The translations under genes and the position numbers were made by a program. From assembly GCF_000517545.1 (NCBI RefSeq), contig NZ_BAIV01000015.1, forward strand, positions 62,001 to 126,000: 64,000 bases of DNA, written 5' to 3'. Numbering within the stretch: the first letter of the stretch is position 1; each line of letters begins with the position of its first letter. Below are positions 1-64,000 of the stretch, one piece after another. Source of the stretch: Bacteroides reticulotermitis JCM 10512 (GTDB lineage: Bacteria; Bacteroidota; Bacteroidia; Bacteroidales; Bacteroidaceae). Under the pieces are notes generated by a model that saw nothing but the letters and a program-made list of their open reading frames with translations, did no database searches and had not been told where the DNA came from.

Positions 1-217
1 TGGCTATGTTTATAAAACATTCCTGAACTTCTGTCAACATATGCGCCCAGTCTGTTCCGGCATGCGGCCACGTTAATTGCACACCACTTTGTGGATACCA
101 CTCAGCAGGCAGATGAGGTGCTCTTAACTCCACCTGTTCAGCTATAATTTTACCAAAGTTTAGTTGTAAATCTTTCTCCGATCCACCGGAACGAGGAAGC
201 CCGACAATGATTCCCAT
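1..217 (-). CDS. Agmatine deiminase (peptidylarginine deiminase family), N-terminal part, cut by window edge
   Basis: Only the first 72 codons are present; the gene continues beyond base 1. Residues 44-57 read SGVQLTWPHAGTDW, followed by a helix with EVQECF, which matches the N-terminal substrate-side region of bacterial agmatine deiminases (PAD_porph family). These enzymes convert agmatine to N-carbamoylputrescine and ammonia in putrescine synthesis. The ATG at 217 gives about 34 residues before the usual LPAEW start region, longer than I expect for the family; a GTG at 131-133 (VELRAPHLPAEW) is an alternative start. It lies 34 bp downstream of the DUF2148 gene on the same strand, so the two may be cotranscribed. 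Family call rests on the motif alone. Confidence 0.75.
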   Translation of the reverse strand, partial: MGIIVGLPRSGGSEKDLQLNFGKIIAEQVELRAPHLPAEWYPQSGVQLTWPHAGTDWAHMLTEVQECFINIA

Positions 218-251
218 CTTCTATTTTCTTATTTTATAGTTTACAATTCGG

Positions 252-785
252 TTACACCTGCCTCGGTCTCCGGTCGAAAAACGGATTCTTTGAAGAGGCA
301 CTAACAGGAATAGCCATTACCATTTTGCAATCATTTAACCAGTTCAACCGTTGAGCGGCCAAACCTGCTGAAAACATGACGCGAGTATCTACACGCAAAT
401 CGGACGCTGTTGCACAAGCCGATCCAATGGCAATTCCCACATCAATGCTGTTCAAAGTACATGGAACACCTTCCGAACGCCCGCTACAAGTAGCAAACCC
501 GCAATGCCCACAGTTTAATCCCTGAGCTTTTTCGTGTGTACCTATTAATACAACACATTCAGCACTTAATATATTATCGGCATCGCGAAGAAAAAACTTC
601 ATGCCATGTTCTTCTACCATAGCTATCATTGTGTCCGACAGCTTTTTAATATCTTCGTCAGTAATTAAAGCTACTTCGATAATATCGATTCCTTTCCCTT
701 TTGGAGCAGTACGTGCAGCGGTCATCATCTGGCGCGCTACTTGTAGCACATGCTCGTGACGGGCATCTCTTTCATTAACTATCAT
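252..785 (-). CDS. DUF2148 ferredoxin-domain protein
   Basis: A 177-residue cytoplasmic protein with six cysteines clustered as CGHCGFATC (92, 95, 100), C77, C109 and C124. This spacing is the hallmark of the DUF2148 family, described as containing a ferredoxin-like domain that probably binds an iron-sulfur cluster. No enzymatic function is established for the family. The N-terminal half holds a helical region and the C-terminal half is glycine/alanine-rich around GIAIGSACATASDLR. It is full length by family standards. The start at 785 is the only ATG near the head of the frame. It is followed by the agmatine deiminase gene on the same strand, but I see no functional link. Confidence 0.85.
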   Translation of the reverse strand: MIVNERDARHEHVLQVARQMMTAARTAPKGKGIDIIEVALITDEDIKKLSDTMIAMVEEHGMKFFLRDADNILSAECVVLIGTHEKAQGLNCGHCGFATCSGRSEGVPCTLNSIDVGIAIGSACATASDLRVDTRVMFSAGLAAQRLNWLNDCKMVMAIPVSASSKNPFFDRRPRQV

Positions 786-984
786 AGTTTATCTTGAATT
801 AATTAGTGAGGCAAAGATAGTTCTTTTCAAGAAAATAGCACTTCTCCGATAGGAAAGATTATGAGAAAGAAAATGCGCTGAACTCTATTTCTATTTGTTT
901 TAATAAAAGATTAACTATTGTAAATCGGCTATATGGCATGAAAAAACTATCTTTACGTGCAATTGATAAAGATAAAATCATTGT

Positions 985-1260
985 ATGGAGCAGGAAGATT
1001 ATATATTTCGGGAAATAAATCGCATTTCTATTCCCAATTTCTTCATTACAGTGGAAATATCAGGGAATATGAATGTTCGTCCTAGCGGAATCGAGACATT
1101 TCTACATGCAAAGTACCAAGCTATTCTCAAGGGAATATCAGGAAGAAAGTTTATATATTGTGAGGATGGACTGCGTTTGATTTTTACCTTTTTTCCAACT
1201 GACAGAGTTGTGGATGAGCGATATGCGCTGAAAAACAAGCTCTTAATGAAGAAAAGGTGA
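985..1260 (+). CDS. Small hypothetical protein
   Basis: An open frame of 91 codons beginning MEQEDYIFREINR, basic at the C terminus (LKNKLLMKKR). I recognise no domain. It stands alone between the divergent DUF2148 gene and nif3. There is no clear promoter with a well-spaced -33 element, although a partial -7-like box (TATCTTTA, 948-955) lies 30 bp upstream. An overlapping 79-codon frame exists on the other strand (999-1238), so coding on either strand is not certain; the plus frame is preferred because it is longer and starts close to the promoter-like box. Confidence 0.4.
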   Translation: MEQEDYIFREINRISIPNFFITVEISGNMNVRPSGIETFLHAKYQAILKGISGRKFIYCEDGLRLIFTFFPTDRVVDERYALKNKLLMKKR

Positions 1261-1337
1261 CATGCATCAATCCAAAGACGAAAGACTAGTTTGTACTAAA
1301 AATTAATAAAAAGATGTTTTTATAACCATAAAATGCC

Positions 1338-1345
1338 TATATTTG
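1338..1345 (+). promoter_or_regulatory. Promoter -7 element of nif3
   Basis: TATATTTG matches the Bacteroides TAnnTTTG -7 consensus exactly and lies 21 bp before the nif3 ATG. A TTG-type -33 box is not present at ideal spacing; a TGTTTTT run is in the right area. Confidence 0.5.
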
Positions 1346-1366
1346 CATTCAAGTTTTCTATAAATA

Positions 1367-2459
1367 ATGAAAATTAAAGAAATTGTAAGCGCCCTTGAAA
1401 GGTTCGCGCCTCTGCCATTGCAAGACGGATTTGATAATGCCGGTTTGCAAATCGGATTGACAGATGCGGAAGCAACAGGGGCTTTGTTGTGTCTTGACGT
1501 TACTGAAGCTGTGCTTGATGAAGCAATTGCGCTGGGATTTAATTTAGTTGTATCCCATCATCCGCTAATCTTTAAAGGTTATAAGTCAATAACCGGAAAA
1601 GATTATGTAGAGCGTTGTATGCTGAAAGCAATAAAGAACGATATTGTTATTTATTCGGCACATACCAATCTGGATAATGCAGAATGGGGTTAACTTTAAG
1701 ATTGCAGAGAAAATCGGATTAAAAAATGTACGTATACTTCAACCGAAAGAAGACGGCTTGATTAAGTTGGTTACATTCGTACCACTTGCTCAGGCTGATT
1801 TAATCCGCAATATTTTGTTTGCGGCAGGTTGCGGAGTTGTTGGGAATTATGATTCCTGCAGCTACAATTCGAGAGGAGAGGGGACATTCCGTGCTAAAGA
1901 AGGTACACATCCTTTTTGTGGTTCTATAGGCGAACTGCATACTGAAAAGGAGGTAAGAATAGAAACTATTCTTCCGGCATTTAAGAAAAACGAAGCTATA
2001 AAGGCATTGTTATCTGTACATCCTTATGAAGAACCTGTATTCGATTTTTATCCTTTGCTGAATGAGTGGGCACAGGTTGGATCAGGAGTAGTAGGTGAAT
2101 TGGAAGAGCCGGAAACCGAATCCTTTTTCTTGAAACGTATAAAGAGAACTTTTGAAGTAGGCTGTGTGAGACATAATAAATTATGGGGCCGCGAAATACA
2201 AAAAGTAGCGCTTTGTGGAGGGGCAGGGGCCTTCTTGATTCCGCAGGCAGTTCGTTGTGATGCGGATGTTTTTATAACCGGTGAAATCAAATATCACGAC
2301 TATTTCGGACGAGAAGGAGATATTTTGTTGGCCGAGATTGGACATTATGAAAGTGAGCAGTATACAAAAGAAATATTTCATTCCATAATCGTGGAATTAT
2401 TTCCGAATTTAGCAATCCAACTAAGTAAAATTAATACGAATCCTATAAAATATTTATAA
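1367..2459 (+). pseudogene. Nif3-like dinuclear metal centre protein, frameshifted
   Basis: The two halves together give a full-length (about 365 residues) Nif3/YbgI family protein. The first half (1367-1690) carries the metal-binding HHPLIF motif; the second (from about 1686 to 2459) has the central PII-like insert typical of long Nif3 proteins and the C-terminal ITGEIKYHD and GHYESE metal-ligand motifs. The family binds two metal ions and forms hexameric rings; its role is unclear, though related proteins act as GTP cyclohydrolase-like or oxidative-damage enzymes. The frame breaks at 1684-1689, where the family reads NAxGGVN; restoring two G (GAA-GGT-GGG) rebuilds NAEGGVN exactly. Nothing else is damaged, so a sequence error is as likely as a real mutation. 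It is followed 5 bp later by the zinc-ribbon gene. Confidence 0.85.
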
Positions 2460-2464
2460 GTAAA

Positions 2465-3292
2465 ATGGTTAAAGAAGCAAAAAAGGAACCGATTGAATTG
2501 ACGGTAGAACAGAAGTTGAAGACCTTGTTTCAACTGCAAACGATGCTGTCTAAAATTGATGAGATTAAAACTTTGAGAGGTGAACTTCCGCTTGAGGTAC
2601 AAGATCTTGAAGATGAAATTGCCGGATTGAGCACTCGTATCGATAAGATCAAAGCTGAAGTAGATGAGTTGAAAACCGGTATTGCCGGCAAACGCGTCGA
2701 AATAGAAACGGCGAAATCTTCTGTTGAAAAATATAAATCTCAACAAGATAACGTTCGTAACAACCGTGAGTATGACTTCTTGACTAAAGAGATTGAATTC
2801 CAATCCTTGGAAATTGAACTTTGTGAGAAAAGAATTAAAGAATTCTCAGCTGATAAAGAAGAGAAAGAAACTGAAGTTGTGAAAAACGAACAGGCTCTGG
2901 ATGAGAGAAAGAAGGATCTTGAACAGAAGAAAAGTGAACTAGATGAAATTATTTCTGAAACGAAGCTGGAAGAAGAAAAGCTGAGAGACAAAGCTAAAGA
3001 TCTGGAAACTAAAATAGAACCTCGTTTGCTTCAGTCATTTAAGCGTATCCGTAAAAACTCCCGGAATGGATTAGGAGTTGTATACGTACAACGTGATGCT
3101 TGCGGCGGATGTTTTAATAAGATTCCACCTCAGAGACAATTGGATATCCGTTCTCGTAAAAAAGTTATTGTTTGTGAATACTGTGGTCGTATCATGATTG
3201 ACCCGGAATTGGCAGGTATAGAAATCGAGCAAAAAGTTGAAGAAGTAGCTGCACCGGCAAAAAGATCGATAAGAAGAAAAACTGCCGAATAA
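2465..3292 (+). CDS. Coiled-coil protein with C-terminal C4 zinc ribbon
   Basis: A 275-residue protein. Residues ~15-190 are a long, highly charged heptad-type coiled coil (E/K/L rich). The C-terminal domain has CGGC (213, 216) and CEYC (237, 240), a C4 zinc ribbon, in the layout of the CT398/zinc-ribbon family (PF02591 type). The family is thought to bind nucleic acid or act as a scaffold; the exact role is unknown. The last ~20 residues are basic (KRSIRRKTAE). The gene starts 5 bp after the nif3 stop, a pairing commonly conserved in Bacteroidetes, so the two form an operon ending at the terminator at 3313-3355. Confidence 0.88.
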   Translation: MVKEAKKEPIELTVEQKLKTLFQLQTMLSKIDEIKTLRGELPLEVQDLEDEIAGLSTRIDKIKAEVDELKTGIAGKRVEIETAKSSVEKYKSQQDNVRNNREYDFLTKEIEFQSLEIELCEKRIKEFSADKEEKETEVVKNEQALDERKKDLEQKKSELDEIISETKLEEEKLRDKAKDLETKIEPRLLQSFKRIRKNSRNGLGVVYVQRDACGGCFNKIPPQRQLDIRSRKKVIVCEYCGRIMIDPELAGIEIEQKVEEVAAPAKRSIRRKTAE

Positions 3293-3312
3293 GAACTGAT
3301 AGAAATAGAGAG

Positions 3313-3355
3313 AAAATTAATAGGGCTGCCCAAATCAGGCAGCCCTATTAATTTT
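3313..3355. terminator. Bidirectional intrinsic terminator
   Basis: A perfect 18-bp inverted repeat (arms 3313-3330 and 3338-3355, core TAGGGCTGCC) with a 7-nt loop. It sits between the convergent zinc-ribbon gene and the HsdR_N-domain gene, overlapping the stop codon of the latter, with A/T tracts on both sides, so it can end transcription in both directions. Confidence 0.85.
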
Positions 3356-3803
3356 ATAATATGCCATAATCAGGAATATCTTGTAGGAATGTATAGGTTT
3401 GGTTATGGTAATCCATTTGGCAGCAATAATGTTGTATGCCATTGCTGACAATTAGATAATCTACTTTTAATACCATATTATATCGGGTTATTTGATCGAA
3501 TACGGCTTGAGTTATTTCGATGTGAGGGGCCTTATATTCGATAATCATTCGTGCGGATAAATCTCTCCGATACAGCACTGTATCGCATCGTTTAATAGTA
3601 TTATTCAGTTTCACCATAACTTCATTGGCCATTAATGTCGTCGGGTAGCCTTTATGCGCAATAAGAAAGTGAACGAAGTGTTGTCTCACCCATTCTTCAG
3701 GGGTAAGTGCGACATATCGTTTACGAAGAACGTCGAAAATTACATTTTTTCCATTTCGTACGTCAATTTTAGTATCAAATACTGGTAGGTTTAACGATAA
3801 CAT
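3354..3803 (-). CDS. HsdR_N (type I restriction R-subunit N-terminal) domain protein
   Basis: A 149-residue stand-alone protein resembling the N-terminal nuclease domain of type I restriction R subunits (HSDR_N_2). Visible features are the GKNVIFDVLRKRYVALTPEEW segment and the D-x(n)-ExK-like core, RDLSARMIIEYKAPH, where E-Y-K supplies the PD-(D/E)XK catalytic pair. There are no helicase motor domains and no hsdM or hsdS genes nearby, so this is not a type I system. Such solo proteins are common core genes in Bacteroidetes with no assigned role. The gene converges on the zinc-ribbon gene and diverges from amn. Confidence 0.75.
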   Translation of the reverse strand: MLSLNLPVFDTKIDVRNGKNVIFDVLRKRYVALTPEEWVRQHFVHFLIAHKGYPTTLMANEVMVKLNNTIKRCDTVLYRRDLSARMIIEYKAPHIEITQAVFDQITRYNMVLKVDYLIVSNGIQHYCCQMDYHNQTYTFLQDIPDYGIL

Positions 3804-3807
3804 TTAC

Positions 3808-3815
3808 TATTTTTG
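3808..3815 (+). promoter_or_regulatory. Promoter -7 element of amn
   Basis: TATTTTTG fits the Bacteroides -7 consensus and lies about 50 bp upstream of the AMP nucleosidase ATG, in the short spacer between divergent genes. No well-spaced TTG is seen upstream. Confidence 0.4.
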
Positions 3816-3866
3816 TAAGTTAAATAATGGTTCCTCTTGTTGGGAGCACAAATTTAATAGATAATT

Positions 3867-4643
3867 ATGAAAACAAAAGAAGAAATCGTAGCTAATTGGC
3901 TGCCTCGTTACACTAAACGTAATTTGGAGGATTTTGGGGAGTATATTCTATTGACTAACTTCAATAAGTACGTTGAGATTTTTGCGAACCACTTTAATGT
4001 GCCGATTTATGGCAGAGATGCGAATATGGTTTCTGCTACTGCTGAAGGTATTTCTATTATTAATTTCGGTATGGGAAGTCCCAATGCCGCCATTATTATG
4101 GACTTGCTAGGAGCTATTCATCCGAAGGCCTGCCTTTTCTTAGGTAAATGTGGAGGAATAGACCGCAAAAATCAGCTTGGAGATTTGATTCTACCTATTG
4201 CTGCTATTCGGGGCGAGGGTACATCCAACGACTACTTCCCGCCTGAGGTTCCAGCTTTACCGGCTTTTATGTTGCAGCGTGCTGTTTCTTCCGCTATTCG
4301 CGATTATGCTCGCGATTATTGGACCGGGACTGTATACACTACTAACCGCCGTATCTGGGAACATGATGATGAGTTCAAGGAATATCTGACAAAGACTCGT
4401 GCCATGGCTGTGGATATGGAGACTGCAACCTTATTTAGCTGCGGTTTTGCTAATCATATTCCCACAGGTGCTTTATTGCTGGTTTCCGATCAACCGATGA
4501 CTCCGGATGGAGTAAAAACGGATAAGAGCGATAATATTGTTACAAAGAATTATGTAGAGGAACATCTCGAGATTGGCGTAGCTTCACTTCGAATGATTAT
4601 CGATGAGAAGAAGACTGTAAAACATTTGAAGTTTGATTGGTAA
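3867..4643 (+). CDS. amn: AMP nucleosidase
   Basis: A 258-residue protein of the PNP/UDP phosphorylase superfamily in the short form found in Bacteroidetes, lacking the extra N-terminal domain of the enterobacterial enzyme. Motifs include the nucleoside-binding GMGSPNAAIIMDLL and LGKCGGID segments and the purine/ribose-site VDMETATLFSCGF. The enzyme hydrolyses AMP to adenine and ribose 5-phosphate and helps set adenylate levels. It is followed 21 bp later by holA with a shared direction, suggesting cotranscription. The start is the first ATG in the frame after the promoter-like box. Confidence 0.88.
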   Translation: MKTKEEIVANWLPRYTKRNLEDFGEYILLTNFNKYVEIFANHFNVPIYGRDANMVSATAEGISIINFGMGSPNAAIIMDLLGAIHPKACLFLGKCGGIDRKNQLGDLILPIAAIRGEGTSNDYFPPEVPALPAFMLQRAVSSAIRDYARDYWTGTVYTTNRRIWEHDDEFKEYLTKTRAMAVDMETATLFSCGFANHIPTGALLLVSDQPMTPDGVKTDKSDNIVTKNYVEEHLEIGVASLRMIIDEKKTVKHLKFDW

Positions 4644-4664
4644 ATCCTTTCTGAGGAGTTTAAT

Positions 4665-5684
4665 ATGGCTAAACAAGAGCTTACATGCGATGATATTCTT
4701 AAAGAGCTGAGAGCAAAACAGTATCGTCCGATTTATTATTTAATGGGCGAGGAATCGTACTATATTGATTTGATAGCCGACTATATTACCGATAACGTGC
4801 TCAGTGAGACTGAAAAAGAATTCAATCTGAGCGTGGTATATGGTGCGGATATTGATGTGGCTACAATAATAAATGCGGCCAAGCGGTATCCAATGATGTC
4901 GGAATACCAGGTCGTTATTGTGAAGGAAGCGCAAGCAGTTCGCAATATGGAAGAGCTTACTTATTATCTTCAGAAGCCTTTGAATTCTACGATCTTAGTG
5001 ATTTGCCACAAGCATGGTACATTGGATCGAAGAAAAAAGCTGGCTGCTGAAGTAGATAAGATAGGTGTACTGTTCGAATCGAAAAAGATAAAGGAGACAC
5101 AGCTACCTGCTTTTATAACGTCGTATATGAAACGCAAAGGACTTGATGTGGAACCGAAGGCAGCCGCTATGTTGGCGGACTTTGTAGGCACTGATTTAAG
5201 TCGCTTAACCGGTGAGCTGGAGAAGTTGATTATAACTTTGCCAAGCGGGCAGAAGCGTATCACGCCGGAACAGATAGAGCAAAATATTGGCATAAGCAAA
5301 GACTATAATAACTTTGAGCTACGCAATGCGCTAGTTGAAAAAGATGTGCTAAAGGCTAATAAGATAATAAAATATTTTGAGGAAAACCCCAAAACGAATC
5401 CGATACAGATGACATTATCTCTGTTGTTTTCCTTTTACTCAAATCTGATGCTGGCTTATTATGCACCCGATAGGTCTGAACCCGGCATTGCAAATATGCT
5501 TGGTCTAAGAACGCCCTGGCAAGCCCGTGATTATGTTGCTGCCATGCGAAAATATAGTGGTGTAAAAACGATGCAAGTTGTCGGGGAAATACGATATGCT
5601 GATGCTAAATCAAAAGGAGTGGGCAACTCTTCGATGAGTGATGCGGATATTCTTCGGGAACTGGTGTTCAAAATTCTTCATTAA
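4665..5684 (+). CDS. holA: DNA polymerase III subunit delta
   Basis: A 339-residue clamp-loader delta subunit. The N-terminal region holds the family signature YYLMGEESYYIDLIADYI, the middle carries the AAA+ fold without a functional Walker A (as normal for delta), and the C-terminal helical collar domain ends at residue 339. Delta opens the beta sliding clamp during loading at replication forks. Length is usual for the family. The gene follows amn by 21 bp and is followed by an intrinsic terminator at 5712-5749. Confidence 0.88.
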   Translation: MAKQELTCDDILKELRAKQYRPIYYLMGEESYYIDLIADYITDNVLSETEKEFNLSVVYGADIDVATIINAAKRYPMMSEYQVVIVKEAQAVRNMEELTYYLQKPLNSTILVICHKHGTLDRRKKLAAEVDKIGVLFESKKIKETQLPAFITSYMKRKGLDVEPKAAAMLADFVGTDLSRLTGELEKLIITLPSGQKRITPEQIEQNIGISKDYNNFELRNALVEKDVLKANKIIKYFEENPKTNPIQMTLSLLFSFYSNLMLAYYAPDRSEPGIANMLGLRTPWQARDYVAAMRKYSGVKTMQVVGEIRYADAKSKGVGNSSMSDADILRELVFKILH

Positions 5685-5711
5685 TTATTCTTTTCTACTT
5701 TAGAATACACT

Positions 5712-5749
5712 GGGTGTATCTTTTACTTTTTTCAGTAAGAGATGCACCC
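5712..5749 (+). terminator. Intrinsic terminator after holA
   Basis: A 16-bp stem (5712-5727 with 5734-5749) containing two G-U wobbles that are only stable in plus-strand RNA, with a 6-nt U-rich loop. It lies 28 bp after the holA stop. The U-tract after the stem is short (TTTG). Confidence 0.6.
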
Positions 5750-6830
5750 TTTGAATTAAAGCAATAATCACTCCTTCTTTTTAATTAAATTATTGAATCC
5801 TTTTATTTACAATTTTATCTAGTGTGACTTTAAACTTCTGATCTCAATTCATAGTAGATCTACTTCTTTTATTCTTTCAATCCAATTTTGATAAATGTCA
5901 TTATCTCATCTGAAACAGATTCGTTGCAAAATCATATCTTCCGGAATAAAATCACACAAATAGTCGATAATAAGCAAAGATGTTTTTTCCAAGATATTTA
6001 GACTTAAAATTGAGAGGTTGAGAGTTAGATCTCACTTTTTAAAATATCATTTTGCTAGATCAGCTCATTTTTTGCTTTAAAATCGTTTAATTCTCTAGTT
6101 TGTCTGATTTTGGAATTGCTTTTTTAGGCCTTAATTTGTTGATATATAGGTGAATATATGTAAATAAAGTCTCTAGGAATCGAAAAAAAATAGATTACTG
6201 TCCCTTTATGCACAAATATGCTAAGGATTTACCTATAAACAAACTTCATTTCACTTTTTCCCATTTTATTTTACTACCGCAATTATTGCCAATAAATATC
6301 AATCGAATATTTCTTTCGTAAGAGGTTTGATAGGTTGATGCTTGGCTATCTGATTAAATAATCCAATTTATAAGAAATAATGTTTATACATCTGTGAATA
6401 CGTAGACTAACATTACAGATGTAATATGTTCAATGAGTAGATTTCTCGACTGTATCTACATGAGTGAATAGTGTATATATGAAAGTTTATATACATCTGT
6501 AAATAAAGCACAAATGTGATTAACTAAACATATTCCAATACTTAATATACTAATATCGAGCTTTTTATATACAAAATTCTAAAGTAGTAGTCTATACAGG
6601 TAGGTTTAATACTATATTATTGTGATATTACTTTTGTTATACAGCGTTTTGCGTGTATTTATATACTTATTATCAGTTACTTATATGAAATAGTTGAATT
6701 TTTAGTATAGCTGTATTTTCTATTATATTGTAGCCTTTACATTAGTGAATCATCACTAATGTAAACTAATCCACTTGTGTGAATATGTAAAAGTCTACTT
6801 GTAATTTGCATATGTGATTTATTATAATTA
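5750..6830. other. AT-rich spacer without genes, with repeated TACATCTGT motifs
   Basis: No convincing coding frame on either strand. The stretch is very AT-rich. TACATCTGT occurs at 6387-6395 and 6492-6500 and inverted (ACAGATGTA) at 6415-6423; related ACAAATGTG, ACTTGTGTG and ACATTTGTA words follow toward the XRE gene. A 13-bp perfect inverted repeat (6736-6748 / 6753-6765) lies near the downstream end. The repeats could be regulator sites; see findings. Confidence 0.5.
6736..6765. repeat. Perfect 13-bp inverted repeat with 4-nt loop
   Basis: TTTACATTAGTGA and its complement TCACTAATGTAAA flank ATCA. There is no U-tract, so an operator is more likely than a terminator. It is about 70 bp upstream of the -33 box of the XRE regulator gene. 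Confidence 0.6.
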
Positions 6831-6833
6831 CTT

Positions 6834-6863
6834 TTGTGAAGTAGAAAAAGAGGTGTATATTTG
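6834..6863 (+). promoter_or_regulatory. Promoter of the XRE regulator gene
   Basis: A -33 TTG (6834-6836, within TTTTG) and a -7 TATATTTG (6856-6863) are separated by 19 bp, an excellent fit to the Bacteroides consensus. The gene's ATG is at 6910. Confidence 0.7.
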
Positions 6864-6909
6864 AGAGAATATGTGATGGTAAATACACATTTGTAATGGC
6901 AAAGAATAT

Positions 6910-7386
6910 ATGGAAATAAAAGACAGAATCAGATTGATTATGGAAAAGGAGAAAATTCCTCCTCGGGTTTTTGCTGAAACGATCAATGTACAGCAATCTA
7001 CTCTTTCTCATATTTTAAATGGCAGGAACAAGCCTAGCCTGGAAGTTGTCATGAAAGTACATCAAGCATATACTTATGTTGATCTGGAATGGCTTTTATA
7101 TGGAAAAGGTGAAATGCTGGCGGCGATAGGAAATAAAACGGAAGAATCGTTAAGTGCTAAGAGTGAATTTCAGCCGAGTTTGTTTGACGAGAAGCCCGTT
7201 TTTGCGACTAATGTGGCGAATACTCCGGAAAATCGCAAGGAAATAGGGATAAATACCCCTATAAACTCTCCTAAAGAGATTGTAAAACAGGAGATTAGGT
7301 ATATAGAAAGACCTGCTCGAAAAATAACTGAGATACGTATTTTCTTTGATGATAACACGTATGAGATCTTTAAAGGTGAAAAATAG
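6910..7386 (+). CDS. XRE-family helix-turn-helix regulator
   Basis: A 158-residue protein whose residues ~4-62 form an HTH_3 (Cro/CI-type) domain: DRIRLIMEKEKIPP, then FAETINVQQSTLSHILNGRNKPSLEVV covering both helices of the motif. Residues 63-158 are polar and end in a segment (ITEIRIFFDDNTYEIFKG) that looks like a small beta structure; no known domain is recognised. The start is supported by a consensus promoter 47 bp upstream. The 1.1-kb AT-rich upstream region with repeated short motifs suggests autoregulation or control of something in that spacer. No target gene is evident other than the downstream pyrK, which has its own promoter. Confidence 0.8.
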   Translation: MEIKDRIRLIMEKEKIPPRVFAETINVQQSTLSHILNGRNKPSLEVVMKVHQAYTYVDLEWLLYGKGEMLAAIGNKTEESLSAKSEFQPSLFDEKPVFATNVANTPENRKEIGINTPINSPKEIVKQEIRYIERPARKITEIRIFFDDNTYEIFKGEK

Positions 7387-7418
7387 GATGTAAAAACGGC
7401 AGTTTGAGCAATTTCCTG

Positions 7419-7426
7419 TATCTTTG
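7419..7426 (+). promoter_or_regulatory. Promoter -7 element of pyrK-pyrD
   Basis: TATCTTTG is a perfect Bacteroides -7 box, 35 bp before the pyrK ATG at 7461. A frame continues upstream of that ATG but the promoter lies inside it, which argues for the 7461 start. Confidence 0.55.
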
Positions 7427-7460
7427 CAGGAAATATGAATTTATATCTATATATCCATAT

Positions 7461-8237
7461 ATGAAAAAATTTCTTTTAGATCTGACAGTTACCGAGAACA
7501 TCAGGTTAAATGCAAGCTATGTTTTGTTGAAATTGACATCTCAATCGGTATTGCCTGAAATGCTTCCGGGACAATTTGCCGAACTTCGTGTGGATGGATC
7601 ATCAACTACTTTTTTACGACGCCCTATTTCTATTAATTATGTGGACAAACTACGTAATGAGGTTTGGTTTCTTATTCAAATAGTTGGAGACGGAACCAGG
7701 CGCTTAGCTGAAGCTATTCAAGGAGAGATTATAAATGTGATCATGCCCTTGGGAAACAGCTTCACAATCCCTTCTAATCCTTCTGATAAGTTATTGTTAG
7801 TTGGTGGTGGTGTGGGTACTGCTCCAATGCTTTATCTGGGTGAACAGCTTGTGAAAAATGGTAGTAAACCAACCTTCTTACTTGGAGCGCGTTCTGATAA
7901 AGATTTGCTGCAATTGGCCGAATTTAGAAAATATGGCGATGTATACACTACTACTGAAGATGGAAGCCACGGTGAAAAAGGCTACGTAACCCAACATTCT
8001 ATATTAAATAGTATGGAGTTTGAGCAAATATATACTTGTGGACCGAAACCTATGATGGTGGCGGTTGCCAAATATGCCAAAACTAATCAGATTAAGTGTG
8101 AAGCCTCTTTAGAAAACATGATGGCTTGTGGAGTCGGTGCTTGCCTCTGTTGTGTAGAGAATACAACAGAAGGTCATTTATGTGTATGTACGGAAGGTCC
8201 GATTTTTGATATAAATAAATTGTTATGGCAGATTTAA
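7461..8237 (+). CDS. pyrK: Dihydroorotate dehydrogenase electron transfer subunit
   Basis: A 258-residue PyrK: an FAD-binding ferredoxin-reductase-like domain (FLRRPISI near residue 50), an NAD-binding segment ([19 protein letters not shown]), and a C-terminal [2Fe-2S] loop with [10 protein letters not shown] and a final C within CVCTEGPIF. It passes electrons from PyrD to NAD+ in class 1B dihydroorotate dehydrogenase, the fourth step of pyrimidine synthesis. The ATG at 7461 gives MKKFLLDL, the usual length; the frame extends 19 codons upstream but across the promoter. The 3' end overlaps pyrD by 13 bp, implying translational coupling. Confidence 0.92.
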
Positions 8238-9136
8238 GTGTAAATATTGGTGAACTAAGAATGAAAAATCCTGTAATGACCGCTTCAGGAACATTTGGAT
8301 ACGGTGAAGAGTTTACAGATTTTATTGATATAGCGCGAATAGGCGGTATTCTTGTGAAAGGCACTACTCTTCACAAACGTGAAGGAAATGCTTATCCTCG
8401 TATGGCAGAAACCCCTTCAGGCATGCTAAACGCCGTTGGACTACAAAATAAAGGAGTAAATTACTTTGTTGAACACATATATCCGCGTATTAAGGACATT
8501 CAAACCAATATGATTGTGAATGTATCCGGATCTGCGGTAGAAGACTATGTAAAAACTGCGGAGATTATTAATGAACTTGACAAAATTCCTGCTATCGAAT
8601 TAAACATCTCTTGCCCTAATGTGAAGCAAGGCGGTATGGCTTTTGGTGTGTCAACAAAAGGAGCTTGTGAAGTAGTTAAAGCTGTGCGATCTGCTTACAA
8701 AAAGACACTTATCGTTAAACTCTCTCCCAACGTAACAGACGTAACAGAAATAGCCCGTGCAGCTGAAGATAGCGGGGCTGATAGTGTGTCATTAATCAAT
8801 ACATTGCTTGGTATGGCCGTTGATGCTGAACGCAGACGTCCTATACTATCTACTGTTACAGGCGGATTGTCGGGACCGGCCGTGAAACCCATTGCTTTGC
8901 GCATGGTTTGGCAAGTAGCAAATGCTGTGAAAATTCCTGTCATAGGGCTCGGAGGAATAATGGATTGGAAAGACGCCGTGGAGTTTATGCTTGCGGGTGC
9001 TTCTGCAATCCAGATTGGTACAGCAAATTTCATAGATCCGGCAGTTTGTATCAAGGTTGAAGATGGTATAAACAATTACTTAGATAGACACGGTTTTAAG
9101 TCAGTTAGCGATATTATTGGTGCGCTTGAGGTATAA
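8225..9136 (+). CDS. pyrD: Dihydroorotate dehydrogenase (NAD+), catalytic subunit
   Basis: A 303-residue TIM-barrel flavoprotein of class 1B. Seen motifs are [13 protein letters not shown] at the N terminus, the catalytic-loop region [13 protein letters not shown] (active-site Cys), VKLSPNVTD, and the FMN phosphate-binding [14 protein letters not shown] and [11 protein letters not shown] segments. It oxidises dihydroorotate to orotate and works as a heterotetramer with PyrK, whose gene overlaps it by 13 bp. The operon ends at the terminator 9300-9338. Confidence 0.93.
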
Positions 9137-9299
9137 CCGAAAACAGACAATAACCATTCGCTATATATTGAAAGACAAAATGTTAGTTGCGAATAATATC
9201 TCCAATCTTCTTTATCTCTTTGTGTAGGTTATTTTTCAATACTCTATTAAATGTAAATAGCCTTTCTGTTTGAGTAGAGATGAAGTAGTATATAATATG

Positions 9300-9338
9300 A
9301 AAAAAGACGATAATCTATAAAATGGTATCGTCTTTTTT
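9300..9338. terminator. Bidirectional intrinsic terminator
   Basis: A 13-bp stem (AAAAAAGACGATA / TATCGTCTTTTTT) with a 13-nt loop between the convergent pyrD and trmD genes. A and T runs at both ends let it serve either strand. Confidence 0.8.
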
Positions 9339-9354
9339 GCTTACATATGTTTTG

Positions 9355-10029
9355 TCATTTTAGTAAGTCAGGTCGTAAACGTTTGGTTCGTTCCAACGAT
9401 TGTTGAAGTTCCCACTCTTTTATTTTAGCCTCATGCCCAGATAGTAGAATATCTGGTACCATCCATCCGTTGTAGTCTGCCGGACGAGTATATACAGGAG
9501 CTGCCAATAGGTTGTCCTGAAATGAATCGGATAGTGCCGATTGCTCATCCGAAATAACGCCAGGTATAATGCGCACAATAGCATCCGCAATAACTGCAGC
9601 AGCCAATTCGCCACCGGTCAGCACATAATCCCCTATACTGATTTCCTTCGTAATGAGATGTTCGCGAATTCGATAGTCAATCCCTTTGAAATGTCCGCAA
9701 AGTATTATAAGGTTTTGCGTAAGCGAAAGTGTATTGGCCATCGGTTGGTTGAACTGTTCCCCATCGGGTGTGGTAAAGATTACCTCATCATACTCACGTT
9801 CTGCCTTCAAAGCATTAATGCAGCGTTCAATCGGTTCGATTTTCATAACCATACCGGCAAAGCCACCAAAAGGATAATCATCCACCCGGCGGTATTTGTC
9901 TTCTGTATAGTCGCGTAAGTTGTGAATGTGTATTTCAGCAAGTTCTTTATTCTGAGCCCGCTTCATAATTGAGCAGTTGAAAAAACCTTCAATCATTTCG
10001 GGTAAAACTGTTATTATATCAATACGCAT
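9355..10029 (-). CDS. trmD: tRNA (guanine-N1-)-methyltransferase
   Basis: A 224-residue SPOUT methyltransferase that makes m1G37 in tRNAs to prevent +1 frameshifting. Motifs: [13 protein letters not shown] at the start, [12 protein letters not shown], the trefoil-knot AdoMet site [13 protein letters not shown] and [15 protein letters not shown], and the C-terminal RPADYNGW and [15 protein letters not shown]. Full length. Divergent from ligA, with candidate promoters for both genes in the 74-bp spacer. Confidence 0.95.
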
Positions 10030-10031
10030 AA

Positions 10032-12101
<2,070 letters not shown>

Positions 12102-12121
12102 TGAGATATGAAAAATATTCG

Positions 12122-12129
12122 TACTTTTG
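12122..12129 (+). promoter_or_regulatory. Promoter -7 element of dapA
   Basis: TACTTTTG fits the -7 consensus, 35-42 bp upstream of the dapA ATG. Confidence 0.4.
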
Positions 12130-12163
12130 TGTTCTGATTAATTAGAGATCATTATAAAAACTC

Positions 12164-13057
12164 ATGATACAGACAAAATTGAAAGGAATGGGGGTAGCAC
12201 TGATTACTCCTTTCAAAGACGATGAAAGCATTGATTATGATGCGTTAATACGAATGGTGGATTATCTGTTGCAAAACAATGCCGACTTTTTGTGCGTGTT
12301 GGGAACTACGGCGGAAACGCCTACCTTAACAGAGGAGGAAAAGATAAAAATCAAAAAGTTGGTGATTGATCGGGTTAACGGCAAAGTGCCTATCCTATTA
12401 GGAGTAGGTGGTAATAATACTCGTGCAATAGTAGAAACCTTAAAGAAAGATGATTTTACAGGGGTCGATGCCATTTTGTCTGTTGTGCCGTATTATAACA
12501 AACCATCTCAGGAAGGAATTTATCAACACTACAAGGCTATTTCAGAGTCCACAGAGCTTCCTATAGTACTTTATAATGTTCCCGGTCGCACAGGAGTTAA
12601 TATGACTGCAGAGACGACCTTACGTATAGCCCGTGATTTAAAAAATGTGATTGCTATAAAAGAAGCTTCAGGTGATATAACCCAAATGGATGACATTATC
12701 AAAAATAAGCCGGCGAACTTTGATGTAATTTCGGGTGACGATGGTATAACTTTCCCATTGATAACATTGGGAGCTGTCGGAGTTATTTCTGTTATCGGAA
12801 ATGCTTTCCCGCGCGAATTCAGCCGCATGACACGTTTGGCTTTGCGAGGGGATTATGCCAACGCGTTGGTTATTCATCATAAATTTACCGAGTTATTTAA
12901 CTTATTATTTGTAGATGGCAATCCGGCTGGTGTTAAATCAATGCTTAACGCAATGGGAATGATTGAAAATAAGCTCCGTTTACCGCTGGTTCCCACTCGA
13001 ATTACAACTTTTGAAGCAATACGTAAAGTGCTAAATGAGTTGAATATTAAATGCTGA
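12164..13057 (+). CDS. dapA: 4-hydroxy-tetrahydrodipicolinate synthase
   Basis: A 297-residue class I aldolase fold. The pyruvate Schiff-base lysine is K166 in AIKEASGD, the proton-relay tyrosine is Y137 in LYNVPGRTG, and the pyruvate-binding loop reads GTTAETPT (GTTGE in most bacteria; the alanine variant is a Bacteroidetes feature as far as I know). It condenses pyruvate and aspartate semialdehyde, the first step toward diaminopimelate and lysine. Ends at an intrinsic terminator (13075-13108). Confidence 0.94.
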   Translation: MIQTKLKGMGVALITPFKDDESIDYDALIRMVDYLLQNNADFLCVLGTTAETPTLTEEEKIKIKKLVIDRVNGKVPILLGVGGNNTRAIVETLKKDDFTGVDAILSVVPYYNKPSQEGIYQHYKAISESTELPIVLYNVPGRTGVNMTAETTLRIARDLKNVIAIKEASGDITQMDDIIKNKPANFDVISGDDGITFPLITLGAVGVISVIGNAFPREFSRMTRLALRGDYANALVIHHKFTELFNLLFVDGNPAGVKSMLNAMGMIENKLRLPLVPTRITTFEAIRKVLNELNIKC

Positions 13058-13074
13058 TATCATATTTCTGAAAG

Positions 13075-13108
13075 GGCGCATATAAATCAGGAAAAGTTTA
13101 TATGCGCC
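13075..13108 (+). terminator. Intrinsic terminator after dapA
   Basis: A 12-bp stem (GGCGCATATAAA / TTTATATGCGCC) with a 10-nt loop, followed by a TTTTT run, 17 bp after the dapA stop. Confidence 0.85.
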
Positions 13109-13203
13109 TTTTTCTATTTATGCCTTCCAAAATGGATAGCTTAAAAAAGGTTGAAATATAATGAGTTATTATGTTTGTATAGGTAATCAAAAAGCAATTG
13201 AGA

Positions 13204-13749
13204 ATGAACTTGCATATAGAATTAGATACAAGCCACCCTGCATATGCGTGGCTTGAACAACAAGCGGATAAGATTGGAGCTAGAGGACATTTTGGCACTC
13301 ACATTGATTGTTACACATCTGTTCCGGTACAGAATGAATTTCACCTGCCGGTTCATATCCTTGATTGTCGGAAAGGTATGCCGACATTAGAAGAAGCATC
13401 TGCATTACCATCACTTAAGAACCAGGCATTGATATTATACACAGGAAATTTATATCGGAATGAATACGGTAGTAAAGCTTACTTCGATGAAACTGATACA
13501 TCTGTGCAGAACGAAGTGCTTCTACGAATATTAAACAAATCTCCCGAGCTGATTTTGATTGATTCGTATGGAATCGGTCAACATGGCCCTATTCACCAGG
13601 AACGTGACAAAACTTGCGAGTCTTTCGGTTGCTATGTAATTGAGAATATTCGCATTGCTCCTGAAGAGATTAATACAATACATACAATTCATGTTCACTT
13701 CGACTTGGACTATCCATCAACAGGCAAGCCATGTACCGTTACTTACTGA
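13204..13749 (+). CDS. Cyclase-family (kynurenine formamidase-like) protein
   Basis: A 181-residue protein resembling the cyclase/metal-dependent hydrolase family (PF04199). The metal-site segment reads GHFGTHIDCYTSVP, which keeps HxGTHxD but lacks the Pro and second His of the usual HxGTHxDxPxH signature. The middle (ALILYTGNLYRNEYGS) and IDSYGIGQHGPIHQERD resemble the core of the fold. The substrate is unknown and the altered motif means catalytic activity is not assured. Start chosen at the ATG at 13204; a TTG two codons upstream is in frame. It stands alone at the edge of the accessory island. Confidence 0.6.
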   Translation: MNLHIELDTSHPAYAWLEQQADKIGARGHFGTHIDCYTSVPVQNEFHLPVHILDCRKGMPTLEEASALPSLKNQALILYTGNLYRNEYGSKAYFDETDTSVQNEVLLRILNKSPELILIDSYGIGQHGPIHQERDKTCESFGCYVIENIRIAPEEINTIHTIHVHFDLDYPSTGKPCTVTY

Positions 13750-14350
13750 AAACATTTAGGTAGCTCTCTGAAAAACTATCTAGGCTCCGCATGAAGAAAG
13801 ATGTGTCTATTCACTACCACAGCTTTGGGTATTAATACTCTATTGATCAGGCATTAATAAACTGGCACTTAAGTAACCTGAATCAATTACTTCGGTTACT
13901 CAGCCCAAGTACTAAGGTTGCTCTGAAGAAGCACTCAGATTATTTAAAACGAGTGATCGATTCTTCCGAATATCCTATGGAATTATCTCTTTGAGTAAAT
14001 AGGCTTGCATCTAAATTGACGGATAAACCATACATAATACGGATTTCCAACTACTGTGCATTGTGCTAAAATCTCTCTATTCTTTCTGATTCACGATACT
14101 ACTTCATTGAAAGACTTCTGATTTACTTCACAGTCTTTTCCTATTCTTTCGTCAGGGTTTATAAAATAAATAGATAAAAACAGGGCTTTCTGAAAAAAAA
14201 TGCGAACTCTACATGAATCTTTGTTTATCTACGTAAGAAGAAAGGGGGGATCTGCGTTACTCCTTTTTTAACTAAGATTAGCGTCAAATCCTAGAGGATG
14301 GAGACTGGTAGTTAATCTACAAATTAAGCAATTTAAGCGAGTTGATGAAT
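13750..14350. other. Spacer with no recognisable gene
   Basis: About 600 bp with short, interrupted frames only. I recognise no RNA, IS remnant or regulatory element. It lies directly before the dispersed repeat and the insertion elements, so it may be decayed accessory DNA. Confidence 0.4.
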
Positions 14351-14769
14351 GATGCAACACTCTCATGAATTAATCACTTTTTCGCATATCATTCAGTATA
14401 TCAACCAATTGTAATGCGCCTTCTTTTTTGAAATCACTTTATTCTGATGAGCGATAGCGATTGCTTGCTTCCCCCAAAAAACAGAGTTTACAATTTATCA
14501 AATAAGTCCTTTTATGAACCGTATTGTACGCAACTATTCGTGGATTTAAGCAGTCTTTTTTCAAGTTTATTCCCTTCTATTTCCTGTTTCACATCATGTG
14601 CGACGCCTGTTCCACATTATGTGCAACAGCTGTTCCACGATAGTGAGTCAGCCGTTCCACATCTGTGGAACAGGAAGTGTAATGGACAAAAATGTCTTTA
14701 ATTAGTTGTTTACTACTATCTAATGGGAGTTTTTTGCTAAGTACTCAGTCTTTGGGAGTCGGTATTATG
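14351..14769. repeat. Dispersed ~420-bp intergenic repeat, copy A
   Basis: This stretch aligns almost end to end, at clearly high identity, with 52891-53309 in the same orientation. Shared blocks include ATCATTCAGTATATCAA, TTCTGATGAGCGATAGC, CGCAACTATTCGT and AGTTGTTTACTACTATCT. It contains a tandem set of four 22-23-bp dyad units (14583-14674). Neither strand keeps the same reading frame in both copies without stops or indels, so it is best treated as non-coding or decayed. Similarity stops exactly at the left inverted repeat of the ISL3 element. Confidence 0.75.
14583..14674. repeat. Tandem array of four ~22-23-bp dyad-symmetric units
   Basis: Units begin at 14585, 14608, 14631 and ~14653 and each resembles TGTTCCACA-nn-TGTGGAACA. 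The last one is a perfect 8-2-8 palindrome (14654-14671). Copy B of the host repeat carries the same four-unit array. Confidence 0.65.
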
Positions 14770-14797
14770 GGTCAATCCGAAAACCCTGTGGGTGTTT

Positions 14798-14827
14798 TTG
14801 CAGATAACCTCAAGTGATCTATCTTTG
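14798..14827 (+). promoter_or_regulatory. Promoter inside the ISL3 left end
   Basis: TTG (14798-14800) and TATCTTTG (14820-14827) are spaced by 19 bp, a very good Bacteroides promoter. It would drive the small first frame of the element and argues for a start at or after 14841. Confidence 0.65.
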
Positions 14828-14840
14828 CATTCAAATTATA

Positions 14841-15260
14841 ATGCTCAATCCAATGAATTCGAATCGCAGCTTGCATAACTTACTACGCGTGATCTTCCCT
14901 GAAGTTTTAATGGAGTATTTCGACATTTCCGGTTGGCATGACGATCCTGCTAAAATCGAAGTTTGGCTTGATGAGAAGAATTACATGGAACGTTCTGATT
15001 ACAAGAGTGGTACTGTGATAGCGCATGGCTTTACTGATGAGAAAGTGATTCAGGACTTTCCTCTGCGTGGCAAACCTGTCTATCTTCATGTCAGACGTCG
15101 ACGCTGGTATGACAAAGCCACGGGTGAAACCTTTTCCTATACATATGATGATCTTACAGCCGAAGGGACGAAACTCACTCCAGAGTTCGTGGCTTTTTTA
15201 AAAGTCTCTGACCCACTGTGTGTGAATGAAATGAGAAGAACCTATTCGGTTATGGCATAG
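14841..15260 (+). CDS. ISAon1-family transposase N-terminal-region protein
   Basis: About 139 residues. The segment from residue ~65 (HGFTDEKVIQDFPLRGKPVY, then LHVRRRRWYDKATGETFSY) is the signature of the small accessory frame that precedes ISAon1-type transposases, probably a DNA-binding or N-terminal part of the transposase. The frame opens upstream with a GTG at 14814, but the promoter lies there, so the ATG at 14841 (or 14853) is preferred. The last residues (YSVMA) run into the IS110 insertion site, so the natural C terminus and its junction with the downstream transposase frame have been altered. Confidence 0.8.
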   Translation: MLNPMNSNRSLHNLLRVIFPEVLMEYFDISGWHDDPAKIEVWLDEKNYMERSDYKSGTVIAHGFTDEKVIQDFPLRGKPVYLHVRRRRWYDKATGETFSYTYDDLTAEGTKLTPEFVAFLKVSDPLCVNEMRRTYSVMA

Positions 15261-15275
15261 CCATAGCCATAACCG
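15247..15275. repeat. 10-bp inverted repeat spanning the IS110 left junction
   Basis: CGGTTATGGC (15247-15256) and GCCATAACCG (15266-15275) are perfect complements with a 9-nt loop. The left arm is ISL3 target DNA and the right arm is IS110 DNA. This could be a coincidence, or a segment of the IS that pairs with its target. Confidence 0.6.
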
Positions 15276-15313
15276 TTCGTTCCCCATTTTCCTACAACAT
15301 ATCATTTTGCATA

Positions 15314-15321
15314 TCTTTGTT
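15314..15321 (+). promoter_or_regulatory. Promoter -7 element in the IS110 left end
   Basis: TATCTTTG is a perfect -7 box in the IS110 left non-coding end, about 170 bp before the transposase ATG. It is suitably placed to make both a left-end non-coding RNA and the transposase mRNA. No good -33 TTG is present. Confidence 0.5.
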
Positions 15322-15324
15322 GTT

Positions 15325-15489
15325 GGCAAGCAAGTAAGTCAGATCACTAATGAGCTTTCAAGTTCAATTAAAAGTGTGACACTGCAGGTCTGTAGAATGA
15401 TTATTGGCCGATAGATGCCATATGGAAGAGTACCTCACATTCCGAAAGACCGCAGGCTTGCCTATTTTCTTTACTAATACTTATAGGCA
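15325..15489 (+). ncRNA. Candidate bridge RNA region of the IS110 element
   Basis: IS110 elements of the IS110 subgroup transcribe a structured bridge RNA from the non-coding end ahead of the transposase gene, with loops that pair with target and donor DNA. Here the non-coding left end follows a consensus -7 box and contains TATGGAAGAG (15421-15430), identical to the core plus right target flank (16865-16874). Boundaries and fold are not determined. A segment complementary to the left target half (15266-15275) lies outside this interval, which does not fit the known compact loop arrangement well. Confidence 0.35.
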
Positions 15490-16840
15490 ATGGCAAGAAA
15501 TGCAAAAATGATCAAGTCCTGACGGGAACAAACTGGCAATTGTAAATCCAGATGCTGCTGGTATTGATATCGCTGACACAGAAATGCAGGTGTGCGTGCC
15601 AGAAGACCGGGATGGCGAGAATAACCGCAGATTCGGTAGTTTTACCTGTGAACTCACTAATATTGTTTCATGGTTGAAAGAGTGTCATATTACCACTGTA
15701 GCAATGGAGGCTACAGGAATCTATTATCTATCACTTTTCCTAAAGCTACAGGATGCCGGTATTGAAGTCATTTTAGTCAATCCGCTTGATGTAAAGAATC
15801 TATCTGGGCATAAGACTGACTCTGCTGATGCAGAATGGTTGATGCTGCTACATCGTTATGGTCTATTGAAACCGTGTTATCAACCTGGTAATGCCGCCAG
15901 ACAGATACGTAACCTTACACGGCAGCGTAATAACCTCCTACGTTCTGCGGAAAAACAGATCCTGTATATACAAAAATCTCTTGAATTGATGAATATAAAG
16001 TTGTCCACTGTGATATCGGATGTCACAGGGTTGTCAGGAAGGAGAATAATCTCTGCTATCTTGGCCGGCAATCGTGTTCTGGAGTATTTAGCATCATTAG
16101 CGATGTCTAATTGTAAGGCTAGTAAGGAAGAAATTGCTTTATCCCTCGAAGGAACATGGGATGCTGACCTGCTATTTACACTTAAGCAAAGTATAGAGGC
16201 ATATGACTTCTTTATGAAGAAAATTACTGATTGCGATCAAGAGATTGAAAAATTTCTGAAACTATATCAAGCTCAAATGGACACGAACGAAGAGAATCTG
16301 GTTCGTTACAAAAGAAAAAAGAATAGTCGTTCCAAAAATGCACCTGTTATAGATATTGAACTGTATGCTTTTTCTGTGTGGGGTGTAAATGTCTTTGACA
16401 TTCCTGGACTGAAGGATACGGCTGTTATGCAACTTATTGGAGAACTTGGACATGACTTTACAGAGAAGTTTGAGACTGCTGAAAAGTTCAGTAGTTGGTG
16501 TAACCTTGTCCCCAATAACAAAATATCGGGGGAAAAACTGCTTTCCAGTCGCATAATGAAGAAAAAGAATATTGTAGGTCAAATATTCAGAACAGCTGCG
16601 TCTCCAATGGCACGGGATAAGAGTGAAATGGGGTATTATTATAGGCGGATGCGTGCCAAAAGCGGAGCTTTACAGGCAAATGTGGCAACAGCTCACAAGA
16701 TTGCTAAGATTTTCTATACTATGGTTAAGACTAAGCATACTTATGATTCCAGCAAAGTTGGACTTGTTGAAAAGGAGATAACAGAAAAAAAAATAGCCAA
16801 ACTCGAAAGAGCACTTGCAAGACTCAGAAATGTATCATAA
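15490..16840 (+). pseudogene. IS110-family transposase (DEDD), frameshifted near the start
   Basis: The N-terminal DEDD RuvC-like domain is visible: GIDIADTEMQV (first Asp), AMEATGIYY (Glu) and KTDSADAEWL (two Asp). The C-terminal Transposase_20 domain starts at IPGLKDTAVMQLIGEL and includes the serine-bearing KISGEKLLSSR region. The natural start is the ATG at 15490 (MARNAKMIKS), but the frame breaks at about 15518 and resumes as DGNKLAIVNPDAAG. Adding GG (TCC-GGT-GAC) or deleting one C restores it. From the internal ATG at 15584 the product would lack the first catalytic Asp. As sequenced it would be inactive; the lesion type matches others in this window. Confidence 0.85.
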
Positions 16841-16851
16841 AAATACACTTA

Positions 16852-17862
16852 TTGCATAGGGTTCTATGGAAGAGGAAGATTGAGACTACCGTTGCCAGCA
16901 TAAGCTCGATAGGCGAAGCTTATGGTGTAAACGGGAAACAGTTGTCTTCACAGTACAAAGAGTTTATCAGTCAATACAGAGAGTGGGATCAGTTAGGACA
17001 TGCCTCAGAGTATGTGCTGTTCAAGCAGAATATTGGTCCTAGCCTGTGTATTGACGAGACTTCTTTGAGTTGCGGAGAATTATATACTGTGGTTACCAAC
17101 CGTTCGGGGCATGGGGGTAAAGGCACACTTGTGGCCATGATACGTGGTACCAAATCTGAGGATGTTATAAAAGTACTTGAAATGATCCAGCTATCCAAAC
17201 GTAAGACGGTCAAGGAGTTCACCTTAGACCTCTGGCCCACCATGATGTGGATTGTCCGATCGGCTTTTCCCAATGCCACTATGACAAATGACCGGTTCCA
17301 TGTACAGAAGCTTTTCTATGAGGCAATTGACGAACTCCGGATATCTTATCGTTGGATGGCACGCGACCTTGAGAACGATGAAATTCAGCGGTGCAGAGAG
17401 CAAAACATAGAGTATGTTCCCTTCCGGCATGCTAATGGCGATACACGTAAGCAGCTGTTAGCAAGAGCCAAACACGTACTTGTAAAGCATTTCACTAAAT
17501 GGACTCAAACCCAAAGAATACGTGCGGAAATCATATTTGAGTACTATCCGGAATTGAAAGCTGTCTACGACCTGGCTATGGAGTTGACAAATGTCTACAA
17601 CAAACACTACGACAAGGATGTGGCACGTGGCAAACTTGCATTATGGTATAATAAGATAGAGAAGCTGGGGTACGGATGCTTCAGAACCGTAACCAATACC
17701 ATGCAGAACTATTATGAAACAATACTAAATTACTTTATTAACAGAGAGACAAATGCATTTGCAGAATCATTCAATGCCAAAATTAAAGCTTTCAGAGCAC
17801 AATTTAGGGGAGTCAGAGATATTCCATTCTTTATTTTCAGATTATGTAAAATAGCCGTTTAG
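16852..17862 (+). CDS. ISL3/ISAon1-type DDE transposase
   Basis: A 336-residue transposase catalytic region. Candidate catalytic residues: Asp in LCIDETSLS, Asp in ATMTNDRFHVQKL, and Glu in NAFAESFNAKIKAFR, followed by the QFRGVRDIPFFIFRL tail typical of ISL3 enzymes. The frame begins with TTG at 16852, which is inside the IS110 or its junction; in the uninterrupted element the frame would continue upstream into 15235-15255 and connect to the small first frame. The catalytic core is intact, but its expression has lost the native 5' region. Confidence 0.85.
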   Translation: MHRVLWKRKIETTVASISSIGEAYGVNGKQLSSQYKEFISQYREWDQLGHASEYVLFKQNIGPSLCIDETSLSCGELYTVVTNRSGHGGKGTLVAMIRGTKSEDVIKVLEMIQLSKRKTVKEFTLDLWPTMMWIVRSAFPNATMTNDRFHVQKLFYEAIDELRISYRWMARDLENDEIQRCREQNIEYVPFRHANGDTRKQLLARAKHVLVKHFTKWTQTQRIRAEIIFEYYPELKAVYDLAMELTNVYNKHYDKDVARGKLALWYNKIEKLGYGCFRTVTNTMQNYYETILNYFINRETNAFAESFNAKIKAFRAQFRGVRDIPFFIFRLCKIAV

Positions 17863-17922
17863 ATTTAACAGAACAACAGGGTTTTCGGATTGACCCGATT
17901 CTTCCAAAAGCCTTTTTAAATG

Positions 17923-17951
17923 AAAAAGGTATCCTTTTGAGATACCTTTTT
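17923..17951 (-). terminator. Intrinsic terminator of the tRNA-Arg genes
   Basis: An 11-bp stem (AAAAAGGTATC / GATACCTTTTT) with a 7-nt loop, directly after the 3' end of the downstream tRNA on the minus strand, with a U5 tract. Confidence 0.75.
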
Positions 17952-17952
17952 G

Positions 17953-18026
17953 TGATCGCGGCAGGATTCAAACCTGCAACCTGCTGATCCGTAGTCAGCT
18001 ACTCTATTCAGTTGAGCTACGCGACC
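17953..18026 (-). tRNA. tRNA-Arg (anticodon ACG), copy 2
   Basis: 74 nt with a complete cloverleaf. The anticodon stem GCTGA/TCAGC closes the loop CTACGGA, giving anticodon ACG. The T arm reads GCAGGTTTGAATCCTGC. Acceptor stem GGTCGCG pairs with CGCGATC (one G-U), discriminator A; CCA is not encoded. It is the second of two tandem copies. Confidence 0.95.
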
Positions 18027-18046
18027 AATTTGATGTTTTTAGAGTG

Positions 18047-18120
18047 TGACCGCGGCAGGATTCAAACCTGCAACCTGCTGATCCGTAGTCAGCTACTCTA
18101 TTCAGTTGAGCTACGCGGCC
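18047..18120 (-). tRNA. tRNA-Arg (anticodon ACG), copy 1
   Basis: 74 nt, identical to the neighbouring copy except in the acceptor stem, where GGCCGCG pairs with CGCGGTC. The third base pair is C-G here and U-A in the other copy, a compensated change. The spacer between the two tRNAs is 20 bp, so they are made as one transcript from the promoter at 18142-18171. Confidence 0.95.
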
Positions 18121-18141
18121 ATTGTTTTGTTTTAACGGGTG

Positions 18142-18171
18142 CAAAGATACGTACTTTTCCTTAAATAACAA
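18142..18171 (-). promoter_or_regulatory. Promoter of the tRNA-Arg pair
   Basis: On the minus strand a TTG (18169-18171) and TATCTTTG (18142-18149) are separated by 19 bp, an excellent consensus promoter, 21 bp upstream of the first tRNA. Confidence 0.75.
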
Positions 18172-18198
18172 GTAAACTACGATTTTTTTTGAAGATAT

Positions 18199-20496
18199 TT
18201 ATTCGATGAAACGGTAATTAAATAGTTGCCAGCCGATACTTAACCCCACATTCCACTCCTTTTTCGGTGAGCTATAATGATTTACATATGCAGCGATGGA
18301 ACCGAATGGTAATTGGCATACGACTGATAATTCTCCTAAATATTCAAACCGAGAGAATGCTTTTCCATAATATGCCTTGTTTAACGAATTTCTTTCAATC
18401 GGATAGATCGGCATAAAACCATAAAATTCTCCCCGAATATGAAAAATCTGGTTAAAACGATAGATTGGACGAATTCCTGCTCCTGCAAACTGATTGGCAC
18501 GAAAAGCTTCATTGTAACTTAACTGGCTATGTGATGTGGGAGAGAAATCACAGGCTTGCATCATGGTAGCATTATAATTCTCAGAGAAATTCTTCGAAGC
18601 ATATACCGCTTTTAAATACCATCCTAATGTCCACTTATTGGTCATCCGATGATATTTCTCTTTCATGTATGATAGTTGTAGCCATGAATGATGCTCTTTA
18701 GTGCGCTTATTGGTCGTTTCTTCACCTGGATAATAAAACTCCCGTCCTACGAATATCTGTGCGATAAGAGCTTCACGATACCCTTGTACTGGATACTGTC
18801 TTGAGTTCAACGTGCTTCCGTTAAAACTGATTGAACCGCCAAACAGATTGTAGCGACTTCGATCGAACTTATCTTTTTCAAAGTCAATCACACTCTTTTG
18901 AAAATACTTATCTTCAATTTGAGCCATTCCAATACCAAATTCAGCTCGCTTGCTCGATAGAAAAGGGAGCGCTACTTGAAGTTTTAAAAAGCGTTCATCC
19001 TTTTGATTGAATGCAGGCCTATCATTTTTGGAAAAAAGTTTGTCTCTCTTGAAATAATCGTAAGTGCTTAAAGAAGCAATAAATCGATACGAAGTCGGTA
19101 TCGTGGTAGAAAAGTCCATTTTGGCCATGAACTGGACGTTATTATATACCTTTCCAAGTTGTCCATCCAGCACAAACTCTTTTGAATAATAATTCAAATC
19201 TTGATAGCTGAGTCCCAAATATATTTGATTGGAGTTGGAAGTGGATATATTTCCTCCGAGTCGAACTGCCAGGCTGTTTTCAAGCTTTACTCTCAGGTGC
19301 AGGTCATAGGTTTCATCATCAGGATTGTAAACTGCATGCGGAATTATTTCAGAAAGTATATTATCCGAGAGTAAGCGGAAGTAGGCCTTTTTGAGGTCTT
19401 CATAAGTAAACTCTTCGCTATCGGAAGCATGAAATTCTTTTTTGATATATGCTTGTTGTTGCGTATTGGCTCCTTCTACAAAGATTTGTTTGAAACGTAG
19501 TTCCGGATAGTTGCTTCGATACACTAGGCGTCTAAGACGAATATTATCAATATTTACCCGCCGATGGATGCGACTTTTAATGGAGTCCATCATATTCATC
19601 GTCCGATTGTATCCAATGTCATGTAGTTCATCTATCCGTTGGAAGTCCATCAAGCTAACATTATCATACTTAAAAGTCATAAGCACACCAACGGAATCGG
19701 GTATAGAGTAATCCGTTTTTTGCATAACCATATTTTCGATCTGGCTCATGAGATCATTCTCTTTAGGCTTCGTTGGATTGGTGGAAACTACGCTGCCTAT
19801 AATGATATCAGGGTGAAAGTCATCTCGCATAACATCAGTCGGAAAGTTATTATATATACCTCCGTCATAGGCTAATACGTTATCAATCTCAATTGGTTTA
19901 AACATAAATGGAAAGCTCATTGATGCCCGGACTGCATCACCCAGATCTCCTTTTTTGAAGACGAGTTGCTTTTTGTTATAAACATCCGAAGCAACGCATC
20001 GAAAAGGAACGAATAATTTATCAAAATCACCCTTACAGGTTGCTGTAGCGCGAGCGTATAGATCAATAAATACCAGATTCATTTGAATAGGGTTGACTAC
20101 GCTAGCCGGCAGGAACTGTGGTTTAAAGTTGTTCAATGAATCTTTAAACGAGAAACGGATGTTGAAGAATTCCGGTGTAGGAAGATTCTTCTTAAAGTAG
20201 TATACATATTTCTCTTCTACTTCGCCGGAATACCATCTCTTAAACTCTTCCGATTTTAATAATTCCACCATTTCATCGGGAGAATACCCCATTGAATACA
20301 GAGAACCGACAATAGCTCCCATAGAAGTTCCTGTAATATAGTCAATAGGTATATTGTTTTCTTCCAGGGCCCGAATTATACCAATATGCGTCATTCCTTT
20401 GGCACCACCACCACTCAATACCAAGCCCACCTTTTGAGCACAGACTATTGGAGTTAATAATCCGAAAAATAGAAATACCAAAAGCTTATTTCTCAT
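18199..20496 (-). CDS. Patatin-like phospholipase with outer-membrane barrel
   Basis: 765 residues from MRNKLLVFLFFGLL, a Sec signal peptide ending near CAQ (residues 1-21). A patatin domain follows with the oxyanion loop SGGGAKG, the nucleophile Ser58 in GTSMG, and the catalytic Asp in AYDGGIYNN. After about residue 330 there is a POTRA-like segment (FKQIFVEGANTQQQAYIKK) and then a C-terminal beta-barrel of the BamA/TamA type ending in aromatic-rich strands. This architecture is the bacterial patatin/surface-antigen fusion, probably an outer-membrane lipase. The frame begins 19 codons earlier, but the signal peptide decides the start. Confidence 0.88.
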   Translation of the reverse strand: MRNKLLVFLFFGLLTPIVCAQKVGLVLSGGGAKGMTHIGIIRALEENNIPIDYITGTSMGAIVGSLYSMGYSPDEMVELLKSEEFKRWYSGEVEEKYVYYFKKNLPTPEFFNIRFSFKDSLNNFKPQFLPASVVNPIQMNLVFIDLYARATATCKGDFDKLFVPFRCVASDVYNKKQLVFKKGDLGDAVRASMSFPFMFKPIEIDNVLAYDGGIYNNFPTDVMRDDFHPDIIIGSVVSTNPTKPKENDLMSQIENMVMQKTDYSIPDSVGVLMTFKYDNVSLMDFQRIDELHDIGYNRTMNMMDSIKSRIHRRVNIDNIRLRRLVYRSNYPELRFKQIFVEGANTQQQAYIKKEFHASDSEEFTYEDLKKAYFRLLSDNILSEIIPHAVYNPDDETYDLHLRVKLENSLAVRLGGNISTSNSNQIYLGLSYQDLNYYSKEFVLDGQLGKVYNNVQFMAKMDFSTTIPTSYRFIASLSTYDYFKRDKLFSKNDRPAFNQKDERFLKLQVALPFLSSKRAEFGIGMAQIEDKYFQKSVIDFEKDKFDRSRYNLFGGSISFNGSTLNSRQYPVQGYREALIAQIFVGREFYYPGEETTNKRTKEHHSWLQLSYMKEKYHRMTNKWTLGWYLKAVYASKNFSENYNATMMQACDFSPTSHSQLSYNEAFRANQFAGAGIRPIYRFNQIFHIRGEFYGFMPIYPIERNSLNKAYYGKAFSRFEYLGELSVVCQLPFGSIAAYVNHYSSPKKEWNVGLSIGWQLFNYRFIE

Positions 20497-20540
20497 ATCT
20501 TGTTTAAACTGTGAATCTTTTTTTCTATACTTTAAGAGTT

Positions 20541-20548
20541 CAAATATA
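20541..20548 (-). promoter_or_regulatory. Promoter -7 element of the patatin gene
   Basis: TATATTTG on the minus strand, 45 bp before the start codon at 20496. It lies upstream of the signal-peptide start and supports that choice. Confidence 0.5.
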
Positions 20549-20597
20549 TGCAATTGTTCCGAATAATCGATGTAATCTAGCTAGTTTCAGTTTAAAA

Positions 20598-20634
20598 AAG
20601 AGCATTGTGACACTTCTGTGTGCACAATGCTCTT
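20598..20634 (-). terminator. Intrinsic terminator after htpG
   Basis: A perfect 12-bp stem (AAGAGCATTGTG / CACAATGCTCTT), 13-nt loop, followed on the minus strand by a T run. It is 37 bp past the htpG stop codon. Confidence 0.8.
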
Positions 20635-20670
20635 CGCAAATCTATATTATGAATAAAAAGGGGCGGGGAA

Positions 20671-22637
20671 TTATATTAGTTCCAAACTACGTTTAACAAA
20701 ATTGTTTAAAGCTTCTCCTTTTAGCATATTGTTTTGTAGTAACGCTAAATCGATTAATTGACGGACAATTTTATTGTTTCCGGCATAAGCAGTAAAAATA
20801 GCTTCTTTTTTATTCTTGAGATCATCCCATTTCTTATCCAAATCATTTAACTCGTCTTTCTCGGAAGTTGGAATCTCATCTTCTTTCTTATCTTTCTGTT
20901 GTTCTTTAAGTTCATCTCGACGTTTTTCAACCGAATTTATCTCGTTTTGCAATGGAGTTAGTTCGGCTTTGCATGCTGTTTCTTCGTCTTCAATAATCTT
21001 TTTCACCAGCTTATGATCCGAATTTAAAATGAGATTGAACATATCCGGCATTTCTCCATAAAAACTCATACCCGATTGAATATTGGCCATCTCTTTCATA
21101 CGACGCATGTATTCGCTTTGGGTAATCATAACTGGAGTAGCGTTTTCTCCTAATGCCTGAGTAGTGATATTGAACTCTATCTTCTCCATTTTAGGAAGCT
21201 GACTCTTAAATGCACAGGATATAGCTTCCTGTTTTCCGGCCTCCAGAGTTTCTCCCTTCGTATCTTCCTTTACAATCAAATTGTCAATAACGTCACTATC
21301 TACCCGGGTAAAACGTGATTTCTCTAATTTTTGTTCCAACATACTTACCATAGCCACATCAAGTTGTCCATCCATTAGAAGTACATTGTAGCCGTGATTT
21401 TTAGCACCTTCAATATAGCTGTATTGCTCTTCTTTATTGTTAGTATACAGATAGATAGTATCCCCATTTTGGTCAGTTTGATTATCTTTAATCAAAGTCT
21501 GATACTCTTCGTAGGTATAATACTTTTTATCTGTATCGGTGAAAAGGGCGAATTTTTTCGCTTTATCGTAAAAATCCTCTTGGGTAAGCATTCCGTAATT
21601 GATAAATATCTTGAGATCATTCCACTTTTCTTCAAACTGCTTGCGATCGTTCTTGAATATGGATTGCAGACGGTCGGAAACCTTCTTTGTAATATAAGTC
21701 GAGATCTTCTTCACATTGGAATCGCTTTGCAAATAGGAACGCGACACATTTAGAGGAATATCCGGGGAGTCTATAACTCCATGCAGCAAGGTGAGAAAAT
21801 CGGGTACAATACCTTCTACAGAGTCTGTAACGTAAACCTGATTGCTGTAGAGCTGAATCTTATTTTTATTGAGTTCGACATTGCTCTTCACTTTAGGGAA
21901 GTACAGAATACCTGTCAGATGGAATGGATAGTCTACGTTCAAATGTATCCAAAACAAAGGATCGTCGGACATCGGGTATAATTTTCTATAAAAACCTTTG
22001 TAGTCTTCATCAGAAAGCTCACTAGGTTTACGAGTCCAAAGTGGAGTAGTATCGTTTATGATATTTTCCTCGGTAGTTTCAACTTGTTTGCCGTCTTTCC
22101 ATTCTTTTTTCTTTCCGAATGCAATGGGTACTGGTAAGAAACTACAATATTTCGTTAACAAACCGGATATACGAGATTCTTCGAGGAATTCTTTGCAGTC
22201 ATCATCAATATATAAGATGATATCCGATCCTCTATCAGCTTTTTCTACATTTTCAATCGTAAATTCAGGACTGCCGTCGCAGGACCATTTCACTGCTTGT
22301 GCACCTTCTTTATGAGATTTGGTAATAATCTCTACTTTCTTAGCTACCATGAAGGCAGAATAGAAACCCAACCCGTATACTTATCCATCTCTTCAGCTGT
22401 CAGACCAATACCACGGTCAGAAATCGTAATCGTATCTTTGCCCAACTCAACGTGAATGGTTAAATCTCCCAATTCGCCTTTAAATTCACCAATAGAGGCA
22501 AGGGTGTTTAATTTCTGAGTAGCATCCACAGCATTGGAGACCAATTCACGCAAGAAAATCTCATGATCGCTGTATAAAAACTTTTTAATGATTGGAAAAA
22601 TGTTCTCTGTTGTAACTCCAATATTACCTTTTTGCAT
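20671..22637 (-). pseudogene. htpG: Chaperone HtpG (Hsp90), internal deletion
   Basis: Both ends of a bacterial Hsp90 are present. The N-terminal part has the GHKL ATPase motifs ELVSNAVDA and ISDRGIGLT; the rest begins at LGFYSAFMVAKKVEI and continues through the middle and C-terminal dimerisation domains to residue ~660. Between EEMDKY and LGFYSAF about 25 residues expected from the family (the ATP-lid segment ending in GHFG) are missing, and the frame changes at about 22375. The implied loss is about 79 bp. ATP binding would fail if real. Flanking sequence is otherwise intact, so an assembly error is possible. Confidence 0.9.
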
Positions 22638-22695
22638 AATACATGTATTTTTGGTTGATTTATTTTAATTAGTTGCTTTATAGAAAACAAAAAAA

Positions 22696-22719
22696 ATGCC
22701 AGATCCGTAGACCTGACAT
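22696..22719 (-). terminator. Intrinsic terminator after clpC
   Basis: A 10-bp stem with a UACG tetraloop and an eight-T tract on the minus strand. Two of the pairs are G-U wobbles that form only in minus-strand RNA, confirming direction. Confidence 0.85.
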
Positions 22720-22747
22720 TCTGTCGCATTGTATAAGATTACATATC

Positions 22748-25282
22748 TTAGTTATTCTGAGGTTCCGATTTCATTTCTAACTCATTTTTATCCGCATTGA
22801 AAGTTACTTGTATGGTGTCGCCTTCCTTCAAAGTAGAATTTATGATAAGTTCCGAAATACCATCTTCCAGATGGGTTTGAATAGCTCGTTTCAAAGGCCG
22901 CGCACCGTATTGCACATCATACCCTTGGCTCGCAATGTATTCTTTTGCTTTATCATCTACTACTAACTTATAGCCAATTGATTCGATGCGATTGTATAGA
23001 CCCTTTAATTCAATATCTATAATCTTTGTAATCGCTTCCAGTGACAATTGGTCAAAAGTAATAATCTCATCAACACGATTCAAAAACTCAGGAGCGAATG
23101 ACTTCTTTAATGCTTTCTGAATAACGCTTCGCGAGAACTCTTTGTCATCTAACTGATTTTGTGTAGCAAAGCCGACTCCACGTCCAAAGTCTTTTAACTG
23201 TCGGGTTCCGATGTTGGAAGTCATGATAATAACTGTATTTTTAAAATCAATAATTCTGCCATAACTGTCAGTCAGTCTTCCTTCATCCATGACCTGAAGT
23301 AAAAGATTAAATACATCAGGGTGCGCTTTCTCTATTTCATCCAATAGAACGATAGAGTAGGGTTTACGGCGTACCTTCTCGGTCAATTGTCCACCTTCTT
23401 CATAACCTACGTATCCCGGAGGCGCTCCGACAAGGCGCGAGGTTGTAAATTTCTCCATATATTCACTCATATCAATTCGTATCAGTGCATCTGAAGAGCC
23501 AAACATGTATCTGGCCAATTCTTTGGCTAAATAGGTTTTACCAACGCCGGTCGGGCCCAAGAACATAAATGTTCCTATCGGTTTATTTGGATCTTTTAGA
23601 CCGACACGACTGCGCAATATCGCTTTAACCAACTTTTCAATAGCAGCGTTTTGGGCAATAACTTTTGCTTGCAGATCGTCCTTCATACCGGCCAACTTAA
23701 TCCCTTCAGCCTGTGCCATTCGTTGTACAGGGACACCAGATGTCATAGATACAATATTCGCTATTTCTTCAGCCTCAACTACTTGTCTGTTTTCTTTTAG
23801 ATCATTTTCCCACTCTTTCTTCATTATTTCCAATTGAGACTGAAGAGACTTCTCTGTATCGCGGAAACTTGCAGCAAGTTCAAAGTTCTGAAGTTTTACA
23901 GCTTCATTCTTTTTCCCTTTTGTTTCCTCAATCAGTTTTTCTTGTTCTTCTACTTCTTTGGGTACATTTATATTAGTAAGATGTACACGCGAGCCGGCCT
24001 CGTCTAAAGCATCAATCGCTTTGTCGGGGAAGTTACGGTCGGTAATATACCGATCTGTCAATTTGACACAGGCTTCTAGTGCCTCTTCGGTATAAGTGAC
24101 GTTGTGATGGTCTTCATACTTATCTTTAATATTTCGAAGTATCTGAAGTGTTTCTTCTGGAGTTGTAGGTTCTACTATAACTTTTTGGAAACGACGCTCC
24201 AACGCACCATCTTTTTCTATATTTTTACGGTACTCGTCCAGAGTTGTAGCACCAATGCATTGTATTTCACCACGTGCTAAAGCGGGTTTCAACATATTAG
24301 CGGCATCCATTGAACCGGCTGCGGAACCTGCGCCTACAATTGTATGTATCTCATCAATAAATAGAATTACATTCGGATTTCTACTTAGCTCATTCAATAT
24401 CGAACGGATACGTTCTTCAAACTGTCCCCGATATTTCGTACCGGCTATAACAGCTGTCATATCGAGTGCTACGACTCGTTTATCAAACAAAATACGTGAA
24501 ACTTTTTTCTGAATGATTCTCAGAGCCAGCCCTTCCACTATTGCAGATTTACCGACTCCGGGTTCACCTATCAGAATTGGATTATTCTTTTTACGGCGGC
24601 TCAGAATTTGTGCCAAACGTTCAATTTCCTTTTCTCGACCGACAACAGGATCTAATTTTCCGTCCTCGGCAGCTCTGGTCATATCGATTCCAAAATTATC
24701 TAATACCGGCGTGTTATTGGACGGTTTCTTCAATACGGCTTGTGCCTGTTGTTGCTCTTCACCTCCGCGATTACCGGAATGTGGGGACATTCCTTCGCTG
24801 TCCTCTTCATCTTCATCCTCCGGGAATCTCATTCCGGAGTTTATGTCAGGTTGCAAAGAAAGCTGATCCATTACTTTTGAGTAATCAACATCATTCGTTT
24901 CCAGAATTGCGGCAGCCAAATTGTTTTTATCCCTCAAAATAGCCAATAACACGTGCTCTGTGTCTGCTACATTGCTTTTCATTTGGCGTGCTTCCAGAAT
25001 ACACATCTTTAGAATTTTAGCTGCTTCATTTGATAATGGTATTTCCGCATCCGGATACAATAAATCATTTGCTTCAGCTTTTAATTGATTTTCTATTTGT
25101 TTCTTTATATTAGCTAAATTGGCTTTTAGCTTCGATAATATTTCAATAGCCTTACCTTCACCATTACGAAGCATTCCCAAGAGTAGATGCTCCGGACCTA
25201 TGTAATTGTTCTTTAATCTATTGGCTTCTTCTTTGCTATAGATTATAATATCGGAAACTCCTTGTGAGAATTGGTTATTCAT
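22748..25282 (-). CDS. clpC: ATP-dependent Clp protease ATP-binding subunit ClpC
   Basis: 844 residues: a Clp_N double repeat (1-150), AAA+ domain 1 with Walker A GEPGVGKS and Walker [10 protein letters not shown], a middle coiled coil with a UVR motif ([17 protein letters not shown]) that separates ClpC from ClpB, and AAA+ domain 2 with GPTGVGKT and the C-terminal ClpB_D2-small domain. It unfolds substrates for ClpP or acts as a disaggregase. Upstream of htpG on the same strand but with its own terminator, so the two stress genes are separate transcripts. Confidence 0.93.
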
Positions 25283-25319
25283 ATTAATACTCCTTATTCT
25301 TCTAATAAATTATTACCTG

Positions 25320-25327
25320 CAAATATA
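25320..25327 (-). promoter_or_regulatory. Promoter -7 element of clpC
   Basis: TATATTTG on the minus strand, 38-45 bp before the clpC ATG. No well-placed TTG is seen. Confidence 0.5.
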
Positions 25328-25712
25328 CATATTAATTAGAGGTTAATACTGCATGTTTACGTTATTTCTTATAACTACAAATGTTGTGCCATACCTATCA
25401 AATACGACTTAATTGCTGAAAATCATCAAATACAGAGGGCTATAATGGATTACTCTTGTATGGTTGATGACATCTACTACATCTGCAATTTAATATAATA
25501 AGGTATAATAGTATAATTTTGTTTTATGAAGTAGTTTTTTTTATGATTTGTGCAACAATGTTTTTCTATACAATACAATTCTCAGGAAAGTCTGGCTGAT
25601 CTTTGAAACGGGGATAAAGTTTCTTCGAAAAAACTTTCGTATATCATGGAAAAGTAGTACTTTAGCGTGGTTTTTAACGGACCAGAGAATGTATAATTAA
25701 TAATCATTTTAA
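25328..25712. other. Divergent spacer between clpC and gyrA
   Basis: About 385 bp with no coding frame. A weak -7-like box (TACTTTAG, around 25660) lies ~50 bp upstream of gyrA. A short inverted repeat near 25617-25640 (AAAGTTT / AAACTTT) is the only other structure noted. Confidence 0.4.
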
Positions 25713-28289
25713 ATGCTTGAACAAGACAGAATTATAAAGATTAATATCGAGGAGGAAATGAAGTCATCTTACATTGACTACTCCATGTCGGTCATTGTAT
25801 CTCGTGCCCTTCCGGATGTTAGAGATGGATTTAAACCTGTTCACCGTCGAATATTATATGGAATGGTGGAGTTGGGAAATACTTCCGACAAACCCTATAA
25901 GAAATCAGCTAGAATTGTAGGTGAAGTATTAGGTAAGTATCATCCACATGGTGATTCTTCCGTTTATTTTGCAATGGTGCGTATGGCACAAGAGTGGGCT
26001 ATGCGCTATCCATTAGTTGATGGTCAGGGAAACTTTGGTTCTGTTGATGGAGACAGTCCCGCTGCTATGCGATATACTGAAGCTCGCCTGAATAAACTAG
26101 GCGAAGCAATGATGGAGGATTTGTATAAAGAGACTGTTGACTTCGATGCGAACTTTGACAATACATTGGTAGAACCGAAGGTGATGCCTAGCCGTATTCC
26201 GAACCTCCTGGTAAATGGAGCTTCAGGTATTGCGGTAGGTATGGCCACTAATATGCCCCCCCATAACCTTACGGAAGTTATTGATGCGTGTGATGCGTAC
26301 ATTGATAATTCGGAGATTACAGTTGAAGAATTGATGGAGCATGTTAAAGCCCCCGATTTTCCTACGGGAGGATTTATTTATGGAATAAGCGGTGTTCGCG
26401 AAGCTTATTTAACAGGACGTGGTCGTGTTGTTATGCGTGCTAGAGCTGAAATAGAATCCGGACCGACACATGACAAAATTGTAATTACTGAAATCCCTTA
26501 CAATGTAAATAAGGCTGAGCTGATTAAGTATATTGCCGACCTTGTGAATGATAAAAGAATTGAGGGTATTTCAAATGCGAATGACGAATCCGACCGCGAG
26601 GGTATGCGCATTGTTATTGATGTAAAACGTGATGCTAATGCAAGCGTAGTACTCAATAAACTCTATAAAATGACAGCACTTCAGACTTCTTTTGGAGTTA
26701 ATAATGTAGCGCTGGTTCATGGACGTCCCCAAATATTGAATTTGAGGGATATGATTAAGTACTTTGTTGAGCATAGACGGGAAGTTGTTATTCGTCGTAC
26801 GCAGTTTGATCTTCGCAAAGCAAAAGAACGTGCTCATATATTAGAAGGGTTAATTATTGCTTCTGATAATATTGATGAAGTAATACGCATTATTCGGGCT
26901 GCAAAAACGCCTAATGATGCTATAGCTGGTCTGATAGAACGATTCAACTTGACTGAGATTCAGTCGCGCGCGATCGTTGAAATGCGGTTACGTCAGTTAA
27001 CCGGCCTGTTGCAAGATCAGCTTCATGCTGAATATGAAGAGATAATGAAGCAAATAGCTTATTTGGAAAGCATTCTGGCCGATGATGACGTTTGTCGTAA
27101 AGTGATAAAAGATGAACTGATTGAGGTTAAAGCTAAATATGGCGATGAACGTCGTTCGGAGATTGTATACTCTTCTGAAGAGTTTAATCCGGAAGACTTC
27201 TATGCTGATGATCAAATGATCATTACTATATCTCACTTGGGATATATCAAGCGTACTCCTTTAACTGAATTCCGTGCTCAGAATCGTGGTGGTGTAGGGT
27301 CCAAAGGTACAGATACGCGCGATGCGGATTTTATCGAGCACATCTATCCAGCTACCATGCATAATACAATGATGTTCTTTACACAGAAAGGTAAGTGTTA
27401 TTGGCTCAAAGTATATGAAATTCCTGAAGGTAGTAAAAACTCGAAGGGACGCGCTATTCAAAATCTATTGAATATTGATTCAGATGATAATGTTACAGCT
27501 TATTTGCGTGTGAAGAGTCTGGCTGACTCTGAGTATATCAATAGTCATTATGTCTTCTTCTGTACCAAGAAGGGGGTAATTAAGAAAACATTATTAGAGC
27601 AGTATTCTCGTCCTCGTCAAAACGGAGTAAATGCAATTACAATACGCGAAGATGATAGTGTGATTGAAGTACGAATGACGAATGGAAATAATGAAATAAT
27701 TATAGCCAATCGCAACGGACGTGCAATTCGTTTCCATGAAGCAGCTGTGCGTGTTATGGGACGTACTGCTACAGGTGTACGCGGTATCGTTTTGGATGAT
27801 GATGAACAAGACGAAGTTGTTGGAATGATCTGTATTAAAGATATGAAAACAGAATCTGTTATGGTTGTATCTGAACAAGGTTATGGTAAGCGATCTGAAA
27901 TTGAGGACTATCGCAAAACAAATCGTGGCGGTAAGGGAGTCAAAACCATGAATATCACCGAAAAAACCGGTAAATTGGTAACTATCAAATCAGTAACAGA
28001 TGAGAATGATTTAATGATTATCAATAAAACAGGTATCACCATTCGTTTAAAGGTAGCTGAGGTTCGTATAATGGGACGTGCTACTCAAGGAGTTCGTCTT
28101 ATCAATCTTGAAAAACGCAATGACCAAATCGGTTCGGTATGTAAGGTCATGACAGAAAGCCTAGAAGATGAAGTTCCGACCGAGGAAGAGGAAGGAAGCA
28201 TTATAAATGATGTGAATGATGTTGTAGATAATGTGGATTCTGAGAATCAGGATGTGAACGAGGATGTGAATAATGAAACAGAAGAATAG
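25713..28289 (+). CDS. gyrA: DNA gyrase subunit A
   Basis: 858 residues. The cleavage-reunion domain has [18 protein letters not shown], the quinolone-determining region [18 protein letters not shown] (Ser82 is the sensitive-type residue at the main resistance position) and the catalytic Tyr121 in [10 protein letters not shown]. The C-terminal six-bladed pinwheel contains the GyrA box as [10 protein letters not shown], which favours gyrase over topoisomerase IV. The tail after residue ~810 is very acidic ([15 protein letters not shown]). It supercoils DNA together with GyrB. The TPR-protein gene follows 33 bp later. Confidence 0.95.
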
Positions 28290-28322
28290 ACATGAATTTT
28301 AATAATTAATCAAACAACAATC

Positions 28323-29536
28323 ATGAAAAGAGTATTATTTTCAGTGGTTTTATTAATGGCAACTGGCTTTGCATTTGCTCAAGTTAAGAGCGTAAAAGAA
28401 GCCAAGCGTCTTGCTAGTGATGTAAAACCGGATTTTTCTAAAGCAGAGCAGTTGATCAATGCTGCTACAAAAGACTCTGAGACCAAAGATCTTGCTGACA
28501 CATGGGATGTTGCCGGATTTATTCAGAAGCGTTTTAATGAAGAACAAATGAAAAACGCTTTCTTGAAAAAACCGTATGATACATTGAAGGTATACAACAG
28601 CATTCTCAAAATGTATGAGTACTACAACAAATGTGATGAATTGGCTGAAGTACCCAATGAAAAGGGGAAGATTAAGAATAAGTATAGAAAAGTAAATGCA
28701 TCCAGCATGTTGGCTGAACGTCCCAATCTAATAAATGGGGGTATTCAATTTTTTAACATGAATAAGAATAAGGAAGCTTTAAGTTTCTTCGCTACTTACT
28801 TGGAGTCAGCTTCTTATCCAATGTTGGCTGAGAGTAATTTAGCTAAGAGTGATACTCTAATGGCGCAAGTAGCATATTATGCAACTTTAGCTGCAGACCG
28901 GGTAGGAGATAAAGATGCGATCATAAAGTTTGCTCCTTTTGCTCTTACTGATCCGGATGGTGGTAAATTCGCTATGCAATTGATGGCTGATGCTTACAAG
29001 GCTAAAGGAGATACTGCGCAGTGGGTTAAATCATTAGAGGAAGGTATTGTTAAATTCCCAACTAATGATTATTTCTTTGCTAATTTGGTTGATTATTATA
29101 ATAGTATTGAGCAGCCTTCAAAAGCGATGGCCTTTGCTGATAATATGCTCAAGAGTGATCCTAACAATAAATTGTATTTATATGTTAAAGCATATCTTTA
29201 TCATAATATGAAAGAGTATGATAATGCTATTGTATATTATAAGAAAGCCATTGAAGCTGATTCTCAGTATGCAGAAGCATATTCTAATGTTGGCTTAGTA
29301 TATTTAATGAAGGCTCAGGAATTTGCTGATAAAGCAACTACTGATATTAATGATCCCAAATATGCAGTAGCTCAAGCTACAGTGAAGAAATTCTATGAAG
29401 AGGCTAAACCGTATTATGAAAAGGTAAGAGCTTGAAGCCCGATCAAAAGGATTTGTGGTTGCAAGGACTTTATAGAGTTTATTATAACTTGAATATGGGA
29501 CCTGAATTTGAAGAGATCGATAAAATGATGAAATAG
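28323..29536 (+). pseudogene. Tetratricopeptide repeat protein, frameshifted near the end
   Basis: A secreted or periplasmic protein: signal peptide MKRVLFSVVLLMATGFAFAQ, then about 380 residues with TPR motifs most evident at residues 270-330 (NKLYLYVKAYLYHNMKEYDN, then AYSNVGLVYLMKAQ). The frame stops at 29433-29435, but the next frame continues as KPDQKDLWLQGLYRVYYNLN and ends at 29536. One missing base at about 29431 (GCT-TTG or GCT-CTG) restores the join. The function is unknown; partners are not evident. It is co-directional with gyrA, 33 bp downstream, and ends at a strong terminator. Confidence 0.8.
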
Positions 29537-29559
29537 TTTCATTATCGTATATTAAATAG

Positions 29560-29595
29560 AATAAGCGAGTGTGTCGATTGGCATACTCGCTTATT
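29560..29595 (+). terminator. Intrinsic terminator after the TPR gene
   Basis: An 11-bp stem (AATAAGCGAGT / ACTCGCTTATT), 14-nt loop and a T run on the plus strand, 24 bp after the restored stop codon at 29536. The placement supports the frameshifted extension being part of the gene. Confidence 0.85.
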
Positions 29596-29600
29596 TTTTA

Positions 29601-29969
29601 TGTACCTAAAGATGTCATGGTGAGGGATTTGATTAGGAGAATTAGCAGGATTGAATATAATTTATTAAATTTACCCCATTACACAGGACCTTTGGATAAA
29701 AATAATAAGATATGAGTATGTCATCAGAAAAATGACAAGAGACGCTTGTATCAGTTTTGATATGAGAAAGAAAATAATAATAAAATTATGTGCTATAGTT
29801 GTTGGTAATATGGATTGAGTCCCAAATACTAAGGCAGGCTAATAAATGTAGAATGCAACTATAATTGATATTATGTTTAATATCTTATTCCAAAAACAAA
29901 AAGTAATCCCTATTCTTCTGTCATTCGAATAGATGCAAATCTACTCTTTTCTAGTCTCAAAAACTCTAA
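29601..29969. other. Spacer between convergent genes, nothing recognised
   Basis: About 370 bp of AT-rich sequence with no frame, RNA or repeat that I can identify. Confidence 0.4.
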
Positions 29970-31091
29970 CTAGTCTTTTATCACCAATAAAGGAGTATCT
30001 GAATGAAATATCATTTTGCGAGCAATTCCAGGATTGAATAAACGAGCAAAGATATTTCTCTTGTATGAAGTTAAAGTAATAACATCAATTTGGTTATCAT
30101 TTATGTATTTGTCAAGTCCCTTAAGCAAGTTATCACTCATTACTACATCATGATGAATTTCTAATCCGGGATATTGTCTACTAAAGTATTCCTTAATACC
30201 AGCTAGCTTTATTTCGTTCCACTTATCCTTTAGTTCGGTAAGATGGATTAATGACACTGAAAAATGGAAAGCTTTCCAAGCTTCGAAAAAAACTTCAAAA
30301 GCTATTAAGTCTCTTTGATCAAAGTTTGTTAGAAAAGCAATTTTTCGAACTTCGCCAAATTGCTTAAATGGTGTATTCTCCGGAATTGCCAATACAGTGG
30401 TACGACTGCGGTCGATAACTTCAGCAGTAACACTACCTATCAAGTCAATATCTTTCTGATTTTTCCCACGTGTACCCATTATTATAACTTTGGGGCGCTG
30501 TTCCTTGGCATATCGTAGGATTTCTTCTTCGGGAATTCCTTCGCGTAATATACACGAGTATTTGACGTTTGGTAATTCCTTCGATTTTATTTTTTCGTTT
30601 ATACTGTTCGATAATGTATTTAAGTCAGCATGGACTTTCTTGATAATTGTTTTGGTCGATTCTTCATCATTTATCTGATAATTGAATACATCACCATATG
30701 GCAACGAAGATGTATACAAAGGCGTAAAGTATACGTGTAACAGTAGCACTTCAGAGTCGTCTTCTTTAGCTAAATTGAACCCAAACTCACACGCCTTCAT
30801 TGAATAGTTTGAAAAGTCTACCGGAATTAATATTTTCTTAGTGGTACTCTTCACTTCAGGGGTCTTCTCCCCTACTATTCCTTCAGATAACCAAGCGGAA
30901 CTTTCTGTTATTTTAAGGGCGCAAGGTAAATCGCTCTCTTTAATGCGCACACGAACGCCTGAAGAAATTACAGGCTGAATTTGATTTACATTATGAATGT
31001 GTGCTTCTATTCCTTCATTTTCAAGAACATTCTTCAATATCTGAGCTTTTGTATAAGTCAGAATAGCCAAAGTAACTAATTTATCTTCCAT
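29970..31091 (-). CDS. DUF2007-like domain fused to two universal stress (UspA) domains
   Basis: 373 residues from MEDKLVTLAILTY. The first ~75 residues resemble DUF2007 (putative signal-transducing): ILKNVLENEGIEAHI and VRVRIKESDLPCALKI. Two Usp folds follow: the first starts at KKILIPVDFSNYSMKA and ends with the ATP-binding GTRGKNQKDIDLIGS motif (G-2x-G-9x-GS); the second starts at KIAFLTNFDQRD and has a degenerate C-terminal motif (FARLFNPGIARKMI). The pairing suggests an ATP-responsive stress protein with an added sensor module. The frame opens 26 codons earlier, but the ATG at 31091 fits the domain start. Confidence 0.8.
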   Translation of the reverse strand: MEDKLVTLAILTYTKAQILKNVLENEGIEAHIHNVNQIQPVISSGVRVRIKESDLPCALKITESSAWLSEGIVGEKTPEVKSTTKKILIPVDFSNYSMKACEFGFNLAKEDDSEVLLLHVYFTPLYTSSLPYGDVFNYQINDEESTKTIIKKVHADLNTLSNSINEKIKSKELPNVKYSCILREGIPEEEILRYAKEQRPKVIIMGTRGKNQKDIDLIGSVTAEVIDRSRTTVLAIPENTPFKQFGEVRKIAFLTNFDQRDLIAFEVFFEAWKAFHFSVSLIHLTELKDKWNEIKLAGIKEYFSRQYPGLEIHHDVVMSDNLLKGLDKYINDNQIDVITLTSYKRNIFARLFNPGIARKMIFHSDTPLLVIKD

Positions 31092-31175
31092 ATAGCCAAG
31101 AACTTTTAATAATATTAGAGAAATAAATAATAAATCCCAATTGTATTGTAGCAATTGGGATCTGGTCATTATATC

Positions 31176-31466
31176 TTAAATTTGCGCAGGTTCGGTAGCC
31201 TGTTCCTTTTGTATACTCATATTTATATCATTCAAAATTTTTAGAGCCCGGTCGAGAACGGTTGTATCATCTATCATCACTAGACCTCCATCAGGACCAG
31301 GCTCGAGATGTATTCCAACACTTTTTCCCTCCTTGAAATTATGGCCTCCGAAAAAGTTTCGCACTGTATCTACGTGTAATCCAAGTTCATCTGCTATTCT
31401 ATGCATGCTACCGCTGGGCAATGAATCTTTAATCTTACGAAGCTCATTAAATGTTATTGTTCTCAT
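31176..31466 (-). CDS. Small putative DNA-binding protein
   Basis: 96 residues: MRTITFNELRKIKDSLPSGS followed by MHRIADELGLHVDTVRNFFGG, which resembles a helix-turn-helix (IADELGLHVDTVRNF). The rest is acidic. Conserved small proteins of this look are common in Bacteroides, but I know no defined role. It is 84 bp upstream of the double-Usp gene on the same strand and may be cotranscribed. Confidence 0.65.
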   Translation of the reverse strand: MRTITFNELRKIKDSLPSGSMHRIADELGLHVDTVRNFFGGHNFKEGKSVGIHLEPGPDGGLVMIDDTTVLDRALKILNDINMSIQKEQATEPAQI

Positions 31467-31526
31467 GTCTCATAAATTTAATGGTTAATACTATGTGAAT
31501 TTTATCACGCTATAAACTTAAGCAAA

Positions 31527-31560
31527 AAAAAGATAAAACAAATTATTTGCTTATCTTTTT
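31527..31560 (-). terminator. Intrinsic terminator after the bat operon
   Basis: A 10-bp A/T-rich stem (AAAAAGATAA / TTATCTTTTT) with an 8-T tract on the minus strand, 30 bp beyond the batE stop. Confidence 0.65.
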
Positions 31561-31589
31561 TCCTTTTATCTATAAAATGTATTAACAGT

Positions 31590-32417
31590 TTATATGGCTT
31601 CAATGGCTTCTGCAGATACCCATCCTACTTTACCATCTTCTAATCGAATTTCCTTCCATTCTTTCATCGAATTGTCTTTGATCGTAACTTTTCTTCCTTC
31701 GTGTAAAACAAATAGGCTTGTTCCACTATCACTCGGGGTACTACGTACGGTTATGCTTGGAGCCATGACTATTGCTAAATCTCGCTCAATGAGACGCTTC
31801 TTTTGCTGAGATGCAAATAGATTGGAGGATATCGTTATGATTAATAAAATAACTCCTAAAATAAAGCCTGTTTTTTTAAGTACTATTTGCTTTGAAAAGA
31901 TGAAGAGGTATAAAGCAACAATCAATAAGATGAAAGAGACAATGCCACAAGCAGCCCACCCATCTACACTCATGCTATTTATAAGAGACTTTATCCAAGA
32001 TATAAAGAAAATATCTGGAACAGGTTCAACTTTATCAATAGTTTTGGAATATGCAACTTCAAGGTTAGCTCGAATATCACTATTACCAGGCTGCAAAAGC
32101 AATGCACGTTCATAATTAAGTATTGCTTTGGCTATGTTATCTGTCTTATAGTAGCAATTTCCTAAATTATAGTAAAGATCTGCTGCTTCTCCTTTTTTAA
32201 GTATGGTTTCATATACTTCAATGGCAGATATATAATCGTTTTTCATATACGCAGAATCACCATCTATTTTTGTCGCATTTTCTAATTTGGTATTAGAAAA
32301 TGCAGCATGCGAATTAGTGTGAGTAGAATCTGCTGTTGTGCTGATAGCCAGAGAATCTTGCCCGAAGCTAGTAGCTGATATTATTAAACTGAATATGAGG
32401 CATAATATTTTTTTCAT
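31590..32417 (-). CDS. batE: BatE-like TPR and SH3 protein
   Basis: 275 residues: signal peptide (1-19), TPR repeats (GDSAYMKNDYISAIEVYE, LYYNLGNCYYKTDNIAKAI), two membrane helices (CGIVSFILLIVALYLFIF and GFILGVILLIITISSNLF) and a C-terminal bacterial SH3 domain (VRSTPSDSGTSLFVLHEG). This matches BatE of the Bacteroides aerotolerance operon, a membrane-anchored assembly or scaffold protein. It is the last gene of the operon and ends at the terminator 31527-31560. Confidence 0.88.
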   Translation of the reverse strand: MKKILCLIFSLIISATSFGQDSLAISTTADSTHTNSHAAFSNTKLENATKIDGDSAYMKNDYISAIEVYETILKKGEAADLYYNLGNCYYKTDNIAKAILNYERALLLQPGNSDIRANLEVAYSKTIDKVEPVPDIFFISWIKSLINSMSVDGWAACGIVSFILLIVALYLFIFSKQIVLKKTGFILGVILLIITISSNLFASQQKKRLIERDLAIVMAPSITVRSTPSDSGTSLFVLHEGRKVTIKDNSMKEWKEIRLEDGKVGWVSAEAIEAI

Positions 32418-32437
32418 AACACTATATTTCTCTCTTT

Positions 32438-34264
32438 TTAATGTTTTATCGAATTTTCCATTTTACTTATTACTTCAATGGAAGATGAATAGACTTTGTC
32501 CATAGCTTGGTTCTCATCCCCAGGAGCAAAACGAGCAAATTCACATTCGTTCAAAGCGTTTAGGAAGTCACGGATCAACTCTTCATCTACGCCATGCTTA
32601 ATAAGCTTTTCTTCAATATTATCTTTGGTCAAACGAGAAACCGGTATGTTCAGTTTGTCACTAATATACCCCCACAGAGCTTTTAAAACTTCATCATAGA
32701 AAGATTCTTTTTTATTCTCAGAAAGTAATTTTCCAGCTAGTTTCATGCGCTTAATCGCTACTTTGTTAGCCTTTTTAGTACGTACTTTCGCAACATTAGC
32801 ATTAGCTGCGGCCTGCTTGCGGTATACAATGAAGAAAATAACAAAAGCAATAGCCGGTATAATATAGAGTAACCAATAGCCAATTGAACTATAGAAGAAA
32901 CTTCCCTTAGGTGCTACTTGGACATCTCCCTGTTTAATGAATCTGATATCTTCACCCAGGACTTTCAGATCTTCTTTATTGGTAAAGTTAGCAATAACTT
33001 GATCAGCATTGCCAGCTCCCTTTTCTATGTTTACTACATACTCTTCAGTTTTTAAGGTTTTGTAGGATTTGGAGCGAATATCAAAATAACTAAATGAAAT
33101 TCCTGGTATTTTGAAAGTACCGGCATGCCGGGGAATCGCTAAATATTCAATAACTTTATTCCCAGATAATCCCTCTCGGGTAAGTCTGACTTGATTATCA
33201 ACTTTGGGATCATAAACTTCAAAGTCTTCTGGAAATTTAATTGTCGGATTAGAAATCAGCTTTAAGTTTCCGGTACCAGATATCGCCAGTTTTATAGTTA
33301 AGGCATCGTTTGTCTTTAAGTCTTTATTATTAATGGAAGAAGTAATGTTGAATTCTCCGACACCACCCGAAAAATCAGCTGGTTTACCAGCAGGAAGTGC
33401 ATTAACATTTATGGCAATTTTAGGAGTCGAAATATTCTTTTTAGCTTCAACAACGTTGCTTCCTCCATTGAAAAACGCATCGAATGGATCTGCGTTTTGA
33501 ACAGCCTTTCTTACAGTAAGTTCAAACTGTGCCGGGTCTATAAATAATTTGCCCGACTGTTGAGGGAAAAGTACAAACTGCCGGTAGATAGTACTGTAAT
33601 AATTACGTCCTTTATAATGCTCTGGAGTCCATTTGGCATTATTCGACATCTCTATTTCTTGAGAATGAAAACCTTTAAAATCGGGCAATTTAGCATTGTT
33701 TAATTGCATGTCATGCTCTCTCGTATAAATCTTGTACGTCAAGACAAAGGCTTCTTGTTCATAGACGGATGTCTTGCTAGCTGTTGCTGTGACAAACAAA
33801 TCCTGGGAAGACGTATTATTGCCTGATGAAGCTCGGTTAGACGACGAACCATCAGAGCTACTTTGTCCACTTGATTGATCTTGTGGCAAAACCTTCACCC
33901 TTACGGAGTTAGATACCATTTGGTTACCATCGGCTATAATTGAGGCTCCAGGAATAGTAAACTCGCCGGTAGCATTTGCCATTAAGATATAAGTAAACGT
34001 TATGCTACTAGCTGAAGATACGTTTCCATTGATTATTTGTGTACTACTTTGTTGTGAACGACTAGGGCCCATCAACACATCAAAGCCCTTGATAGATGGG
34101 GCTCGAAAGTCTTTCACTTTCTGTGTTGTTATTGTATAAGATAATCTGAATTGATCGCCTGTTACAACTGCATCGGGTGCAGATGCAGTAAATGTCACCT
34201 TATCGGCAAATGCGTAGGTGCTTATTGCTATCAATCCTATCAATAAAACAATCAGTTTTCTCAT
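32438..34264 (-). CDS. batD: BatD oxygen-tolerance protein
   Basis: 608 residues: signal peptide (MRKLIVLLIGLIAISTYAFA), a large periplasmic region of beta-sandwich repeats typical of the BatD family (GDQFRLSYTI, QDLFVTATASKTSVYEQE, GVGEFNITSSINNKDLKTN), one transmembrane helix (GYWLLYIIPAIAFVIFFIVY, about residue 450) and a cytoplasmic helical tail. BatD works with the VWA proteins BatA and BatB in oxidative-stress tolerance of anaerobes. The frame extends 6 codons upstream; the ATG at 34264 places the signal peptide correctly. Confidence 0.9.
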   Translation of the reverse strand: MRKLIVLLIGLIAISTYAFADKVTFTASAPDAVVTGDQFRLSYTITTQKVKDFRAPSIKGFDVLMGPSRSQQSSTQIINGNVSSASSITFTYILMANATGEFTIPGASIIADGNQMVSNSVRVKVLPQDQSSGQSSSDGSSSNRASSGNNTSSQDLFVTATASKTSVYEQEAFVLTYKIYTREHDMQLNNAKLPDFKGFHSQEIEMSNNAKWTPEHYKGRNYYSTIYRQFVLFPQQSGKLFIDPAQFELTVRKAVQNADPFDAFFNGGSNVVEAKKNISTPKIAINVNALPAGKPADFSGGVGEFNITSSINNKDLKTNDALTIKLAISGTGNLKLISNPTIKFPEDFEVYDPKVDNQVRLTREGLSGNKVIEYLAIPRHAGTFKIPGISFSYFDIRSKSYKTLKTEEYVVNIEKGAGNADQVIANFTNKEDLKVLGEDIRFIKQGDVQVAPKGSFFYSSIGYWLLYIIPAIAFVIFFIVYRKQAAANANVAKVRTKKANKVAIKRMKLAGKLLSENKKESFYDEVLKALWGYISDKLNIPVSRLTKDNIEEKLIKHGVDEELIRDFLNALNECEFARFAPGDENQAMDKVYSSSIEVISKMENSIKH

Positions 34265-34297
34265 TGCTTGAATTTTTATCATCTACTATTCTAATAT

Positions 34298-35008
34298 TTA
34301 CCAGTCTTTTTCCAAACGTCCGCCTTGTATTACTCTCTGTTGCTTTTTCACTTTGTCCTGCGTATCTTTTTCATCTTGCATTACAGAATTAAGTAATTGC
34401 TCAGCATTTTCTTTAGACATCTGATTGTCTTTCTTTTCAGGTTTGGGTGGTTGTTGTTCTTCTTTCTTGTTGTCTTTCTGTTGTTCGTTTTGTTTGTCCT
34501 TATTTGGATCGTCTTTTTTATCCTGCTTTTGATCTTTATCTTGGTTTTGGTCTTTGTTGTTGCTGTTGATCTTTTAATAGCTTTTGTGCAAGAGCCAGAT
34601 TATATCGAGTTTCATGATCAGCAGGATTATTTCGTAGAGACATCTTATAAGCTTCTACCGCTTTAGCATAATCTTTAGCCGCCTGAAAAAGCACTCCCAT
34701 ATTGTGGTAAATATGAGCTTGTTTGGCTTATCCTTCTCAATATTACTTGCAGCAACATATTGTTCCATAGCTTCTTTAAACTTTTGTTGTTGCGAAAGCG
34801 TGTTTCCAAGATTATACATCGATACAGTTGACTTTGGATTAACTTCCAAAGCCTTGCGATAGTTTACTTCTGCTTCTACAAAGGTGCTATCGTTAAAGAG
34901 CCGATTGCCTTTACGAATATAGTCTCTCTCTGCTTTTTGGGCGGCTACATTAATTGTAAAGATTAATAAGATAGCCGACAGAATATATTTACAGCTTGAT
35001 ATATACAT
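34298..35008 (-). pseudogene. batC: BatC TPR protein, two frameshifts
   Basis: The reconstructed protein is about 236 residues: a signal peptide (MYISSCKYILSAILLIFTIN), TPR repeats (FVEAEVNYRKALEVNPKSTV, FKEAMEQYVAASNIEKDKPN, then IYHNMGVLFQAAKDYAKAVE in a second frame), a Q/K/D-rich low-complexity linker and the C-terminal tail ending GGRLEKDW. The first break (about 34718) is repaired by one G (AAG-GCT-CAT). The second (about 34553-34568) is in a CAA/CAG repeat and needs two added bases or one removed. batC lies 3 bp after batB, in its usual operon position. Confidence 0.85.
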
Positions 35009-35010
35009 GG

Positions 35011-36039
35011 TTATTTTTTATTTGAAAAGAGATGAATGTTTCTAAATAGCGGATTCTTCCGTTCTAAAATCAACATTTCGATCAATAATAATACTAAAAT
35101 GATCCAAGCTATTGCTTGAAATTGTTCATTGTACTCTGTATAGACCTTCGATTCAACATCAGCTTTAGACATTTTGCTTATTTCTTGGCTAATTGCTTTT
35201 TGAGCTGAGTTTGTATTGTCTACACGCACATAAATACCTTTTCCCTCTTTAGCTATTTCCTGGCACATTCCTTCATCAAGTCGGGTTACAATTACGTTAC
35301 CTTCGCGATCACGTCGATAATCATTGCTACCTTCAATAGGAATTGGGGCACCATCAGGCATACCTACTCCTAAAACACTTACCTGAATAGCTTTCCCGGC
35401 AGCATCTTTTGCGGCTTCTACTGCCCCTCCTTCATGATTTTCACCATCAGTGATTACGATAATAGAGCGCCCCACCCCTTCTTGCGGAGTAAAACTGCGA
35501 GTTGCCAAACCTATAGCTTGGCCAATAGCGGTTCCTTGTTTTGAAATAAGCGAAGGAGATATAGACTCAAGAAACATTTTGGCAGAGATATAATCACTGG
35601 TAATAGGCAGCTGAGTGAAAGCATCACCGGCAAATACAATCAAGCCTACTTTATCATTATCAAGCTCATCTACTAATCGTGAAACAAGTCTTTTAGATTT
35701 TTCTAAGCGACTTGGTTGGACATCTTGTGCGAGCATTGAATTTGAGATATCCAATGCTATGATGACTTCTACTCCCTTACGCTTAACTGTTTCAAGCTTA
35801 GAACCGAATTGCGGGCGAGCTAATAAAACCGTAAACAACGCTATGGCCGCAAAAATAATCCAAAATTTTATATCCGGTCGATATTTAGAGACATCGGGCA
35901 TCAATTGTGCAAGTAGTGTCGGATCTCCAAAACTACGGATTGCTTTCCTTCTCCTATAATTAGATAAAAGATAGAAAGCTGCTATTATAGGTAATAGCAA
36001 CAATAAGTATAAATATGTAGGTTCTTCAAATCGAAACAT
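35011..36039 (-). CDS. batB: BatB, VWA-domain membrane protein
   Basis: 342 residues. Two N-terminal membrane helices (LYLLLLLPIIAAFYLLS and WIIFAAIALFTVLLA), a VWA domain with the MIDAS motif DISNS (in ALDISNSMLAQDV) and Thr/Asp metal ligands further on (ITDGENHEGG), and a C-terminal helix (FQAIAWIILVLLLIEMLIL). Together with BatA it forms the membrane VWA pair of the aerotolerance system, which MoxR ATPases probably remodel. Full length; 3 bp from batC. Confidence 0.9.
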   Translation of the reverse strand: MFRFEEPTYLYLLLLLPIIAAFYLLSNYRRRKAIRSFGDPTLLAQLMPDVSKYRPDIKFWIIFAAIALFTVLLARPQFGSKLETVKRKGVEVIIALDISNSMLAQDVQPSRLEKSKRLVSRLVDELDNDKVGLIVFAGDAFTQLPITSDYISAKMFLESISPSLISKQGTAIGQAIGLATRSFTPQEGVGRSIIVITDGENHEGGAVEAAKDAAGKAIQVSVLGVGMPDGAPIPIEGSNDYRRDREGNVIVTRLDEGMCQEIAKEGKGIYVRVDNTNSAQKAISQEISKMSKADVESKVYTEYNEQFQAIAWIILVLLLIEMLILERKNPLFRNIHLFSNKK

Positions 36040-36092
36040 CTTATTTCTTTTTTATATATTACACTTTTCAACCAATAAAAGATTAAGCCTGT

Positions 36093-37076
36093 TTAAGGTA
36101 TCTTTTTAAGTATGGAGTTACGTAATAACACTTCCAATAAAATACAGAGAAAAGCAGCAAGAGCAAACCATTGGTACTCTTCATCCCGTTTACTGTATTC
36201 TTTGACATTGAGTTTTGTTTTTTCCAGTTTATCTATTTCCTCATAAACCTCTTTTAGCTTAGAATTACTAGTTGCTCGAAAATAGTTTCCGTCTGTAGTT
36301 CCTGCAATTTGAGTCAATGTTTTTTCGTCAATTTCCACAGGCAAATTGATATATTGCACAGTATTTCCTACAGGGTAAGGATAAGGAGCCATACCATTTG
36401 TCCCTACACCAATTGTATATACCCGGATGCCAAAACTTTTAGCTATTTCAGCAGCGGTCAATGGAGAGATGTCTCCTTTATTATTGGTCCCATCGGTTAG
36501 TAGGATAATAACTTTAGACTTAGCCTTGCTATCTTTTAGTCGGGTAACTGCATTGGCAACTCCCATACCAACTGCGGTACCATCTTCAATAAGTCCACAT
36601 TTAATATTGTGAATCATATCCAATAATACAGCATGATCTACTGTTAACGGGCATTGCGTAAAGGTTTCACCGGCAAAAAGCGTTATGCCAATATTATCAT
36701 TCGGCCGTCCGTTTATAAATTCGGCTGCTACATCTTTAGCCGCTTCTAATCGGTTAGGCTTTAAGTCTTCGGCCAGCATACTAGTAGATACGTCAATAGC
36801 TAGCATTATATCAATTCCTTCGATCTCGCTGTTCTGCCACTTATTTGTGGTTTGTGGACGTGCAAGTACTACAATAACCAATACTAAAGCAATGATGCGT
36901 AGTATAAATGGTACATGTAGCATGTAATTCTTATAACTTTTTGGAGTATGTGCATATACTCTTGCATCAGAGATTTGAAGGGTAGCATCAGCTCTCTTAC
37001 GCTTTAATATATACCATACTATATAGGGTATAAGTAGTATTAATAGAAATAAATATTCAATATTAGCAAATACCAT
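36093..37076 (-). CDS. batA: BatA, VWA-domain membrane protein
   Basis: 327 residues with the same plan as BatB: N-terminal helices (YLFLLILLIPYIVWYIL, PFILRIIALVLVIVVLA), a VWA domain with DVSTS (AIDVSTSMLAEDL), TAVGMG, and LLTDGTNNKGD, and a C-terminal helix (WFALAAFLCILLEVLL). The intact DxSxS motif implies metal-dependent ligand binding. Upstream of batB by 53 bp and downstream of the tail-anchored 358-residue protein. Confidence 0.9.
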   Translation of the reverse strand: MVFANIEYLFLLILLIPYIVWYILKRKRADATLQISDARVYAHTPKSYKNYMLHVPFILRIIALVLVIVVLARPQTTNKWQNSEIEGIDIMLAIDVSTSMLAEDLKPNRLEAAKDVAAEFINGRPNDNIGITLFAGETFTQCPLTVDHAVLLDMIHNIKCGLIEDGTAVGMGVANAVTRLKDSKAKSKVIILLTDGTNNKGDISPLTAAEIAKSFGIRVYTIGVGTNGMAPYPYPVGNTVQYINLPVEIDEKTLTQIAGTTDGNYFRATSNSKLKEVYEEIDKLEKTKLNVKEYSKRDEEYQWFALAAFLCILLEVLLRNSILKKIP

Positions 37077-37107
37077 TTTATTTACAATTTAATAAATGAC
37101 TATTCAA

Positions 37108-38184
37108 TTACGCAAAGAGCTCATAAAGTTGCATTCCTATATAGATAAATGTAGCTAGCAGAGCAGTAGAAAGAAAGACAATTCCACAAATCAGCAATAC
37201 TTTTGTGCGTAACGAACGTTTTTCAATAATCGTAATTTCCGTAGGTTGCGGTTTTTGATTCACCTCTTCCACCTGCTTGGTTTCATTGATGAAGTCAATA
37301 GCATTGATAAGATTTGCATCATTTTCGTTCATTTGCGGATCATGTTTAGCAAATTTCACTAAGTCAGCAGTCTGGAATAGATAATTCAGTTCAGATATAT
37401 CTTCTTTATTCTTGATATCTAGCAGTTCACTAATGATTTCTGTAGATGTCATTTCTAACGCATTAAAACCAAAGCGGTCTTTAATATAATTACGAATAAC
37501 ATCCGTTAGTTGAGTATAATACTCCTTCGGATTTTCTTTTTGCCAGACTTTCTCACCTTTCATTCTCTCTATCTCCTTCATTGCAGCCTGATGTGGCGGT
37601 AATTTCGGTTCGATTTTAACTTTACGTATGATAGGTTTATTATCTCGTATTCGCATAATCAAATAAATCAATATACCTAGAAAAGGCAATGCTAGGAATG
37701 AACATGCAATCAGTCCATACCAATCTTCCCAAGCAAACGGGGCTTTCATTATAGCCTTTTGCCCAAAGAACTGATCAGGGTGTAAAGTATCTACCGGAAT
37801 AGAATACACTTTGAGTGCAAGCGCTTTTGACTTATATATTTTACCATCGACGGTAATAGACATAGGTGGCAAATAGTATAAAGCAGAATCGAAAGAGGTT
37901 ACAGTATATTCCTGAGTGATCAATATCCGCTGGTGATCGTTTAGAAATTGAGAATCAGGTTTGGATGTTTCTATAAGTTCAACGCCGCTAACTAATGTAT
38001 CAACATAAGTTGGGAAGATAGCTCGTTGTTTAGCGTCCATTGCAACTTGTAATTGAATCTTTGCCTGCTGCCCGATCAGAATTTGTAACGAATCGATTCT
38101 TGCCTCTACTGTAACCGATTGCGCAGCAACGTTTACGGCAGACAATAACCATACTAATATTAGTAGAATAATATTTTTATTCAT
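37108..38184 (-). CDS. Bat-operon membrane protein (BatD-like beta domain, helix, cytoplasmic tail)
   Basis: 358 residues: signal peptide (MNKNIILLILVWLLSAVNVA), a periplasmic beta domain (VEARIDSLQILIGQQAKIQL, YTVTSFDSALYYLPPM), a membrane helix (LIACSFLALPFLGILIYLI), a cytoplasmic helical region (EIERMKGEKVWQKENPKEYY) similar to the DUF4381 region of other MoxR/VWA operons, and a last helix (KVLLICGIVFLSTALLATF). It has no MIDAS motif. Its place between the DUF58 and batA genes is conserved. The start at 38184 is 1 bp from the DUF58 stop, so translation is coupled. Confidence 0.8.
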   Translation of the reverse strand: MNKNIILLILVWLLSAVNVAAQSVTVEARIDSLQILIGQQAKIQLQVAMDAKQRAIFPTYVDTLVSGVELIETSKPDSQFLNDHQRILITQEYTVTSFDSALYYLPPMSITVDGKIYKSKALALKVYSIPVDTLHPDQFFGQKAIMKAPFAWEDWYGLIACSFLALPFLGILIYLIMRIRDNKPIIRKVKIEPKLPPHQAAMKEIERMKGEKVWQKENPKEYYTQLTDVIRNYIKDRFGFNALEMTSTEIISELLDIKNKEDISELNYLFQTADLVKFAKHDPQMNENDANLINAIDFINETKQVEEVNQKPQPTEITIIEKRSLRTKVLLICGIVFLSTALLATFIYIGMQLYELFA

Positions 38185-38185
38185 T

Positions 38186-39053
38186 TTAATTCCGTTTTGC
38201 AAATAAATTCAACAATGCTTTTACATAATCTTGGTCGGTTCTTACAGAAACCGAATCTACATTACTTTTTGTAAATGTATCGCCCAATTCTGTTTGTTTT
38301 TGTATCCACCAGTCATGATGCGCTTTTCGCACTGCTTTTGAGGAGGTATCGATCCATTGTTCGTGTTCGGTTTCAGCATCTTTAATTCTCATCAACTACC
38401 GGAGGCAATTCGCTAACTCTCCTATCATACACTTGTAATGCAACTACATCATGTTTACGATTAGCTATCGTCAGCGCATTTTTAAAACTTTCCTGATCGA
38501 TGAAGTCTGATAAAATGAAAGCTGTACAACGCCTTTTCATTACATTTGTTAGATATTCCAAAGCCAGTCGAATGTTAGTACGCTTACTTTCAGGCTTAAA
38601 ATCAATTAGCTCCCGAATAATGTAGAGAATATGTTTGCGTCCTTTTTTAGGAGGAATAAACTTTTCTATCTGATTTGAGAAGAAGATAACTCCAATTTTA
38701 TCATTATTCTGAATTGCAGAAAATGCCAATGTAGCGGCAATCTCCGTAACCATGTCTTTTTTAAGCTGCTTAACAGTACCAAACTCTAAACTACCGGAAA
38801 CATCTACCAACAACATGACTGTTAGTTCCCGTTCTTCTTCAAAGACCTTTATATATGGTTTATTGAAGCGTGCAGTAACATTCCAATCAATGTCACGAAT
38901 ATCATCACCAAATTGATATTCACGTACCTCGGAAAAGGACATACCTCTTCCTTTAAAAGCCGTATGATATTGCCCTGCAAAAATATTATTGGACAATCCT
39001 CGTGTCTTTATTTCAATCTGGCGAACTTTTCTTAATATTTCACTTGTTTCCAT
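38186..39053 (-). pseudogene. DUF58 protein of the bat operon, frameshifted
   Basis: About 289 residues when joined. The DUF58 signature RGMSFSEVREYQFGDDIRDI and DWNVTARFNKPYIKVFEEER is near residue 45, followed by a VWA-like fold with DVSGS (LLVDVSGSLEFG). The frame breaks at about 38396, where the first part ends SELPPV and the second continues LMRIKDAETEHEQWIDTSS. Adding GG (GTA-GGG-TTG-ATG) rebuilds the expected V-G-L-M join. DUF58 proteins pair with MoxR ATPases, here directly upstream. Confidence 0.88.
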
Positions 39054-39077
39054 TATAATAATATCTATGCCAGAAAA

Positions 39078-40073
39078 TTAGGGCACTTCAACTTTATTTA
39101 GAATTTTGCTGATAATTTCGTCTGAAGTCATATTGTTTGCTTCTGCTTCGTAGGTTAAGCCAATACGGTGGCGAAGCACATCGTGAGCAACAGTACGTAC
39201 ATCTTCAGGAATTACATAACCACGACGTTTAATGAATGCATATGTACGGGCGGCTAACGCCAAATTGATAGAGGCACGCGGTGAACCTCCGAATTGAATC
39301 ATTTCCTTGAGTTCTTTCAAGTCATATTTTTCAGGGAAACGGGTAGCAAATACAATATCTACGATATAGCGTTCTATCTTTTCATCTAAATACACCTGAC
39401 GCACGACTTTACGTGCTTCCATAATTTCATCCGCTTTTAAAATAGGCTTGACATTAAATTTATCTCCATTAATATTTTGGCGGATGATTAGTTTCTCTTC
39501 TTCCAGTTTAGGATAGTTTATTACTACCTTAAGCATAAAACGGTCAACTTGTGCTTCAGGAAGTGGATAAGTTCCTTCTTGCTCAATCGGATTTTGGGTA
39601 GCTAGCACTAAGAAAGGTTCCGGTAAAATAAAAGTTTCTTTTCCAATCGTAACCTGGCGTTCTTGCATTGCTTCCAATAGCGCACTTTGAACTTTAGCCG
39701 GAGCACGATTGATTTCATCAGCCAAAACGAAATTAGCAAATACAGGTCCTTTTTGCACTTTAAAAGTTTCATCTTTCTGGCTATATACCATTGTACCGAT
39801 AACGTCGGCAGGCAATAAGTCAGGTGTAAACTGAATGCGACTGTACTTTGCATCAATAAGTGAGGCGAGTGTTTTAATTGCTAATGTTTTTGCCAATCCA
39901 GGTACACCTTCCAATAAAACATGTCCATCAGAAAGCAATCCAATGAGTAGTGATTCAATCAGATGTTTCTGACCAACGATAACTTGGTCCATACCTGTTG
40001 TAAGGTTGGTAACGAAAGCACTTTGTCTTTCAATCCGCTCATTTAACTCGCGGATATCAATTGATTCAGCCAT
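39078..40073 (-). CDS. MoxR-family AAA+ ATPase
   Basis: 331 residues. Walker A in LLEGVPGLAKTLAIKTL (GVPGLAKT), Walker B in FVLADEINRAP, sensor I in LVLATQNPIEQEGTYPLPEAQ, and the C-terminal lid with GGSPRASINLALAART. MoxR ATPases act as chaperone-like remodelers for VWA proteins. It is the first gene of the bat operon, reading from the promoter at 40151-40181. Confidence 0.93.
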   Translation of the reverse strand: MAESIDIRELNERIERQSAFVTNLTTGMDQVIVGQKHLIESLLIGLLSDGHVLLEGVPGLAKTLAIKTLASLIDAKYSRIQFTPDLLPADVIGTMVYSQKDETFKVQKGPVFANFVLADEINRAPAKVQSALLEAMQERQVTIGKETFILPEPFLVLATQNPIEQEGTYPLPEAQVDRFMLKVVINYPKLEEEKLIIRQNINGDKFNVKPILKADEIMEARKVVRQVYLDEKIERYIVDIVFATRFPEKYDLKELKEMIQFGGSPRASINLALAARTYAFIKRRGYVIPEDVRTVAHDVLRHRIGLTYEAEANNMTSDEIISKILNKVEVP

Positions 40074-40150
40074 AAATACTTAATATTTTATTATTTAATT
40101 ACCAGTAATAAATTGAAGCCTTGATATTGATAAGCTTTCTATTTTGCTCC

Positions 40151-40181
40151 CAAAAGTACGCTATTTAATTAACCATTACAA
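40151..40181 (-). promoter_or_regulatory. Promoter of the moxR-bat operon
   Basis: On the minus strand, a TTG (40179-40181) and TACTTTTG (40151-40158) with 20 bp between them, 78 bp upstream of the moxR ATG. It is the only well-formed promoter seen for the eight-gene operon. Confidence 0.65.
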
Positions 40182-40253
40182 CTAAATTTTATTAAAAAAC
40201 TATGTGGAATCTTTAGATTAAGCTACTTTCATACGCTTTTGTATTTACATAAC

Positions 40254-40294
40254 ATTTCACCCAGTCATACAAGGTTGTATAAACTGGGTGAAAT
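40254..40294 (-). terminator. Hairpin after the HU-LysM gene
   Basis: A 12-bp outer stem (ATTTCACCCAGT / ACTGGGTGAAAT) plus an inner TACAA/TTGTA stem. It is 16 bp past the stop codon on the minus strand, but no U-tract follows, so termination efficiency is uncertain. Confidence 0.55.
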
Positions 40295-40309
40295 GTGAAT
40301 ATGATTCGA

Positions 40310-41530
40310 TTATTGTTTGCTTAGCTCCGGGATCTTAATCGTAGTTCCATATGGAACGTTATCTGGGTTTTTAATTACCCCTGGGTTGTGTTTTACAATA
40401 TAGGGCCACAGCGCTTTTGTACCATAGAAATGTAATGATACTTTAGTCAATGTCTCCCCTGCTTTAATGGTATGTGTGGTTTTGGTCCCAGATATAGTGT
40501 ATGTTGCCGAATCCTGATAAACGGGGTCAGCTTTTGTTTTAGTTTCAGCTTTGGGAGTAGCGCTAACTTGCTGTTCTTCTTTAGATACAGACGGAGAAGT
40601 TACTTTTTCAGGAACTTCAGGCAGCGTTTCGCCAACTGTGTCTTGATTATTTTCTAATGTATCAATTAGTAATGGCGTCTCTTGTACTGGATTTGCAATA
40701 GGCATATCTATCTTGTTTTTATCAACTGAGGAAGAAAATAGATCCGGGTAATAAATAAAAAGCACAGCCCCTCCACATATTAATAATGTTGTTAGTATTA
40801 TGATTATAAGATATATGGATGATGACTTCTCTTTAGGAGCCTCCCCTTTCTTCTTACTATTTGAAGATGAGTAAATTTCCGAAGATTCTTTTTTAGAATT
40901 AACCTTTTCAAGTTCTTTGGCAATGATTTCTTCTGCTGTAACTTGGATATCCTCCTGAGGTGTGCTTATTGGTTGATTATCATAGACAATTGCTGCTGCT
41001 TCCTCAGCTGGATGTACAGTCTCTTCAAGTACAGGTTCTATTTCCATGGGAGTAGAAATTAGAGCCGGTTCGTTATACGCTGAATTTATGTTCGATTCAA
41101 CTTCTGGAGAGGTCTCTTCTTCATTTACACTATCTACTTCAGGTATCTCCTCTTCAAGAATGTCTTCTCCTTCTGGCTCTTCGGTTTGCGTATCATCCAG
41201 CAAAGTCTTCTCATTTAAAAGAACGGTTTCAAAATGTGCAAAAGGCTTATTAATTGCGTCTTTTAAGCTACCGTCCGGAGTGAAAGAGACTTTGGTGTGC
41301 CCTTGTATTTGAAAACGTTCACCTGTATTTACATTTACGCTTTCCCGACTATCAACGTCTATCAGTTTGAAAGTTCCCAATCCTTTTATCTTCACATAGC
41401 TTTCATTTTCGAGAGCCTGCTCTATCAATAGGAAAAACTCCTTGACGAACGCTTCAGCATCCTTCTTGCTCATGCCGTATTTGGATGCTAATAAATCGAT
41501 GAGGTTTTGAATTGTTAATCTTTCATTCAT
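40310..41530 (-). CDS. HU-family domain - transmembrane - LysM protein
   Basis: 406 residues with three parts. Residues 1-95 are an HU/IHF-type DNA-binding domain (KIKGLGTFKL, VNVNTGERFQIQGHTKVSF). Residues ~110-210 are an acidic, proline-containing linker. A single helix at 239-261 (IYLIIIILTTLLICGGAVLF) follows a lysine-rich stretch (KKKGEAPKEK), which predicts the N terminus in the cytoplasm. The C-terminal end (about 352-402) is a LysM domain: HTIKAGETLTKVSLHFYGT. Such a protein could tie the nucleoid to peptidoglycan; that role is inferred. It is 11 bp downstream of a normal HU gene. Confidence 0.85.
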   Translation of the reverse strand: MNERLTIQNLIDLLASKYGMSKKDAEAFVKEFFLLIEQALENESYVKIKGLGTFKLIDVDSRESVNVNTGERFQIQGHTKVSFTPDGSLKDAINKPFAHFETVLLNEKTLLDDTQTEEPEGEDILEEEIPEVDSVNEEETSPEVESNINSAYNEPALISTPMEIEPVLEETVHPAEEAAAIVYDNQPISTPQEDIQVTAEEIIAKELEKVNSKKESSEIYSSSNSKKKGEAPKEKSSSIYLIIIILTTLLICGGAVLFIYYPDLFSSSVDKNKIDMPIANPVQETPLLIDTLENNQDTVGETLPEVPEKVTSPSVSKEEQQVSATPKAETKTKADPVYQDSATYTISGTKTTHTIKAGETLTKVSLHFYGTKALWPYIVKHNPGVIKNPDNVPYGTTIKIPELSKQ

Positions 41531-41541
41531 AATAGAAATAT

Positions 41542-41814
41542 TTATTTGAACTTATCCTTTAGTGTATTACTCGGCCGGTAAGTTGGCACAAGCTTAGGAG
41601 GAATCAGCATTCGCTGTTTGCTTGTTGGATTAATTGAGATGCGCTCTATCTTCTTTTTTACTTCGAAGGAGCCAAACCCTTGTATAGTAATGATATTCCC
41701 TTCTTCTAATTCTTGTGTCATAGAAGACAGCAAAGAATTAATTAATTCGGAAGTATCCTTAATGGTATATCCCAATCGATTCGACAGTTCAGATGTAAAC
41801 TCCTTATTATTCAT
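41542..41814 (-). CDS. HU-family DNA-binding protein
   Basis: 90 residues: the whole HU fold, with the dimerisation helices (ELSNRLGYTIKDTSELINSL), the beta-hairpin start GNIITIQGFGSFEVKKK and the arm reading RISINPTSKQRMLIPPK. It lacks the exact GRNPxTG arm signature of canonical HU, so it is a divergent paralogue. It overlaps the 3' end of rimO by 8 bp and is followed by the HU-LysM gene. Confidence 0.88.
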   Translation of the reverse strand: MNNKEFTSELSNRLGYTIKDTSELINSLLSSMTQELEEGNIITIQGFGSFEVKKKIERISINPTSKQRMLIPPKLVPTYRPSNTLKDKFK

Positions 41815-43117
41815 AGCTTTTTATAACCTTTCCATATATGTCAAACTCGTCTGCATCTGTTACTTCAATCTGATAGAAATTACCGATTACTAATGGAGAA
41901 TCTGTATGTTTAATTAGTACTTCCGGATCTACTTCCGGAGAATCAAACTCGGTTCTTCCAATATAGTAATCTCCTTCTATGCGATCGATGATTACTTTAA
42001 ACTGCTTGGCAATTTTAGCTGCACTTAATTCGGCAGAAATACCTTGCTGAATATCCATAAGCTCATCCAAACGGGCTTGTTTGATTTCTTGTGGAATTGA
42101 ATCTTCGTAATGCTTAGCAGCATACGTACCTTCTTCTTCGGAGTAGGTGAACGCTCCCATTCGATCAAAACGAGTCTTGCGCACAAAGTCTTTCAATTCT
42201 TCAAAGTCTTCTTCAGTTTCGCCTGGGTGTCCCACCATTAGCGTTGTACGCAAATGTATGCCCGGTACTTCCTTGCGGAACTGCTCAATGAGTCGATAAG
42301 TATCTTCTTTGCTCACATGACGCTGCATCTGTTCCAACATATTGTCACTAATGTGCTGTAAAGCGATGTCCATGTAGTTGCAGACATTATCTCTTTCGCG
42401 CATAACCCGGAATAAATCCGTTGGGAAATGAGCCGGATATGCGTAATGAAGGCGTATCCATTCTACGCCAGGTACATCAGAAATACGTTCAATTAACTCT
42501 GGAAGCATCTGCTTTTTATAGAGATCCACTCCATAGTATGTTAATTCTTGAGCAATTACTTGGAACTCTTTGACGCCTTGTGATACCAAGTATTTTACTT
42601 CATCAATGATTTCTTCAATGGGTTTGGATATATGGCGTCCCGTAATTATGGGGATAGCACAATAAGAGCATTTGCGGTCGCACCCTTCTGAAATTTTAAG
42701 GTATGCATAATGTTGCGGAGTTGTTAATGTCCTTTCAAGTTGTAACCGCTGATCATATGATTTTCCTAAATCTTTTAATAGTTCTTTCCAGTTAAATTTG
42801 CCATAAAACTTATCTACTTGCGGTATCTCAACTGCCAACTCTTTAAGGTAGCGTTCGGAGAGGCATCCCATTACAAAGAGCTTTTCCAAACTTCCCTCTT
42901 CCTTGGCTTGCGCAAACTCAAGAATCATATTAATGGATTCTTCTTTTGCGTCACCAATAAAGCCACATGTGTTAATTACTGCAATGTCTCCTTTGGGAGT
43001 TTCCGAGTCGTGGGTAACGTCGTATCCTGATTCTTTCAGCTGACGTATCAATTGTTCGGAATCAACCAAGTTTTTAGAACACCCTAGGGTGATTATATCA
43101 ATTGTTTTTCTTTTCAT
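41807..43117 (-). CDS. rimO: Ribosomal protein S12 methylthiotransferase
   Basis: 436 residues. N-terminal UPF0004 domain with cluster cysteines (TLGCSKNLVDSE, NTCGFI, MGCLSERY), radical-SAM motif CDRKCSYC, and a C-terminal TRAM domain (FKVIIDRIEGDYYIGRTEFD). It methylthiolates Asp88 of ribosomal protein S12. The CSKNLVD signature separates RimO from MiaB. Its start overlaps the ftsY stop by 4 bp, so the two are coupled. Confidence 0.93.
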   Translation of the reverse strand: MKRKTIDIITLGCSKNLVDSEQLIRQLKESGYDVTHDSETPKGDIAVINTCGFIGDAKEESINMILEFAQAKEEGSLEKLFVMGCLSERYLKELAVEIPQVDKFYGKFNWKELLKDLGKSYDQRLQLERTLTTPQHYAYLKISEGCDRKCSYCAIPIITGRHISKPIEEIIDEVKYLVSQGVKEFQVIAQELTYYGVDLYKKQMLPELIERISDVPGVEWIRLHYAYPAHFPTDLFRVMRERDNVCNYMDIALQHISDNMLEQMQRHVSKEDTYRLIEQFRKEVPGIHLRTTLMVGHPGETEEDFEELKDFVRKTRFDRMGAFTYSEEEGTYAAKHYEDSIPQEIKQARLDELMDIQQGISAELSAAKIAKQFKVIIDRIEGDYYIGRTEFDSPEVDPEVLIKHTDSPLVIGNFYQIEVTDADEFDIYGKVIKSYE

Positions 43118-44073
43118 GCATTTTCTCCAAACAAGGAATCAACAAATTCATTTTTGCGGAAAACTTGTAAGTCTTCCATTCCTTCTCCTAAACCAATATA
43201 TTTTACCGGTATTTTAAATTGATCTGATATTCCAATAACGACTCCACCTTTTGCTGTACCATCTAGTTTAGTTATTGCCATTGCCGAAACTTCGGTTGCA
43301 AGCGTAAATTGTTTAGCTTGCTCAAAAGCGTTTTGCCCGGTTGAGCCATCGAGTACCAGCAACACTTCGTTGGGAGCGTCGGGTACTACTTTTTTCATCA
43401 CATTTTTAATTTTGGTTAATTCATTCATCAAGCCGACTTTATTGTGCAAGCGGCCGGCAGTATCGATGATTACTACATCCGCATGGTTTGCAACAGCGGA
43501 GCTTAATGTGTCAAACGCAACAGATGCTGGATCAGCGCCCATCTTTTGTTTTACAACCGGTACGCCTACTCTCTCACCCCAAATCATCAGTTGCTCTACA
43601 GCAGCAGCACGGAAGGTATCTGCAGCTCCCAGATATACGGACTTTCCTGTTTTTTTGAATTGATAAGCTAACTTCCCAATCGTGGTGGTCTTCCCTACTC
43701 CGTTTACCCCTACAACCATGATAACATATGGTTTCTTTTCAATAGGCATGTCAAAGTCTGCCACATCATCAGAATTGTTCTCCGTCAGTAAAGCAGCTAT
43801 CTCTTCACGTAGAATCAGGTTCAATTCTTGGGTATTCACATATTTCTCGGAAGATGCTCGTTTTTCTATACGTTTAATGATGTTGAGAGTAGTCTCTACA
43901 CCTACATCTGAAGTAATCAGTACTTCTTCCAGATTATCTAGCACTTCATCGTCAACTCTGGATTTACCAGCTATTGCACGAGCGATTTTGCTAAATACGC
44001 TTTCTTTGGTCTTAGATAATCCTTTATCTAATGTTTCCTTCTTTTCCTTGGAAAAAAAACTAAAAAATCCCAT
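43114..44073 (-). CDS. ftsY: Signal recognition particle receptor FtsY
   Basis: 319 residues: a short N domain without the long acidic A region, then the G domain with G1 GVNGVGKTT, DTFRAAAVEQL, DTAGR (G3) and TKLDGTAKGG (G4), ending GEGMEDLQVF. It docks ribosome-SRP complexes at the membrane. Transcribed from a promoter at 44106-44113, downstream of the terminator of the ribosomal protein genes, and coupled to rimO. Confidence 0.95.
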   Translation of the reverse strand: MGFFSFFSKEKKETLDKGLSKTKESVFSKIARAIAGKSRVDDEVLDNLEEVLITSDVGVETTLNIIKRIEKRASSEKYVNTQELNLILREEIAALLTENNSDDVADFDMPIEKKPYVIMVVGVNGVGKTTTIGKLAYQFKKTGKSVYLGAADTFRAAAVEQLMIWGERVGVPVVKQKMGADPASVAFDTLSSAVANHADVVIIDTAGRLHNKVGLMNELTKIKNVMKKVVPDAPNEVLLVLDGSTGQNAFEQAKQFTLATEVSAMAITKLDGTAKGGVVIGISDQFKIPVKYIGLGEGMEDLQVFRKNEFVDSLFGENA

Positions 44074-44105
44074 ATTTACAATTCTTTGTATGACACATTA
44101 TGCTA

Positions 44106-44113
44106 CAAAGATA
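44106..44113 (-). promoter_or_regulatory. Promoter -7 element of ftsY
   Basis: TATCTTTG on the minus strand, 33-40 bp upstream of the ftsY ATG and just after the preceding terminator. No well-spaced TTG. Confidence 0.55.
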
Positions 44114-44151
44114 TAATAAAGGATTGGAAAAGTAAGAAAAAGAGCAAAAAA

Positions 44152-44182
44152 AATCCCCTCATTATTGCTCAATGAGGGGATT
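44152..44182 (-). terminator. Intrinsic terminator after the DUF4295 gene
   Basis: A perfect 12-bp stem (AATCCCCTCATT / AATGAGGGGATT), 7-nt loop and an 8-T tract on the minus strand, 30 bp past the stop. Confidence 0.88.
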
Positions 44183-44212
44183 CTATATTTTATAGCAAAT
44201 GTGCTACTTCAA

Positions 44213-44371
44213 TTATTTTTTGAAAAAGTCTTGTACTTTTTCATTCGGAACCATGTGTTCGTCAAAAGTGTAAGCTCCTGTTTTTGGAGATTTAACCATT
44301 TTGATAACCTTGGTATAAGCACGACCTTCTTTAGAACCTTCGTGCAAACTTGCTACTGTTTTCTTTGCCAT
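44213..44371 (-). CDS. DUF4295 small basic protein
   Basis: 52 residues beginning MAKKTVASLHEGSKEGRAYT and ending KVQDFFKK, too short for many gene finders. It matches the DUF4295 family, a Bacteroidetes-specific small protein always next to rpmG and rpmB and possibly ribosome-associated. It starts 14 bp after the rpmG stop and is the last gene of that transcript. Confidence 0.9.
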   Translation of the reverse strand: MAKKTVASLHEGSKEGRAYTKVIKMVKSPKTGAYTFDEHMVPNEKVQDFFKK

Positions 44372-44385
44372 GGATTATACTTCTT

Positions 44386-44574
44386 TTATTTAATTTCTTT
44401 ATGTACTGTTACTTTCTTCAAGATTGGGTTGTATTTCTTCAACTCAATTCTTTCAGTTGTATTCTTTCTGTTCTTAGTTGTGATATAACGAGATGTTCCC
44501 GGCATTCCACTATCTTTGTGTTCTGTACATTCCAGAATCACTTGCACTCTATTGCCTTTAGCTTTTTTTCCCAT
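44386..44574 (-). CDS. rpmG: 50S ribosomal protein L33
   Basis: 62 residues. [20 protein letters not shown] and the conserved [13 protein letters not shown] block are typical of L33. Only one cysteine is present (C16), so this is the zinc-free form. Located between rpmB and the DUF4295 gene. Confidence 0.96.
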
Positions 44575-44594
44575 TGTAAGTTCTCTCCTCTAGT

Positions 44595-44855
44595 TTAGCC
44601 GATTACTTTAATGTTTTTCCAATCACAATAACCTTTAGATACTGCTTCAATCAGAGCAGCGTCCAGTCCTTTTTTGTTGATAACGCGCAGGCCGTTAGCG
44701 CTAATGCTAAGGCTGATCCAACAATCTTGCTCTACATAGTAGAACTTTTTGTTAAACAAGTTCACATCAAAGGTTCTTTTGGTTCTTCTTTTTGAGTGTG
44801 ATACATTGTTGCCAATCATGGCTCTCTTTCCGGTAATTTGACAAATCTTCGACAT
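44595..44855 (-). CDS. rpmB: 50S ribosomal protein L28
   Basis: 86 residues: [20 protein letters not shown], then [19 protein letters not shown], and the C-terminal [20 protein letters not shown]. Standard Bacteroidetes L28. First gene of the three-gene block; a near-consensus -7 box (one mismatch) lies upstream near 44905. Confidence 0.96.
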
Positions 44856-44976
44856 TTCTATCTTGTTTTTATAGTTTTATATCTATACTTCTTTCAAACA
44901 GGACGCAAAGTAAGCACTTTTATCCAAATAAAACAAGAATTTCTATAAATAATTCGCTTAAAACCACAATTTTTCC

Positions 44977-46209
44977 TTATTTTATTAGCTCCCTGAGCAA
45001 TAGAAAGGCATTATTTACAGCTTTTTCAATATTAAGCATTCGTCCATGATTGGTTTCTTGCTTATAAGTTAGAATTTCGTTTTTATAACCAGCTGCAATC
45101 CAAACAGTCCCAACGGGTTTATCAGGAGTCCCTCCTCCCGGGCCGGCTATTCCAGATGTAGCTACTGCGCAATCAGTTTTCAACGCATTCATCGCACCTT
45201 TCACCATTTCTATTACAGTATCTTCACTTACAGCACCATGCAATTCTAGCGTTGCAGGAGAGACATTGAGAAGGCTTACTTTAATAGTATTATCGTATGC
45301 AACTACACTACCCTTAAAATACTCCGAGCTTCCCGCTATAGAAGTTAATCGGGTGGCAATGTTTCCTCCGGTGCAACTTTCTGCGGTGGATACGGTTAAT
45401 TTCTTTCTTTTCAATAGTTCACCTACCATGATTTCCAATGGAATATCCTCTTCGGTTAGAATATCTGCGCCCAGTAGGTTTTCTAATTTTTCTTTTTCGC
45501 AATTCAAGGTGCTCTCTAGGCTATTCTTATCTTTTCCACGTCCAGTTAGGCGTAGGCGGATAATACCCGATTTGGGTAAATAGGCCAATTTAAGGCACTC
45601 CGGCAAGGAACTTTCCCACGATTCGAGCTTTTCAGCAAGTACAGATTCCGGATAATGCTGTACCATGAATGTCTGATGTATAATGACATCGGAATGAAAT
45701 CGTTGATGTAACCTAGGAAGTACTGATTCTTTCATTACAGTTTGCATTTCCAAAGGTACGCCTGGCATTGATACAAGCACTTTATCCCCTCTTTCAAACC
45801 AGCTGACAGGAGCACTCCCTACCGGATTGTTAATAACAAGGCAGTCTCTGGGGACCATTGCTTGGCTCTTATTCAAAGCGTTCATTGGAATTTTGCCGGC
45901 TAGCAACTGCTTGATATTCTCAAACACGTTTTCACTAAAGACTAATTCTGTATGAAAGTATTTGCAGAGAGTCGTTTTGGTTATGTCATCTTTGGTAGGC
46001 CCTAATCCTCCCGTCAGCAAAACAATGCTTACTCTATTGATCGCATTGTCGATTGCTTCCAGAATTTCTTCTTCCCGATCACGAATTGAAACGATCCGAA
46101 GTACTTCAATTCCTATCTTATTCAACTCTTGCCCCATCCATGCTGAGTTGGTATCAATGACTTGTCCGATTAGTAATTCGTCACCTATGGTGATAATCTC
46201 AGCAAACAT
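44977..46209 (-). CDS. cinA: CinA-family protein (nicotinamide-nucleotide amidase)
   Basis: 410 residues: an N-terminal molybdopterin-binding-like (COG1058) domain ([32 protein letters not shown]) and a C-terminal PncC domain ([40 protein letters not shown]). It deamidates NMN in pyridine-nucleotide recycling. The gene is 50 bp downstream of tsaD on the same strand. Confidence 0.92.
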
Positions 46210-46259
46210 ATCTATAATTAATTTAATCCATTAATAATTCAACTAAGGATCGAAAAACG

Positions 46260-47279
46260 CTATAAAGTAACACGAGAATAGGCCGGTAGATCGATCGAGC
46301 AGAAATCTTTATCTAAATACTTGAGATAACCGGTAATCGCTATCATTGCTGCATTATCAGTAGTATAGCTAAATTTCGGAATAAAAACATTCCATCCGTA
46401 TTTTTCCGCATGTTCTCTAAACGAATTGCGTAATCCGTTATTGGCAGAGACTCCTCCGGCAACAGCTATTTCTTTAATCTTATATTCTTTGGCTGCTTTA
46501 CGGAGCTTATCCATAAGGATATCCACAACTGTAGCTTCGAGTGACGCAGCTAAATCGACTTTATGATGTTCGATAAAGTCGGGGTCTTCTTTCAGCCAGT
46601 CGCGCAGAGAATATAAAAAAGAAGTTTTTAGTCCGCTGAAACTATAATCCAGGCCTGCGATGTGCGGTTTACTAAATGTGTAAGCCTTCGGGTTTCCCTG
46701 ACGGGCTAATTTATCAATAATTGGTCCGCCCGGATAGCCGAGTCCCATTACTTTAGAGCATTTATCTATGGCTTCTCCGGCGGCATCATCAATTGTTTGC
46801 CCCAGAATCTCCATGTCATTATAGGATTTTACCAGTATAATTTGCGAATTTCCTCCTGATACCAATAGGCATAGAAAAGGATATTCGGGTTGCTTATTCT
46901 CTTCTCCTTCAGCTTTAATAAAATGAGCTAAAACGTGACCTGTTAGGTGATTAACGTCAATCATTGGAATGTCAAGCGAACGGGCGAAGCCCTTTGCAAA
47001 GGAAACACCCACCAACAAAGATCCCATCAAGCCAGGCCCCCGCGTAAAAGCTACCGCACTTAATTCTTCTTTAGTCACTCCTGCCTTTTTAAGAGCTTCA
47101 TGCACTACGGGAACTATATTCTGTTGATGTGCTCTGGATGCTAATTCGGGTACTACTCCGCCATAAGCTTCATGGACCGCTTGACTAGATACGACATTGG
47201 ATAGCAGGTAACCATCCTTGATAACAGCAGCAGATGTATCATCACAAGATGACTCAATTCCTAAAATAATTACACTCAT
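46260..47279 (-). CDS. tsaD: tRNA N6-adenosine threonylcarbamoyltransferase
   Basis: 339 residues of the Kae1/TsaD family: IILGIESSCDDTSAAVI, the metal-binding NHLTGHVLAH motif, LCLLVSGGNSQIILV and the C-terminal AVAGGVSANNGLR plus TTDNAAMIA. It makes t6A37 in ANN-decoding tRNAs. Divergent from tamB, with promoter boxes for both. Confidence 0.95.
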   Translation of the reverse strand: MSVIILGIESSCDDTSAAVIKDGYLLSNVVSSQAVHEAYGGVVPELASRAHQQNIVPVVHEALKKAGVTKEELSAVAFTRGPGLMGSLLVGVSFAKGFARSLDIPMIDVNHLTGHVLAHFIKAEGEENKQPEYPFLCLLVSGGNSQIILVKSYNDMEILGQTIDDAAGEAIDKCSKVMGLGYPGGPIIDKLARQGNPKAYTFSKPHIAGLDYSFSGLKTSFLYSLRDWLKEDPDFIEHHKVDLAASLEATVVDILMDKLRKAAKEYKIKEIAVAGGVSANNGLRNSFREHAEKYGWNVFIPKFSYTTDNAAMIAITGYLKYLDKDFCSIDLPAYSRVTL

Positions 47280-47304
47280 AAGTCATTAAACTATTTAAAC
47301 GGTA

Positions 47305-47312
47305 CAAAAGTA
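47305..47312 (-). promoter_or_regulatory. Promoter -7 element of tsaD
   Basis: TACTTTTG on the minus strand, 26-33 bp upstream of the tsaD ATG. Confidence 0.45.
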
Positions 47313-47346
47313 ATGATAAAACTACGATTCATAACGAACTATTTTA

Positions 47347-47354
47347 TATTTTTG
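47347..47354 (+). promoter_or_regulatory. Promoter -7 element of tamB
   Basis: TATTTTTG on the plus strand, about 20 bp upstream of the tamB start. Confidence 0.45.
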
Positions 47355-47372
47355 TTCTCGAAATAAAAGTTA

Positions 47373-50300
47373 TTGCATATCAGAACGCTGAAAAGAACTG
47401 TACGTTGGATAGTTGGGATTATACTTGGAGTGTATATCGGGGCTATTATTTTGCTGAATATACCAAGTATTCAGCAGGCTTTGAGTGTGTTTGTGGCAGA
47501 CGAACTGTCGCAGGTCTTGAATTCTAAATTAACTATTGGACGAATTAATATTGGTTTCTTAAATCGAATTATCATTGATGATGTGTTGCTTGACGACCAA
47601 AGTGGTAAGGAGATGCTGAAGGTAACCCGCCTTTCGGCTAAATTTGATTTTATCCCCCTATTCAAAGGTAAAGTTTCAATTAGCAATGTGCAACTCTTCG
47701 GCTTCAATATCAGTTTGAATAAGCAAACTCCGGACTCCCCTCCTAATTTTAAGTTTGTTTTAGACGCGTTTGCCTCTAAAGACACAATAAAGAAAGATGA
47801 AAGTGATCTTGATCTGCGTATTAATTCGGTGTTGATACGACGCGGCCGACTCTCTTATCACGTGCTATCGGAGAAAGAGACACCGGGCAAGTTTAATGCA
47901 AAGCATATTCTGATGCAGAATATAATAGCTAATCTGTCGCTGAAAGCTTTGCAAAAGGACTCGGTAAATATCGCAATCAAAAGGCTGAGTGCTGATGAGA
48001 AGATGTCGGGCTTCTCTTTAAAGAAATTGAGTTTGAAACTGTTGGCCAATGACAGGCAGATGAAGATTGAGAATTTTGCGATTGAATTGCCTGAGACTTC
48101 ACTAAAGATGGATACGATTCATTTGAAATATGATAGTCTGGGCGCATTCAACAATTTTGCTGATCAGGTTCATTTTTCTTTTCACACGCTTCCCTCTCAG
48201 ATTACGTTGAAAGACATAGCTCCCTTTGTGCCAGCCCTATCGCATTTTAAGGAACCCATAACGCTCGACATAAAGGTAGAAGGTACGCTCAATCAGTTGT
48301 CTTGTCCGCGCTTGGAAATAACCGCCGAGGATCAACAGTTCCGACTTCGTGGTGATGCTACTTTTCAAGACTTATCACACCCTGAGGATGCTTATATTTA
48401 TGGCAATCTATCGGAATTTTCAGCCAATAGTCGCAGTGTAGGCTTTCTAGTGCGCAATATTAGTAGTAATTATAATGGAGTTCCTCCGATGCTTTTACGT
48501 TTGGGAGACATTGCATTTAAGGGAGAAATATCCGGGTATTTTGCGGATTTGGTAACTTATGGACAGCTACGGACCAGTTTAGGTACGGTTAACACGGACT
48601 TAAAGTTAACATCGAATAAGCAAAAGGGCCTTTTCGCATACTCCGGAGGCGTCGAGACAGAGAGTTTTCAGTTGGGTAAGCTTCTGGGGAACGATCTGCT
48701 AGGCGAGATTACGCTAAATTTAGATGTGAACGGAAAGCATTATAATAATCAACGCCCGATAGTAGAACTAAAGGATTAATCGCTTCGTTGGAATACAGTA
48801 AGCATAAGTATGAAAACATCACGCTGGACGGAGCGTATAAAGCCGGCGGATTTAACGGACAGATAGCGTTGAATGACCCTAGCGGCTCAATTTATCTGAA
48901 TGGTGATATTAATATGGTGGCGAAAACTCCGACTTTCAACTTTTCTGCTGTAGTAGATAAAGTTCGGCCACATGAGTTGAATTTGACTTCTAACTTTAAA
49001 GATGCTGAATTCTCGCTCAAGTTAAGAGCCAACTTTACCGGGGGCTCCATCGATCAGATGATTGGAGAAATCAATGTTGACAGTCTATTATATACAGCTC
49101 CGGATAAAGAATACTTCATGAAGAATATGAATATTCAAGCTATTCAGGAGGATAAAAAGAATAAGCTGAAACTTGTTTCTGAGTTTTTAACGGCCGATGT
49201 AGAAGGCAATTTTAAGTACCACACGCTGCCGGTAAGTGTTACCAACATTATGCGGAAGTACATACCTTCTTTGTTGCCCGTTCCCAAAAAAGAGATAAAA
49301 ACAGATAATAATTTTCAGTTTGATATACATATCTATAACACAGATATCTTATCCACCATATTCGATATTCCACTGACCGTTTATTCTCATTCAACGATTA
49401 AAGGATCTTTCAATGATGTTTTGCAACGTTTGTATGTAGAAGGATACTTCCCACGATTGCAATATAAGAGTAACTTTATTGAATCGGGTATGTTTTTGTG
49501 TGAAAACACCAAGGATCATATTCATGCCAAAGTTCGTCTAACAAACCTGAAGAAAAATGGAGCTGTTAATTTGGCATTGGAAGCGCAGGCTAAGAATGAT
49601 AATGTAACCGCTACTTTAAACTGGGGAAACAATGCTGTATCGACCTATAGTGGGCAGTTGAGTGCTGTGGCGCAGTTCTTGCATACCGAAGGAGAGAAGT
49701 CGCCACTTAAAGCCGTGGTTGATGTAAAACCAACGAATGTGATATTGAATGATACATTGTGGCAGATACATCCTTCGCAAGTAGTTGTCGATTCAGGTAA
49801 GGTAAGTGTGAATAATTTCTATTTTAGTCACCGCGATCGGTATGTACGTATTGACGGACGGCTATCCGAGCACCCGCAGGACTCGATAAAAGTGGACCTG
49901 AAAGATATAAATATCGGTTATGTATTTGATATAGCGAACATTTCTGACGATGTAAATTTTGAAGGAGATGCTACCGGAACCGTATGTGCCAGTGGAGTAT
50001 TAAAGAAACCGGTGATGAATGCTCATTTGCTTGTGAAGAACTTCACCCTGAATCAAGGGCGTTTGGGCGATCTGGATGTCATTGGAGGCTGGGATAATGA
50101 AAACCGAAGTATCACTCTTGACGCCTATATCAAAGATCGAGCCGCAACGCTTAGTCATGTTACAGGTATTATCCAGCCTTTGAAGCCGGAGAGCGGGCTT
50201 GATTTGAATATTGATGCAACTGACTTGAATCTAAAATTCCTGGAACACTATATGAAGTCAATAGCAACTGACATTCGTGGGCGTGGAACAGGTAAGGTGC

Positions 50301-51940
50301 ATTTCTATGGGAAATTTAAAGGCTTAAACCTTGATGGCGCTGTTATGACAGATGCTTCTATGCACTTTGATATTCTCAACACACGGTTTGCTGTTAATGA
50401 CACCATACATCTTTCGCCAAATGGATTAGACTTTAAGAAAATACGTATCGCTGACATGGAAGGGCATACAGGTACACTGGATGGCTACTTGCGTTATGAG
50501 CATTTTAAGAATATGAACTATCGATTTGAAGTGCAAGCTAATAATATGTTGGTGATGAATACGAAAGAAATCACATCTGTGCCTTTCTATGGGACCGTAT
50601 ATGGTACCGGAAATGCCATGTTGACCGGAAATGCAGTTCAGGGTTTGGATGTAAACGTCGCTATGACTACAAATCGTAATACGACTTTCACTTATATCAA
50701 TGGTAGTGTCGCATCGGCTGCGAGCAATCAGTTTATCAAATTTGTGGATAAGACTCCCCGACGTATGCTGCATGATTCAATTCAATTTGTGTCCTACTAC
50801 GAAGAAATGCAGCAAAAGAAGCAAGTTGTGGAGGAAGAGCATCAAACTGATATTCGGTTAAACATTCTGGTAGATGCTACTCCCGACGCAACTATGCGCA
50901 TTATTATGGACCCCATTGCCGGAGATTATATTAGTGGCAAAGGATCGGGCAATATCCGCACGGAATTTTATAACAAAGGGGATGTGAAGATGTTCGGTAA
51001 TTATCGGATTAGCCAGGGAGTGTATAAGTTTAGCTTGCAAGAAGTCATTCGTAAGGACTTTGTAATCAAAGACGGTAGTAACATCACATTCAACGGTGCT
51101 CCCTTGGATGCTAACTTGGATATTCAGGCTTCTTATACGGTTAACTCTGCGTCTTTGAACGACTTGATTCCTGACGCCATGACAATTGTGCAGCAGCCTA
51201 ATGTGCGTGTAAATTGTATGATGAATCTAAGTGGAATTCTGCTTCGGCCTACCATCAAGTTGGGAATAGAACTACCCAACGAGCGGGATGAGATTCAGTC
51301 ATTGGTGCGAAACTATATTAGCACGGATGAGCAAATGAATATGCAAATACTTTATTTGTTGGGAATTGGTAAGTTCTATACCGAGGACCGGAATAATAAT
51401 CAAAACTCCAATGTTATGTCTTCGGTTCTGTCTTCTACCCTATCTGGACAGCTGAATAATGCTCTGTCACAGGTGTTCGACAATAATAACTGGAATATAG
51501 GCACTAATTTAAGCACAGGTGACAAGGGGTGGACTGACGTGGAAGTGGAAGGGATCTTGTCCGGGCAGCTGCTAAATAACCGATTGCTTATTAATGGCAA
51601 CTTTGGCTATCGGGATAATCCGATGGCAAACACAAACTTTGTAGGCGACTTTGAAGCGGAGTGGCTTATCACTCGTACCGGAGATATTCGCTTGAAGGCG
51701 TATAACGAGACTAACGACCGCTATTATACGAAGACCAACTTAACGACTCAGGGTATAGGGATTATGTATAAGAAAGACTTCGATAAATGGAATGAGCTCT
51801 TATTCTGGAATAACTGGAAGATGCGTAATAAGCGAAAACTCGAAAAGACAGCAACCGAAAAAGAGCCGCAAGATACTATTTCCACTGTAAAAGAAGTAAA
51901 TTCGGAGGAAGCGCAATCTAAAATAAAAAGAGAACGATAG
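47373..51940 (+). pseudogene. tamB: TamB-like translocation/assembly module protein (AsmA superfamily), frameshifted
   Basis: About 1,522 residues when joined. N-terminal signal anchor (WIVGIILGVYIGAIILLNI), a very long periplasmic beta-rich region, and the C-terminal DUF490/TamB domain (GKGSGNIRTEFYNKGDVKMF, GVYKFSLQEVIRKDFVIKDG, TLSGQLNNALSQVF). TamB proteins bridge the envelope and move lipids or assemble outer-membrane proteins. The frame breaks at 48773; restoring one G (CTA-AAG-GGA-TTA-ATC) joins VELK to GLIASLEYSK. The start is a TTG at 47373 just after a -7 box; no ATG lies in frame nearby. Confidence 0.85.
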
Positions 51941-51979
51941 GTACTTCTCAGCCTCCCTCTCTTTATGCCGTATAAATTA

Positions 51980-52026
51980 GAAAAGCTTCAGAAGTCAGGT
52001 TTTATACTTGAATTCTGAAGCTTTTC
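51980..52026 (+). terminator. Intrinsic terminator after tamB
   Basis: A perfect 14-bp stem (GAAAAGCTTCAGAA / TTCTGAAGCTTTTC) with a 19-nt loop, 40 bp after the stop. A short A/T-rich tail follows. Confidence 0.6.
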
Positions 52027-52177
52027 AATTATTGTCTGAGAGACTGATACGAAACAGTATCTAACTCTACACGGGTTGATACTGTTTAGAATGTGACTGG
52101 GCAGAACCCTTTTTCCGAGTCGATGAGTGACTATCTCGATCGATCAGGCAAAAAGGGAAAAGCGTGTGCTATGCCGA

Positions 52178-52615
52178 TTAATGGTCGATGTGAATTAAGT
52201 TAAATTTGGAGTCAAACTTTAATTCGAGACGATTTGAGAGTTTTACTTCGTACTCTTTCTTATCACGTTCCAGCTTCAGGATTTTCACATCCGGATAATG
52301 TGTAGTCACATACTTTTGAATGTTTTCGGGAATTGCAGCTGTGGGAACGACCCCATGTTTGCAATCAATCTCTGTCCAATTTCCCTTTTTGTCAAACTCC
52401 ACCTTATTGCCATCCGTAAAAATCACTTCATAGCTTTTATTAAAGAAATCATTTTCCATCTTGGCTAGGGCGACTTTATTATTGGCAAAGTGCTTTTTGA
52501 TGAAAATCTGAGCTTGTTGTGGCATCTGGCCTACTTGAATTGGTTTATCATTATCAGCCATTGCTACTGTCTGCAGGGTAAATAGGGATACCAATACTAA
52601 CATCAACTTTTTCAT
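52178..52615 (-). CDS. PepSY-like periplasmic protein
   Basis: 145 residues: signal peptide MKKLMLVLVSLFTLQTVAMA and two PepSY-like (PF11396) repeats, seen as MPQQAQIFIKKHFANNKVAL with YEVIFTDGNKVEFDKKGNW, then IPENIQKYVTTHYPDVKILK with YEVKLSNRLELKFDSKFNL. The family is periplasmic and often next to two-component systems, where it may tune sensor activity. A kinase/regulator pair lies 1.3 kb away on the same strand, separated by a repeat-rich spacer. Confidence 0.85.
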   Translation of the reverse strand: MKKLMLVLVSLFTLQTVAMADNDKPIQVGQMPQQAQIFIKKHFANNKVALAKMENDFFNKSYEVIFTDGNKVEFDKKGNWTEIDCKHGVVPTAAIPENIQKYVTTHYPDVKILKLERDKKEYEVKLSNRLELKFDSKFNLIHIDH

Positions 52616-52740
52616 AATCGTTATTTTTTAAAATTCAGTTTATACTATTATTTATTTCATACAGCAAAGATGGAGGATGAATCTGAAAAGATTTGGGAAT
52701 CCGATTCTATTTTTAGAAAAAAAAGACTGAGATTTTAGGG

Positions 52741-53309
52741 ATCTCTTGTAAAGGTGTGGAGCCGATGTATCCTCATTCTTTCTGAGTACTACTCAAATTT
52801 CGACTCTTTTTGCAATCCGTACAATACTCGTATAGCTATTCTGTGTCTATATTTTCATTTTCAGGGCTTGATAGAAGTACTGTGCACAATGTTACAACAC
52901 TCTTATGACTAAATCACTTTTTCGTGTATCATTCAGTATATCAATTAATTGCAATGCGCCTTCTTTTTCTGGATCATTTTATTCTGATGAGCGATAGCTA
53001 TTGCTTACTTCCTCCAAAAACAGAGTTGTCAATTCACCAAACAAGTCTTTTCCTAAGCCGTATTGTGCGCAACTATTCGTAAATATAAGCAGTCTTTCTC
53101 TATGTTTATGCCCTTTTATTTCCTGTTGCACATATTGTGCGACGCCTGTTCCACATAATGTGGGACACGTGCTTCACAATATGTGAGTCAGCTGTTCCAC
53201 AACTGTGGAACAGGAAATGTAATGGGCAAAAATGTCTTTAACTAGTTGTTTACTACTATCTGCCAAGGGAATTTAGCCAAGTACACAGCCTTTGGAAATC
53301 GGTATTATG
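52741..53309. repeat. Dispersed intergenic repeat, copy B (fullest)
   Basis: The part 52891-53309 matches copy A (14351-14769). The part 52741-52990 matches copy C (61606-61834) in the opposite orientation, including blocks such as AGTAGTACTCAG and GCAAAAAGAGTCG (written in the copy C orientation). It therefore holds the longest version in this window. On the minus strand 52979-53173 is an open frame of 64 codons without ATG, ending LEEVSNSYRSSE, possibly the tail of a lost gene. Confidence 0.7.
53122..53214. repeat. Tandem array of four dyad-symmetric units in copy B
   Basis: Same design as in copy A: four ~22-23-bp units around GTTCCACA and TGTGGAAC, the last being a perfect 9-2-9 palindrome at 53193-53212. 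Confidence 0.65.
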
Positions 53310-53675
53310 TATTGAGTAGATCAGTATGAGAAAAGTAGACGCAATATATCAAATTATCAATCAGTAGTTTACGATAAAAAGTGACTATGATAACATGTGT
53401 TGTTACATTCTGACTCTCTATGTTTTATGCTAATTTCCGCTAAGGGAAGTAATGAACCTCCTCTTATTCTTAGATAGATCGACGAAGATTTATGTATAGT
53501 GCCCATACTTTTGCCTGTGATCTGATTTTAGGCTGTACCAAGTGGGATGCACTGCTGCCTAAAGCAAGCATTCTTCTACTTTAGTTGGTGTGTTTCCGTG
53601 TTTCACGTACTTCTTCAGCGCGTTAGTTGAACAGTAAATTGAAAAGGCGCCAGGAGTTTCAAGGTGAAACACCCC
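53310..53675. other. Spacer between repeat B and the 22-bp array
   Basis: No gene seen. Around 53500-53520 the word CATACTTTTGC followed by GTGATC resembles the end of copy C, suggesting another repeat fragment. GTTTCA-AGG-TGAAAC (53656-53670) is a small perfect palindrome. Confidence 0.4.
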
Positions 53676-53800
53676 ATTGTTACAACTGTTCTAAGCTGTT
53701 ATCACAATAGTGTCATACCGCTGTCACGACTGTGCCACCATGATGTCACGCTAGTGCCAACGGCATGGCACAACTGTGACAACGCGATGGCATAGCCAGA
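53676..53800. repeat. 22-bp-period tandem array of dyad units
   Basis: Consecutive 22-bp units start at 53697, 53719, 53741 and 53763, with partial units on both sides. Each has the plan TGTCAC-n4-GTGCCA or close variants, e.g. TGTCACGACTGTGCCA. The sequence differs from the arrays in copies A and B but the size and symmetry are the same. Units are not identical and there are no spacers, so this is not CRISPR. Confidence 0.65.
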
Positions 53801-53895
53801 CACATTACTTGTTTTCAAGAAAAGATAACTGTGTAAAGTTCAAAAGGTATTATCTAAATCGTATTTTCAACCTAACTAGATGAATACTTAACTAC

Positions 53896-55176
53896 TTATT
53901 TCGGAGTAAAACACAATTCGAAACAGTGTTCTCCTTGCTCGAAATAATATTGTAGGCTGAAATGTTGTAGCTGGCAGATGGAATATGCGATAGCCAGACC
54001 AAGGCCGGTAGAACCTTCTCTCCTATTTGCCTGATAAAAACGCTCGAAGATTCGTGCTGAATCCAAAGGCTGTTGATTGCCTGTATTGCGGAAAATGATG
54101 CTTTGCCTGGCAAATATGATTTGGATGCGTCCGCCGTCTATGTTGTGTACAAATGCGTTCTTTACTAGGTTAGTTAATAGTGCGATTGCTAAAGATTCAT
54201 TCATTACAACCCGGCATTCGCTCCTCTCTTCAATCTCTGTCGTTATCTTCCGATAGCTGTAGACTTCTTTATAATCTTCCAAATATTGTTTCAAGAGCTG
54301 ATTCAGGCTCAGGGCTTTTGTCTCAGTAAACTGTCCGTTGTCTATCTTAGACAAAAGAAGTAGCGATTTATTGAGTTTCGTAATGTATTCGAGTGTTTGA
54401 TGCGTTTTTAAGAGTTCTTCTAACTGTTTCTCTGACAGTGAGTCATCATCCATCAACATTTCCAAGCGGTTCCGACAGATAGCGAGTGGGGTCTGCATCT
54501 CATGAGAGGCATTTCCTATAAATTGTTTTTGTTGCTCGAACATTTGCTCGTTACGTTCGGTATAGCGTATAGCCGCCTCATTTAACTTGCGAAACTCTGT
54601 TATCTGAGTTTCATTCTTCAACTCCTCGTTATTCCCGCCTGTCTGGTATTTGTCCAACCAGTGAAGTAGCGTGTAAAGTGGGCGCATATTGCGATAGAAT
54701 ACCCATACTGAAATGATAATGATGCAAAACAATAAGATGATATATAACCATATGATCCAAGTCAGGATGGCTTCCTTCAAGTCTTTCTTTTCGATGCTGG
54801 GAGTCGAAACGGTTAATTCATGAAAACGGCCGTCGTTGTCTTGAAAGATAGTAGTCAGCATACGTGCAGGCTCGGTTTCTTTCTTTTCTACAATATAGAC
54901 CATGGAGTCTTTGTATTGAATCTCGTTACGAGTCTTAGCATATTCCTGACTTACCTCAGTCAGGTAGTATTGGTTGTTGGAGCCGTTATTCTGCGAAGGT
55001 AGCTCCTCGCCCGCCAATGCCCGAATAATGATTGTTTCCGAATAATCTTCCAACGAATCGTCTACCTCATCATTGATCTCATCTATTAGGGTTACATAGA
55101 AAAAGACCGCCCATCCTGTAAGTATGAGTGTCAGCGCTAATGAGATGCGAAAAATGATGTGGTATATTAGTTTCAT
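53896..55176 (-). CDS. Sensor histidine kinase
   Basis: 426 residues. Two membrane helices (about 7-30 and 136-160) enclose a ~105-residue periplasmic sensor domain. The HisKA domain has the phospho-acceptor His225 in NASHEMQTPL, and the HATPase_c domain has the N box (LLTNLVKNAFVHN) and G box (STGLGLAIAYSI). It pairs with the OmpR-type regulator whose stop lies 11 bp upstream. The ligand is unknown. Confidence 0.92.
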   Translation of the reverse strand: MKLIYHIIFRISLALTLILTGWAVFFYVTLIDEINDEVDDSLEDYSETIIIRALAGEELPSQNNGSNNQYYLTEVSQEYAKTRNEIQYKDSMVYIVEKKETEPARMLTTIFQDNDGRFHELTVSTPSIEKKDLKEAILTWIIWLYIILLFCIIIISVWVFYRNMRPLYTLLHWLDKYQTGGNNEELKNETQITEFRKLNEAAIRYTERNEQMFEQQKQFIGNASHEMQTPLAICRNRLEMLMDDDSLSEKQLEELLKTHQTLEYITKLNKSLLLLSKIDNGQFTETKALSLNQLLKQYLEDYKEVYSYRKITTEIEERSECRVVMNESLAIALLTNLVKNAFVHNIDGGRIQIIFARQSIIFRNTGNQQPLDSARIFERFYQANRREGSTGLGLAIAYSICQLQHFSLQYYFEQGEHCFELCFTPK

Positions 55177-55187
55177 GAGATCAGTTT

Positions 55188-55865
55188 CTATTCTACAATC
55201 ATTTTATAGCCGAATCCATAAACTGCTTTTAATTCGATTGTTGCACCGGCATCTTTGAGTTTCTTGCGTAAATTCTTGATCTGAGCGTAGATAAAATCGA
55301 AGTTATCTACTTGGTCGATGTGATCGCCCCAGACCGATTCGGCTAATGTGTTTTTATTAATAAGCCTTCCGGGCCGGTTGATGAAGTACAAAAGGATATC
55401 GTATTCTTTCCGATTTAGCTTGAGTTCCTGATCGGCAACCATAACCTGAAACTTATCCGGTTCAATTCGCACGTTACCTAGCCGGATATCCTTTTCTCCA
55501 TCCTGTTGATGACGACGGATGACGCTTTTGATACGTGCATTCAGTTCGACAAGGTGGAAAGGCTTGGGAAGATAATCATCAGCTCCCAGTTCGAGCCCCA
55601 ACACTTTATCTTCGAGAGAATCTTTAGCGGAAATGATGATTACATTTTCGCGCTTGTGCATCGTCTTTAGCTGTTGTAACAGGTCAAGTCCACTACCATC
55701 CGGAAGCATTATGTCGAGCAGAATGCAGTCGTAGTCGTAGTCTTCAATCTTTCGCAACGCAGTATTGAAGTCGTTGGCTGTCTCCACCACATATCGTTCT
55801 TTCTCAAGCGAACGTTGAATGACTTCTCTTAATGAAGGTTCATCTTCTACAATTAATATCTTCAT
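55188..55865 (-). CDS. OmpR-family response regulator
   Basis: 225 residues from MKILIVEDEPSLREVI: a receiver domain with phospho-acceptor Asp51 (CILLDIMLPDGSG), the Lys of IISAKDS, and a C-terminal winged helix (LKLNRKEYDILLYFINRPGR, YGFGYKMIVE). It is transcribed with the downstream histidine kinase gene. The frame extends 34 codons upstream, but only the ATG at 55865 gives the standard receiver start. Confidence 0.93.
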   Translation of the reverse strand: MKILIVEDEPSLREVIQRSLEKERYVVETANDFNTALRKIEDYDYDCILLDIMLPDGSGLDLLQQLKTMHKRENVIIISAKDSLEDKVLGLELGADDYLPKPFHLVELNARIKSVIRRHQQDGEKDIRLGNVRIEPDKFQVMVADQELKLNRKEYDILLYFINRPGRLINKNTLAESVWGDHIDQVDNFDFIYAQIKNLRKKLKDAGATIELKAVYGFGYKMIVE

Positions 55866-55938
55866 AAAGTTTTCTCCTTTTGTATATATCACAAAGAAAG
55901 GGGATATTTCTGAAATAATACTGAAATCTAAAAAAAAA

Positions 55939-55972
55939 AGAGCTTGAAGTTTAGATTCAAACTTCAAGCTCT
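55939..55972 (-). terminator. Intrinsic terminator after proS
   Basis: A perfect 14-bp stem (AGAGCTTGAAGTTT / AAACTTCAAGCTCT), 6-nt loop and about ten T on the minus strand, 23 bp after the proS stop. It separates proS from the two-component genes. Confidence 0.9.
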
Positions 55973-55995
55973 ACTATAATCTTGTATTTATATTC

Positions 55996-57489
55996 TTAAT
56001 AAGATCTTGCGAAGATCACGCGGCACGCAGAAGGTTTACCGGTTAGAATGCATTGGCCGGGAGTCTTATCATCGTCGGCGAATGTTTCGAATGGTATACA
56101 GCGAATAGTCGCTTTAGTATCTTCCTTGATCTTTTCTTCGGTCTCAGTTGTGCCATCCCAATGAGCCAGAACAAAACCACCAGCTTCTATCTTCTCTTTG
56201 AATTCTTCATAAGTATCGGCTGTTGTGGTACGTGAAGTGCGGAAATCAAGCGCTTTCTTGTAAATATTGGCTTGAATCTCTTCGAGTAGCTTTTGAACAT
56301 ACTCCTCAATACCCTCGCAAGTAATTGTTTCTTTCTCGAGTGTATCGCGACGCATAACTTCCATCGTATTGTTTTCCAGATCTCTACCTCCCATTACCAA
56401 CCGAACAGGCACACCTTTAAGCTCATAGTCAGCAAACTTGAATCCGGGGCGTTTGTTATCTGCATTATCATATTTAACAGAAATACCCATTGATTTCAGT
56501 TTGGCTACTATGCCTGCTACCTTAGAATCAATCAGGTTCAATTGTTCGTCGTTCTTATAAATAGGAACGATTACAACTTGAATTGGAGCTAAGTGCGGAG
56601 GTAATACCAAACCGTTATCATCGGAGTGAGTCATGATTAACGCACCCATCAGTCGGGTAGATACTCCCCATGAAGTAGCCCATACGTATTCCATCTTGTT
56701 TTCCTTATTTACAAACTGAACATCAAACGCTTTAGCGAAATTCTGTCCGAGGAAATGCGATGTACCACTCTGCAATGCTTTTCCATCCTGCATCATTGCC
56801 TCAATTGTATAGGTATCAAGTGCACCGGCAAAACGTTCGTTAGCCGACTTTGTACCTTTTACAACGGGGACTGCCATGTATTTCTCTGCGAATTCAGCAT
56901 ACACATTCAACATTCTGATTGCTTCTTCTTCTGCTTCTTCACGAGTGGCGTGTGCTGTGTGACCTTCTTGCCACAAGAATTCTGCCGTACGAAGAAATAA
57001 ACGGGTACGCATCTCCCAACGAAAAACGTTAGCCCATTGATTGCACAGAATAGGCAAATCGCGGTAAGACTGAATCCAGTTTCTATATGTGTTCCAAATG
57101 ATTGTTTCAGATGTCGGACGGATAATCAATTCTTCTTCCAGTTTAGCAGCAGGGTCGACAACTACTCCTGAACCATCTTCCGCATTCTTCAAACGGTAAT
57201 GTGTAACAACGGCACATTCCTTGGCAAAACCTTCTACGTGTTCAGCTTCTCTACTTAAGAATGATTTCGGAATTAACAGCGGGAAGTAAGCGTTCACATG
57301 TCCCGTTTCTTTGAACATATCGTCTAATTGACGTTGTATCTTCTCCCAAATAGCGTATCCGTAAGGCTTGATCACCATACATCCGCGCACAGCAGACTGT
57401 TCTGCCAAATCAGCTTTCACCACCAACTCGTTATACCATTGCGAATAATTTTCACCACGCTTGGTCAGGTCTTTCAGTTCTTTTGCCAT
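55996..57489 (-). CDS. proS: Proline--tRNA ligase
   Basis: 497 residues of the archaeal/eukaryote-like ProRS class (type 3): class II motif 2 in [43 protein letters not shown], then the anticodon-binding domain ([10 protein letters not shown]) and a C-terminal domain ending RVIFARSY. It lacks the editing insertion of bacterial-type enzymes, as usual for this class. Terminator directly downstream, promoter box at 57535-57542. Confidence 0.95.
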
Positions 57490-57534
57490 TATATCTTTTT
57501 ATTTAAAATTTCCTCAAGTATTAAAAGTAAGATG

Positions 57535-57542
57535 CAAAAGTA
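57535..57542 (-). promoter_or_regulatory. Promoter -7 element of proS
   Basis: TACTTTTG on the minus strand, 46-53 bp before the proS ATG. Confidence 0.45.
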
Positions 57543-57778
57543 CGAAAAAGGAACGAATTGCCTCTACTCCTATTGGAATATTTCATTCAAATGAGAAAAG
57601 CTTCTCTAAAATATGGGTAAAACCGTTGCTAATTTTAAATATCATAAAACCATTTCAAAATATTAATTGTTATTTTTTTAGAGGAAAGACTCTTTGGCTG
57701 TATGGCAAAGTTCAATCAATTCCTATATTCCCAGGTAGAAATTACAGAGTTACATTTAATATTAAAAAGGTCTTGCGC

Positions 57779-58914
57779 ATGAAAATACACGAATACCAAG
57801 CAAAAGAGCTGCTATCCCGCTATGGGATACCGGTAGATAAAGGCTTCTTATGTACTAACATGGATGAAGCTTTGAAAGTATACAGCCAATTGCCGACGAA
57901 GAGTGCCATCATAAAAGCACAAGTATTGATAGGAGGAAGAGGAAAGGCAGGCGGTGTTAAGATCGTACATTCTGAAGAAGCGTATAAACAACGGGTGAAT
58001 GACATCCTGAATATGGATATTAAGGGGCTCCCTGTCAAAAAAATACTTGTGGGAGAAGTGGTCAACATTGCTTCCGAATACTATTTGAGTCTGGTTATCG
58101 ACCGGGAAACAAAGTCTGTATTGTTAATGTTGAGTTCCGAAGGTGGAATGGATATCGAAGACGTTTCGCGAACAAAGTCGGAAAAGATTCATCGTTTTTT
58201 AATAGATAGCCCCTGGGGAGTTACTGACTTCTTAGCCCGCCGGGCTGCTTTCAAATTATTCGATAACCTGGCATTGGTCCAGCAGGCTGCTGATATTATC
58301 AAACAATTGTATCGACTATTGGTAGCGACTGATGCTTCTCTGATAGAAATTAACCCGTTGGTATTAACTGTCGAAGGTAAACTTGTGCTATTGATGCTAA
58401 AATCAACTTTGATAATAATGCGCTTTATCGACATCCCGATATTGCTCAGCTTGCCGAAACAAACGAAGAAGAGAAAAAAGAGCAAGAGGCTAAGGCTAAA
58501 GGATTCAGCTATGTGCATCTGACAGGAGATATTGGTTGCATGGTAAATGGTGCAGGATTGGCAATGGCTACCATGGACATGATTGAACTTTATGGAGGAA
58601 AACCGGCTAACTTCTTGGATATAGGTGGTAGCTCTAATTCTAATAAAATAGTCGAAGCAATGAAATTGCTGCTTGCTGACAAGCAGATCCAAGTGGTGCT
58701 GGTCAACATATTCGGTGGAATAACTCGTTGCGATGATGTGGCAAGAGGTCTTCTGGATGCTTTTAGTACGATTCGGACCGACGTGCCCGTTGTTGTTCGC
58801 TTGACCGGAACGAATGAACAGGAAGGTCGAAAGATTCTCGAAGGTGGTCCTTTTCATATTGCGGAGACAATGGAGCAAGCCACCCGTTTAGCGGTAGAAA
58901 AAGTAAATCATTAA
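57779..58914 (+). pseudogene. sucC: Succinate--CoA ligase subunit beta, frameshifted
   Basis: About 378 residues when joined. The ATP-grasp domain (MKIHEYQAKELLSRYGIPVD, KAQVLIGGRGKAGGVKI) ends at EINPLVLTVEGKLV; the second frame has the CoA-ligase domain (GDIGCMVNGAGLAMATMDMI, NIFGGITRCDDVA). One missing G at 58387 (GTG-GCT-ATT-GAT) restores VAIDAK. An upstream extension of the frame (to 57461) is non-homologous and crosses the proS promoter; the ATG at 57779 is right. It works with SucD to make ATP or GTP from succinyl-CoA, or the reverse in propionate metabolism. Confidence 0.9.
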
Positions 58915-58930
58915 AAAGAGGAATATACAA

Positions 58931-59799
58931 ATGAGTATACTGGTTAATCATAAAACCCGACTAGTTGTACAAGGTATAACCGGAAGAGACGGTGCTTTTC
59001 ATGCACAGAAGATGAAGGAATATGGTACTCAAGTAGTGGCAGGAACCTCTCCCGGCAAGGAGGTACTGTACAAAACGGCATACCTGTTTATAATACGGTG
59101 CATGAAGCTGTCAAAGAGCACGGAGCAAATACATCTATAATATTTGTTCCGGCCATGTTTGCTAAGGATGCCATTATGGAAGCGGCTGACGGTGGTATAA
59201 AAATGATTATTTGCATTACCGAAGGTATTCCTACGTTAGATGTTATCGCGGCTTATAGTTATGTACAACAAAAAAAAGCCATTTTACTTGGTCCAAACTG
59301 TCCCGGATTAATTTCACCGGAAGAGAGTTTGGTCGGTATTATGCCTGCACATATATTTTCTCCGGGCCATACTGGAGTGATAAGTCGCAGTGGTACGCTT
59401 ACGTATGAGGTTGTTCATCAGCTTACCCTGAATGGTATCGGACAATCTACTGCCATAGGGATTGGCGGCGATCCTGTGTCGGGCCTGTATTACCAGGAGT
59501 TACTTGCCATGTTTGAAAAAGATCCTAATACCTCCACCATTGTTTTAATCGGCGAAATTGGCGGAGATGCCGAAGAACGTGCTGCTGCTTACATTAAAGC
59601 GAATATTTCGAAGCCGGTAGTAGCCTTTATTGCCGGAAGGTCAGCTCCTCCGGGAAAACAGATGGGACATGCCGGAGCTATAATCTCGAAAAGTGCAGGT
59701 ACAGCAGAAGAAAAAATACGAGCTTTTGAAGAAGCGGGTATAACTGTAGCCAAAGAAACATCGGAAATACCTCAAATCATTGCTTCTATCGCGAAGTAA
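58931..59799 (+). pseudogene. sucD: Succinate--CoA ligase subunit alpha, frameshifted
   Basis: About 289 residues when joined. The N-terminal CoA-binding domain reads [20 protein letters not shown] then AGTSPGK; after the break at 59059 the frame continues [20 protein letters not shown]. The catalytic histidine region [18 protein letters not shown] and the [13 protein letters not shown] loop are intact. Restoring one G (AAG-GGA-GGT) repairs the frame. It starts 16 bp after sucC. Both subunits breaking by loss of one G each is suspicious; see findings. Confidence 0.9.
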
Positions 59800-60179
59800 T
59801 CTGATATAAAGTAGATTTCTTTAGATTGCTAATCGTTTGCATAGATGTAGCTAAAGTCTACTTCTGAGGTGTGAATTAACTGGTAGAAATGTGGAATAGC
59901 TGTCATGTTGACAAGCTCATATTGTTGAAGAGAACAAAGCTCTCGGAAAAAGTCTGAAAGTCTGTTTACTCTTCATGAAACTCTGATGAAAAAAAACGAA
60001 AAACAGGGTATTAGGAATAGTGTATAAGTTGAAAAATAATCGTAAACTTGCAAAAAAAGAGGAAATTCCTGTGAGCATTAAAACTGCGTGTTAAACATAC
60101 TTTCACGGCCAATGTATAAGAAAATGAGACATGATTCTTGAAAAAACGAAAACCTAATTTATAAATTAAGCTCAACATT
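59800..60179. other. Spacer between sucD and the antiporter gene
   Basis: About 380 bp with no coding frame. A box one mismatch from -7 consensus (TAAACTTG, near 60042) is the only promoter-like element. No terminator was recognised after sucD. Confidence 0.35.
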
Positions 60180-61592
60180 ATGAAAAGACTGAAAAATATC
60201 TTTTTTTATCTCGTTATTATCGGAACATTTTCCGCTCTTATTTATTGGATTATACTTTTTGGGGCTAAATTGGAAGTTGGAAGAGGTGTCATGTCTAAAT
60301 TAAGCACGATGACTCCTTTGCAGGAATTCTTCAATTCCATAAAGGAAAATTTACATCATTCGGTTGCTTTGCTTATTTTACAAATAGTAATAATTATAAT
60401 CGCCGCTCGTTCATTTGGTTGGATATTTAAAAAAATGGGGCAACCGAGTGTTATCGGCGAAATACTTGCCGGTATTGTATTAGGCCCATCACTTTTGGGA
60501 TTATATTTTCCGGAAGTATCCAGTTTTCTCTTTCCGGCTAAATCTTTAGGCAATCTACAGGTCTTAAGTCAAATTGGATTGATCTTATTTATGTTTATTA
60601 TAGGAATGGAGCTGAACTTAAAGGCTTTACAAAGTAAGGCTCATGATGCAATAGTAATTAGTCATGCCAGTATTATAATACCATTTTCATTGGGTGTCGG
60701 ATTAGCTTACTTTATTTATCAGGGACATGCTCCCGAGCATATCAGTTTTTCTTCTTTTTCTTTATTCATGGGAATTGCATTGAGTATAACAGCTTTTCCC
60801 GTATTAGCTCGTATTATTCAGGAACAGGGTATACATAAAACCAAATTAGGAGCAATTGTTATAACTTGTGCTGCGGCAGACGATATAACGGCGTGGTGTT
60901 TGTTGGCCGCGGTTATAGCGATAGTAAAAGCTGGATCTGTTGTAAGTGCTCTATACACAATTTTGTTTGCGCTGATTTATGTGCTCTTCATGTTGAAACT
61001 CGTTCGCCCCTTTTTGAGGAAGATTGGGCAAGTGTATCAAACGGAAAAACAAGTCGGACAATCAGTAGTCGTTCTGTTTTTTATCGTATTGCTATTATCT
61101 GCCTTTGTTACAGAAGCTATAGGCATACATGCTCTTTTCGGTGCTTTTATGGCAGGAGCTATAATGCCGGAAAATCTAAATCTCAGACGTACCTTCATTG
61201 GGAAAATAGAGGATGTCGCATTGGTTCTACTGCTTCCTATCTTCTTCGTTATTAGTGGACTGCGAACCGAGATTGGGCTTATTAATGATCCGGCTTTATG
61301 GGAGATTACCGGATTGATAGTCTTGCTTGCTATTGTAGGAAAGTTTGTCGGAAGTGCACTTGCAGCCAAGTTTGTTGGTCAAAACTGGAAGGATAGTCTT
61401 ACCATAGGTGCCTTAATGAATACGCGTGGGCTCATGGAGCTTGTAGCGCTTAATATAGGATATGAGTTAGGGGTATTAAAAGCCGAAGTGTTTGCCATGA
61501 TGGTTATTATGGCATTGGTTACAACTTTCATGACCGGAATTTTGCTTAAGCTAATAAATAGAATCTTTAAAGGAGAGGTAGCTACCGAATAA
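60180..61592 (+). CDS. Cation/proton antiporter (CPA2 family)
   Basis: 470 residues with about 12-13 hydrophobic helices of the Na_H_Exchanger fold. Markers are GQPSVIGEILAGIVLGPSLL in helix 2-3, IGLILFMFIIGMELN, ITCAAADDITAWCLLA (the paired aspartates of the ion site), HALFGAFMAGAIMP and MNTRGLMELVALNIG. An extra N-terminal helix (IFFYLVIIGTFSALIYWIIL) precedes the core. It lacks a cytoplasmic TrkA-N domain. The transported ion (Na+ or K+) cannot be told from sequence. Confidence 0.88.
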   Translation: MKRLKNIFFYLVIIGTFSALIYWIILFGAKLEVGRGVMSKLSTMTPLQEFFNSIKENLHHSVALLILQIVIIIIAARSFGWIFKKMGQPSVIGEILAGIVLGPSLLGLYFPEVSSFLFPAKSLGNLQVLSQIGLILFMFIIGMELNLKALQSKAHDAIVISHASIIIPFSLGVGLAYFIYQGHAPEHISFSSFSLFMGIALSITAFPVLARIIQEQGIHKTKLGAIVITCAAADDITAWCLLAAVIAIVKAGSVVSALYTILFALIYVLFMLKLVRPFLRKIGQVYQTEKQVGQSVVVLFFIVLLLSAFVTEAIGIHALFGAFMAGAIMPENLNLRRTFIGKIEDVALVLLLPIFFVISGLRTEIGLINDPALWEITGLIVLLAIVGKFVGSALAAKFVGQNWKDSLTIGALMNTRGLMELVALNIGYELGVLKAEVFAMMVIMALVTTFMTGILLKLINRIFKGEVATE

Positions 61593-61605
61593 ATAAATGC
61601 AATCC

Positions 61606-61834
61606 AAAAGAAGGCGCATTGTAAACGTCTGATATACTGAAAAATATGCAAAAAAGTGACAAACACATCAAAGTGATGTATTTTTGTAGAGAGTGCTTAT
61701 ATCAAGCTTCTTTGATGAATTCGAAACGCAGATCGGGTTATACGGATGTTGTTTTGTTTGCAAAAAGAGTCGGAACTTAAGTAGTACTCAGAAAAAATGG
61801 AGGCTCATCGGTCTCATACTTTTGCACGTGATCC
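61606..61834. repeat. Dispersed intergenic repeat, copy C (inverted, partial)
   Basis: Matches the reverse complement of 52741-52990. Shared blocks are AAAAGAAGGCGCATTG, TGATATACTGAA, GCAAAAAGAGTCG and AGTAGTACTCAG; the middle is diverged. The unit with the 22-23-bp dyads is absent from this copy. Confidence 0.6.
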
Positions 61835-61880
61835 GTCATCCTGCTACAAAGCATTGATCTTCCGATTCTTTTAGCCATTT

Positions 61881-61916
61881 AAAAGGGGCTGTCCGATTTC
61901 TCAAACAGCCCCTTTT
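61881..61916. terminator. Bidirectional intrinsic terminator
   Basis: A 12-bp stem (AAAAGGGGCTGT / ACAGCCCCTTTT) with a 12-nt loop between the convergent antiporter and glgB genes, with A and T runs on the two sides. It is nearest to the glgB stop. Confidence 0.85.
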
Positions 61917-61935
61917 TATTTAAAGATGTTTTATC

Positions 61936-63942
61936 TTATTTCTTTTTCCGAAGTACAACAGCTGTACGAGCCGGAATATAGAGTTTCAGCCATTCTTTCT
62001 TTTCCGCCTTATACAACGGATCGGGCATCGTGAAATGAACAACCGAGTCGTCGGCAATACCATTTCCTCCAAATGCCACATCATCCGTATTTAGAATAAC
62101 TTCATAAGCTCCCGGAGCGACAAGGAATCCATAATCTACAAACGATTCTTTCGGGTTGAAGTTAAATACAAATATCAGGTCCTTACGTCCGTAAGCCAAT
62201 ATTTGATCACTGTCATTGTGCCATATTTCCTGTACAGGTGTGGCCTGGAAGTCTTTTACACTCTTGACTACTTTCAGCATCGCAGCATCAAAATCGCCCA
62301 TGTAATGATATGACAGATTTTTGTTATCTACCAGATCCCATTGACGGCGGGCATATTTACACGACCAATCGTTTCCTTCACGCGGAAAGTCGATCCACTC
62401 GGGATGACCAAACTCATTGCCCATGAAGTTCAAATACCCTCCATTGATCGTTGTTGCAGTAAGCAAGCGAATCATTTTGTGCAAGGCAATTCCTCGATGA
62501 ACGATGTAGTTCTCATCCCCTTTTTGCATATGCCAGTACATATCAGCATCTATCAAACGGAAGACAATCGTTTTATCGCCTACCAAAGCCTGATCATGGC
62601 TCTCAGCGTAAGAGATTGTCTTTTCATCCTGACGTCGGTTGGTTACTTCCCAGAACATATTGGACGGCTTCCAATCTTCATCAATTTTCTCTTTGATGGT
62701 TTTGATCCAATAATCCGGAATATTCATAGCCATACGGTAGTCGAAACCGTATCCGCCATCTTCTACATTGACTGCTAATCCGGGCATTCCGGAAACTTCT
62801 TCAGCAATAGTAATAGCTTTTGAGTTTACTTCATGAATCAATTTATTAGCCAATGTAAGGTAGCAAATAGCGTTATCATCTTGATGTCCGTTGAAATAGC
62901 TAGTGTAGTTATCGAACGACTCACCCAATCCGTGGCTGTAGTACAGCATCGAAGTTACTCCATCGAACCGGAAACCATCGAAGTTGTATTCTTCTAACCA
63001 GTACTTGCAGTTAGAAAGCAAGAAATGCAAGACTTCATTCTTGCCGTAATCAAAGCAGAGTGAATCCCAAGCCGGATGTTCGCGACGATTGCCTGCATAG
63101 AAATACTGGTTCGGATCTCCGGCGAAATTACTCAAACCTTCTACTTCATTTTTCACAGCATGCGAATGTACAATGTCCATGATTACAGACACTCCTAGGC
63201 TGTGGGCAGCATCTACCAACTCTTTCAATTCATCGGGTGTACCAAAACGGGAAGAGGCTGCGAAAAAGCTAGATACATGATAGCCGAAACTTCCGTAATA
63301 CGGATGCTCTTGCACTGCCATGATCTGGATGCAATTGTAACCTTCCTCAACGATGCGCGGAAGGATATTCTCACGGAACTCTTTATAAGTTCCAACCTTC
63401 GCCTCTTGCTGTGCCATTCCGATATGGCATTCATAGATCAGTAGTGGATCAGTTGACGGTTTGAAAGCTTTCTTCTTAAACTTGAACGGTTTTTCCGGCT
63501 CCCATACCTGCGCACTGAAAATATAAGTATGTTCATCCTGTACCACTCGGGTAGCCCAGGCCGGAATACGTTCGCCTTGACCGCCTTCCCAATATACATT
63601 CAGCTTGTATAAATCTCCATGTCGAATAGCTTCGAGTGACATTTTAATCTCCCAAACTCCATTCTTTAGCTTTTTCAGCTTATAAGCATCTTTTTCTTCC
63701 CATCCGTTGAATGTGCCTACCAGATAAACATGAGTAGCATTCGGAGCCCATTCACGGAAAGTCCATCCTTCCGGTGTACGGTGCAAACCGAAATAGAGAT
63801 AACCCGAAGCAAAGTCCGAAAGGCTTTGCTTTCCCTTATTGGTCAACTCGGATTCCTTATCCATTGCGTATTGGTGACGTCCGGCAATGGCATCTGCATA
63901 AGGCTCCAACCAGGGATCATTTTTTATTAATCGTGTTTCCAT
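61936..63942 (-). CDS. glgB: 1,4-alpha-glucan branching enzyme (GH13, eukaryote-like)
   Basis: 668 residues: an N-terminal CBM48 (FREWAPNATHVYLVGTFNGW), the GH13 barrel with the nucleophile Asp in DGFRFDGVTSMLYYSHG, the acid Glu in ITIAEEVSGMPG and the transition-state Asp in AESHDQALVGDKT, then a C-terminal beta domain. The run GGYLNFMGNEFGHPEWIDFP is typical of the eukaryotic branching enzymes (GH13 subfamily 8) rather than of E. coli GlgB. It makes alpha-1,6 branches in glycogen, a carbon store in Bacteroides. Confidence 0.92.
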   Translation of the reverse strand: METRLIKNDPWLEPYADAIAGRHQYAMDKESELTNKGKQSLSDFASGYLYFGLHRTPEGWTFREWAPNATHVYLVGTFNGWEEKDAYKLKKLKNGVWEIKMSLEAIRHGDLYKLNVYWEGGQGERIPAWATRVVQDEHTYIFSAQVWEPEKPFKFKKKAFKPSTDPLLIYECHIGMAQQEAKVGTYKEFRENILPRIVEEGYNCIQIMAVQEHPYYGSFGYHVSSFFAASSRFGTPDELKELVDAAHSLGVSVIMDIVHSHAVKNEVEGLSNFAGDPNQYFYAGNRREHPAWDSLCFDYGKNEVLHFLLSNCKYWLEEYNFDGFRFDGVTSMLYYSHGLGESFDNYTSYFNGHQDDNAICYLTLANKLIHEVNSKAITIAEEVSGMPGLAVNVEDGGYGFDYRMAMNIPDYWIKTIKEKIDEDWKPSNMFWEVTNRRQDEKTISYAESHDQALVGDKTIVFRLIDADMYWHMQKGDENYIVHRGIALHKMIRLLTATTINGGYLNFMGNEFGHPEWIDFPREGNDWSCKYARRQWDLVDNKNLSYHYMGDFDAAMLKVVKSVKDFQATPVQEIWHNDSDQILAYGRKDLIFVFNFNPKESFVDYGFLVAPGAYEVILNTDDVAFGGNGIADDSVVHFTMPDPLYKAEKKEWLKLYIPARTAVVLRKKK

Positions 63943-63961
63943 ATCAGCGTTGAATTGGGTT

Positions 63962-64000
63962 TTATGCTTTCACTTTCACTATTACTTTCTTCACTCCATC
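63962..64000 (-). CDS. C-terminal end of an unidentified gene
   Basis: The last 12 codons (DGVKKVIVKVKA) of a minus-strand frame cut by the window edge, 19 bp upstream of glgB. Too short to name. The tight spacing suggests it is cotranscribed with glgB. Confidence 0.45.
   Translation of the reverse strand, partial: DGVKKVIVKVKA

What the first reader, a model, noticed from the sequence alone, without database searches (positions are those of the whole stretch)
15247..15430. IS110 left end carries segments matching both halves of its own target: candidate bridge RNA
The reconstructed target is CGGTTATGG|AAGAG. Within the IS110 non-coding left end, 15266-15275 (GCCATAACCG) is complementary to the left half, and 15421-15430 (TATGGAAGAG) is identical to core plus right half. 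The two thus pair with opposite DNA strands, which is what bridge-RNA guide loops do. A perfect -7 box (15314-15321) could drive the RNA. Against it: the two segments are ~145 nt apart and the first lies upstream of that -7 box, unlike compact known loops.
Basis: partly seen in the sequence, partly recalled or inferred. Interest (0 to 1): 0.75.

Follow-up and report, generated by a model that had tools for sequence, protein, structure and literature searches.

The report
IS110 bridge RNA homing on ISL3

Summary
The IS110 left end does encode a bridge RNA, but not with the guides or target proposed. The RNA is 15324-15462, just after a TAnnTTTG box; compensatory changes support its fold (15 of 32 pairs in 17 sequences). 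Its 7-nt left-target guide TTAAAAG (15368-15374) equals the target at 15198-15204. In 32 related elements with 12 guides, 217 of 224 letters match at this register (next best 83; 0 of 100,000 permutations). In Bacteroidales the right-target guide lies 5' of the left one, an order reported for IS1111, though this RNA is upstream of the recombinase as in IS110; distant relatives do not decide the order. The target is the T6A4G junction of two ISL3 ORFs, hit more than once. The window's recombinase reads as frameshifted, its own right-target guide does not match, and the right-donor guide is unresolved.

The parts
15205..16872 (+). IS110-family element, 1668 bp counting one AG core copy
   Evidence: Empty-site comparison with L050, 250 of 293 across the joined flanks; length
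15198..15204 (+). Left target half TTAAAAG ending in the AG core (15203-15204), part of CTTTTTTAAAAG at the ISL3 ORF1/ORF2 junction
16871..16872 (+). Second AG core copy at the right junction; right target begins at 16873 (AGGAAG)
15237..15242 (+). Left subterminal inverted repeat AGAACC, 32 nt from the left end (partner 16860-16865)
   Evidence: six bases alone are chance level, the support is the shared position in 10 of 14 elements
16860..16865 (+). Right subterminal inverted repeat GGTTCT, 7 nt from the right end
15247..15275 (.).
   Evidence: by eye L003 has the same arms and L010 a palindrome of other letters at this place
15312..15319 (+). -7 promoter box TATCTTTG (TAnnTTTG; consensus recalled) just upstream of the RNA
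   Evidence: TAnnTTTG near the RNA start in 29 of 32 elements, absent in L015, L016, L113
15324..15462 (+). Bridge RNA: outer stem, target-binding loop, donor-binding loop
   Evidence: R1 139.6 bits (the window was in the training set); pair counts; single-sequence fold z -3.3
15342..15348 (+). Right-target-guide position (GATCACT), 5' of hairpin P2; in this copy it does not match the right target
   Evidence: Register from permutation over 17 groups; mismatch of this copy from the letters in the same call
15351..15366 (+). Apical hairpin P2 of the target-binding loop
15368..15374 (+). Left target guide TTAAAAG
   Evidence: 7 of 7 to 15198-15204; 217 of 224 letters over 32 elements
15406..15419 (+). 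Apical hairpin P4 of the donor-binding loop
15421..15428 (+).
   Evidence: Last 7 letters identical in 24 of 24 elements, 5 variants
15584..16840 (+). IS110 recombinase ORF as listed; frame open from 15512, separated by a frameshift from the conserved ATG at 15490
   Evidence: PF01548 1.1e-16, PF02371 4.4e-08; DEDD and SG aligned to IS621 in relative L010, read by eye
14814..15204 (+). ISL3 ORF1, left part of the interrupted target
   Evidence: Listed ORF start; ISL3 zinc-ribbon match below its Pfam cut-off, 20.5 against 25.5 bits
16873..17862 (+). ISL3 ORF2 (DDE_Tnp_ISL3), right part of the interrupted target
   Evidence: PF01610 4.6e-49

Best explanation
The left end of this IS110 encodes a bridge RNA (15324-15462) on the strand of the recombinase gene. 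A first internal loop, capped by hairpin P2, reads the target: the 7-nt guide TTAAAAG on its 3' side has the sequence of the left target half and would pair with the bottom strand there; in relatives a weaker guide on its 5' side is complementary to the right target top strand. A second loop, capped by hairpin P4, reads the donor: TATGGAAG on its 3' side has the sequence of the element's own right end. The left-target and left-donor guides both end in the AG core, where circular element and target would be exchanged. In this copy the target is the T6A4G junction of the two ISL3 transposase ORFs. Shown by sequence: element ends, RNA fold, and correspondence of left-target, right-target and left-donor guides across relatives. 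Inferred by homology to IS621: transcription, recombinase binding, strand pairing, exchange. Not found: the right-donor guide.
For: Ends by empty site. Fold: 92.9% of 535 cells paired, 15 of 32 pairs with compensatory change, covariation 0.372 against 0.213 (sd 0.014) shuffled and at most 0.119 slid; 27 of 32 pairs on 34 distinct model-fitted rows. Left-target guide: 26 of 32 elements 7/7, five 6/7, one 5/7; 217 of 224 at this register, next best 83; 0 of 100,000 permutations over 12 guides; boundary-free search finds the own guide exactly in 26 of 32 flanks, other guides in 5 of 352. Multi-copy test: seven copies in Parabacteroides massiliensis plus L109 and L085, guide AAAAGAG, all nine at AAAAGAG^. 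Right-target guide: 53.1 of 85 against 32.8 (sd 4.3), 0 of 3000. Left-donor guide 24 of 24; over 5 variants 155 of 20,000 permutations reach it, about the least possible. Promoter box 29 of 32. Outside the training set: Adhaeribacter L117, R1 37.3 bits, left guide 6/7, donor 7/7, right 5/6; Paraburkholderia L119, left 7/7, donor 7/7, right 5/6, though R1 does not detect it significantly (8.8 bits, E 0.87).
Against: No RNA or transposition data. The window's own right-target guide does not match. Right-donor guide not found: best of 216 scans z 3.1, uncorrected. Some left boundaries (L012, L014, L015, L083, L113) were set by hand with the guide in view; answers this only in part, and at 6/7 its background is high (own 31 of 32, others 90 of 352). 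Six of 38 oriented hits (L013, L084, L086, L110, L029, L115) were dropped for want of a left boundary and may hide misses. Target letters just outside the 7-nt match are conserved without matching the guide (C at -9 in 9 of 9 and G at -8 in 8 of 9 AAAAGAG sites; C at -8 in 7 of 8 TAYTCAG sites), so recognition is not fully explained. TTAAAAG alone is unspecific (21 sites in 64 kb). Right ends were partly recognised by the donor pattern. L012's fold alone is weak (z -1.45). No Rfam family matched.
Confidence: 0.93

Rival explanations
1. One reading: target CGGTTATGG|AAGAG with guides at 15266-15275 and 15421-15430.
For: Both segments exist; segment 2 is a guide-like segment.
Against: Both target halves lie inside the element; segment 1 is a palindrome arm upstream of the promoter box; L003 carries both segments in another site, and L010 lacks segment 1 while sitting in the same ISL3 site.
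Confidence: 0.02
2. The RNA and its left guides are real, but the order is as in IS621 and the pairing 5' of P2 is not a right-target guide.
For: The right-guide signal is modest and absent in the window copy. One other register also reaches a low count (n 6, shift -2: 8 of 3000). In the scan of 12 distant relatives, without a null, the top-ranked solution favours the order found here in 3 (L119, L124, L126), is tied in 3 (L117, L122, L125) and favours the IS621 order in 6 (L118, L120, L121, L123, L127, L128).
Against: In the Bacteroidales set the left-target and left-donor guides lie on the 3' side of their loops whatever the right guide does; the 5' register gives 0 of 3000 at n 4, 5 and 6. 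The IS621-order search window is not the same size, and several of its solutions are implausible.
Confidence: 0.15
3. The shared ISL3 position reflects one old insertion carried along with ISL3, not repeated targeting.
For: Window and L010 are close in both elements, 90% and 89%, and may be one event.
Against: Distances disagree elsewhere: IS110 73% with ISL3 49% (window, L011); IS110 56% with ISL3 75% (L011, L017). L003 has the same guide and sits at TTAAAAG^ in a flank without an ISL3 ORF2 match.
Confidence: 0.06

Closest known systems
IS621 bridge RNA (IS110 group; PMC11208160: passages, section 12)
   Same: RNA upstream of the recombinase gene; two internal loops for target and donor; left guides with top-strand sequence; core included in guides; DEDD recombinase with C-terminal serine
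   [quoted passage not shown] here the bottom-strand-pairing guides are on the 3' side. Left target guide 7 nt, not 8-9; core AG, not CT; longer recombinase (449 aa in relative L010, 328 in the IS621 structure entry)
IS1111 seekRNAs, e.g. ISEc11, ISKpn4, ISPa11 (PMC11187229: passages, abstract, sections 12 and 6)
   [quoted passage not shown] subterminal inverted repeats
   Different: RNA downstream of tnp there, upstream here; recombinase 330-350 aa there
ISEc21 (IS110 type; PMC11187229, section 12)
   Same: Upstream RNA; natural target is a conserved stretch inside another IS family's transposase gene (IS3)
   Different: Opposite guide order; here the target is ISL3, at the ORF1/ORF2 junction
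IS4321/IS5075 (title seen in a reference list only)
   Same: IS1111 members that target a conserved part of another transposon (Tn21-family ends)
   Different: Different group and target

Membership tests
IS110 family (broad) | DEDD RuvC-like domain plus C-terminal PF02371 domain with SG | tested here: met
   PF01548 and PF02371; DEDD and SG aligned to IS621 in L010, by eye
IS110 family (broad) | Bridge RNA in a non-coding end with target and donor guides | tested here: met
   the right-donor guide was not found
IS110 group | RNA upstream of the recombinase gene, left end longer than right end | tested here: met
   RNA 15324-15462, recombinase from 15490, right end 32 nt after the stop
IS110 group | Bottom-strand match 5' of top-strand match in the RNA (IS621, ISEc21) | tested here: not met
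   Left guide 3' of P2, right guide 5' of P2 in the Bacteroidales set; the window's own right guide does not match; distant relatives undecided
IS1111 group | Top-strand complement precedes bottom-strand match | tested here: met
   same limits as the row above; order statement from PMC11187229
IS1111 group | Subterminal inverted repeats of 7-17 bp | tested here: inconclusive
   Longest exact repeat 6-18 bp in 14 elements, 6 in the window; no null was run and 6 bp is chance level; in 10 of 14 it begins 30-36 nt from the left and 6-7 nt from the right end
IS1111 group | RNA downstream of the recombinase gene | tested here: not met
   RNA is upstream
IS1111 group | Recombinase branches with IS1111 | not tested
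   No named IS1111 reference at hand; no tree built

The most novel reading that the evidence does not exclude
RNA location and guide order, which the two founding papers present as marks of the IS110 and IS1111 groups, are uncoupled in a lineage of long-recombinase IS110 elements of Bacteroidota, perhaps reaching Proteobacteria (L119): the RNA is in the IS110 place, with the IS1111 guide order in both loops and subterminal repeats. It would be an intermediate between the groups and a third bridge-RNA layout.
Probability: 0.55. Interest if true: 0.65.

Novelty: new variant of a known kind. Interest (0 to 1): 0.55.

Why it matters
It gives a naturally retargeted set (12 left guides in 32 elements, 26 with all seven letters matched) mostly from Bacteroidales, from which guide rules can be read. 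A swapped guide order in an upstream RNA bears on how the IS110 and IS1111 groups arose and which layouts bridge recombinases can use. Repeated homing on the ISL3 ORF junction is a second example, after ISEc21 in IS3, of an IS110 guided into another family's transposase gene.

Tried and rejected
Rfam over 10000-22000: only tRNAs and sub-threshold hits downstream. Own genome: one copy. DNA search of plasmids and phages and protein search of viral contigs: no relative. Right-donor guide: 216 scans at hand-set positions, none convincing. A regular expression for the donor guide failed and was replaced by a fixed offset from P4. Printed counts '5/5: 0' come from slicing the wrong end of the guide; one search gives the counts used. 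Right-guide registers other than the one reported were reached by 8 to 2312 of 3000 permutations at n 4 to 6, the lowest being n 6, shift -2; hairpin starts there were set by hand, and near-identical L102 and L109 count as two groups. Distant relatives: R1 was run on L117-L120 only; L118 and L120 gave no hit and L119 an insignificant one. Seven alphaproteobacterial relatives (L121-L127) show a donor-type match TTAGGAA (top-ranked in six, third in L127) and mostly A-rich left guides; order undecided. Considered and dropped: the RNA on the minus strand (fold z -2.4 against -3.3; guides would carry the core at the other end).

Full report
What was claimed.

The ends of the element. The IS110 interrupts an ISL3 element (ORF2 PF01610 4.6e-49; ORF1 only a sub-cut-off ISL3 zinc-ribbon match). 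Uninterrupted homologues read GCTTTTTTAAAAG followed directly by ORF2. Joining window 15204 to 16873 aligns without gaps to L050 at 250 of 293 positions. The first segment is an arm of a perfect palindrome, 15247-15275, which explains its complementarity to 'the flank'.

Relatives. The recombinase brought 18 loci from named genome contigs. I aligned 17 left-end segments of about 135 nt: the window, L003 and 15 of those 18 (A2). The fold has an outer stem, a first internal loop capped by hairpin P2, a stem, and a second internal loop capped by hairpin P4; P2 was added by hand to the computed consensus. Of 535 cells 92.9% pair, 15 of 32 pairs show changes on both sides, covariation 0.372 against 0.213 (sd 0.014) in shuffles and at most 0.119 when partners are slid; further pair types do not exceed shuffles (265 of 500). 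Single-sequence folds: z -3.3 for the window, -1.45, -2.60 and -3.07 for L012, L018 and L023. The covariance model R1 has hits in 7 of 399 genomes of the family, 14 of 15 genomes holding named loci and 7 of 123 genomes of the P. massiliensis family; these include genomes it was built from. On the 34 distinct model-fitted rows, 27 of 32 pairs have compensatory changes; that alignment leans to the structure and includes two weak opposite-strand hits.

Left target guide. After P2 each RNA has a variable segment ending in AG; in the window TTAAAAG (15368-15374), and left of the insertion TTAAAAG (15198-15204). Of 41 hits I left out the two opposite-strand ones and L022 (same element as L090). Of the remaining 38 I could set the left boundary in 32; L013, L084, L086, L110, L029 and L115 were dropped. 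Of the 32, 26 match 7 of 7, five 6 of 7, one 5 of 7. Over letters, 217 of 224 match at this register, next best 83 of 224; over 12 distinct guides 0 of 100,000 permutations reach the observed score. Guide matching stops at 7 nt: positions -8, -9, -10 match in 5, 10 and 5 of 32. Yet target letters there are conserved in two groups without matching the guide (C at -9 in 9 of 9 and G at -8 in 8 of 9 AAAAGAG sites; C at -8 in 7 of 8 TAYTCAG sites), which I cannot explain. Because some boundaries were set by hand, I also searched a 130-nt stretch upstream of each RNA: the own guide occurs exactly in 26 of 32, other guides in 5 of 352; with one element per guide, 9 of 12 against 1 of 132; at 6 of 7 the background is high, 31 of 32 against 90 of 352.

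Parabacteroides massiliensis carries seven near-identical copies of one such element; two further genomes carry close relatives (L109, L085). Their guide is AAAAGAG and all nine insertions lie at AAAAGAG^.

Right target guide. The segment 5' of P2 is complementary to the right target top strand. Over 24 elements in 17 groups five positions score 53.1 of 85 against 32.8 (sd 4.3) permuted, 0 of 3000; n 4 and n 6 also give 0 of 3000 at that register. Other registers are reached by 8 to 2312 of 3000, the lowest at n 6, shift -2. Hairpin starts were set by hand and L102/L109 are counted as two groups. The window's own copy does not fit (GATCACT against AGGAA).

Donor guides. The segment after P4, TATGGAAG in the window, equals the element's right end. 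The last seven letters agree in 24 of 24 elements whose right end was found, in five variants (ATGGAAG, ATGATAG, ATAGAAG, ATAGGAG, ATAAAAG); 155 of 20,000 permutations of the five reach this. Right ends were partly recognised by this pattern, but in the window and the seven-copy family they are fixed independently, by the empty site and by divergence of copies. No convincing right-donor guide was found.

Order of guides. [quoted passage not shown] The seekRNA paper says that in IS1111 the top-strand complement comes first and in IS110 the order is reversed (PMC11187229). In the Bacteroidales set here the bottom-strand guides are on the 3' side of both loops, the IS1111 order, while the RNA lies upstream of the recombinase gene as in IS110. 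In 14 elements the longest exact subterminal repeat is 6-18 bp; in 10 of 14 it begins 30-36 nt from the left and 6-7 nt from the right end (no null). Beyond the training set, L117 and L119 fit the left and donor guides. For the order, the top-ranked solution in 12 distant relatives favours the order found here in 3, ties in 3 and favours the IS621 order in 6, without a null and with search windows of unequal size: undecided there.

Promoter. TAnnTTTG lies near the RNA start in 29 of 32 elements; in the window 15312-15319. The consensus is recalled.

Target biology. The target is CTTTTTTAAAAG where ISL3 ORF1 and ORF2 meet; ORF2 is open from this point in the +1 frame (L050), so it may be a slippage or frameshift site (inference). 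[N]TTTT[CT]TAAAAG was found in 25 of 28 ISL3 loci scanned, not in L054 and L057, which begin inside ORF2, nor in L058. CTTTTTTAAAAG occurs five times in the 5.4-Mb host assembly. Five of the six TTAAAAG-guide elements (window, L010, L011, L016, L017) have an ISL3 ORF2 match beside them, partial in L016. IS110 and ISL3 distances disagree: window and L011, 73% and 49%; L011 and L017, 56% and 75%. The site was therefore probably hit more than once.

State of this copy. From the conserved ATG at 15490 the recombinase stops after ten codons; the rest of the frame is open from 15512, while L010 and L003 read through there. This copy is probably inactive on its own; its RNA could act with a recombinase in trans (inference).

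Novelty. In listings from searches (open PubMed Central papers) I saw no title or abstract start about a bridge RNA in Bacteroides IS110 elements, ISL3 as an IS110 target, or this order in an upstream RNA. Figures of the two founding papers are not held and ISfinder was not available, so this is no proof of absence.

Noticed in passing
15193-15204 with 16873-16890: At the ISL3 ORF1/ORF2 junction T6A4G, ORF2 is open from exactly that point in the +1 frame (seen in L050): a possible frameshift or slippage site in Bacteroides ISL3 elements.
   Followed up: partly
15490-15584: The recombinase is frameshifted ten codons after the conserved ATG, compared with L010 and L003.
   Followed up: yes
15247-15275: Palindrome between left end and promoter box; by eye L003 has the same arms, while L010 and the seven-copy family have palindromes of other letters there.
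   Followed up: no
L102-L109, L085 and L018-L027 left flanks: Target letters at -8 and -9, just outside the 7-nt guide match, are conserved but do not match the guide.
   Followed up: no
L121-L127 (alphaproteobacterial plasmids): Seven IS110 relatives share a donor-type match TTAGGAA and mostly A-rich left guides, with a left end of about 110 nt; perhaps the same layout with an AA core.
   Followed up: partly
L012, L018: Subterminal inverted repeats reach 17 and 18 bp, much longer than in the window.
   Followed up: no
17953-18120: Two adjacent tRNA genes on the minus strand just downstream of the ISL3 element.
   Followed up: no
L010 (L092) and L102-L108: One P. massiliensis genome carries two lineages of this IS110: one copy in an ISL3 site and seven at AAAAGAG sites.
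   Followed up: partly
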